From Lautropia sp. SCN 69-89 (lineage in GTDB: Bacteria; Pseudomonadota; Gammaproteobacteria; Burkholderiales; Burkholderiaceae_E): a stretch of DNA of 38,274 nucleotides. The stretch spans positions 1 through 38,274 of the forward strand of contig MEED01000031.1 in the NCBI GenBank assembly GCA_001724855.1, given 5' to 3'. Below are positions 1-38,274 of this stretch, piece by piece (within the stretch, counting starts at the first letter, position 1; every line of letters begins with the position of its first letter). Below the pieces are notes generated by a model. That model did no database searches. It saw only the letters and a program-made list of their open reading frames with translations, and was not told the origin of the DNA. The position numbers were made by a program, and so were the translations under genes.

Positions 1-127
1 CGCGGCCGCGGCCGCTGGGCCCCATGCCCGTGCGCGAAGCCAACCCCGAGCGCAACGCCGCGGGGTCCCCGAATGGCGCCAAGGGCTCTCGCCGCGCAGC
101 CCGTCAGGCCGACGCCCGGCCCGCCCC
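1..127. other. Left-edge stretch without a recognisable gene
   Basis: This GC-rich edge sequence lies downstream of the MaoC-type gene on the minus strand. I see no convincing coding frame, T-tract terminator or repeat. It could be an intergenic region or the end of a gene continuing outside the window. Confidence 0.4.
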
Positions 128-583
128 CTATGCGTAGCGGCGCGCGATGGACTCGGCGACGCAGACGGGGCGGTCGCTCCCCTTGCGTTCGACGGTGACT
201 TCGGTGGTGATCTGGAGCCCGTTGTCGGCAATGTCCTCGATCGCCACCAGCCTGAACCGCCCGCGCAACTCGCTGCCCACCGGCACCGGCGACATGAAGC
301 GCACGCGGTTCAGCCCGTAGTTCACGCTCATCCGCACGCCGCGGAACTCGATCGCGGTCTCCGAAAACAGCGGCAGCATCGACAGCGTGAGGTACCCGTG
401 CGCAATCGTCGTGCCGAACGGCCCGTTGGCCGCGCGCTGCGGATCGACGTGGATCCACTGGTGATCACCCGTGGCTTGCGCGAACTGGTCGATGCGCTGC
501 TGCGTCACCTCGACCCAGTCGCTGACCGCGATCTCCTGTCCCACCAGCGGCCGCAGCTCGGCCAGGCTCTCGAACACCCGCAT
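128..583 (-). CDS. MaoC-family (R)-enoyl-CoA hydratase-like protein
   Basis: A 151-residue single hot-dog-fold protein of the MaoC/NodN dehydratase type. The hydratase-2 signature is visible as ATGDHQWIHVDP (residues 37-48), with the expected catalytic Asp40 and His45, followed by the hot-dog helix segment IAHGYLTLSM (60-69). Members hydrate trans-2-enoyl-CoA thioesters in the cytoplasm. It starts 25 bases after the stop of the benzoate-CoA ligase gene on the same strand, so the two are probably one transcript. I infer a role in a beta-oxidation-like step on CoA-bound products of aromatic ring cleavage. The substrate cannot be read from the sequence, and it could equally serve fatty-acid metabolism. 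Confidence 0.85.
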   Translation of the reverse strand: MRVFESLAELRPLVGQEIAVSDWVEVTQQRIDQFAQATGDHQWIHVDPQRAANGPFGTTIAHGYLTLSMLPLFSETAIEFRGVRMSVNYGLNRVRFMSPVPVGSELRGRFRLVAIEDIADNGLQITTEVTVERKGSDRPVCVAESIARRYA

Positions 584-608
584 CCTCGATCTCCCGGATC
601 GCGCAGCG

Positions 609-2234
609 TCAACCGCGCAGCTTGAAGCGCTGGATCTTGCCGGTCGCGGTCTTGGGCAATTCCTCGACGAACTCCACCCAGCGCGGGTACTTGAACGGCG
701 CGAGCCGGTCCTTCACGAAGGAGCGCAGTTCCTCGGCGAGCGCAGGCGACGCCTTCGAGGGCTCCTTCAGCACGACGTAGGCCTTGGGCTTGATCAGCCG
801 GTCGTCGTCGGCGGCGCCGACCACCGCAGCCTCGAGCACCGCCGGGTGCGAAGCGATCGCCGACTCGACTTCGAACGGCGACACGTACTGGCCGCTCACC
901 TTCAGCATGTCGTCGGAGCGTCCGGCGTACGTGTAGTAGCCGTCGGCGTCGCGCACGTACTTGTCGCCGCTGCGCGTCCACTCGCCCTGGAAAGTCTGGC
1001 GCGATTTCTCGCGCTGGTTCCAGTACATCGCGGCAGAAGATGGCCCGCTGATGTACAGGTCGCCGACCTCGCCGACGTCGACCTCCTGGCCGTCGTCGCC
1101 GCGCAGCTGGAGCAGGTAGCCCGGCACCGGCTTGCCGGTGGTGCCGTAGCGCACCTCGCCGGAGCGGTTCGACAGGAACACGTGCAGCATCTCGGTCGAG
1201 CCGATGCCGTCGAGGATCTCGACGCCGGTACGCTCGGTGAAGGTGGCGCCCACGCGCGCGGGCAGCGCCTCGCCGGCCGAAGTGGCCACGCGCAGGCCGA
1301 GTTGTTCGCGCGCCGGGAACGACGGGCTCGCCAGCATGCTCGCGAACAGCGTGGGCACCCCGTAATGCACGGTGGGCCGCGCGCGCATCTTCGCCAGCGC
1401 CTCGGGCGCCTCGCCGGTCAGGCGCAGGAACACCGCTTCGGGAGTGGGCCGCTCGGCCATCAGCACCGCGGTCGCCCCCACCGACATCGGGAAGGTGAGG
1501 CCGTTGCCCAGCCCGTAGGCGAAGAACAGCTTCGCCGCGCTGAACACGATGTCGGACTCGCGAATGCCGATCACCGGCCGCGCGAACAGTTCGGCGGTCT
1601 GGATCAGGCTCGAATGAACGTGAACCGTGCCTTTCGGAGCGCCGGTGGAACCGGACGAGTAGAGCCAGAAGCACGGTTCGTCGGCCACCGTGTCGGCCGG
1701 CTCGAAGTGTTCGCTGCCGCCGGCGACCAGCGCACTGAACTCGTCGGCCGCAGGCTGGCCCGATGCGGGACCCGGTGCGCCCGACACGATGGTGCGGGTG
1801 AGGGTCGGCACCCTGCCCGCCAGCCCCTCGAACGAAGGCAGCAGCGCCTGCGAGACGAACAGCACCCGCGCGCGCGAGTCGCGCAGCATGTATTCGTAGT
1901 CCTGCGGCTTGAGCAGCGTGTTCACCGCGACCGGCACGACGCCCGCCTTGATCGCACCGAGGAACGCCACCGGCCAGTCGATCGTGTCGAGCATGCACAC
2001 CATGACGCGGTCTTCCGGACGCAGGCCCAGGCCGGCCAGCGAGGAAGCGAAGCGATTGACGCGCCGCGCGAGTTCGGCATAGCTGATGCTGCCGCGGTCG
2101 TCGATGAAGGCGATCCGCTCGCCGCGCCCCGCCTCGAGGTTGCGCTCGATCAGGTCGTGCGCCGCGTTGTACCGGCGCGGAATCGTCACCCGCGGCGGAC
2201 TCACCGAATGGTCGGCACTCGACAACTGGGCCAC
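609..2234 (-). CDS. Benzoate-CoA ligase family protein (AMP-forming)
   Basis: A 541-residue member of the acyl-adenylate-forming superfamily, closest in pattern to benzoate/4-hydroxybenzoate-CoA ligases: an N-terminal PPRVTIPRRYNAA segment, then LLDTIDWP-like and AGVVPVAVNTLL blocks. It would activate an aromatic acid with ATP and CoA. Visible motifs are the phosphate loop YSSGSTGAPKG (192-202), GIGSTEMLHVF, the hinge YTYAGRSDDMLKVSGQY, and the C-terminal catalytic lysine in PKTATGKIQ (Lys533). I chose the GTG at 2234 because GAGGAG stands 7 bases before it; an ATG five bases upstream is out of frame and the open frame further upstream is not conserved-looking. It leads the MaoC-type gene. 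The nearby BoxR-like regulator supports benzoate or a close analogue as substrate, but hydroxy- or aminobenzoate is possible. Confidence 0.9.
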   Translation of the reverse strand: MAQLSSADHSVSPPRVTIPRRYNAAHDLIERNLEAGRGERIAFIDDRGSISYAELARRVNRFASSLAGLGLRPEDRVMVCMLDTIDWPVAFLGAIKAGVVPVAVNTLLKPQDYEYMLRDSRARVLFVSQALLPSFEGLAGRVPTLTRTIVSGAPGPASGQPAADEFSALVAGGSEHFEPADTVADEPCFWLYSSGSTGAPKGTVHVHSSLIQTAELFARPVIGIRESDIVFSAAKLFFAYGLGNGLTFPMSVGATAVLMAERPTPEAVFLRLTGEAPEALAKMRARPTVHYGVPTLFASMLASPSFPAREQLGLRVATSAGEALPARVGATFTERTGVEILDGIGSTEMLHVFLSNRSGEVRYGTTGKPVPGYLLQLRGDDGQEVDVGEVGDLYISGPSSAAMYWNQREKSRQTFQGEWTRSGDKYVRDADGYYTYAGRSDDMLKVSGQYVSPFEVESAIASHPAVLEAAVVGAADDDRLIKPKAYVVLKEPSKASPALAEELRSFVKDRLAPFKYPRWVEFVEELPKTATGKIQRFKLRG

Positions 2235-2361
2235 GGCATTTCTCCTCGGCGCTCGATGGTGGCGGAAATTATCGCGCGGTTGCGCGGCGCGCGGGCGTGC
2301 GCCGGGGCGACGCTGCATGGCAATCCCGCGAGCAGGGACGTTATCTCAGGCGCCGCACCAA

Positions 2362-2406
2362 TGCAATAAACTGCCCGTCCAGGGAATCGATTGGCATTAT
2401 CCTGCA
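2362..2406. promoter_or_regulatory. AT-rich ligase/flavodoxin divergent region with TGCA-type half-sites
   Basis: Between the ligase start (2234) and the flavodoxin start (2429) lie TGCAATAAA (2362-2370) and, inverted, TTATCCTGCA (2397-2406). Both resemble the TGCAANATAA repeats next to boxR. The second overlaps a possible minus-strand -10, GATAAT (2401-2396), though no good -35 accompanies it. I infer possible BoxR-type operator half-sites controlling the ligase; the match is imperfect. Confidence 0.35.
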
Positions 2407-2428
2407 TCAAGGACGAACGAGGCGACGC

Positions 2429-2896
2429 ATGGACGTGGAAATCCTGGTCGGCACGATGACCGGCAACGCGCACCTCGTGGCGCAGGAACTCGAGCTGCGA
2501 TTCGCCGACGCCGGCACGCGCATCGTCACGAGGCTGATGGACGACCTCACGCCCGCAGTGTTCGAGCGCGACGCGGTCTTTCTCGTCTGCACCTCCACTT
2601 ACGGCCACGGCGACGTGCCCGACAACGCGCGCGACCTGTTCGAAGCGCTGCAGGCGCGGCGCCCCGACCTGTCGGCGGTGAGCTACGGCGTGCTCGCACT
2701 CGGCGACAGCACCTTCAGCGACACCTTCGCGCACGGCGGCATGCGCTTCGACCGGCTGCTCGCCGAACTGGGCGCACGCCGCATCGGCGAGCGCTTCAGC
2801 GTCGACACGGCCGGCGGCACGCTCCCCGAGGAGGCGGCGGCCGCCTGGATGCCCGGCTGGCTGGCCCAGGCGCGCGCAGCGGTCGTCGAGGCCTGA
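2429..2896 (+). CDS. MioC-like short-chain flavodoxin
   Basis: A 155-residue flavodoxin-fold electron carrier, expected to bind FMN non-covalently in the cytoplasm. The phosphate-binding loop is GTMTGNA (8-14), the first FMN loop CTSTYGHGDVPDNA (54-67) and the second LGDSTFSDTF (91-100). The length fits MioC-type flavodoxins; there is no attached reductase domain. The ATG at 2429 begins the first beta strand directly; the open frame extends 44 codons upstream without flavodoxin features. The Shine-Dalgarno is weak (GAGG). It sits between a benzoate-CoA ligase and a BoxR-like regulator, so it might feed electrons to an aromatic oxygenase or reductase encoded elsewhere. That is inference only; MioC proteins also have roles unrelated to aromatics. 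Confidence 0.85.
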   Translation: MDVEILVGTMTGNAHLVAQELELRFADAGTRIVTRLMDDLTPAVFERDAVFLVCTSTYGHGDVPDNARDLFEALQARRPDLSAVSYGVLALGDSTFSDTFAHGGMRFDRLLAELGARRIGERFSVDTAGGTLPEEAAAAWMPGWLAQARAAVVEA

Positions 2897-2937
2897 CGAT
2901 CGCGCCGCACGCGGAAGTCGTCCAGGGCTGACGACGC

Positions 2938-3858
2938 TCAGCCCTGCGAGGCGGGTGCCTCGCGCGCCGACGATCCAGCCAGTGGACTCGCAATCGCGAT
3001 CACCTGCACCAGTCGCTTCAGGCTCTCGGCCTCGTCGATGCCGGTCGTGTCCACCGCCGCATCGGCCAGCGCATAGAGCCGGTCGCGCTGCTTGAGGATG
3101 GTGCGCAATTCGGCCATCGCGTGGTCGCGGCCGCGGATCGGCCGCAGGTCACCCTGCTCGATCACGCGGTCCATGTGCTCCTCGGGCGAAGCCTTCAGCC
3201 ACACGGTCAGGCAGCGCTCGCGCAGCAGCTCGTAGGTGCGCGGCTCGAGCACCAGCGAGCCGCCGGTGGCGATCACGCAGCGCCGGTGCGTGCGCGTGAG
3301 GCGATCGAGCACGCGGCGCTCGGCCTCGCGATAGGTGTCCTGCCCGTACATCGAGAAGATGCTCTCGAGGCCCGCGCCGAGCTCGCGCTCGATCTGCTGG
3401 TCGAGTTCGAAGAAAGGCACTTTCAGCCGCGCCGCGAGCCGTGCGCCCAGCGTCGACTTGCCGGCGCCGCGCAGGCCGACCAGCGCGATGCGCCGCGCGC
3501 GCTCGCGGCTCATCTCGCCGAAGCGCTGCTGCAGCGCGGCCACCGCCTGGTGCCGCTGGCCGGGTTCGAGGGTGCGCAGCACCTCGATCGCCGATGCGAT
3601 CTCGGGGTCGGAGGCCTGGTCGCTGAGCAGCTGCTCGAGCGAGCAGTGCAGCGCTTCGGCGACGCGCCGGATCAGCAGGATCGAGATGTTGCCGTCGCCC
3701 GACTCCAGCTGCGCGAGATAGCGCTCGGACAGCCCCGACAGCTCGGACAGGCGCCTGCGGGTCAGGCCGGCCTCGTCGCGGCGCTCGCGCACGCGGCGTC
3801 CCAGCGCGGCGAGGAAGCCCGCCTCGTCCGATGATTTGCCCAGCGCTGGCGATGCCAT
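2938..3858 (-). CDS. boxR: BoxR/BzdR-like regulator: HTH plus shikimate-kinase-like domain
   Basis: A 306-residue two-domain protein. Residues 18-75 form an XRE-type helix-turn-helix (RRVRERRDEAGLTRRRLSELSG, then SERYLAQLESG). Residues 122-290 resemble shikimate kinase, including the Walker A motif GLRGAGKST (128-136). This architecture is characteristic of BzdR and BoxR, which repress benzoate catabolism genes and respond to benzoyl-CoA through the kinase-like domain. The neighbouring ligase would make that effector. I chose ATG 3858 because the HTH begins 17 residues later; no good Shine-Dalgarno is seen, so the start is not certain. The gene is convergent with the flavodoxin gene (41-base gap) and divergent from the hydrolase gene, with a repeat pair in the shared promoter that touches the boxR start codon, which suggests autoregulation. 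Confidence 0.88.
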   Translation of the reverse strand: MASPALGKSSDEAGFLAALGRRVRERRDEAGLTRRRLSELSGLSERYLAQLESGDGNISILLIRRVAEALHCSLEQLLSDQASDPEIASAIEVLRTLEPGQRHQAVAALQQRFGEMSRERARRIALVGLRGAGKSTLGARLAARLKVPFFELDQQIERELGAGLESIFSMYGQDTYREAERRVLDRLTRTHRRCVIATGGSLVLEPRTYELLRERCLTVWLKASPEEHMDRVIEQGDLRPIRGRDHAMAELRTILKQRDRLYALADAAVDTTGIDEAESLKRLVQVIAIASPLAGSSAREAPASQG

Positions 3859-3897
3859 GCAAGATAAGGCCGTGTTCGACGACAAGCTGCAATATAA
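3858..3897. promoter_or_regulatory. Direct repeat TGCAANATAA x2, candidate BoxR operator
   Basis: TGCAAGATAA (3858-3867) and TGCAATATAA (3888-3897) are identical at nine of ten positions and start exactly 30 bp apart, about three helical turns. The first copy overlaps the boxR start codon; the second ends three bases before the hydrolase ATG and contains a possible -10 (TATAAC plus strand, TTATAT minus strand). BzdR/BoxR sites are known to be built on TGCA-containing elements, so binding by the adjacent regulator is a reasonable inference. Confidence 0.55.
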
Positions 3898-3900
3898 CTC

Positions 3901-4686
3901 ATGAAATCTCGCGCGGACGAACCCCGGCACATCCTCGTCGACGGGCGGCGCATCGAGTGCCGGCGAATCGGCGAGGACGGGCCGTCCGCGCCCGTGCTGG
4001 TGTTCCTGCACGAAGGGCTCGGCAGCGTGCGGATGTGGCGCGACTTCCCCGATCGGCTGTGCGCGGCGTTGGGCCTTCCGGGCCTCGTCTATTCGCGGCT
4101 CGGCTATGGCGCATCCGATCCGCTTTCGGGCCCGCGCAACTGGCGCTTCATGCACGAAGAGGCCACCGTCGCGCTGCCGGCGCTGCTGCGCACCTGCGCG
4201 ATCGAACGGCCGATCCTGTTCGGCCACAGCGACGGTGCGTCGATCGCGCTGATCCACGCGGGAACCTTCCCGGAGGTGCCGCGCGCGGTGGTCGCACTGG
4301 CGCCGCACCTGTTCGTCGAGCCGGTCTGCATCGAGTCGATCGCCGCGATCACCCGCGACTACGCCGGCCCCGGCCTGCGCGAACGGCTGGCCCGCTACCA
4401 CTCGGACGTCGACGGCGCATTCCACGGCTGGAGCGACGCCTGGCTCTCCGACGAATTCGCCGCCTGGAACATCGAGGACGCGGTGGCCGCTTCACGCTGT
4501 CCGATCCTCGCGATCCAGGGCGAAAACGACCAGTACGGCACGATGCGCCAGATCGAGCGGATCGCCGAGTTGCGGCCGGGCGCTCGCCTGGTGCGGCTGC
4601 CCGACTGCCGGCACAGCCCCCAGTTCGATCGGCCCGACGAGGTCATCGCGGCCACCGGCGAGTTCCTCCGCGGCCTGGGAGCCTGA
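3901..4686 (+). CDS. Alpha/beta-fold hydrolase
   Basis: A 261-residue cytoplasmic alpha/beta hydrolase. The nucleophile elbow is GHSDG with Ser110; the likely acid is Asp210 (GENDQYG) and the base His238 (CRHSP). An oxyanion-hole segment FLHEGLGS (35-42) is also present. The ATG at 3901 is only a few bases after the second TGCAANATAA copy, so a transcript from the -10 seen there would be nearly leaderless; an alternative promoter further upstream, inside boxR, is possible. Hydrolases of this type are found in benzoyl-CoA pathways and in ester, lactone or thioester cleavage generally. Divergence from boxR argues for control by it. The substrate is unknown. Confidence 0.85.
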   Translation: MKSRADEPRHILVDGRRIECRRIGEDGPSAPVLVFLHEGLGSVRMWRDFPDRLCAALGLPGLVYSRLGYGASDPLSGPRNWRFMHEEATVALPALLRTCAIERPILFGHSDGASIALIHAGTFPEVPRAVVALAPHLFVEPVCIESIAAITRDYAGPGLRERLARYHSDVDGAFHGWSDAWLSDEFAAWNIEDAVAASRCPILAIQGENDQYGTMRQIERIAELRPGARLVRLPDCRHSPQFDRPDEVIAATGEFLRGLGA

Positions 4687-4816
4687 CGCAACCGGATCGA
4701 ACCGGACCGGCGTCCGGGCCTCGCCGGCGATCGGCAGCGAACTTGACCGGATCGCGGTCGGACGGGCGCTTCACGGCCTAGAATCGGCGCATCCACGATC
4801 TCCGGGAGACAGCGCG

Positions 4817-6154
4817 ATGCGGATTCTGTGCGGCACCGACTTCAGCGAACGATCCGAGGCGGCCGGCGAAGTCGGCGCGCTGCTCGCGCAGCGCAGCGGC
4901 GGCGACCTCACGCTGGTTCACGTGCTCGACACGCGCAGCCTGGGGATCGGCGCGCCGGCCGTGCTCGATGCGCTCGACCAGTCGGCGCGCGAGAAGCTCG
5001 AACAGGCCGCCGCGCGCCTGCGCGAACGCGGCGCGACGGTTTCGGTGGAGTTGCCGGCCGGCTGGCCCGACGAGGCGCTGCTGGCCGAGGCGAAGCGCCG
5101 CGACAACGCGCTGCTGGTGCTGCCGGCGATCGGGCGCCGCGACGGCGCAGGCGTGCGGCTCGGCAAGACCTGCGAGCGCACGCTGCGCCACACGCAGTCG
5201 CCGATGCTCGTGTTGCGCGACCCGGCGCCGCTGCTCGCCTGGCTGCGCGGCGAGCGTCCGTTGCGGATGCTGATCGCGTACGACTTCACGCCGCAGGCCG
5301 ACGCGGCGGTGCTGTTCGCCGAGCAGCTCGCCGAACTGGGCGCCTGCAAGCCGGTCGCCGCCTACGTCGGTGATCCGCAAGCGGAGGCCGCCAGGATGGG
5401 GCTGCACGATGACCCCGCACAGTCGCAGCTGCTGCTGCGCGACGAAATCGCGCGGCGTCTCGCGCGCGCGGTGCCATCGCTGCCGATCGAGGTGGTCGTC
5501 TCGGCGCACGACGGCGATCCCGGCGCGCGGCTCGCGCACCTGGCCGAGCGCGAGGAGGCCGACCTGGTCGTGGTCGGCTCGAGCCAGCGCGGTGCGGTCG
5601 AACGGCTGTTCGCCGGCTCGGTGTCGCTCGACCTGCTGCGCGACGCGGCCACCAACGTGCTGGTCGTGCCTGGCGCGGCCGCCGCCGCGATCACGCAGCT
5701 TCCGCCGGCGGTGCGGCGCGTGCTCGTGGCCACCGACCTGTCGCCAGTGGGCAACCGGGCCGTCGCTTATGCACTGGCCGTCGCGCCCGCCGACGGCGAA
5801 GTGATCGTCGCGCACGTCGTGAGCCCGAACCTGATGCGCAACGGCCAGTACGGACGCCCCTCGTACGCGAACTTCGCTGCCGAGCACCGCGCGGTACTCG
5901 ACGAGCGCCGCGCCGCGCTCGCCGCACTGCTGCCGCCCGACGACGGCAAGCGCAAGCTGCGCATCGAGATCGTCGAGCACGACCGGCCCGGGCGCGCGCT
6001 CATCGAGACGATCGAACGCGAAGCTCCCGACCTGGTCTGCGTGGGCACGCTCGGGCGCACCGGCGCGAGTGCCGCGGTGCTGGGCTCGACCGCGCAGGCG
6101 CTCGTGCGCGGCTGCCGCAGGCCGTTGCTGCTGGTGCAGCCGCAGGATCGGTAA
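4817..6154 (+). CDS. Triple-domain universal stress protein
   Basis: A 445-residue protein made of three consecutive UspA domains, about residues 1-145, 148-290 and 300-445. Each starts with an RxLxxxDFS/DLS-like strand (MRILCGTDFSERS, LRMLIAYDFTPQA, RRVLVATDLSPVG). Domains 2 and 3 carry the G-x2-G-x9-G-S/T nucleotide-binding pattern (VGSSQRGAVERLFAGS, VGTLGRTGASAAVLGS); domain 1 has a weaker version (IGRRDGAGVRLGKT). USPs usually have one or two domains, so three is uncommon. They bind ATP or act as stress-linked scaffolds in the cytoplasm. The ATG follows GGGAG by 8 bases. A -10-like TAGAAT lies at 4779-4784 without a good -35. No neighbour indicates a specific pathway. Confidence 0.9.
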   Translation: MRILCGTDFSERSEAAGEVGALLAQRSGGDLTLVHVLDTRSLGIGAPAVLDALDQSAREKLEQAAARLRERGATVSVELPAGWPDEALLAEAKRRDNALLVLPAIGRRDGAGVRLGKTCERTLRHTQSPMLVLRDPAPLLAWLRGERPLRMLIAYDFTPQADAAVLFAEQLAELGACKPVAAYVGDPQAEAARMGLHDDPAQSQLLLRDEIARRLARAVPSLPIEVVVSAHDGDPGARLAHLAEREEADLVVVGSSQRGAVERLFAGSVSLDLLRDAATNVLVVPGAAAAAITQLPPAVRRVLVATDLSPVGNRAVAYALAVAPADGEVIVAHVVSPNLMRNGQYGRPSYANFAAEHRAVLDERRAALAALLPPDDGKRKLRIEIVEHDRPGRALIETIEREAPDLVCVGTLGRTGASAAVLGSTAQALVRGCRRPLLLVQPQDR

Positions 6155-6166
6155 CGGGGCTGCGCG

Positions 6167-7186
6167 CTAGGGTCCGTTCGCCCGTTCGGCGCCTGCGGCC
6201 GCGTTCGAACCCGCGGCCGCACGGCGCAGCCTGTCGGCCACCGCATGCCAGGCGGCGGCGTCGGGCACGCGCTCGACGAGAATGCGCGCACACCCCGACC
6301 GGTCGAGTGCGCGCAGCGCGTCGTAGAGCGCGTGCGCCGCGCCTGCCGGGTCGCCGGGCATTGGCCGCCTCGAATCGGCCTGCGCACCCACCTCCGAGCG
6401 CGCCCACAGCGCGACGCGCTCGCCGCGGGCTTGCAGCGCGGCGATGCGCCGATCGATTTCGTCGCCGTCCACCAGCTCGATCGGCGTCGCCGGCGCGTAG
6501 TGCGCCTCCAGCGTGCCCGAGGCGCGCGGCGCCTGCGCATCGCGCGCGAGCACCGGCTCGCCGAGCGCCGCTTCGAGTTGCGCGGGGGTGATGCCGCCCG
6601 GGCGCAGAAGCACCGGGTGCTCGCGACTCAGGTCGACGATCGTCGACTCGACGCCCACCTCGCAGGGCCCGCCGTCGAGCACCATCGGCGCATCGACGCC
6701 GAGGTCGTCGATCACGTGCGCAGCCCGCGTCGGGCTCACGCGCCCGAAGCGGTTCGCCGACGGCGCGGCCACGCCGTGGCCGCCGCGCGCGGCGAACGCG
6801 GCGAGCAGCGCGCGCGCCACCGGATGCGAAGGCGCGCGCAGCCCGATCGACGCCTGCCCGCCGCAGGCAAACGCGGGAGCCGTCTCGCGCCGCAGGAGAA
6901 TCAGCGTGAGCGGCCCTGGCCAGAAGGCGTCGGCGAGCCGTTGCGCGCGAGCCGGCCAGTGCGCCCACCATGCGGCCTGCGCGGCGTCGAGCACGTGCAC
7001 GATCAGCGGATGATCGGCCGGCCGCCCCTTCAGGCGATAGACCTCGGCAACCGCGCGCGCGCTCGCGGCGTCGGCACCCAGCCCGTATACGGTTTCGGTG
7101 GGAAACGCCACCAGCCCGCCGCCGGCGAGCCGCTGCGCGGCCTCCTCGATCGCCTGCGCATCGGCCGGGCGCGGGTTGCCGCTCAT
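6167..7186 (-). CDS. sua5: Threonylcarbamoyl-AMP synthase, long Sua5 type
   Basis: A 339-residue enzyme that makes threonylcarbamoyl-AMP from threonine, bicarbonate and ATP for the t6A37 modification of ANN-decoding tRNAs. The YrdC domain (about 12-200) shows FPTETVYGLGADA, the conserved KGRP with PLIVHV, SIGLRAPSHP and APSAN followed by VSPT. The remainder (about 225-325) matches the Sua5 C-terminal domain, joined by a linker containing GTLEAHYAP. The length separates it from the short TsaC form. It is the last gene of the purC-purE-purK group, starting 17 bases after purK, the usual position in betaproteobacteria. The C-terminal tail is alanine-rich and low complexity. Confidence 0.93.
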   Translation of the reverse strand: MSGNPRPADAQAIEEAAQRLAGGGLVAFPTETVYGLGADAASARAVAEVYRLKGRPADHPLIVHVLDAAQAAWWAHWPARAQRLADAFWPGPLTLILLRRETAPAFACGGQASIGLRAPSHPVARALLAAFAARGGHGVAAPSANRFGRVSPTRAAHVIDDLGVDAPMVLDGGPCEVGVESTIVDLSREHPVLLRPGGITPAQLEAALGEPVLARDAQAPRASGTLEAHYAPATPIELVDGDEIDRRIAALQARGERVALWARSEVGAQADSRRPMPGDPAGAAHALYDALRALDRSGCARILVERVPDAAAWHAVADRLRRAAAGSNAAAGAERANGP

Positions 7187-7203
7187 CTGCCGATTCCGCC
7201 GGC

Positions 7204-8442
7204 TCAGCCCGGATTGCCCGGCCCGACGATGCCGAGCTCGCGCTCGATCTGCGCGGCCACGCGCACCGCCTCGTCGACCGCGTCGGCGAGCACGGTGACG
7301 TGCCCCATCTTGCGGCCCGGACGCGGATCGCGCTTGCCGTACAGATGCAGCTTCGCCGTCGGGTGCCTGAGCACCACGCTCCAGTCGGGCTCGCGCGGCA
7401 CCGCACTGGGCTGCGCGTCACCGGGCGGCCGGAACCAGCAGTCGCCGAGGATGTTGAGCATCACCGCCGCCTGGTACTGGCGGGTCGAACCGAGCGGAAG
7501 GCCCGCCATCACGCGCGCCTGCTGCTCGAACTGGCTGGTGATGCAGGCGTCGATCGTGTAGTGGCCCGAGTTGTGCGGCCGCGGAGCCATTTCGTTCACC
7601 CGCAGGCTGCCGTCGGTGAGCACGAAGAACTCGACGCACAGCACCCCCACGTAGTCCATCGCGTCGGCGAGGCGGCGCGCCGCATCGACCGCGCGCATCG
7701 CCAGGTCCTGCGAAATGCGTGCGGGAATGGTGGAGACCGCGAGAATGCCGCCGCGATGCACGTTTTCGGCGACCGGGTACGCGACGCTGCGGCCGTCGAA
7801 GCCGCGCGCAACCACCGCCGAGACCTCGATTTCGAGCGGCAAGCGCTTCTCGAGCACGCAGGGCACGCCGCCGAACGCATCGAACGCCTCGACCGCCTGC
7901 GCGATCGACGACACGCTCGCCTGGCCCTTGCCGTCGTAGCCGAGCCGCGCCACCTTCAGGATCCCCGGAAACAGGTCGGCGGGCGCCGCGCGCAGGTCGT
8001 CGGCCGAGGCCGCGTCGATGTACGCAGCGGTATCGAGGCCGCAGTCGCGCACGAACGCCTTCTCCGCGCGGCGGTCCTGCGCGATGGCCACGCTCGCCGC
8101 CGCCGGACTCACGATGCCGTAGCCGGCGAGGAATTCGAGCGCGCGCGCCGGCACGTTCTCGAACTCGGTGGTGGTCGCGCGGCAGGTGGACGCGATCTCG
8201 CGCAGCGCCTGTTCGTCGAGGTAGGCGGCCTGCAGGTGCCGATCGGCGACCGAGCCGGCCGGGCTGTGCACGCCCGGATCGAGCACGCAGACGCGATAGC
8301 CCATGCTCTGCGCAGCCATGCAGAACATGCGCCCGAGCTGGCCGCCGCCGAGCAGGCCGAGCCAGGAGCCCGGCGGCAGCGGCGGCAGCGGGCGATGCAG
8401 GCGCGGCGCGGCCGACGCCCCGGAGGAATCCGTGCGGCCCAT
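7204..8442 (-). CDS. purK: N5-carboxyaminoimidazole ribonucleotide synthetase
   Basis: A 412-residue ATP-grasp enzyme that converts AIR, ATP and bicarbonate to N5-CAIR in purine synthesis. Seen motifs are the N-terminal LGLLGGGQLGRM, EFENVPARALEF, the ATP-grasp segments KVARLGYDGKGQ and LEKRLPLEIEVS, and NEMAPRPHNSGHYTIDAC. The ATG at 8442 overlaps the purE stop by one base (TGATG), indicating translational coupling. An N-terminal extension of about 25 residues rich in Pro and Ser precedes the first beta strand. It is slightly longer than the roughly 355-residue E. coli enzyme, as is usual in betaproteobacteria. Confidence 0.95.
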   Translation of the reverse strand: MGRTDSSGASAAPRLHRPLPPLPPGSWLGLLGGGQLGRMFCMAAQSMGYRVCVLDPGVHSPAGSVADRHLQAAYLDEQALREIASTCRATTTEFENVPARALEFLAGYGIVSPAAASVAIAQDRRAEKAFVRDCGLDTAAYIDAASADDLRAAPADLFPGILKVARLGYDGKGQASVSSIAQAVEAFDAFGGVPCVLEKRLPLEIEVSAVVARGFDGRSVAYPVAENVHRGGILAVSTIPARISQDLAMRAVDAARRLADAMDYVGVLCVEFFVLTDGSLRVNEMAPRPHNSGHYTIDACITSQFEQQARVMAGLPLGSTRQYQAAVMLNILGDCWFRPPGDAQPSAVPREPDWSVVLRHPTAKLHLYGKRDPRPGRKMGHVTVLADAVDEAVRVAAQIERELGIVGPGNPG

Positions 8443-8933
8443 CAGGCGCCCGGCAGCGTCATCGCGCGCGCCGACTCGGTCTGGCGCGCGCGCCAGGCCG
8501 CGAGCCGCTCGGCGAGCGCCGGATCGGTGCCCGCGAGCATCGCCACCGCGCACAGCGCGGCGTTGGCCGCGCCGGCCTCGCCGATCGCGAAGGTGGCCAC
8601 CGGGATGCCGCGCGGCATCTGCACGATCGACAGCAGCGAATCCTCGCCCCGCAGGTACTTCGACGGCACCGGCACGCCGAGCACCGGAACGATGGTCTTC
8701 GAGGCCAGCATGCCCGGCAGGTGCGCGGCGCCGCCCGCGCCGGCGATGATCACCCGCAGCCCGCGCTCGCGCGCCTGCTCGGCGTAGCGGAACATGTCGT
8801 CGGGCATGCGGTGCGCGGACACGACGCGCGCTTCGAACGGCACCTGGAACTCGCGCAGCACCGCGACCGCGTGCTGCATCACGTCCCAGTCGCTGCTCGA
8901 TCCCATCAACACGCCCACCAGCGCGGTGCTCAT
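8442..8933 (-). CDS. purE: N5-CAIR mutase, PurE class I
   Basis: A 163-residue mutase that moves the carboxyl group of N5-CAIR to give CAIR. The signature [13 protein letters not shown] (10-22), the SAHRMPDDM loop, [14 protein letters not shown] and [27 protein letters not shown] are all present, as in bacterial class I PurE octamers. The ATG at 8933 follows GGAGG by 7 bases; the in-frame extension upstream is not PurE-like. It lies 41 bases after purC and overlaps purK by one base. Confidence 0.96.
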
Positions 8934-8974
8934 CGTCGATCCTCCGTCGGTCATCGAGTCGGGTGCGCGCCGCT

Positions 8975-9871
8975 TCAGCCTGCGAGTTCCTGGCCGGTGA
9001 GCCGGCGCAGCGCCTCGCGATACTTCGCGGCGGTCTGCTCGATCACCTCGCGCGGCAGCGGCGGCGGCGGCGGACGTTTGTTCCATCCCGGCACGGTCTC
9101 GAGGTAGTCGCGCACGAACTGCTTGTCGAACGACGGCGGCGAAATGCCGGGGCGCCACTCGTCGGCAGGCCAGAAGCGCGACGAATCGGCGGTGAGCACC
9201 TCGTCCATCAGGTGCAGCGTGCCCTGCGCATCGAGGCCGAACTCGAACTTGGTGTCGGCAATGATGATGCCGCGGGTGGCCGCGTATTCGCTCGCGCGCC
9301 GGTACAGTTCGAGACTGATTCTGCGAATCCGGGCGGCGAGCGGCGCGCCGATGCGCGCCGACATTTCGTCGAAGCCGATGTTCTCGTCGTGCTCGCCGAG
9401 TTCGGCCTTGGCCGCCGGCGTGAAGATCGGCTCGGGCAGCCGGTCGGCCATCCGCAGGCCGGGCGGTAGCGCGATGCCGCAGACCGCGCCGCTCGCGACG
9501 TAGTCTTTCCAGCCCGACCCGATCAGGTAGCCGCGCACGACCGCCTCGACCAGGATCGGCTTCAGCCGCTTGACCACCATCGAACGGCCGCGCACCTGTT
9601 CGCGCTCGTCGGCGGTGACGACCGATTCGGGATCGACGCCGGTGAGGTGATTCGGCACGACGTCGGCGAGCCGCTCGAACCAGAAGAGCGCCATCTGGTT
9701 GAGCACGCGGCCCTTGTCGGGAATCGGGTCGGCCATGATCACGTCGAAGGCCGACAGCCGGTCGGTGGTGACGATCAGCAGCCGGTCGTCGCCGACCGCG
9801 TAGTTGTCGCGCACCTTGCCGCGCGACAGCAGCGGCAGCGAATGCAGGTTCGAGTGGTAGACGGCCGCCAT
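8975..9871 (-). CDS. purC: SAICAR synthetase (phosphoribosylaminoimidazole-succinocarboxamide synthase)
   Basis: A 298-residue enzyme joining aspartate to CAIR with ATP. Motifs include [40 protein letters not shown], the ligand segment [30 protein letters not shown] and [17 protein letters not shown]. The length fits the longer bacterial form. I chose ATG 9871, which gives the typical N-terminus about 13 residues before SRGKVRD. It begins the purC-purE-purK-sua5 run. Its upstream region holds a 20-bp inverted repeat between 9884 and 9903, only 13 bases before the start codon, described separately. Confidence 0.96.
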
Positions 9872-9883
9872 CGGGGGTGCCCC

Positions 9884-9903
9884 GGCAAAACCGTTATTTT
9901 GCC
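9884..9903. promoter_or_regulatory. AT-rich inverted repeat in the purC leader
   Basis: GGCAAAA-N6-TTTTGCC has perfect 7-bp arms and ends 13 bases upstream of the purC ATG. It stands out as A/T-rich in a 70% GC region. On the purC mRNA it could form a stem with loop UAACGG directly before the GGGG that may act as Shine-Dalgarno; on DNA it could be an operator. It is not followed by a T-run, so it is not an intrinsic terminator for the upstream gene. It does not match the enterobacterial PurR box exactly. Confidence 0.5.
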
Positions 9904-9986
9904 TGATCGCCGAACCATCGCCGACCACCGTCGGAGCACCGCCCGATTCACGGCGGTCGGCCCCCGCAGGCGAGGTACGCGAGGCT

Positions 9987-10763
9987 TCAGCGCCAGCGAT
10001 CGATCCAGCCGAGCCCGTCGCGCGTCGCGCCGCGCGGCCGGTATTCGCAGCCGATCCAGCCCTCGTAGCCCAGCTCGTCGATCAGCGCGAACAGGTACGG
10101 GTAGTTCAGCTCGCCCGTGTCCGGTTCGTGGCGCTCGGGAACGCCGGCGATCTGCATGTGGCCGACGCCGGCGAGATGGCGGCGGATCTTCGTCGCGACG
10201 TCGCCCTCGACGATCTGGCAGTGGTACAGGTCCATCTGGACCTTCAGGTTCGGCTCGCCGACCTCGGCGACGATCGCGTGCGCGTCGGCCTGCGTGTTCA
10301 GCAGGTAGCCGGGCACGTCGCGGGGGTTGATCGGCTCGATCAGCGCGGTGATGCCTTCGCGGGCGAGCCGCCGGGCCGCCCAGCGCAGGTTCGCGACGTA
10401 GGTGGCGCGCTGACGCGCGCGCTGCGCCTCGTCGCTTGCCACCCCCGCCATCAGGTGCAGCCGTGGGCATTCGAGCGCGGCCGCGTAGCCGATCGCCTGC
10501 TCGACGCCGGCGCGGAACTCCGCTTCGCGCCCGGGCAGGCTGCAGGTGCCGCGATCGCCGGCGGCCATGTCGCCCGGTGGCGCGTTGAAGAGCACCTGTC
10601 GCAGCCCGCTCGCGCGCAGCGCCCCGGCGACCTCGGTTGCGGCGAACTCGTAGGGAAACAGGAACTCGACTGCGCGAAAGCCGTCGGCCGCGGCAGCGTC
10701 GAAGCGCTGCAGGAACGGCAGTTCGGTGTACATCAGCGACAGGTTGGCGGCGAATGCCGGCAT
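9987..10763 (-). CDS. hyi: Hydroxypyruvate isomerase / TIM-barrel sugar isomerase
   Basis: A 258-residue AP-endonuclease-2-type TIM barrel. It starts [21 protein letters not shown], as hydroxypyruvate isomerases and the related OtnI do, and shows [14 protein letters not shown], the metal-ligand segments [13 protein letters not shown] (Glu) and [12 protein letters not shown] (Asp, His), [17 protein letters not shown], and the C-terminal IGCEYRPRG (Glu). It would interconvert hydroxypyruvate and tartronate semialdehyde, or isomerise 2-oxo-tetronate. The ATG follows GAGGAG by 5 bases. No gcl or glxR partner is present, so the exact substrate is open. It sits between fba and purC, where many relatives have no gene. 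Confidence 0.87.
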
Positions 10764-10855
10764 CGCGACTCCTCGGGCGGGCGCGCCCGGCGCCCCGGGG
10801 CCGATGATAGACGCGCGCGTGGCAAGATGCGGATCGCCGACGAAGGGGACACGCG

Positions 10856-11167
10856 ATGATCAGCGAACTGGTGATGTTCGACTTGCCGCCGGGGATGAGC
10901 CGCGCCGAGGTGATCCAGGGCATGCGCGAAGTCGCGCCGGCATGGCGACGCAATCCCGACCTGATCCGCAAGACCTTCCTCTACGACCCCGCGAATTCCC
11001 GCACCGGGGCGCTCTACCTGTGGAAGCACCGCGCGGCCGCCGAAGCGGCCCACGATGCGGGGTGGCGCCAGCGCGTGTGGGACAAGTACGGCAGCGTACC
11101 GACACTGCAGTACTTCGAGACGCCGCTGGTGGTGGACAACGCGCTCGGCGAGACGATCGAGGGCTGA
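10856..11167 (+). CDS. Small dimeric alpha/beta-barrel protein (YdhR/ABM-like monooxygenase)
   Basis: A 103-residue protein beginning [45 protein letters not shown]. The pattern (beta strand, helix, then a strand bearing KTFLYDP, then [17 protein letters not shown]) resembles putative monooxygenases of the YdhR and antibiotic-biosynthesis-monooxygenase ferredoxin-like group. Such proteins act as dimers on quinone-like or aromatic substrates, but many are uncharacterised. The ATG follows AAGGGG by 6 bases. It is divergent from hyi (92-base gap) and convergent with the pirin gene. The family call is by pattern only and the function is unknown. Confidence 0.72.
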
Positions 11168-11248
11168 GGGCGCGCACTACGCCCGGCGCATCGCGCCTTC
11201 GGGGAGTCGCAACGGCGACGCCGCGGCGCCCGCGCCAGCGCGGCGGCT

Positions 11249-12127
11249 TCAGCGCCTGCCTTCCGGCAGCGGGATGAACTCGTCGTTGTCGTTCGGCGGC
11301 AGCACGATGCGGCCTGCCTGCCAGTCGGCCTTCGCCTGCTCGATGCGCTCCTTGCGCGACGAGACGAAGTTCCACCAGACGTGCCGCTCACCCAGGGGCT
11401 CGCCGCCCAGCAGCATCAGCGTCGAGGGCTGCCGCGCCCGAAGCGTCGTGTCTGCCGGCGCGCCGAAGACCAGCATCTGCCCGGGCAGGTAGTCGCGGCC
11501 GCCATGCGCAACGCAGCCTGAGACGACGTAGGCCGCGCGCTCGGCGTGGCCCTCCGGCAAGGCGAGCCGCGCATCGCGATCGAGGCTCGCGTGCAGGCAG
11601 AACAGCGGCGAATGCGTCTTCACCGGGCTCTCCATCCCGTAGGCCTCGCCGGCGATCAGCCGCATCCACGCGCCCGCTTCGCGCGCCTCGGGCAGCCCCT
11701 GCACCGGATAGTGGTCGAACGCAGGCTGCGTCTCCTCGTCGGCCTCGGGCAGCGCCACCCACGACTGCAGCAACTCGATGCCCGGCTCGACGAAGACCGA
11801 TGGATCCTCGAAGCGCTCGGAATGCGAAATGCCGCGCCCCGCGGTCATCCAGTTCACGTCACCGGGCCGGATCACCTGCTCGACACCGAGGCTGTCGCGA
11901 TGCGTGATCGCGCCCGACAGCAGGTAGCTGACCGTCGACAGGCCGATGTGCGGATGCGGACGCACGTCGGCGCTGCCGCCGATCGCTCGCGCAAACGTGA
12001 CCGGCCCCGCATGGTCGAGGAAGATGAACGGCCCGACCATGCGTCGCTTCGCGAACGGCAGCACGCGCCGCACAGCCAGGCCGTGGCCGAGGTCGGCCTG
12101 GCGGGCGTCGATGACGATTTCGGGCAT
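11249..12127 (-). CDS. Pirin family bicupin
   Basis: A 292-residue pirin. The N-terminal cupin has the metal ligands of the family in HPHIGLSTVSY (His58, His60) and HSERF (His102, Glu104), spaced as in human pirin. The second cupin contains HSPLFCLHASL and YVVSGCVAHGG. Bacterial pirins include quercetinases and proteins that modulate pyruvate metabolism or stress responses. It starts 16 bases after the fba stop on the same strand, so it is probably cotranscribed with fba and pyk. A link to glycolytic flux is possible but unproven. The C-terminus VWWNFVSSRKERIEQAK is also typical of the family. Confidence 0.93.
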   Translation of the reverse strand: MPEIVIDARQADLGHGLAVRRVLPFAKRRMVGPFIFLDHAGPVTFARAIGGSADVRPHPHIGLSTVSYLLSGAITHRDSLGVEQVIRPGDVNWMTAGRGISHSERFEDPSVFVEPGIELLQSWVALPEADEETQPAFDHYPVQGLPEAREAGAWMRLIAGEAYGMESPVKTHSPLFCLHASLDRDARLALPEGHAERAAYVVSGCVAHGGRDYLPGQMLVFGAPADTTLRARQPSTLMLLGGEPLGERHVWWNFVSSRKERIEQAKADWQAGRIVLPPNDNDEFIPLPEGRR

Positions 12128-12143
12128 GGCCGGCCCGCGCGCT

Positions 12144-13208
12144 TCAGGTGACGACCTGCGCGAGTTCGCCCTTGCGGTAGCGCTCGACCATCACCGACAG
12201 CGCGGTCGGCTTGATGCGGCTACCCTGCCCCTCGCAGCCGAACTGGCGGTAGCGGGCGACGCAGATCGCCTTGGCCGCCTCGCGCGCCGGCTTGAGGTAT
12301 TCGCGCGGATCGAACTTCGACGGGTTCTCGACGAAGAAGCGACGGATCGCCGCGGTCATCGCCAGCCGGATGTCGGTGTCGATGTTGACCTTGCGCACGC
12401 CGTACTTGATCGCCTCCTGGATCTCCTCGACCGGCACGCCGTAGGTTTCCTTCATGTCGCCGCCGAACTTGCGGATCTCGGCCAGCAGTTCCTGCGGCAC
12501 CGACGACGAGCCGTGCATCACCAGGTGGGTGTTCGGGATGCGGGCATGGATCTCCTTGATGCGCGAGATCGCGAGGATGTCGCCGGTGGGCTTTCGCGAG
12601 AACTTGTAGGCTCCGTGGCTGGTGCCGATCGCGATCGCCAGCGCGTCGACCTGCGTCTTTCGCACGAAATCGGCGGCCTGCTCCGGATCGGTGAGCAACT
12701 GCTCGCGCGTCATCGTGCCCTCGGCGCCGTGGCCATCCTCCTTGTCGCCCTTCATCGTCTCGAGCGAGCCGAGCACGCCCAGCTCGCCCTCGACCGTGAC
12801 GCCGACCGCGTGGGCCATGTCGACCACCTTGCGTGTCACGTCGACGTTGTACTCGTAGCTGGCGACCGTCTTGCCGTCTTCCTGCAGCGAGCCGTCCATC
12901 ATCACCGACGAAAAACCGAGGTCGATCGCCCCCTTGCAGACCGCCGGCGACTGGCCGTGGTCCTGGTGCATCACCACCGGCACCTTCGGATACGACTCGA
13001 CGGCCGCCTCGATCAGCCGGCGCAGGAACTGCTCGCCCGCGTACTTCCGGGCGCCGGCCGAGGCCTGCATGATGACCGGCGCATCGAGTTCGCTGGCCGC
13101 AGACATGATGGCCTGCACCTGCTCGAGGTTGTTGACGTTGAATGCCGGGATTCCGTAGCCGTTCTCGGCGGCGTGGTCCAGCAGCTGGCGCATGGATACG
13201 AGGGGCAT
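12144..13208 (-). CDS. fba: Fructose-bisphosphate aldolase, class II
   Basis: A 354-residue zinc aldolase (CbbA/Fba long type) for fructose-1,6-bisphosphate cleavage or synthesis in glycolysis, gluconeogenesis and the Calvin cycle. Seen are [25 protein letters not shown] with the Zn/active-site Asp and His, [40 protein letters not shown] and [12 protein letters not shown]. The ATG at 13208 follows GGAGG by 5 bases. The 204-base gap to pyk holds a minus-strand -10-like GATAAT (13310-13305), so fba may have its own promoter, and a GC-rich hairpin. The pirin gene follows after 16 bases. Confidence 0.96.
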
Positions 13209-13238
13209 GGCGACCTCCGGAAGTGGAAACTTGGCGCA

Positions 13239-13281
13239 GCCCCGCCCCCGGGCGTGACATGCCGGGGCCGGTTCGCGGGGC
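13239..13281 (-). promoter_or_regulatory. Nested GC-rich hairpin in the fba leader
   Basis: Two nested stems are visible: GCCCCG/CGGGGC (13239-13244 with 13276-13281) and CCCCGG/CCGGGG (13246-13251 with 13262-13267, 10-base loop). They lie between the -10-like GATAAT at 13310-13305 and the fba ribosome-binding site at about 13214-13220. It could be the end of the pyk transcript or a leader structure of fba. There is no T-tract. In such GC-rich DNA a chance fold cannot be excluded. Confidence 0.35.
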
Positions 13282-13412
13282 TCGGCGAAGTTGCCGCTGC
13301 CGGCATTATCGCCCACCCCGGCGACTCCACGAGGAAATACGCCCGGCTGGGTGCCCCATCGACCGGGACGTGCCCCCGAGCCGCCGCGGTCCGACTCGCG
13401 CCGCCAGGTGCG

Positions 13413-14852
13413 TCAGCCGTGCTCCCCCACCCGCACGATCTTCAGCGTGTTGGTGCCGCCCGACTTGCCGATCGGCTCGCCGATGGTGAGTGCGATCAGG
13501 TCGCCCTTCTCGACGATGCCCGCGTCGACCAGCCGCTGCTCGGCCTCGAGCAGCAGCGCCTCGCGCTCCTGCGCGTGGTAGGTCATCACGATCGGGTGCA
13601 CCCCGCGGTACAGGCACATGCGGCGCCGGCTCGCCTCTTCGGGCGTGAGCGCGTAGATCGGCACGCCCGAGTCGATCCGCGACATCCACAGCGCGGTAGA
13701 CCCGGATTGCGTCAGCGACACCACCGCCTTCACCTTCATGTGGTGCGCGACGAACAGCGCGCTCATCGCGATCGTCTGGTCGATGCGCGTGAAGCTGCGG
13801 TTCAGGAACGCGGCGTCGAGCGAGATCGTTTGCGAACGGTCGGCCTCGACGCAGATGCGCGCCATCGACTCGATCGTCTCGACCGGGTACTTGCCGGCCG
13901 CGGTCTCGGCCGACAGCATCACCGCGTCGGTGCCGTCGAGCACCGCGTTGGCCACGTCGGACACCTCGGCGCGGGTGGGCACCGGCGATTCGATCATCGA
14001 TTCCATCATTTGCGTGGCGGTGATCGTGACCTTGTTCAGCTCGCGCGCCATCCGGATCATGCGCTTCTGCAGCGCCGGCACCGCGGCGTCGCCGACCTCG
14101 ACCGCGAGGTCGCCGCGCGCGACCATGATGCCGTCGGAGGCCTGCAGGATCTCCTCGAGGTTGCCGATCGCCTCGAAGCGCTCGATCTTGGCGATCATCA
14201 GCGCGCGCCCGCCCGCGGCGCGCGTAAGCTCGCGGGCCATGTACATGTCGGCCGCGTTCTTCGGGAACGACACCGCGATGAAGTCGGCCTCGAAGCCGAT
14301 CGCGGTCCTGATGTCCTCGATGTCCTTCGCGGTGAGCGCCGGCGCCGAAAGCCCGCCGCCCTGGCGGTTGATGCCCTTGCGGTTCGACAGCACTCCGCCC
14401 TGGACTACCTTGCACTCGATCGACCGCGCGGTGGTGCGCTCGACGCGCATCATCATGCGGCCGTCGTCGAGCAGCAGCGTGTCGCCGGGCTTCACGTCGT
14501 TGACCAGTTCCGGATAGTCGAGCCCGACCCGGTGCCGGTCTCCGGGCGCGTCATCGACGTCGAACGAGAAGGTGTCGCCCGGCGCGAGCGCAACCTTGCC
14601 GTCGGCGAACCTGCCGATGCGGATCTTCGGCCCCTGCAGGTCGGCGAGCACGCCGACGCTTTGCCGCAGGCGCTCGGCGATCTCGCGCACGCGGCGCACG
14701 GTGTCGGCATGCTCGGCGGCGGTGCCGTGGGAGAAGTTCACCCGCACGACGTTGACGCCGGCGCGCAGCATCCGCTCCAGCACCGCTGGGTCGCTCGATG
14801 CGGGGCCGAGCGTGGCGACGATCTTGGTGGCGCGCGGGGCAGGCTTGAACAT
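13413..14852 (-). CDS. pyk: Pyruvate kinase
   Basis: A 479-residue pyruvate kinase that makes pyruvate and ATP from phosphoenolpyruvate and ADP. Motifs: TKIVATLGPASSDP, VNVVRVNFSHG, DLQGPKIRIG, LLLDDGRMMM, the active-site block MIAKIERFEAIGNLEEIL with its catalytic Lys, DGIMVARGDLAVEVG, TQMMESMIESPVPTRAEVSDVANAVLDG and SAETAAGKYPVETI. A full C-terminal allosteric domain ends in GTNTLKIVRVGEHG. I prefer ATG 14852 over the GTG seven codons upstream because it gives the usual spacing to TKIVATLGPAS; neither start has a strong Shine-Dalgarno. The response regulator gene lies 59 bases upstream on the same strand, so the kinase-regulator pair and pyk could share a transcript. Confidence 0.95.
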   Translation of the reverse strand: MFKPAPRATKIVATLGPASSDPAVLERMLRAGVNVVRVNFSHGTAAEHADTVRRVREIAERLRQSVGVLADLQGPKIRIGRFADGKVALAPGDTFSFDVDDAPGDRHRVGLDYPELVNDVKPGDTLLLDDGRMMMRVERTTARSIECKVVQGGVLSNRKGINRQGGGLSAPALTAKDIEDIRTAIGFEADFIAVSFPKNAADMYMARELTRAAGGRALMIAKIERFEAIGNLEEILQASDGIMVARGDLAVEVGDAAVPALQKRMIRMARELNKVTITATQMMESMIESPVPTRAEVSDVANAVLDGTDAVMLSAETAAGKYPVETIESMARICVEADRSQTISLDAAFLNRSFTRIDQTIAMSALFVAHHMKVKAVVSLTQSGSTALWMSRIDSGVPIYALTPEEASRRRMCLYRGVHPIVMTYHAQEREALLLEAEQRLVDAGIVEKGDLIALTIGEPIGKSGGTNTLKIVRVGEHG

Positions 14853-14911
14853 GTCGGAGAGCTCGAGGCGCACGAGGCCGGAGCGACAATGCTAACCGAT
14901 CGCGCCGCCGC

Positions 14912-15553
14912 TCAGCGCGGCGTCAGGCCGCACTCGATCGCGAACCGCACCATGCCGGCGACACCGTCGATGTCGAGTTTCTGCATCAGCCGGCTTCGAT
15001 AGGTGTCGACCGTCTTCGGCGACAGGCACAGCGCGCGCGCGAGCTGGGCCGTGCTCTTGCCCTCGGCCACCCCCTGCAGGATCTGGCGCTCGCGGCGGCT
15101 CAGCGCGTCGACCGGGCTGCGCGCGTGGTGGTCGCGGATGTAGTCGTCGATCACGGTCTCGGTGATCTTCTGGCTGAGGTAGCGACGGCCGGCGTGCACG
15201 CTGCGCACCGCCGCGACCACCTCGGCGCCGGCCGACTCCTTGAGCAGGTAGCCCTGCGCGCCCGCCTGCAGCGCGCGGAAGATGTGCTCGGTGGTCGAGT
15301 ACATGGAAAGGATGACGACCCGCGACTGCGGGAGCCGGCTGCGAACCCGGTGCGTCGCCTCGATGCCGTCGAGCTCGGGCATCACGATGTCCATGATCGT
15401 CACGTCGGGCGCCAGTTCGAGCGCCTTGCGCACCGCCTCCCGCCCGTCGGCCGCGTGGCCGACGACGGCCATGCCCGGCTGCGTGTGCAGCATCGCCTCG
15501 AGGCCGTCGCGCAGCACCGAATGATCGTCGGCGAGCAACACCCTGATGTCCAT
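14912..15553 (-). CDS. NarL/FixJ-type response regulator
   Basis: A 213-residue two-domain regulator. The receiver domain shows acidic residues in LLADDHS (Asp9, Asp10), the phospho-acceptor Asp55 in TIMDIVMPE and the switch Ser/Lys in ILSMYS and LLKES. The output domain is a LuxR-type HTH (LSRRERQILQGVAEGKSTAQLARALCLSPKTVDTYRSRLMQKL). Two in-frame ATGs are adjacent; the second, at 15553, is 5 bases after GGAGG and is chosen. The first overlaps the kinase stop codon, so kinase and regulator are translationally coupled. It would be phosphorylated by the preceding kinase. Likely targets are the divergent AhpD/ABC operon and its own promoter, by context only. Confidence 0.94.
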   Translation of the reverse strand: MDIRVLLADDHSVLRDGLEAMLHTQPGMAVVGHAADGREAVRKALELAPDVTIMDIVMPELDGIEATHRVRSRLPQSRVVILSMYSTTEHIFRALQAGAQGYLLKESAGAEVVAAVRSVHAGRRYLSQKITETVIDDYIRDHHARSPVDALSRRERQILQGVAEGKSTAQLARALCLSPKTVDTYRSRLMQKLDIDGVAGMVRFAIECGLTPR

Positions 15554-16614
15554 CATTGCCTCCAGACCGTCGCGACCAGGCGCGTGCCCGCGCCGCGCCG
15601 CGAGTCGATGCGCAGCGCACCGCCGATCGCGCGCAGGCGCTCCTCCATGATCAGCAGCCCCAGGCTCTCGCCAGGGTGCCCGCGCAGCGCCTGGGCGTCG
15701 AAGCCGCAGCCGTTGTCGGCGATCGTCAGGCACACCTCGTCGCGGCCGACTTCGAGCGAAATTCGCACCGCATCGGCCTGCGAATGCTTGAGCACGTTGG
15801 TGAGCGCCTCCTGGGCGATCCTGAACAGCGTCACCTCGACCGCCTGGCTCATCCTGAGCACCGGGTCGCGCGCCTGCACGACGGTGCGGATGCCGGTGCG
15901 GCCGGAAAACTGCTCGGCGTGCGCGCGCAGCGTGACTGCGAGGCCATAGTCGTCGAGCATCAGCGGGCGCAGCGCGCCGGCGACGTCGCGCATCGTCTCG
16001 ACCGTGTTCTCGACCAGGCCGATCGAATCGTCGAGCCGCGAGGCCACGCGGTCGAGCTGCGGCGGCTGCAGCTGGTCCCTGATGATGTGCAGGTTCAGGT
16101 TGATCGTGGCCAGGTCCTGGCCGATCCGATCGTGCAGCTCCGCCGAGAGCCTGCGCCGCTCGATCTCCTGGATCTCCACCACGCGCTGCGAGATCGCGCG
16201 CAGGCGCGCAGCATAGAGGTGCGCCTCGTTCTCCGCGCGCTTGCGCGCGGTGATGTCGACCACCGACGCGCGCGTGCCCGAGAGCCCGCCGTCGCCGTCG
16301 CGCAGGGCCGAGACGCGCAACAGCGCGTCGAAGGTCGACCCGTCCTTGCGCTGCAGCTCGGTCTCGATCTCGATGCTCTCGCCTCCGGCGTGCAGGCGTT
16401 CGAACGCGCGCAGGTACTCGTTGCGGCAGCGGCCCGAGACGGCCTGCGCGTAGCGGCGCTTGCCGACCACCTCGCCGCGCGAATAGCCGAGCCAGCCGAG
16501 CTCGGTGCGGTTCATCCGCGCGATCGTGCCGTCCGGGCGCACGCTGTGGTACCCGCAGGGCGCGTTCTCGTAGAGATCGCGCATTTCGATCGTGGTCGCG
16601 TCGGCCTGCCGCAT
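15553..16614 (-). CDS. Soluble PAS-domain sensor histidine kinase (HisKA_3, NarX-like core)
   Basis: A 353-residue kinase with no membrane segment. A PAS domain covers about 12-125 (LYENAPCGYHSVRPDGTIARMN, then LGWLGYSRGEVVGK), a HisKA_3 dimerisation domain about 150-220 with phospho-His161 in ELHDRIGQDLA, and an ATPase domain about 255-350 with the N-box Asn273 (EALTNVLKHS), DNGCGFD and GLLIMEERL. The absence of transmembrane helices means it senses a cytoplasmic or diffusible signal, perhaps redox or a small ligand in PAS. The ATG at 16614 follows GGAGG by 8 bases. A perfect 17-base palindrome abuts that ribosome-binding site. It overlaps its response regulator gene and diverges from the AhpD-like gene across 163 bases. 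Confidence 0.92.
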   Translation of the reverse strand: MRQADATTIEMRDLYENAPCGYHSVRPDGTIARMNRTELGWLGYSRGEVVGKRRYAQAVSGRCRNEYLRAFERLHAGGESIEIETELQRKDGSTFDALLRVSALRDGDGGLSGTRASVVDITARKRAENEAHLYAARLRAISQRVVEIQEIERRRLSAELHDRIGQDLATINLNLHIIRDQLQPPQLDRVASRLDDSIGLVENTVETMRDVAGALRPLMLDDYGLAVTLRAHAEQFSGRTGIRTVVQARDPVLRMSQAVEVTLFRIAQEALTNVLKHSQADAVRISLEVGRDEVCLTIADNGCGFDAQALRGHPGESLGLLIMEERLRAIGGALRIDSRRGAGTRLVATVWRQ

Positions 16615-16627
16615 TGCGGACGCCTCC

Positions 16628-16644
16628 GGCCGGCATTGCCGGCC
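16628..16644. promoter_or_regulatory. Perfect 8-1-8 palindrome next to the kinase ribosome-binding site
   Basis: GGCCGGCA-T-TGCCGGCC is a perfect inverted repeat in the histidine kinase/AhpD divergent region, one base upstream of the GGAGG of the kinase gene. It could be a dimer-binding operator or an mRNA stem that affects kinase translation. The GCCGGC core is common in GC-rich genomes, so chance is possible, but 17 bases with no mismatch is notable. Confidence 0.4.
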
Positions 16645-16777
16645 CACTGGTTCGCCCCGCCGGGGCCGCTCCGGAGACGGCGCCGGCGTCACGATTGTCC
16701 TACAGCAAGCGTCGAACTTTTCCGATAACCACGAGAAGCGTGGCGGCGTCCAATCGAAGACACGCGAAGGAGGTGCC

Positions 16778-17275
16778 ATGCAAAGACCGACCATCGACTA
16801 TCGCAAGGCTTCGCCGGAGGGCGTCGCGGCCCTGGCCGCGCTCGAAGCCTACGTCAGGGGCAGCGGGCTCGACGCCGGCCTGCTGGAGCTGGTGCGCACG
16901 CGCGCCTCGCAGCTCAACGGCTGCGCCTATTGCATCGACATGCACACCAAGGATGCGCGCGCGGCGGGCGAGACCGAGCAGCGGCTCTACGCGCTGGCCG
17001 CCTGGCGCGAGACGCCGTTCTACAGCGAGCGCGAACGCGCCGCGCTCGCATGGGCCGAGGCGCTGACGCGGATCTCCGACGGCGGAGTGTCCGACGACGA
17101 CTACCGGCTCGCGCGGCAGCAGTTCACCGAGAAGGAACTGGTCGACCTGTCGCTGGCGGTCGTCGCGATCAACGGATGGAACCGGCTCGCGATTCCGTTC
17201 CGGACGGTTCCGGGCACCTATCACCCGTCCCAGCCGAAAGTCCGGGTGCGCGCGCCGTCGACCTCGCACGGCTGA
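16778..17275 (+). CDS. AhpD-like / carboxymuconolactone decarboxylase family protein
   Basis: A 165-residue helical protein of the alkylhydroperoxidase AhpD core family. The redox motif is CAYCIDMH with Cys49, Cys52 and His56; the ARLLELVRTRASQLNG-like helix before it (LLELVRTRASQLNG) is typical. Such proteins reduce peroxides or act as thiol-dependent disulphide carriers. The ATG at 16778 has an excellent GAAGGAGG 5 bases upstream, suggesting high expression. The ABC importer genes follow 43 bases after its stop on the same strand, so this is probably the first gene of that operon. The true activity and its link to transport are unknown. Confidence 0.92.
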   Translation: MQRPTIDYRKASPEGVAALAALEAYVRGSGLDAGLLELVRTRASQLNGCAYCIDMHTKDARAAGETEQRLYALAAWRETPFYSERERAALAWAEALTRISDGGVSDDDYRLARQQFTEKELVDLSLAVVAINGWNRLAIPFRTVPGTYHPSQPKVRVRAPSTSHG

Positions 17276-17318
17276 CGCGCCGGCCGCTTCACCGGATCCA
17301 CGCGAAAGGAATGCAGTC

Positions 17319-18728
17319 ATGAACGAGACGTCCACTACCAGGCCGGAAGACGATGCAATCGCTGTTGCCGATACGGTCCCGGCCGGGGAACCCGGCCCGG
17401 ACGCGCCGGCGCGGCGCCGGTTCATCCGCGACACCGGCGCTGCCGGCGCCGCACTCGGCATCGGTCCGCTGATCCTGCCGGGCCGGGCCCGCGCGGCCGG
17501 CAAGACGCTGAAGATCCTGCAATGGGCCCACTTCGTGCCCGCCTACGACAAGTGGTTCGACAACGAATACACGAAGCAGTGGGGCGAGAAGAACGACACC
17601 GAGGTGATCGTCGACCACGTCGGCATCCCCGCGATCAATTCGCGTGCTGCCGCGGAGGTCTCGGCGCAGAAGGGGCACGACCTGTTCATGTTCCTGTGGC
17701 CGCCGCCGACCTACGAGACGCAGGTGATCGACCACCGGGAGATCTACCAGGAGTGCGAGCGCAAGCACGGCAAACCGATCGACCTGGCCGTCAAGAGCAC
17801 CTACAACCCGAAGACCAGGAAGTACTTCGGCTTCTCCGACAGCTTCGTTCCCGACCCGGTGAACTACCGCATCGACCTGTGGTCCGAAGCAGGCATGGCA
17901 CAGGGCCCGCGCAGCTGGGAGGACGTGCTGCGCGTCGGCCGCAAGATCAAGGAGACGAAGAACGTCCCGGTGGGGATCGGCCTGTCGGCCGAGCTCGACA
18001 CCGCGATGGCGATGCGCACCCTGCTCTACGCGTTCGGGGGCTCGGTGCAGGACGCCGAAGGCCGCGTCGTGCTCGATTCGAAGAACACGCTCGAGGCGGT
18101 GAAGTTCGCCAGCGAGCTCTACAAGGCGACGATGACTCCCGAGGTGATGGCCTGGGACGCATCGTCGAACAACCGTGCCCTGCTGGCGGGCAAGATCTCG
18201 CTGTGCCTGAACGCGATCTCCACCACGCGTGCCGCCGAGAACGACAAGCTGCCGATCGCCGACCAGATCGGACTGACGAAGGCGCTGATGGGGAGCACGC
18301 GCGCGATCGGACTCGAGCACGTGATGGACTGCTACGTCATCTGGAAGTTCGCCGAGAACGTCGAGGGCGCGAAGAAGTTCCTGGTCGACTACATCGACAA
18401 CTTCCACCGCGGCTTCGTCGCCAGCCAGTACTACAACTTCCCGTGCTTCGCGAGCACCGTCCCCGACCTGGAGAAGCTGCTGGCCGACGACCCGCACACG
18501 CCTGCCGGCAAGTACCGGGTGCTGGCCGACGTGACGAAGTGGGCCACCAACGTCGGCTACCCCGGCTATGCCAACGCGGCGATCGACGAGATCTTCGGCA
18601 CCTGGGTGCTCAACACGATGTTCGCCAAGGCGGCCTCGGGCGCGATGTCGCCGCAGGCGGCGATCCGCGAGGCCGACCGCAAGTGCCGCGCGATCTTCGC
18701 CAAGTGGCAGACGAAGAAGCTCGTCTGA
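17319..18728 (+). CDS. Tat-exported ABC transporter substrate-binding protein (family 1)
   Basis: A 469-residue periplasmic solute-binding protein. It has a twin-arginine signal after an unusually long polar N-region: RRRFIR at 32-37, a hydrophobic stretch at about 40-54 and a likely cleavage near ARA-AG (about 60). The mature part starts KTLKILQWAHFVPAYDKWFDN, with the fold of CUT1 (sugar/polyol-type) binding proteins such as MalE and UgpB. Tat export suggests it folds, perhaps with ligand or metal, before translocation. The start has AAAGGA 8 bases upstream. ATPase and two permease genes follow directly. The ligand cannot be told from sequence; the tightly linked AhpD-like gene and sensor kinase are the only hints. 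Confidence 0.93.
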   Translation: MNETSTTRPEDDAIAVADTVPAGEPGPDAPARRRFIRDTGAAGAALGIGPLILPGRARAAGKTLKILQWAHFVPAYDKWFDNEYTKQWGEKNDTEVIVDHVGIPAINSRAAAEVSAQKGHDLFMFLWPPPTYETQVIDHREIYQECERKHGKPIDLAVKSTYNPKTRKYFGFSDSFVPDPVNYRIDLWSEAGMAQGPRSWEDVLRVGRKIKETKNVPVGIGLSAELDTAMAMRTLLYAFGGSVQDAEGRVVLDSKNTLEAVKFASELYKATMTPEVMAWDASSNNRALLAGKISLCLNAISTTRAAENDKLPIADQIGLTKALMGSTRAIGLEHVMDCYVIWKFAENVEGAKKFLVDYIDNFHRGFVASQYYNFPCFASTVPDLEKLLADDPHTPAGKYRVLADVTKWATNVGYPGYANAAIDEIFGTWVLNTMFAKAASGAMSPQAAIREADRKCRAIFAKWQTKKLV

Positions 18729-18744
18729 ATCGGAGCCCGCGTCG

Positions 18745-19776
18745 ATGGCCACGGTCGAGACCCGCGCGCTGACCAAGCGCTTCGAGGCGTCGAACGCCGT
18801 CGACGGCATCGACCTCGCGGTGCGCGAAGGCGAGTTCCTGGTGCTGCTCGGGCCCTCCGGTTGCGGCAAGACGACGCTGCTGCGCATGCTCGCCGGACTG
18901 GAGACGCCCAGCGCCGGCGAGGTGCTGATCGGCGGGCGCACGGTGACGCACCTGCCGCCGCGCGCGCGCAACATCGCGATGGTGTTCCAGAGCTATGCGC
19001 TGTACCCGCACCTGAGCGTGTACCGCAACATCGCGTTCCCGCTCGCGGCGGTGGGCATGCCGCGGCACGAGGTCGCCGACAAGGTCGCGCAGGCCGCGTC
19101 GATGTTCGGCATCGAGCGCCTGCTCGAACGCAAGCCGCGGCAGCTCTCGGGCGGCGAGCGCCAGCGCGTGGCGCTGGCGCGCGCGGTGGTGCGCAATCCG
19201 GTGGTGTTCCTGCTCGACGAGCCGCTGTCGAACCTCGACGCCAAGCTGCGCACCTCGGCGCGCGACGAGCTGCAGCAGTTCCAGCGCCGACTCGGCACCA
19301 CCACGGTCTACGTCACCCACGACCAGATCGAGGCGATGGGGCTGGGCGACCGGATCGCCGTGCTCGACCGCGGGCGCGTGCGCCAGCTCGGCACGCCGCT
19401 CGAGGTCTACCATGAGCCGGCCGACACTTTCGTCGCCACCTTCCTCGGCAGCCCGCCGATGAACCTGATGGACGACGGCCCGGTGTCGTGCGGCTTTCGC
19501 CCGGAGCATCTGCTGCCGCGCGAAGCCTTCCCGGCGGGCGACGCGGTCGTGGACATTCCGCTGACCGTGACGCGCATCGAGCACCTGGGCGCCGACCGGC
19601 TCGTCTACGCGGCACTGGAGCCCCCGCATCCGCGGACCCGCGTGGTCTGCCGGCTGCCCTCGAACGTGCCGGCGCCGCTCGAGCCCGGGCGCCGCTACGA
19701 CTTCGCGCTGCGCCCCGGCGACCTCAGGTACTTCGACCGCGAGACGGGCCTGAAGCGCCCGGCGGTCCCGGCATGA
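18745..19776 (+). CDS. ABC transporter ATP-binding protein, MalK/UgpC type
   Basis: A 343-residue ATPase that powers the adjacent importer from the cytoplasmic side. Visible are Walker A GPSGCGKT (36-43), Q-loop FQSYALYPH (Gln82), signature LSGGERQ (134-140), Walker B VFLLDEP (Asp158, Glu159), D-loop SNLDAKLR and the H-loop VTHDQIEAM. A C-terminal TOBE-like regulatory domain (about 240-340) includes CGFRPEHLLPRE, as in CUT1 transporters. The ATG lies 16 bases after the binding-protein stop. Its end overlaps the first permease gene by four bases (ATGA), showing translational coupling. Confidence 0.95.
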   Translation: MATVETRALTKRFEASNAVDGIDLAVREGEFLVLLGPSGCGKTTLLRMLAGLETPSAGEVLIGGRTVTHLPPRARNIAMVFQSYALYPHLSVYRNIAFPLAAVGMPRHEVADKVAQAASMFGIERLLERKPRQLSGGERQRVALARAVVRNPVVFLLDEPLSNLDAKLRTSARDELQQFQRRLGTTTVYVTHDQIEAMGLGDRIAVLDRGRVRQLGTPLEVYHEPADTFVATFLGSPPMNLMDDGPVSCGFRPEHLLPREAFPAGDAVVDIPLTVTRIEHLGADRLVYAALEPPHPRTRVVCRLPSNVPAPLEPGRRYDFALRPGDLRYFDRETGLKRPAVPA

Positions 19777-20708
19777 GCAGCGTCGCCGCCTCGGCGCCGC
19801 AGCCCGACGCGAAGCGGCGCCCGAACTGGCTCGACGACGAGCTGTGGCTCGGGCGCCTGCTGATCGCGCCGGCCGTCGTCTACATCGTCGCGCTGGTGGG
19901 GTTCCCGTTCGTGCTCGCGATCGTCTACAGCCTGAGCGACGCGACCGTCGGCAGCACCTCGCTGGACTTCGTCGGCCTGCGCAACTTCGCAGCCATCGTG
20001 GACGACCCGACCTTCTGGGGTTCGCTGCGCAACGCGGTGGTCTTCACGCTGGTTTCGCAGGCGCTGGTGGTGGTGCTGGGCAAGATGCTGGCGATGGCGC
20101 TGTACCGCGACTTCCGCGGCAAGTGGCTGGTGCGGCTGCTGATCCTGCTTCCGTGGGTGGCGCCGATCTCGCTGGGCAGCATCGGCTGGCTGTGGATCTT
20201 CGACCCGGTCTACAGCATCATCAACTGGAGCGCGCGCGCGCTGAACCTCTTCGGCCCGAACACCTGGCCGATCTGGCTCGGCCAGCCCGACCTGGCGATG
20301 GCCTCGATCGTCATGGTCGACGTCTGGCGGCTGCTGCCGCTGGCCACCGTGATCATCCTGGCCGGTCTGTCGGCGATTCCCCAGGACATCCACGACGCGG
20401 CGCAGGTCGACGGCGCGGGCTTCTGGCGGCACCTGTTCATGATCAACCTTCCGCTGGTGATGCCGATCATGCTGGTGGCGCTGCTGTTCGGCATCGTGTT
20501 CACCTTCACCGACCTGATCGTCATCTACGTGCTCACGCGCGGTGGCCCGTTCGACAGCACGCAGGTGATCGCCAGCTACGCGTTCTTCACCGGCATCGAA
20601 GGCGGCGACCTGGCCGGCGGCGCCGCCATCTCGCTGTTCCTGTTCCCGGTGCTGGTGGCGGTCGCGATCGTCTTCCTCACGGTGGCGCGGCGCGCCGAAG
20701 TCGCATGA
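19773..20708 (+). CDS. ABC transporter permease, MalF/UgpA-like
   Basis: A 311-residue inner-membrane permease with about six transmembrane helices (clear ones near LLIAPAVVYIVALVGFPFVL, AVVFTLVSQALVVVLGKMLA, LLILLPWVAP, VMPIMLVALLFGIVFTF and ISLFLFPVLVAVAIVFL). The cytoplasmic EAA loop that docks on the ATPase is DIHDAAQVDGAGFWRHLF. It pairs with the next gene to form the channel of the importer. It overlaps the ATPase gene before it and the second permease after it by four bases each. Confidence 0.94.
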   Translation: MSSVAASAPQPDAKRRPNWLDDELWLGRLLIAPAVVYIVALVGFPFVLAIVYSLSDATVGSTSLDFVGLRNFAAIVDDPTFWGSLRNAVVFTLVSQALVVVLGKMLAMALYRDFRGKWLVRLLILLPWVAPISLGSIGWLWIFDPVYSIINWSARALNLFGPNTWPIWLGQPDLAMASIVMVDVWRLLPLATVIILAGLSAIPQDIHDAAQVDGAGFWRHLFMINLPLVMPIMLVALLFGIVFTFTDLIVIYVLTRGGPFDSTQVIASYAFFTGIEGGDLAGGAAISLFLFPVLVAVAIVFLTVARRAEVA

Positions 20709-21562
20709 ACGCGCCGCTTGCATTCCGGGCCAGGCGGGCAGCGGCGCGTTTCGGGCACGTGCTGATCCTGGCGGCGTTCGTGGCGTTCCTCGCGTTTCCG
20801 TTCTACTGGATGGTGCTCACCACCTTCAAGGAGACGAAGGACCTGATCGACGTGCACCACAACCCGTTCGTGTTCAACCTGCCGCCGACGCTGGAGAACC
20901 TGCGCATCCTGTTCGAGGACACGCTCTTCGGGACCTGGATCGTCAACACCCTCGAAGTCGGCGTGCTGGTGACGATCATCACGCTGGCGCTCGCGGTGCC
21001 CGCCGGCTACGCGCTGGCGCGCCTGACCGGCCGCTGGAGCCAGCGCCTGGCGATCGGCATCTTCCTCACCTACCTGATTCCGCCCACGATCCTGTTCATC
21101 CCGTTCTCGCGCATCGTCGGCGACCTGGGCCTGCAGGACTCGCTGTGGTCGCTGGTCCTGGTCTACCCGAGCTTCACCGTGCCGTTCTGCACCTGGCTGA
21201 TGATGGGCTTCTTCAAGTCGATCCCGCGCGACATCGAGGAGGCGGCGATGATCGACGGGCTGTCGAGGTTCCGCGCCTTCGTGAAGGTCGTCGTGCCGGT
21301 GTCCTCGGCGGGCATCCTCACGGTGGTGATCTTCACGCTCACGCTGGTGATGCAGGAGTTCGTCTACGCGCTCACCTTCATCACCACGTCGTCGCACTAC
21401 ACGGTGAGCGTCGGCGTGCCGACGTTCCTGGTGCGCGGCGACGTCTACTTCTGGGGCTCGCTGATGGGCGCCTGCCTGATCGTGAGCATTCCGGTGGCGG
21501 TGCTCTACAACCTCTTCGTCGACCGGTTCGTCGCCGGCTTCACCGTCGGGGCGGTGAAGTAG
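20705..21562 (+). CDS. ABC transporter permease, MalG/UgpE-like
   Basis: A 285-residue inner-membrane permease of the CUT1 second-permease type. It opens with a single helix (VLILAAFVAFLAFPFYWMVLTTFK), followed by five more, and carries the EAA loop DIEEAAMIDGLSRFRAF. The sequence FKETKDLIDVHHNPFVF after helix 1 is the usual periplasmic segment. It is the last gene of the AhpD-importer operon and converges on pgk with only 35 bases between stops. That short gap has near-repeats of CGCGCTCGCG but no clear terminator. Confidence 0.94.
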   Translation: MNAPLAFRARRAAARFGHVLILAAFVAFLAFPFYWMVLTTFKETKDLIDVHHNPFVFNLPPTLENLRILFEDTLFGTWIVNTLEVGVLVTIITLALAVPAGYALARLTGRWSQRLAIGIFLTYLIPPTILFIPFSRIVGDLGLQDSLWSLVLVYPSFTVPFCTWLMMGFFKSIPRDIEEAAMIDGLSRFRAFVKVVVPVSSAGILTVVIFTLTLVMQEFVYALTFITTSSHYTVSVGVPTFLVRGDVYFWGSLMGACLIVSIPVAVLYNLFVDRFVAGFTVGAVK

Positions 21563-21597
21563 CGCGCTCGCGCCGGTTCACGCGCGCTCGCGAAGGC

Positions 21598-22776
21598 TCA
21601 CGCCCGCTCGGCCAGCGCCGCCACTGCCGGCAGCGTCTTGCCCTCGAGGAACTCGAGGAACGCGCCGCCGCCGGTCGAGATGTAGCCCACCCGGTCAGTG
21701 ATGCCGAACTTCGCGATCGCCGCCAGTGTGTCGCCGCCGCCGGCGATCGAGAACGCCGCAGACTCGGCGATCGCCTGTGCGATCGCGCGGGTGCCGCCGG
21801 CGAACGCATCGAATTCGAACACGCCCACCGGCCCGTTCCAGACGATAGTGCCGGCCCTCTTCAGTTGCGCGGCGAGCGCCTGCGCCGTCTTCGGGCCGAT
21901 GTCGAGGATCAGGTCGTCGTCGGCCACTTCGGCGGCCGCCTTCGCAGTCGCTGCGGCCGTCGCCGAGAATTCCTTCGCGCAGACGACGTCGACCGGAATC
22001 GGCACCTGCGCGCCGCGTGCCGCCATCAGGTCGATGATCGCCTTCGCCTCGCCGACCAGTTCGCGCTCGGCCAGCGACTTGCCGATCGGCAACCCGGACG
22101 CCAGCATGAACGTGTTGGCGATGCCGCCGCCGACGATCAGCTGGTCGACCTTTTCCGCCAGCGACTTCAGGATCGTGAGCTTGGTCGACACCTTCGAGCC
22201 CGCCACGATCGCCACCAGCGGGCGCTTCGGAGCGCCGATCGCCTTGCCCAGCGCATCGAGCTCGGCCGCCAGCAGCGGTCCCGCACAGGCGATCGGCGCG
22301 AAGCGCGCGATGCCGTGCGTGGTCGCCTCGGCGCGGTGCGCGGTGCCGAACGCGTCGTTCACGTACACGTCGCACAGCGCCGCCATCTTGCGCGACAGCG
22401 CCTCGTCGTTCTTCTTCTCGCCGCGGTTCACGCGACAGTTCTCGAGCAGCACCACTTCGCCGGGAGCGACCCGGAAGCCGCCGTCGACCCAGTCGGCGAC
22501 GAGCCGCACCGGGCGGCCGAGCAGTTCGCCGAGCCGCGCGGCGATCGGCGCGAGCGAATCGGCGGGCTCGAGTCTTCCTTCGGTCGGGCGGCCCAGGTGC
22601 GAGGTGACCATGACCGCGGCGCCCGCCTCCAGGCAGTGCTCGATCGCCGGCAGCGAGGCGCGGATGCGCGTGTCGTCGGTGATCGAGCCCCCGTCGTCCT
22701 GCGGCACGTTCAGGTCGGCGCGGATGAACACGCGCTTGCCGCGCAGGTCGAGATCGGTCATGCGTCGGAACTGCAT
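21598..22776 (-). CDS. pgk: Phosphoglycerate kinase
   Basis: A 392-residue kinase interconverting 1,3-bisphosphoglycerate and 3-phosphoglycerate with ADP/ATP. Seen are [88 protein letters not shown], the nucleotide region [17 protein letters not shown] and GGGDTLAAI. The substituted ENCR (usually ENVR) is as in betaproteobacteria. ATG 22776 follows GGAGG by 5 bases; a second ATG five codons in is less likely. It is the last gene of tkt-gap-orf106-pgk. The usual next gene, pyk, lies 6.7 kb away across inserted genes. Confidence 0.96.
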
Positions 22777-22790
22777 CGGTGCCTCCGGGT

Positions 22791-23111
22791 TCAGCTCGCC
22801 TCGTTCAGGCGATGCTCGAGCTCGACGCGCTCGGCGTCGTCGAGCAGGTCGAGCGGGTTCAGTCCGTCGTTCAGCAGCCAGTCGGCGAAGGCGCCGCCGC
22901 GGCCGTCAGCCAGGTTCATCGCAACCACGTGGTCGAGCGCGGCGCTGTCGGCGAAGAACACCACCTGCGCGTCCCCGGCCAGCACCGGGCATTCGCCGAC
23001 CGCGATCCGCACCCACGGACGCCTGGCGTCGCGCAGCCGCAGCCCGCGCTGTCCGGCGACGATCTCCCTGAGCAGCGCCGCGGCTTCGGCGGCGGGCAAA
23101 CGGGCGCTCAT
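22791..23111 (-). CDS. Small uncharacterised protein between gap and pgk
   Basis: A 106-residue protein I do not recognise with confidence. It starts with a helix ([18 protein letters not shown]), then strands ([27 protein letters not shown]), and ends with [34 protein letters not shown]. That ending recalls small Pseudomonas-type DUF7693 proteins (a DGR segment, a Trp, then DPxxLL and a Glu/Leu helix), but the resemblance is from memory and weak. GAGG stands about 10 bases before the ATG. It is packed 55 bases after gap and 14 bases before pgk on the same strand, so it should be translated with them. No catalytic motif, signal peptide or membrane segment is visible. Confidence 0.7.
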
Positions 23112-23166
23112 CGGGGCGTAGCCTCGCGCCGGGGCGGGCGCGCGCGGCCTCGCGCCCGGGGCGCGT

Positions 23167-24177
23167 TCACTTCGCGTTGACCAGCGCGACGGTGGCGTCG
23201 AGCATCCGGTTCGAGAATCCCCACTCGTTGTCGTACCAGCTGCTCACCTTGACGAGGCGGCCCGAAACCTTGGTGAGCGTAGCGTCGAAGGTGCTCGAGG
23301 CCGGGTTGTGGTTGAAGTCGACCGACACCAGCGGTTCGGTGGAGTAAGCGAGGATTCCCTTCATCGGGCCTTCCGCCGCCTCCTTCATGATCGCGTTGAT
23401 TTCGTCGACCGTGGTGTCGCGCGCGGCGATGAAGGACAGGTCGACGATCGACACGTTGATCGTCGGCACGCGCATCGCGTAGCCGTCGAGCTTGCCGTTG
23501 AGCTCCGGCAGCACCAGCCCGACCGCGGCGGCCGCGCCCGTCTTCGTGGGGATCATCGACATCGTCGCCGAACGGGCACGCCGCAGGTCCTCGTGGTACA
23601 CGTCGGTGAGCACCTGGTCGTTGGTGTACGCATGGATCGTGGTCATCAGCCCGTTGAGCACGCCGATGCGCTCATGAAGCGGCTTGACCATCGGGGCCAG
23701 GCAGTTGGTGGTGCACGAAGCGTTGGAGATCACCGTGTGCGCCGCCCTCAGCACCTCGTGGTTCACGCCGTAGACGATCGTCGCGTCGACGTCCTTGCCG
23801 CCGGGCGCCGAGATGATGACTTTCTTCGCGCCGCCCTTCAGGTGCGCCGACGCTTTTTCCTTGCTGGTGAAGAAACCGGTGCACTCGAGCACCACGTCGA
23901 CGCCGAGCTCGCCCCAGGGCAGCTCGGCCGGATTGCGGTGCGACAGCACCCTGATCCGGTCGCCGTCGACGACGATCGAGTCGCCGTCGACCGACACCTT
24001 GCCGGGGAAGCGACCGTGCGCGGTGTCGTACTGCGTCAGGTGCGCGTTGATCTTCGCGTCGCCGAGGTCGTTGATCGCGACGAACTCGATCGGGTGCTTC
24101 TTGCCGCCTTCGTAGTGGGCCCGGAGGATGTTGCGGCCGATCCGTCCGTATCCGTTGATCGCAACTCGAATCGTCAT
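23167..24177 (-). CDS. gap: Glyceraldehyde-3-phosphate dehydrogenase, type I
   Basis: A 336-residue dehydrogenase for glyceraldehyde-3-phosphate and NAD(P) in the cytoplasm. The Rossmann start [14 protein letters not shown], the active-site block [13 protein letters not shown] with Cys155, the HAYTNDQ segment, [22 protein letters not shown], and the C-terminal [12 protein letters not shown] are all present. INDLGD at the cofactor position with Asp37 favours NAD. The ATG at 24177 has AGGA 9 bases upstream. It follows tkt by 39 bases. The tkt-gap-pgk grouping resembles cbbTGK of Calvin-cycle operons, but no RuBisCO or phosphoribulokinase gene is in the window. Confidence 0.97.
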
Positions 24178-24216
24178 GGCTTGGTTTCCTTGGTGTCGAA
24201 TGGAATGTGGCGGTGC

Positions 24217-26319
24217 TCAGCGGCGCGCGGCGCGCCGGCGCAGGGCCTCGCGCACCGTGTCGGCAACGTTCTCGGCGGTGAATCCGAACAGGCGCGCGAG
24301 CACGGCGGCCGGCGCGGATTCGCCGAAGGTGTCCAGCCCCACGACCGCGTCGCAACCGTACTTCCACCATCCGTCGGTGACCCCGGCTTCGACCGCGATG
24401 CGCGGCAGGTGGTCGGGCAGCACGTAACTGCGGTACGAGGGTTCCTGGCGGTCGAACACGGTCGTCGAGGGCATCGAGACGATGCGCACCGCAATGCCGT
24501 CGGCCGCGAGCAGTTCGCGCGCGGCAAGCGCGAGCGAGACCTCGGAACCGGTGGCGATGATCACCGCGTGCGCTTCCTCGGCGTCGCGCAGCACGTACGC
24601 GCCACGGTCGATCGCGTCGACCTGGCGCGCCGAGCGCGTGACGAACGGCACGGCCTGGCGAGAGAACAGCAGCGCGCTCGGCCCGTCGCGACGCGCGATC
24701 GCGGCACCCCAGGCTACTGCCGACTCGACCGGGTCGCAGGGACGCCAGACGTCGAGCCGCGGAATCAGCCGCAGCGACGCGGCATGCTCCACCGGCTGGT
24801 GCGTCGGGCCGTCTTCGCCCAGACCGATCGAGTCGTGCGTGAAGACGAAGATCACGCGCTGCTTCATCAGTGCCGACATGCGCACCGCGTTGCGCGCGTA
24901 GTCGGAGAAGGTGAGGAAGGTGCCGCCATACGGCACGAAGCCGCCGTGCAGCGCCAGCCCGTTGAGGATCGCGCTCATGCCGAACTCGCGCACGCCGAAA
25001 TTGACGTGGCGACCCGGCACGAACGAATCGTCGACGCGCAGCGCACCGGCGCCCTTGAAGTCGGTGAGGTTGCTGCCGGTCAGGTCGGCCGAGCCGCCAA
25101 TGAGTTCCGGCAGCGTCGGGCCGAAGTGGTTCAGCGCGTTCTGCGAAGCCTTGCGCGTGGCGATCGTCTCGGCGCGCGCCGTGGCTTCCGCGATCGCAGC
25201 GTCGAGCGCTTCGTCATAGGCACCGGGGAGGTCGCCGCGCATTCGGCGTTCGAACTCCTGCGCATCGGAGGGGTGGCGCTCGCTGTAGCGCTCGAACATC
25301 GCGCGCCAGTCGGACTCCGAGCGCGCGCCGCGCTCGCGCGCGTCCCAGGCCGCGCGCACCTCGGGCGGGATCTCGAACGGCGGATACGGCCAGTCGATCG
25401 CCGCGCGGGTGGCGGCGATTTCGTCCTTGCCGAGTGGCTCGCCGTGCGCCTTCGCGGTATTGACGCGGCCGGGCGACCCCTTTCCGATCATCGTGCGGCA
25501 CTGGATCAGCGTGGGCGCGAACGTGCCGTCGCGGCCGCGCGCGCCCCATTCGCGCGCCAGCGCGATCGCACGGTCGAGCGCTGCCACGTCGTGCCCGTCG
25601 ATGTCGGGGATCACGTGCCAGCCATAGGCCTCGAAGCGGCGCACGGTGTCGTCGCGGAACCAGTGCTCGACCTGGCCGTCGATCGAGATGCCATTGTCGT
25701 CGTAGAAGACCACCAGCTTCGACAGCTTCAGCGTCCCGGCCAGCGAGCAGGCCTCGTGCGAGACGCCCTCCATCATGCAGCCGTCGCCGGCGAACACCCA
25801 GGTGAAGTGATCGACCACCGGGAATCCGTCGCGGTTGAAGCGCGCGGCCAGCAGCCGCTCGGCCAGCGCCATGCCCACCGCGTTGGCCAGCCCCTGCCCG
25901 AGCGGGCCGGTGGTCGTCTCGACGCCCGGCGTGACGCCGACCTCTGGGTGCCCCGGAGTCATCGAGTGCAGCTGGCGGAACTTGCGCAGCTCTTCGATCG
26001 GCAGCGCGTAGCCGGTGAGGTGCAGCACCGAGTACAGCAGCATCGAGCCATGACCGTTGGACAGCACGAAGCGGTCGCGGTCGGCCCAGTGCGGGTCGGC
26101 GGGGTTGTGCTTCAGGTGCCGGGACCACAACGCGACCGCGATCTCGGCCATGCCCATCGGCATTCCGGGATGCCCGGAGTTGGCCTGCTGCACGGCATCC
26201 ATCGACAGCGCGCGAATCGCGTCGGCCATCTTCTTCAGGGTGGCCGGCGGCGGCAACGGCGCCCCGGAATGGCCGCCGCTCACGGCGGGTTGCGCGCTAT
26301 GTTCCAGGAGAGCCTCCAT
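24217..26319 (-). CDS. tkt: Transketolase
   Basis: A 700-residue thiamine-diphosphate enzyme moving two-carbon units between sugar phosphates in the pentose phosphate and Calvin pathways. Motifs: [50 protein letters not shown], the TPP/Mg segment [18 protein letters not shown] with DDNGISIDG, the pyrimidine domain [13 protein letters not shown] and [18 protein letters not shown], and the C-terminal FDRQEPSY. The extra 28 N-terminal residues ([17 protein letters not shown]) precede the usual start. ATG 26319 follows GAGGA by 5 bases. It heads the tkt-gap-orf106-pgk operon, from an extended -10 promoter and a leader of about 77 bases that begins with a strong hairpin. Confidence 0.96.
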
Positions 26320-26377
26320 CGCGGTCCTCGCAGCTCGGGTGCAGGTCGGCGCTCCGCCTTCGGCACGCCCGACACCG

Positions 26378-26398
26378 CTGCCCGGCTACGCCGGGCAG
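26378..26398 (-). promoter_or_regulatory. Perfect 9-bp hairpin at the 5' end of the tkt mRNA
   Basis: CTGCCCGGC and GCCGGGCAG pair perfectly around a three-base loop. If transcription starts about seven bases after the -10 at 26408-26403, this stem sits at the extreme 5' end of the tkt transcript. Such 5' stems can protect mRNA from decay; early-transcript pausing or attenuation is an alternative. No T-run follows. Confidence 0.45.
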
Positions 26399-26402
26399 GC
26401 CC

Positions 26403-26411
26403 ATTCTAGCA
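26403..26411 (-). promoter_or_regulatory. tkt operon promoter, extended -10
   Basis: On the minus strand the sequence TGCTAGAAT contains TAGAAT (26408-26403) preceded by TGC, an extended -10 element. No good -35 is found 16-18 bases upstream, which is tolerable for an extended -10. The predicted start is near 26396. Confidence 0.5.
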
Positions 26412-26427
26412 AACCGGCGCAATCCGG

Positions 26428-26458
26428 CTGGCGCGAAAACCTGTGGATCCGCTATAAT
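26428..26458 (+). promoter_or_regulatory. Promoter of the spermidine fusion gene, consensus -10
   Basis: TATAAT (26453-26458) is a perfect sigma-70 -10, the best in the window. The nearest -35-like hexamer is CTGGCG (26428-26433) at 19 bp, a poor match, so an activator or the AT-rich upstream context may matter. It is back to back with the tkt promoter: the two -10 elements are about 45 bp apart, so the upstream elements overlap. Transcription should start near 26465, leaving about 257 nt before the ATG. Confidence 0.55.
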
Positions 26459-26515
26459 GGCGGGCTCTCTTCGCGAGGCTGCGTACATCACCGCCCCGCG
26501 GCTTTCCACTGATCT

Positions 26516-26669
26516 GGATCCCCCCGAATCAAGACCAAGGGGATGCTCAGGAACTGGTTGAACAGGCCGGCGCAAGCCGGCCTGAACCGATCGGGCCCGC
26601 AGGTTGCGCCGCAAGGCAACTCCGGGCACTTGGGGTCTTCAATCCAGGATCCGCACCTGCCAGGGTGCG
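26516..26669 (+). promoter_or_regulatory. Candidate structured RNA leader upstream of the spermidine synthesis gene
   Basis: Reading by eye, the leader folds into a branched structure. The closing helix pairs GGATCC (26516-26521) with GGATCC (26647-26652), then across an internal loop AAGAC (26531-26535) with GTCTT (26635-26639) and CAAG (26536-26539) with CTTG (26629-26632). Inside are hairpin A, a 9-bp stem 26563-26571/26576-26584 capped by GCAA with GGTT/AACC below it, and hairpin B, GCCCG/CGGGC (26595-26599/26623-26627), GTTG/CAAC and CC/GG, also capped by GCAA. A third stem CGCACC/GGTGCG (26652-26669) follows and competes for one base with the closing helix. I do not recognise a known riboswitch. 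It precedes an enzyme that uses S-adenosylmethionine and makes spermidine, so sensing of one of these is a fair hypothesis. Confidence 0.5.
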
Positions 26670-26721
26670 AATCCGCAGAATGGTCCACGCCGGCGACGGG
26701 AAGGGACTGGGTTGGAACGGA

Positions 26722-28014
26722 ATGCAGGGACTGCACCTCACCGCTGATCTGTACGGCTGCCAGTGCGACGGCGCACTGCTCACCGACGCCACGGAACTCG
26801 AACGGCTGTGCCGTGCCGCGGTCGACGCCGCGGGTCTCACCGTGGTCGACGAGAAGTTCTTCACCTTCCCCGACTACCAGGGCGAGCCGGGCGGCGTCAC
26901 CGGTGCCGTGCTGCTCGCAGAATCGCACCTGGCGATCCACACCTGGCCCGAGCGCTCCGGCGTGACGCTCGACGTCTACGTCTGCAACTTCTCCACCGAC
27001 AACTCGTCGAAGGCCGAAAAGGTTCTCGACGACCTCATCGTCGCATTCGCGCCGCGCCAGCAGGGCACCAACCGCATCCTGCGCGGATCGGAAGACCCGG
27101 TCTCGCAGTCGGGCGAGCTGCTGCTCGAATGGCTCAACGACGACAGCGCGTTCGGTTTTCGCGCCGCGCGCCGCATCGAGACGGTGCGCACTCCCTACCA
27201 GACGCTCGAGGTGTTCGAGACGCCGCAGTGGGGCCGCCTGTTCCGCCTCGACGGCTGCTACATGACCTCCGAGCGCGACGAGTTCTTCTACCACGAGGCG
27301 ATCACGCATCCGGCAGCCATCGCGCATCCGCGCCCGGTCTCCGCGCTGGTGATCGGCGGCGGCGACGGAGGCTCGACCGAAGAGCTGCTCAAGCACCCGA
27401 CGATCGAGCGGGTGGTGATGGCCGAGCTCGACGCCGAAGTGGTGCGCGTCGCACGCGAGCACCTGGGCACGGTGCACCGCGGCGCATTCGACGACCCGCG
27501 GCTCGAACTGCGGATCGGCGACGGCTGGGCGCTGGTCGAGAAGATGGCCGCTACCGGCGAGCGCTTCGATCTCGTCGTGCTCGACCTCACCGACCCCGAT
27601 ACGCCCGCACACCGCTTGTACACGCCCGACTTCTTCCGGATGCTCGAGCGGGTGATGAACCCGGGGGCGGCGGTCACGCTGCACATCGGTTCGCCGGTGT
27701 TCCGCCCCGACCTGGTCCGCAAGCTGCTCGCCGCGCTGTCGTCGGTCTTCGCGATCGTGCGCCCGCTAGGCCTGTACGTGCCGCTCTACGGCGCCTACTG
27801 GGGCATGTGCTGCGCATCGCAGACGCTCGATCCGCTGGCGATCGACGCGCACGCGGCGCAGCAGCGCATCGACGAGCGCGGCATCTCCGACCTGCGCTAC
27901 TACAACGGCGACATCCACCGGGCGCTGTTCGCGTTGCCCAACTTCTATCGCGAGCTCGTGCCCGGTGCCGCCCGCGCGAGCGCGCCGCAGGCGCTGGCGC
28001 ACGCGGCGCGCTGA
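26722..28014 (+). CDS. Fused S-adenosylmethionine decarboxylase-spermidine synthase
   Basis: A 430-residue bifunctional protein. Residues 1-115 are a class 1B AdoMet decarboxylase: ESHLAIHTWPE contains the self-cleaving Ser68 that would become the pyruvoyl cofactor, with His73 and Cys88 spaced as in the Thermotoga enzyme (63/68/83). Residues about 135-420 are an aminopropyltransferase: FRLDGCYMTSERDEFFYHE, the AdoMet-type loop IGGGDGG (211-217), MAELD, and the catalytic VVLDLTDP (Asp288, Asp291) with GAYWGM. Together they would turn AdoMet plus putrescine into spermidine. Self-cleavage at Ser68 would leave the synthase attached to the alpha chain. The ATG at 26722 has only a weak GGA upstream; an open frame begins 19 codons earlier without homology. 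A long structured leader precedes it and rsmE follows after 29 bases. Similar fusions are known in some bacteria. Confidence 0.92.
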   Translation: MQGLHLTADLYGCQCDGALLTDATELERLCRAAVDAAGLTVVDEKFFTFPDYQGEPGGVTGAVLLAESHLAIHTWPERSGVTLDVYVCNFSTDNSSKAEKVLDDLIVAFAPRQQGTNRILRGSEDPVSQSGELLLEWLNDDSAFGFRAARRIETVRTPYQTLEVFETPQWGRLFRLDGCYMTSERDEFFYHEAITHPAAIAHPRPVSALVIGGGDGGSTEELLKHPTIERVVMAELDAEVVRVAREHLGTVHRGAFDDPRLELRIGDGWALVEKMAATGERFDLVVLDLTDPDTPAHRLYTPDFFRMLERVMNPGAAVTLHIGSPVFRPDLVRKLLAALSSVFAIVRPLGLYVPLYGAYWGMCCASQTLDPLAIDAHAAQQRIDERGISDLRYYNGDIHRALFALPNFYRELVPGAARASAPQALAHAAR

Positions 28015-28043
28015 GGCGCGCGCCCGAGGCTGCTGCCCACCCC

Positions 28044-28793
28044 ATGCGCCCGCGCGTCCTGGTCGCAGCGGCGCAGGCCGACGCGGCCGGCGAGCCGATG
28101 ATCCGCACGCTCGACGCCCGGCAGTCGCACCACCTGGTGCGCGTGCTGCGGCTCGCCGCGGGCGCGCCCGTCGAAGGCTTCGACGGCAAGGGTGCGCGCT
28201 TCGACGCGCGCATCGAGCGCGCCGACCCGAAGGCCTGCGCGATCCGGCTGCTCGCCCCGATCGCGGCCTGCACCGAGAGCCCGCTGGCGATCACGCTGGC
28301 GCAGGGCATCAGCGCGGCCGAGCGCATGGACTGGACCGTCGAGAAGGCGGTCGAGCTCGGGGCGCACGCGATCCAGCCGATCGTCTGCGCGCGCACGCAG
28401 GTGCGGCTCGACGCGCAACGCCTGCAGCGACGCCACGAGCACTGGGCCCGCATCGTCGAGGCAGCGTGCATGCAGTGCGGCCGCGACCACCTGCCCGAGC
28501 TCGGTGTGCCGCTCGCATTCGAGCGCTGGCTCGCCGCGACCGATCGCAGGGCAGCTCGTACGCGCATCGTGCTCGATCCGCGCGGCGCGGTACGGCTCGC
28601 TGCGCTGCGCGTCGACGCGGCGCAGCCGGTCGACCTGCTGGTCGGGCCCGAAGGAGGCTTCGATGCGACCGAGCTCGAAGCAGCCCGCGCGGCTGGCTTC
28701 CAGGCGGTGCGGCTCGGTCCGCGGGTGCTGCGGACCGAGACGGCGGGCCTGGCCGCGATCGCCGCGCTTCAGGCGATCGCCGGCGACTTCTGA
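28044..28793 (+). CDS. rsmE: 16S rRNA (uracil1498-N3)-methyltransferase
   Basis: A 249-residue SPOUT methyltransferase for m3U1498 of 16S rRNA. The N-terminal PUA-like part shows SHHLVRVLRLAAGAPVEGFDGKG; the catalytic part shows LAQGISAAERMDWTVEKAVELG, PIVCARTQVRLD, then RHEHWARIVEAACMQCGRDHLPEL, and the trefoil-knot AdoMet motifs LLVGPEGGFDATELEAA and LGPRVLRTETAGLAAI. The length matches E. coli RsmE. It lies 29 bases after the spermidine fusion gene, probably cotranscribed. No strong Shine-Dalgarno is close to the ATG. It converges on the barstar gene with 16 bases between stops. Confidence 0.95.
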   Translation: MRPRVLVAAAQADAAGEPMIRTLDARQSHHLVRVLRLAAGAPVEGFDGKGARFDARIERADPKACAIRLLAPIAACTESPLAITLAQGISAAERMDWTVEKAVELGAHAIQPIVCARTQVRLDAQRLQRRHEHWARIVEAACMQCGRDHLPELGVPLAFERWLAATDRRAARTRIVLDPRGAVRLAALRVDAAQPVDLLVGPEGGFDATELEAARAAGFQAVRLGPRVLRTETAGLAAIAALQAIAGDF

Positions 28794-28809
28794 GCCGCGC
28801 CGGTCCGCC

Positions 28810-29244
28810 CTACGAGCCGCCGCGCGCCCCGCGCCCGCCGCCGGCGCGCACCGAGTAGAACACGCGAAACGCGGTCTGTCGGTCGAAGAAGAAGCCCGCG
28901 GCGTCACGGAACACGTCGAGCAACGCGTCGCGCTGCTCGCGGCCGAACTCTGCAGTGTCGGGCAGGTTCTCCAGGATCACCAGGAACCCCGGCTGCTCGG
29001 CATCGCCGCACGGCTTCAGGTCGGTGACGCAGTCGTACAGCGCGTCGAGGTTGTGTCCGAAGTGAGCCGGCAGCGAGAACGCGCCGGCGATTGCCGCGAG
29101 GACGCCGGCCTTGTCGGTCGCGCGCGCCAGGTCGACGCGCAGCAATCGCTGGTCTGCCCGCTGGGCGGCACGCTCGAGTGCATCCAGGTCGTAGGCGGCC
29201 AGCGGCAACACGGCCTGCGGCGGGATGTTGCTCAGCGTGCCCAT
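28810..29244 (-). CDS. Barstar-family ribonuclease inhibitor
   Basis: A 144-residue barstar-like protein. The core LLRVDLARATDKAGVLAAIAGAFSLPAHFGHNLDALYDCVTDL matches the barstar signature, where an inhibitor helix and a conserved FGxNLDALxDxLxDL block cover the RNase active site. The acidic block before FLVILENLP is also typical. It stays in the cytoplasm (no signal peptide), while the RNase encoded just before it is exported. The barstar ATG is 4 bases after the RNase stop, and its Shine-Dalgarno AGGGAG overlaps the RNase end, which couples inhibitor synthesis to RNase synthesis. The C-terminal tail is Gly/Arg-rich and family-atypical. Confidence 0.92.
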   Translation of the reverse strand: MGTLSNIPPQAVLPLAAYDLDALERAAQRADQRLLRVDLARATDKAGVLAAIAGAFSLPAHFGHNLDALYDCVTDLKPCGDAEQPGFLVILENLPDTAEFGREQRDALLDVFRDAAGFFFDRQTAFRVFYSVRAGGGRGARGGS

Positions 29245-29248
29245 TGCA

Positions 29249-29635
29249 TCACTCCCTGATGCGGCGGAAGCTGCGGTAATGGTCGCCCGTGTAGTAATAC
29301 TCGCCGGACGTGCGCGGATTTCCTCCCGTCACGATGCGCCGCGCGCCGCGATCGCGTGCGCCGGGTGTCGGCACCGTGTACTCGGTGTAGTAGCCGCGCT
29401 CGCGCCGCGGCAGCAGGCCTTCGCGATTGAAGAACACCGTGCCATCCTTGTCGTAGCGGAAGGGCCCGCCGTTGCGGATGCGCGCCAGCGTCTCCCGCGC
29501 CTGCGGCGGCAGCTCGTCGAGCGCGACCCAGCCCGGCTGCGGCGCGCGTGCCATGCACGCCTGGAAGGCCGGCAGCACGGCCAGCGCGGCCAGCAGCAGC
29601 CACTGTGAGACGGACAGCCGCCGGCAAAGGTTCAT
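29249..29635 (-). CDS. Secreted barnase/RNase Sa-type guanyl-specific ribonuclease
   Basis: A 128-residue microbial RNase of the N1/T1-barnase group. A signal peptide is visible: basic MNLCRRL, then a hydrophobic stretch at 11-25, with a Cys at 27 that might make it a lipoprotein instead (LPAFQAC). The mature domain shows GGPFRYDKDGTVFFNREGLLP, GYYTEYTVPTPG, RGARRIVTG and YTGDHYRSFRRI. By analogy with RNase Sa, Glu85 is the base, Arg99 or Arg100 binds phosphate and His119 is the acid; all are intact, so it should be active. The barstar gene follows at once. Roles could be nutrient RNA degradation or competition; many betaproteobacteria carry such a pair. Confidence 0.92.
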   Translation of the reverse strand: MNLCRRLSVSQWLLLAALAVLPAFQACMARAPQPGWVALDELPPQARETLARIRNGGPFRYDKDGTVFFNREGLLPRRERGYYTEYTVPTPGARDRGARRIVTGGNPRTSGEYYYTGDHYRSFRRIRE

Positions 29636-29714
29636 GCGACCTATGCTAATGGAGATCGGCGAGGCTGCAAACGCAGCGCCCGCGGCGCGCCCGCGGACGC
29701 GGGCGCCGGGCGCG

Positions 29715-32030
29715 TCAGGCCGCTTCCGGCTGGGCGACCGCCTCGATCGCCCGATCGAGCGCGCTCCCTGCGGTCGCGAGCCGCGCGTAGCCGGCCTCGA
29801 ACAGGTGCGCCAGCTCGCCGCGCGTGAACGAGCGCCCGGCGTCGGGGTAGCGCGTCAGCACGAAGAGCTTGCGGGTCGGTCCGATCCAGGCCAGGCGGAA
29901 CACGCGGCGCGCGCCGTTCTCGTCGAGTTCGATCAGGTCGCCGCGCTGCAGTGCGTCGAGTCGCGCCTCGCCCTGTCCCGCCGGGCGGGCGTCGATGGCG
30001 CCACCCGCCACGCCACCCGCCACGCCACCCGTCGCCGCGGCCTGCGCCGCGACGGTTGCCGGCGCTGGCGCCGCTGCCCGGGCTGCTGCGGCCGCCTGCG
30101 CCGGAGAAGCGGCCCGAGCGGCCGCGGCTGCCTGCGCTGCCGTGCCGGTAGCCTGCACACGCGCCTGCGGATGATCGGCGATGCCGCGCGGCACTGCAGG
30201 CGCGGGCTGCGGCGGGCTGCCAAGTGCCGACTTCGCCTCGCGCACCGCGCGCGTGTGCCATTGCAGCAATTCGTTGAAGAACCGCTCGCGCTCGCCCGCC
30301 TCCATGCCGACCGGTTCCAGCCCCTTCATCAGGCCGCCGATCAGCTTGGGCAGCACCGCGGCCAGCCGGCCGATCTCCTCAGGCGACTTCGGCGCGACGC
30401 TCCAGATCAGCATCTCGGCAGCACGCAGGCCGGCCGCCCAGGCGACGTCCGAATCGCCCGCGTCGACCCGCGCATGCGCGAGTGCACGCGACCACCACCG
30501 GTAGAGGAACTCCCGGACGAATACCGGCGTCACCGGGTCGATGCGCAGCGCGATCTCGGCGCTGGCCGCCTCCTGCGCCTGCGACAGTGCCTCGAGCCGC
30601 TCGGCTTGCCGCGTGATTTCCGCCATGCGCGCCGTGCGACGTTCGGTCTCCTGCTGCATCAGCAGGTCGAGACGCCGTACCGCCTCGTCGAAGGTGGACA
30701 GGTCGGACTCGAAATGTTCGATGATCCAGTCGACGAGACCCGCGATGCCGGCAACCAGTTGCGACTGCGGCCCCACGTCGGCGTCCGGATCGGTCGCGGC
30801 CTCGGAGATGCAGTCGATCAGCCGCCGCATCGGGTGCTGCCTGCGAGCGAAGAAGCTGCGGTCGATCAGGGCGGCCTTCATCGCGACCACCTGCAGCCGC
30901 AGCAACTGCTGCTTGACCGGATCCGGAATCAGCCGGTCGGAGTAGATGTAGTCGAACACCAGCGAGACGATCTCGATGGTCACCTGGTCGAGCGCCGAAC
31001 CCTTGCGACGCGCCTCGTCGAGCAGTCCGGTCATCGCCGCGCCGCCAGCCGCCGCCTCCGGCGTCGACTGCAGCGCGTTCAGCGCCTCGATCAGCGGCGG
31101 CTCGGCCGACGGCATCGGCAGGTCGGCCATCGCGAAGGTCGACGGGTCGATCAGCATGCGCGCCGCCGAGCGCCGCGCCGAAGGCTGGCCCTCGGCGATC
31201 TGCTGCATCAGCGACTCGAACGCGTCGCGCGTGGCCGCAGCCGCGCCGGACACGGCCTCGGCGGCCGCAGCCACGGACGCAGCAGTCGCAGGCGGTTCGG
31301 CCGAGGCGCGCGTCGGCGACTCGCCCGAGCCCACCACGCGCGGCCTGATCGTCGGCAGGATCCGGTTGCTTCGCAACCGCTCGTTGACGTGCGAATACAC
31401 GTGGTTCAGGCCGGCCGAAACATGCGGCTCGAATGCCTGCAGCAGCGCGGCACGCACGCCGTTCGACGGCGCGAGCGCGTCGAGCGCCGAGCGCAATGCG
31501 TCGAACACCTCTTCGGGCGATGCCGGGTGGTCGTTCTCGTCGAACCACTCGCGATCGAGCAGCGCGGCAAGTCGCGCGCGCATGCCGAGCACCTCGTCGG
31601 GATCGAGCCGGTTGCGCGAGCGCTGCGCCAGTTGCTCGAGGGCGATGCGTTCCTCCTCGGCCGCGTCGTCGACGAGCGCCAGCTCCGCGAAGCGGGCTTG
31701 CTGCGCGTCGCCGCCTCGGTTGAACATGCGCCGCTCGAGCAGCTCGGCGAACGACTTGCGGAACCGGGACTCGATGTCGCGGCGATGCTGCCGCACGACC
31801 GCGACGGCCTCGAGCAGCACCTGCTGGTTCTCGCGGCGCGACTCGCCCATCGCGCGCGCGACCATTTCGTCGCTCAGCCTGTCGAGCGCCTCGCTGACGA
31901 CGCGCTCCAGGCCGGCGACGACGATGCCGCGGCAATCCTCGAGCAGCTCGAATCGCCGGCGCGGATCGATCGCCGGCTCCGGTGCCGCTTCGGCCGCATG
32001 ATGAGCCCTCTCGGAAATCTCGCTGGACAT
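29715..32030 (-). CDS. DUF1631 family protein
   Basis: A 771-residue, mostly helical cytoplasmic protein with the pattern of the DUF1631 family: an N-terminal AQ/L-rich region (RRRFELLEDCRGIVVAGLERVVSEALDRLSDEMVARA), an FRKSFAELLERR block, a central LIDPSTFAMADLPMPSAEPPLIEALNALQ segment, and VSLVFDYIYSDRLIPDPVKQQLLRLQ followed by RSFFARRQHPMRRLID. Residues about 615-680 are an Ala/Pro/Gly low-complexity linker with a 12-bp DNA repeat. The last 90 residues form a separate small domain (LQRGDLIELDENGARRVFRLAWIGPTRKLFVLTRYPDAG) that looks like a beta barrel, perhaps PilZ-like. Its function is not established. It stands alone between the RNase pair and maeB. Confidence 0.88.
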   Translation of the reverse strand: MSSEISERAHHAAEAAPEPAIDPRRRFELLEDCRGIVVAGLERVVSEALDRLSDEMVARAMGESRRENQQVLLEAVAVVRQHRRDIESRFRKSFAELLERRMFNRGGDAQQARFAELALVDDAAEEERIALEQLAQRSRNRLDPDEVLGMRARLAALLDREWFDENDHPASPEEVFDALRSALDALAPSNGVRAALLQAFEPHVSAGLNHVYSHVNERLRSNRILPTIRPRVVGSGESPTRASAEPPATAASVAAAAEAVSGAAAATRDAFESLMQQIAEGQPSARRSAARMLIDPSTFAMADLPMPSAEPPLIEALNALQSTPEAAAGGAAMTGLLDEARRKGSALDQVTIEIVSLVFDYIYSDRLIPDPVKQQLLRLQVVAMKAALIDRSFFARRQHPMRRLIDCISEAATDPDADVGPQSQLVAGIAGLVDWIIEHFESDLSTFDEAVRRLDLLMQQETERRTARMAEITRQAERLEALSQAQEAASAEIALRIDPVTPVFVREFLYRWWSRALAHARVDAGDSDVAWAAGLRAAEMLIWSVAPKSPEEIGRLAAVLPKLIGGLMKGLEPVGMEAGERERFFNELLQWHTRAVREAKSALGSPPQPAPAVPRGIADHPQARVQATGTAAQAAAAARAASPAQAAAAARAAAPAPATVAAQAAATGGVAGGVAGGAIDARPAGQGEARLDALQRGDLIELDENGARRVFRLAWIGPTRKLFVLTRYPDAGRSFTRGELAHLFEAGYARLATAGSALDRAIEAVAQPEAA
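30002..30037. repeat. 12-bp tandem repeat inside the DUF1631 gene linker
   Basis: CACCCGCCACGC occurs twice in tandem (30002-30013, 30014-30025) with a diverged third copy (30026-30037). It encodes the GGVA-type repeats of the flexible linker. The unit keeps the reading frame, so copy-number change would alter linker length only. Confidence 0.8.
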
Positions 32031-32248
32031 GTCCTGGCCCTGCCCGAATCGTCGTCGGCGCCGTCGATTGCGGCTCGCCGGCTTCGATGCTATTCGGCGC
32101 GGCCGACGCGGGTCAATGCGCAGGCACGCGCGCGGGCCTTGCGAACCCCGTCGGACGGGAGCATTCCGACGAGCGGCGCTTCGGCGCGCACCGGCGGCCG
32201 CGCGACCGTTGCGCGCCAGCGGCGCCCGCCTCGGGGCGCGTGCCGTTC

Positions 32249-34537
<2,289 letters not shown>

Positions 34538-34567
34538 CGTGAGACAGCGCCTCGCTGCGCGGGAGAG

Positions 34568-34602
34568 GGACGGATTATCCGTCCGCCCGGCAGCGATGAC
34601 AA
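34568..34602 (-). promoter_or_regulatory. maeB promoter with a perfect palindrome over the -10
   Basis: On the minus strand TTGTCA (34602-34597) and GATAAT (34579-34574) are spaced by exactly 17 bp, a near-consensus sigma-70 promoter. The palindrome GGACGGAT-T-ATCCGTCC (34568-34584) is perfect (8-1-8) and covers the -10, so a dimeric repressor bound there would block RNA polymerase. The predicted start is near 34567, giving a leader of about 30 bases. Confidence 0.65.
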
Positions 34603-34788
34603 ACCTGGCGTCTTGGCGAGCGGTGTCTCGGAGACGGCACCCTCACCTACAGGCCCTCACCCGCAGGCCCGCGCCTTTGCCGATACCGTCGTGGCGTTCG
34701 TGAGCAAGAGCCCCGCCTTCGGTCCGAACACCACCAACGCTGCCAGAGCGGTAGTCGGTGGCGGGGCGCGATGCGGGGCGGCCTCGAA

Positions 34789-37700
34789 TCACGAAGCCCG
34801 ATCGGCGAGCGCGCGCTCGAGCACGCACGCCACGTGCTCGGCGCTGCGGTTCGCGCCATCGGCGATCTGGTGCCTGCAGCTGGTGCCGTCGGCGACGACG
34901 ATGTCGCCAGGGCCGGCCGCGCGCACCGCCGGCAACAGCGCCGCCTCGCCCATCTTCATCGAGATGTCGTGGTGCTCGGCTTCGTAACCGAACGCGCCCG
35001 CCATCCCGCAGCAGCTCGACTCGATCAGCTCGACCTTCAGCGACGGGATCAGGCCGAGCACGGTGCGTATCGGCGCGATCGCGTCGAAGGCCTTCTGGTG
35101 GCAGTGCCCGTGCAGCAGCGCGCGCGCCTGCGGCAACGCCCGAAGCGCCAGCTTCAGACGGCCGGCCTCGTGCTCGCGCGCGAGGAATTCCTCGAACAGC
35201 ATCGCCTGCGAGGCCAGCGCACCGGCCGCCTCGCCCAGCCCCAGCACCAGGAACTCGTCGCGCATCGTGAGCAGGCACGAAGGCTCGAGCCCGACGACCG
35301 GCACGCCCCGCTGCACCCACGGTGCCAGTGCCCCGAGCGTGCGCCGCGCCTCGGCGCGCGCCTCGTCGACCAGCCCGGTGGCGAGGAAGGTCCTGCCGCA
35401 ACAGAGCGGCCGGCGCGGATCCGCGTCGCCGTCGGCCGCGCGCGCGACGTGCACGCGATAGCCCGCGGCCTGCAGGACACGCCTCGCGGCGCGCAGGTTC
35501 TCGGGCTCGAAATAGTTGTCGAAGGTGTCGGCCCACAGCACGACGTCCAGGCCGTCGCCGGCCGGCGCGGCGACGCCCTCGCGCGCCTGGCCGCGATCGC
35601 GCGTGAACACGTCGCGGCGCCAGACGGGCAATCTGCGCCGCGCCGACAGGCCGAGCAGCCGCTCGCCCAGCCAGGCCGCGCCCGGCAGCCGATCGCGCAG
35701 GTTCGCCAGCCACGGCAACCGGGAGAGCCACGGTGCGTAGCGCGGCAGGAACGCCACCATGCGCTCGCGCAGCCGCAGTGGATGGCGCTTGCGATAGTGG
35801 TACAGGAACTCGGTCTTCATCCGCGCCATGTCCACGCCCGTCGGACACTCGCGCTTGCAACCCTTGCAGCCCACGCACAGGGACATCGTCTCGTACATCG
35901 CCTGCGACACCAGCGCGTCCTCGCCGAGCTGGCCCGAGAGCGCGAGGCGCAGCGTGTTCGCGCGCCCGCGCGTGAGGTCGCGCTCGTCGCGGGTCGCGCG
36001 GTAGCTCGGGCACATCGTGCCGGCGTCGAACTTGCGACAGTGGCCGTTGTTGTTGCACATCTCGACGGCTTTGGCGAAGCCGCGCGCGGGATCGCCGCCG
36101 GTGCCCGGGGCGCTGGTACGCTCGGTGACCGGGTCGGTCTGCACGTCCCAGGCCGACCAGTCGAGCGCGGTCGCGAGCGGCTGCGGCGCATAGCCCGGGC
36201 GGAAGCGGAACAGCGACGCGTCGTCCATCCGCGGCGGCCGCACGATCTTGCCCGGATTCATCAGTCCGAGCGGATCGAACGCTTCCTTGACCTCCTCGAA
36301 CGCATGCGTCAGCCTCGGCCCGAACTGCCAGGCGACCCATTCGCTGCGCACCAGCCCGTCGCCGTGCTCGCCGGAGTAGGCGCCCTTGAACTGGCGCACC
36401 ATCGCCGAAGCCTCTTTGGCGATCGCCCGCATCTTCGCGGCGCCGCCGTCGGCGCCGTGCCGGCGCATGTCGAGGATCGGGCGAACGTGAAGCGTGCCGA
36501 CCGAAGCGTGCGCATACCAGGTGCCGCGCGTGCCGTGGCGCGCGAACACCTCGGTGAGCCGGCCGGTGTATTCGGCCAGGTGCTCGAGGGGCACTGCGCA
36601 GTCCTCGATGAAGCTGACCGGCTTGCCGTCGCCCCTGAGCGACATCATGATGTTCAGGCCGGCCTTGCGCACTTCCCACAGCGCCTTCTGCCGCGCCTTG
36701 TCGAGCAGCTCGACCACCGAGCCAGGCAGGCCCAGGTCGCCCATCAGCTCGCCGAGCCGTGCCAGCCGCTGCGCCAGCGCCGCGGCGTCGTCGCCGCTGA
36801 ATTCGACCAGCAGGATCGCCTCGGGACCGCGCCCGTCACGTTCGACCAGCGCGGCTTCGATCGTCGGGCGGAAGACCGGATTGGCGCGCGACAGCTCGAT
36901 CATCGTGCGGTCGACCAGCTCCACCGCCGAGGGTCCGAGCTTCACGATGTGCTGTGCGCTGTCCATCGCCGCGTGGAAGCTCGGGAAGTTCACCACCCCG
37001 AGCACCTTGGCCGCCGGCAGCCGCGACAATTTCAGGACCAGGCGGCGGAAATACGCGAGCGTGCCTTCCGAGCCCACCAGCAGGTGCGCCAGGTTGACCG
37101 AGCCATCGGCGGTATAGGGCCGCTCCGATTGCGGATGGAACACGTCGAGGTTGTAGCCGCCCACCCGGCGCAGCACCTTCGGCCACCGACGCTCGATCTC
37201 CTCGCGCTCGCGCGCGGCGATCGCGAACAGCCTCGACACCAGTTCGCCGCTGCGCGCCGAGGCCATCGGCCGCTTCGCGTCGGTGCCGAACGGCCCGAAA
37301 TGCTCGGTGGTGCCGTCGGAGAGGATCGCATCGATCCCGAGCACGTTGTGCACCATGTTGCCGTAGGCAATCGAGCGCGAGCCGCAGGAGTTGTTGCCGG
37401 CCATGCCGCCCAGCGTCGCCTGTGCGCCCGTCGACACGTCGACCGGAAACCAGAGGCCGTGCGGCTCGAGCCACGCATTGAGCGCGTCGAGCACGATCCC
37501 GGGCTGCACCTCGACCGTCATGGCCTGCGGGTCGAAGGCGGTCACCTTGTTCAGGTGCCGGCTGTTGTCGATCACCAGCGCTTCGCCCACGGTCTGGCCG
37601 CACTGACTGGTTCCGCCGCCGCGCGGCAGGATCGGGGTGCGCGACTCGCGCGCCAGGTCGATCGCGGCGATCACGTCCGCCTCGTCGGCGGGCACGACGA

Positions 37701-37872
37701 CGCCGACCGGATCGACCTGGTAGATCGAGGCGTCGGTCGCGTAGCGCCCGCGCGAAAACTCGTCGAACAGCACTTCGCCACGCAGCACGCGGCGCAGCCT
37801 CTGCGCGAGGCGGGCGCGCTCGGCGCGCGCCGGACCGGTGCGGGCCCGCGTGCCGGGGCTCATGCCGTGCAT
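34789..37872 (-). CDS. YdiJ-like FAD/Fe-S 2-hydroxyacid dehydrogenase
   Basis: A 1027-residue fusion of a GlcD-like FAD oxidoreductase with a GlpC-like Fe-S/CCG part, the size of E. coli YdiJ. The FAD PCMH region includes PILPRGGGTSQCGQTVGEALVIDNSRHLNKV and GGMAGNNSCGSRSIAYGNMVHNVLG; the oxidase C-terminal domain ends GEHGDGLVRSEWV and GLMNPGKIV. Cysteine clusters follow: MCNNNGHCRK with TMCPSYR, and CVGCKGCKRECPTG. Two CCG-type blocks close it (LCCGRTFLATG, HGHCHQKAF, SSCCGMAGAFGYE). It should oxidise a D-2-hydroxyacid (D-lactate, D-2-hydroxyglutarate or glycolate) and pass electrons to the respiratory chain. The ATG at 37872 or 37863 is uncertain, as neither has a good Shine-Dalgarno. A GntR regulator gene lies 18 bases upstream on the same strand. 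Confidence 0.92.
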   Translation of the reverse strand: MHGMSPGTRARTGPARAERARLAQRLRRVLRGEVLFDEFSRGRYATDASIYQVDPVGVVVPADEADVIAAIDLARESRTPILPRGGGTSQCGQTVGEALVIDNSRHLNKVTAFDPQAMTVEVQPGIVLDALNAWLEPHGLWFPVDVSTGAQATLGGMAGNNSCGSRSIAYGNMVHNVLGIDAILSDGTTEHFGPFGTDAKRPMASARSGELVSRLFAIAAREREEIERRWPKVLRRVGGYNLDVFHPQSERPYTADGSVNLAHLLVGSEGTLAYFRRLVLKLSRLPAAKVLGVVNFPSFHAAMDSAQHIVKLGPSAVELVDRTMIELSRANPVFRPTIEAALVERDGRGPEAILLVEFSGDDAAALAQRLARLGELMGDLGLPGSVVELLDKARQKALWEVRKAGLNIMMSLRGDGKPVSFIEDCAVPLEHLAEYTGRLTEVFARHGTRGTWYAHASVGTLHVRPILDMRRHGADGGAAKMRAIAKEASAMVRQFKGAYSGEHGDGLVRSEWVAWQFGPRLTHAFEEVKEAFDPLGLMNPGKIVRPPRMDDASLFRFRPGYAPQPLATALDWSAWDVQTDPVTERTSAPGTGGDPARGFAKAVEMCNNNGHCRKFDAGTMCPSYRATRDERDLTRGRANTLRLALSGQLGEDALVSQAMYETMSLCVGCKGCKRECPTGVDMARMKTEFLYHYRKRHPLRLRERMVAFLPRYAPWLSRLPWLANLRDRLPGAAWLGERLLGLSARRRLPVWRRDVFTRDRGQAREGVAAPAGDGLDVVLWADTFDNYFEPENLRAARRVLQAAGYRVHVARAADGDADPRRPLCCGRTFLATGLVDEARAEARRTLGALAPWVQRGVPVVGLEPSCLLTMRDEFLVLGLGEAAGALASQAMLFEEFLAREHEAGRLKLALRALPQARALLHGHCHQKAFDAIAPIRTVLGLIPSLKVELIESSCCGMAGAFGYEAEHHDISMKMGEAALLPAVRAAGPGDIVVADGTSCRHQIADGANRSAEHVACVLERALADRAS

Positions 37873-37890
37873 CGCGCTGCGCAGCCGCCC

Positions 37891-38274
37891 TCAGCCGGCC
37901 CGCGCGTCGGCCGCGGGCCACTGCTCGAGCACCGCGTCGCGCTTGTGGCGCAGGTGCTCCTCGAGCAGTGCGCGAAGCGCGGCACCGTCGCCCGCTCCCA
38001 GCGCGTCGAGCATGCGCTCGTGCTCGCGTACCGCCGCATCCCATTTCTCGCGATTGAAATTCGAGCGGAACCGCAGGTTCTGGATACGCGAGTTGATGCT
38101 CTCATAGGTCTCGGTGAGCACGGCATTGCGCGCGCATCGGTTGATCGCGCGATGGATCCGGCGGTTCAGCGCGTAATAGGCCGGCAGGTCGCGGCGCGCG
38201 TGCGCCGCGAGCATCTCGAAGTGCAACGCGCGGATCTCGTCGACCTCGCCTTGCGTGCGCCGCGCAGCGGCGAG
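37891..38274 (-). CDS. GntR-family regulator, FCD ligand domain (partial, start outside window)
   Basis: The last 127 residues of a regulator run open from the right edge to the stop at 37891. The visible part is an all-helical FCD domain: FEMLAAHARRDLPAYYALNRRIHRAINRCARNAVLTETYESI, then RFRSNFNREKWDAAVREHERMLDALGAGDGAALRALLEEHLRHKRDAVLEQ. The Asp/His residues that bind metal or carboxylate ligands in FCD proteins are present (LNRRIHRAI, EHERML). The N-terminal winged HTH must lie beyond the window. It shares strand and near-contact with the 2-hydroxyacid dehydrogenase gene, so I infer that it controls that gene in response to a hydroxyacid or similar carboxylate. Confidence 0.88.
   Translation of the reverse strand, partial: LAAARRTQGEVDEIRALHFEMLAAHARRDLPAYYALNRRIHRAINRCARNAVLTETYESINSRIQNLRFRSNFNREKWDAAVREHERMLDALGAGDGAALRALLEEHLRHKRDAVLEQWPAADARAG

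Follow-up and report, generated by a model that had tools for sequence, protein, structure and literature searches.

The speDE locus and its leader

The window, the 38,274-nucleotide stretch of Lautropia sp. SCN 69-89 that was analyzed, carries on its plus strand a fused adenosylmethionine decarboxylase/polyamine aminopropyltransferase gene (speDE, SpeD-SpeE). Each half of the product scored over the cut-off of one NCBIfam model (NF002010 and TIGR03330), and the speE model TIGR00417 scored under its own cut-off. The start codon was placed at ATG 26722 and not at GTG 26665, because the relatives have a common start like MQGLHLTADLYG; the ribosome-binding region shows no clear Shine-Dalgarno sequence. 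Upstream of the speDE leader lies a divergent transketolase gene. All 17 aligned upstream regions carry the string ATTCTAnCAAA (26403-26413) unchanged; read on the minus strand it is TTTGnTAGAAT, which is probably the transketolase gene's -10 region.

The first-pass annotation had reported a consensus -10 followed by a long gene-free stretch, and had proposed a branched RNA there as a possible new riboswitch. The -10 stood as a TATAAT, which a scripted search recovered upstream of all long leaders (11/11), but not as part of a full sigma-70 promoter: a two-hexamer consensus scan returned no sigma-70-type promoter at the leader and no -35 match. The transcription start near 26465 is therefore inferred. 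Given this start, the leader runs for ∼257 nt ahead of ATG 26722, and the claim that the 257 nt between TATAAT and ATG hold no conserved gene was confirmed. The features are collected in Table 1.

Table 1. Features of the speDE gene and its leader, in window coordinates
Feature	Position	Strand	Basis
TATAAT, likely -10 box of the leader	26453..26458	+	Sequence; TATAAT upstream of 11/11 long leaders
P0, 5′ hairpin (26472-26482/26490-26500)	26472..26500	+	RNAalifold; 4 pairs with two-sided changes; 78.8% of cells paired
5′ end element TTTCCACTGATCTGG, 5′ strand of P1 (26504-26507 and 26509-26515)	26503..26517	+	Both end elements in 20/33 family leaders; inner helix 104/105 cells
P2 extension, CUGA 26509-26512/UCAG 26547-26550	26509..26550	+	In minimum-energy fold; 0.5 kcal/mol above free ensemble at 37°C
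P2 hairpin, AUCCCC/GGGGAU, loop with AAGACC (26531-26536)	26518..26544	+	RNAalifold; kept in divergent long leaders too
Junction helix, CUCAGG 26546-26551/CUUGGG 26629-26634, around P3 and P4	26546..26634	+	RNAalifold on 8 leaders; 6/6 pairs in 11/11 long leaders
P3 arm (26554-26560/26588-26594 and 26563-26571/26576-26584), GNRA loop 26572-26575	26554..26594	+	RNAalifold; 1 pair with two-sided change
P4 arm (26595-26599/26623-26627 and 26603-26607/26616-26620)	26595..26627	+	RNAalifold; 3 pairs with two-sided changes
CTTGGGGTCTTC block, supplying the 3′ strand both to the junction helix and to the possible pseudoknot AAGACC 26531-26536/GGUCUU 26634-26639	26629..26640	+	In 11/11 long leaders
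P7, UUCAAUCC 26638-26645/GGGUUGGA 26709-26716, around P5 and P6 (26682-26686/26704-26708)	26638..26716	+	RNAalifold on 8 close leaders, invariant there
P5 hairpin (26647-26658/26663-26674), includes the 3′ GGATCC of the earlier annotation	26647..26674	+	5 pairs with two-sided changes
3′ end element GACTGGGTTGGAACGGA and first base of ATG, 3′ strand of P1 (26709-26715 and 26719-26722)	26705..26722	+	End-element search, energies, RNAalifold, pairing test
speDE, fused adenosylmethionine decarboxylase/polyamine aminopropyltransferase, 430 codons	26722..28014	+	NF002010, TIGR03330

An ATG at 26543 opens a 140-codon frame in the window, and an ATG occupies that site in 9 of the 11 long leaders, as control through a leader peptide encoded by this upstream frame would have it. 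Seven of the frames run for 67 to 140 codons, but that of L034 ends after 10 codons and that of L037 after 3, and L046 and L047 have ATA. No terminator-like site was found in 26300-26800. The reading frame, broken or absent in these 4 of 11 long leaders, was rejected, and leader-peptide control is hardly credible.

Conservation and distribution of the leader

Among the 101 genomes searched, 8 in the genus (the window's own included) carry a full-length or nearly full-length copy of the leader. The seven other close leaders are 79.0-93.0% identical to that of the window (gaps counted), and the four-fold sites of speDE in the same relatives are 64.7-88.9% identical; the leader exceeds the four-fold sites in all seven comparisons. 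A stretch upstream of the promoter was less conserved than the leader in 6 of the 7 relatives; in L032, the closest one, it was slightly above it (94.0 vs. 93.0). Three further long leaders (L038, L046 and L047) have an overall identity of just 40-53%, under that of their own four-fold sites (63.0-71.3%), yet specific blocks are kept exactly. The speDE protein match of L046 and L047 (genomes G017 and G010) is interrupted close to residue 280: additional bases separate the pieces while the frame stays open, which amounts to an insertion of some 28 to 35 codons in the SpeE half.

A covariance model of the 5′ core of the leader (R1, 63 positions) gave one match of at least 74.4 bits in each of 11 of the 74 family genomes, every one at a speDE leader, and the next-best match scored 24.2 bits. 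Among the 399 genomes searched in the order, G000 and G014, both among the 11, were the only ones to stand out, and the rest reached at most 24.5 bits, which was regarded as noise. Stricter filters were applied in both searches, in which only part of the first-pass candidates was scored (13 or 72 per genome), so that weak copies may have escaped. Within the genomes searched, the long form of the leader is restricted to part of one genus.

The earlier annotation recognized no SAM, SAH, c-di-GMP, guanidine or speF consensus in the leader. No Rfam 15 family reached its gathering score in the window, known RNA thermometer families included. Up to an E value of 5 there was just one unrelated chance match, on the other strand of the window, and scanning 18 related loci in Rfam gave no match.

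A probable start-codon helix

The two ends of the leader are complementary. UUUCCRCUGAUCUGG can pair with GGGUUGG...GRAAUG, which spans the start codon, to form a helix (P1) that had escaped the first-pass annotation; in it CUGAUCU faces GGGUUGG, and UUUC or UUCC faces GAAA or GGAA at the start codon. A relative (E 1e-60 or better) is encoded in 43 of the 74 family genomes, and 33 leaders from 32 of these were examined. Both end elements, with at most three and at most two mismatches, occur in 20 of the 33 (0.0 in dinucleotide shuffles), and at these cut-offs one or both are missing from 13. The shorter family leaders keep just the ends, TTTCCRCTGATCTGG and GACTGGGTTGG (16-18 nt before the ATG). 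The distance between the end elements is 11 nt in L053 and L058, 187 nt in the window and 269 nt in L047, and the leader exemplifies an RNA whose ends are kept while the intervening stretch varies over this range. L052 and L080 (from genome G021 and assembly RBC005, which seem to be one and the same) are two speDE copies in one genome, and each leader has both end elements.

For a pairing test anchored on GGTTGG, the 19 leaders with recognizable elements were reduced to 15 distinct rows, with L044, L045 and L061 placed by eye. In the inner helix 104 of 105 cells were paired, a count easier to reach than in a mixed helix, because its 3′ strand is mostly G and U and transitions opposite it stay paired; sliding the strands by one base left 60/105 cells paired, and by two bases 17/91 or 21/105. 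One inner position was seen as U-G, U-A and C-G, and an outer helix of at least four pairs is possible in 14 of the 15 rows. RNAalifold recovered P1 unaided from six leaders, two of them divergent (65/66 cells paired), and single-sequence folds contained it in 3 of 11 (L035, L038 and L039). The P1 duplex was more stable than the shuffled mean in 14 of 19 leaders (best single rank 14/500) and weaker in five (L041, L042, L044, L045 and L058). With the 8 close leaders alone, RNAalifold favored over P1 the combination of P7 and pairing between 26501-26511 and codons 2-4; these helices likewise bury the start region, and P7 is a competitor for the ribosome-binding region. From these comparisons we consider a helix P1 across the speDE start codon likely.

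The hairpin arms of the long leaders

The fold of the leader is weak evidence when judged by its stability alone, which is not significant (z -1.70; 12 of 200 shuffles were equally or more stable). Unguided RNAalifold on the 8 close leaders produced a branched fold, which counted on alignment A2 of these leaders comprises 87 pairs with 95.4% of cells paired. Two-sided (compensatory) changes occurred in 13 pairs, all in P0, P3, P4 and P5 (Table 1), when the shuffled mean was 6.2 and none of 500 shuffles reached 13. The covariation tool cautions that related sequences may exceed shuffles without structure. A control in which the strands were slid by 1 to 3 columns, and which retains this relatedness, was exceeded (2 to 5 compensated pairs vs. 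13 in place), yet the structure was derived from the same alignment as the count. P1, P2, the junction helix and P7 are near-invariant in these 8 leaders, so this set neither supports nor opposes them.

The arms partly match what had been drawn from the single sequence. The nine-pair hairpin with a GCAA loop, now the distal part of P3, was borne out: its loop is GNRA throughout the 8 close leaders (GCAA, GCGA or GUGA), and one pair was seen both as G-C and as C-G. The second hairpin, also drawn with a GCAA cap, gave way to P4, in which GCAA lies within an 8-nt loop.

The long-range closing helix around both hairpins fared worse, with no compensated pair as drawn. Its GGATCC/GGATCC part showed no two-sided change in the 8 close leaders and had unpaired cells at 2 of 6 positions (3/47 cells); it was rejected in favor of P5, the local hairpin with five compensated pairs in which the 3′ copy (26647-26652) sits. 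CAAG/CTTG, again with no two-sided change, competes with CUCAGG/CUUGGG, which is paired 6/6 in all 11 long leaders. Only AAGAC/GTCTT survived: the pairing was kept and extended to AAGACC/GGUCUU, no longer as part of a closing helix but as a possible pseudoknot with P2, for which no compensating change was found. The proposed one-base overlap between a further stem and the closing helix is real and falls on base 26634.

The conserved core

Beneath the variable arms the 11 long leaders have a common core, namely P2, CUCAGG/CUUGGG and a near-complete AANACC/GGUCUU, and their inner hairpins differ strongly. The two strands of the junction helix lie 75-211 nt apart in these leaders and are still fully paired; the helix shows no covariation because its sequence does not change. 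AAGACC 26531-26536 and GGUCUU 26634-26639 are fully paired (6/6) in 8 leaders, and the three divergent leaders (L038, L046 and L047) keep 5/6 pairs, with no compensating changes among the long leaders, and this pairing has base 26634 in common with the junction helix. Together, P2, the junction helix and AAGACC/GGUCUU would form a pseudoknotted junction core with the predicted order AUCCCC, a loop with AANACC, GGGGAU, CUCAGG, the arms, CUUGG and GGUCUUC.

Such conserved blocks could serve a partner in trans. Were a regulator, possibly SpeDE itself, to bind the core, invariant blocks in and next to helices would be in place for it, and the leader element was found before speDE only. A core piece, GGGGATGCTCAGGAACTGG (26539-26557), also resembles by eye the gene's own start, CGGAATGCAGGGACTGC (26718-26734), and could be a decoy or a protein site; gene-start-like pieces of this kind invite comparison with the autoregulatory leaders of ribosomal-protein operons. 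The candidate protein CsrA, however, was found in none of the 11 genomes with a long leader (83-98% complete; genus range 68-98%), and in 3 of 14 control genomes. We regard protein-dependent control as rather unlikely. A trans-acting small RNA could instead use conserved single-stranded blocks as pairing sites, and invariant blocks such as CTTTCCACTGATCTGGATCCCC are of the kind expected, but the blocks pair inside the leader itself, across the family, which makes a small-RNA target very improbable.

The comparison supports the view that a conserved, branched, switch-like cis-acting RNA outside all Rfam 15 families precedes speDE; this part of the riboswitch proposal held, and the closing helix as drawn mostly did not. 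On comparative grounds, the leader is a real, new and lineage-restricted cis-acting RNA.

Predicted competing folds and a proposed model for translational control

The extension of P2 is incompatible with P1 and with the junction helix; P1 excludes it because 26509-26512 are used by both. In constrained energy calculations the states with P1, P7, extended P2 or the junction helix lay 0.5-3.0 kcal/mol over the free ensemble at 37°C and 0.6-0.8 kcal/mol over it at 25°C, predicted energies whose errors are as large as the differences between states. Because these differences are within the error of the energy model, several competing folds are plausible. In the same model P1 takes a larger share when the temperature falls from 37 to 25°C. 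Of the 14 shorter leaders tested, seven allow a GCGG/CCGC hairpin to take up the 5′ strand of P1 instead, and two of these seven (L056 and L057) have no recognizable 3′ element.

Control of translation initiation is the most likely mode of action, because no terminator-like site, conserved upstream reading frame or CsrA was found. We lean towards reading the leader as a structured cis-acting RNA that would control translation initiation of SpeD-SpeE, of which a metabolite-sensing core is the weaker part. P1, the helix supported by comparison, would cover the ribosome-binding region together with the start codon's first base and would represent the OFF state. It would be prevented when its 5′ strand pairs locally, with the CUGA/UCAG extension of P2 here and with the GCGG/CCGC hairpin in shorter relatives, and P7 would rival it for the same ribosome-binding bases. 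Between the ends lies a conserved core with freely varying hairpin arms. More tentatively, the core might sense one of the pathway's products or intermediates, with spermidine as the first candidate and decarboxylated AdoMet, methylthioadenosine or AdoMet after it, and abundance of this metabolite might favor the OFF fold; it is the identity of the gene alone that points to a pathway metabolite as the signal. In this way the leader may tune spermidine production.

The same near-balance of folds would suit a structured leader with no specific sensor, in which polyamines, magnesium or temperature shift the balance of P1, P7 and extended P2 and translation follows ions or temperature. Several states within 3 kcal/mol at 37°C and within 0.8 kcal/mol at 25°C, the added weight of P1 at 25°C, and short family leaders that retain the end elements and not the long core all fit this alternative, but core blocks kept exactly in 11 long leaders are more than a general ion effect needs, and we consider it unlikely. 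Returning to the sensing core, it is possible, although on balance doubtful, that the leader belongs to a new riboswitch class of Betaproteobacteria, in which the pseudoknotted core would read a metabolite of the spermidine pathway and the start-codon helix would shut SpeD-SpeE translation. The shorter leaders would then be reduced versions with the start-codon helix and an opposing hairpin only.

Other speDE leaders and known systems

A second, unrelated-looking conserved speDE leader of ∼220 nt occurs in other Burkholderiales (L101, L103, L105, L109, L111, L114, L117, L119, L127 and L152). In all ten sequences UCCCCC pairs with GGGGGA directly before the ATG (one U-G), two-sided changes were found in 6 of 47 predicted pairs, and an Rfam scan of L101, L105, L109, L111 and L117 returned no match. 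This type is likewise long and conserved, with its 5′ part paired with the ribosome-binding region, but no sequence in common with the leader of the window was recognized by eye, and the GGGGGA/UCCCCC pairing belongs to the second type. Two more arrangements were noted by eye. Within the last 60 nt of Alcaligenaceae-type leaders (L116, L118, L124, L128, L130 and L154), CCTTGG and CCAAGGAG could pair, hiding a Shine-Dalgarno sequence. In Tepidimonas/Thiobacillus-type leaders (L121, L131, L134, L136, L137, L138, L148 and L150) the last 70 nt show a hairpin around GGTCTGG, and directly before the ATG there is a conserved GATTGGATGGGGG block.

Translational OFF riboswitches are a general kind of RNA that hides the ribosome-binding site. 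The putative switch ahead of speDE resembles them in its conserved core and mutually exclusive helices, one of them over the start region, all as predicted folds; it differs in that P1 would lie over the start codon and over a stretch that has no clear Shine-Dalgarno sequence. In the open-licence literature we found no published work on speDE leader RNA in Burkholderiales.

RNA sensing of polyamines has long been claimed. As described in the article on it, the spermidine riboswitch is a four-stem SAM-I variant with 13 examples in Gram-positive bacteria and acts by transcription termination (Salvail et al. 2023; PMC10853860). The same article judges the earlier evidence for such sensing unconvincing (PMC10853860). 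Compared with the riboswitch as portrayed there, the speDE leader likewise precedes a gene of spermidine synthesis, but it has no SAM-I or other Rfam match and no terminator-like site, and it belongs to Betaproteobacteria. A conserved leader ahead of the gene for the spermidine-committing enzyme, in Gram-negative bacteria, would make RNA sensing of polyamines testable in an unrelated lineage.
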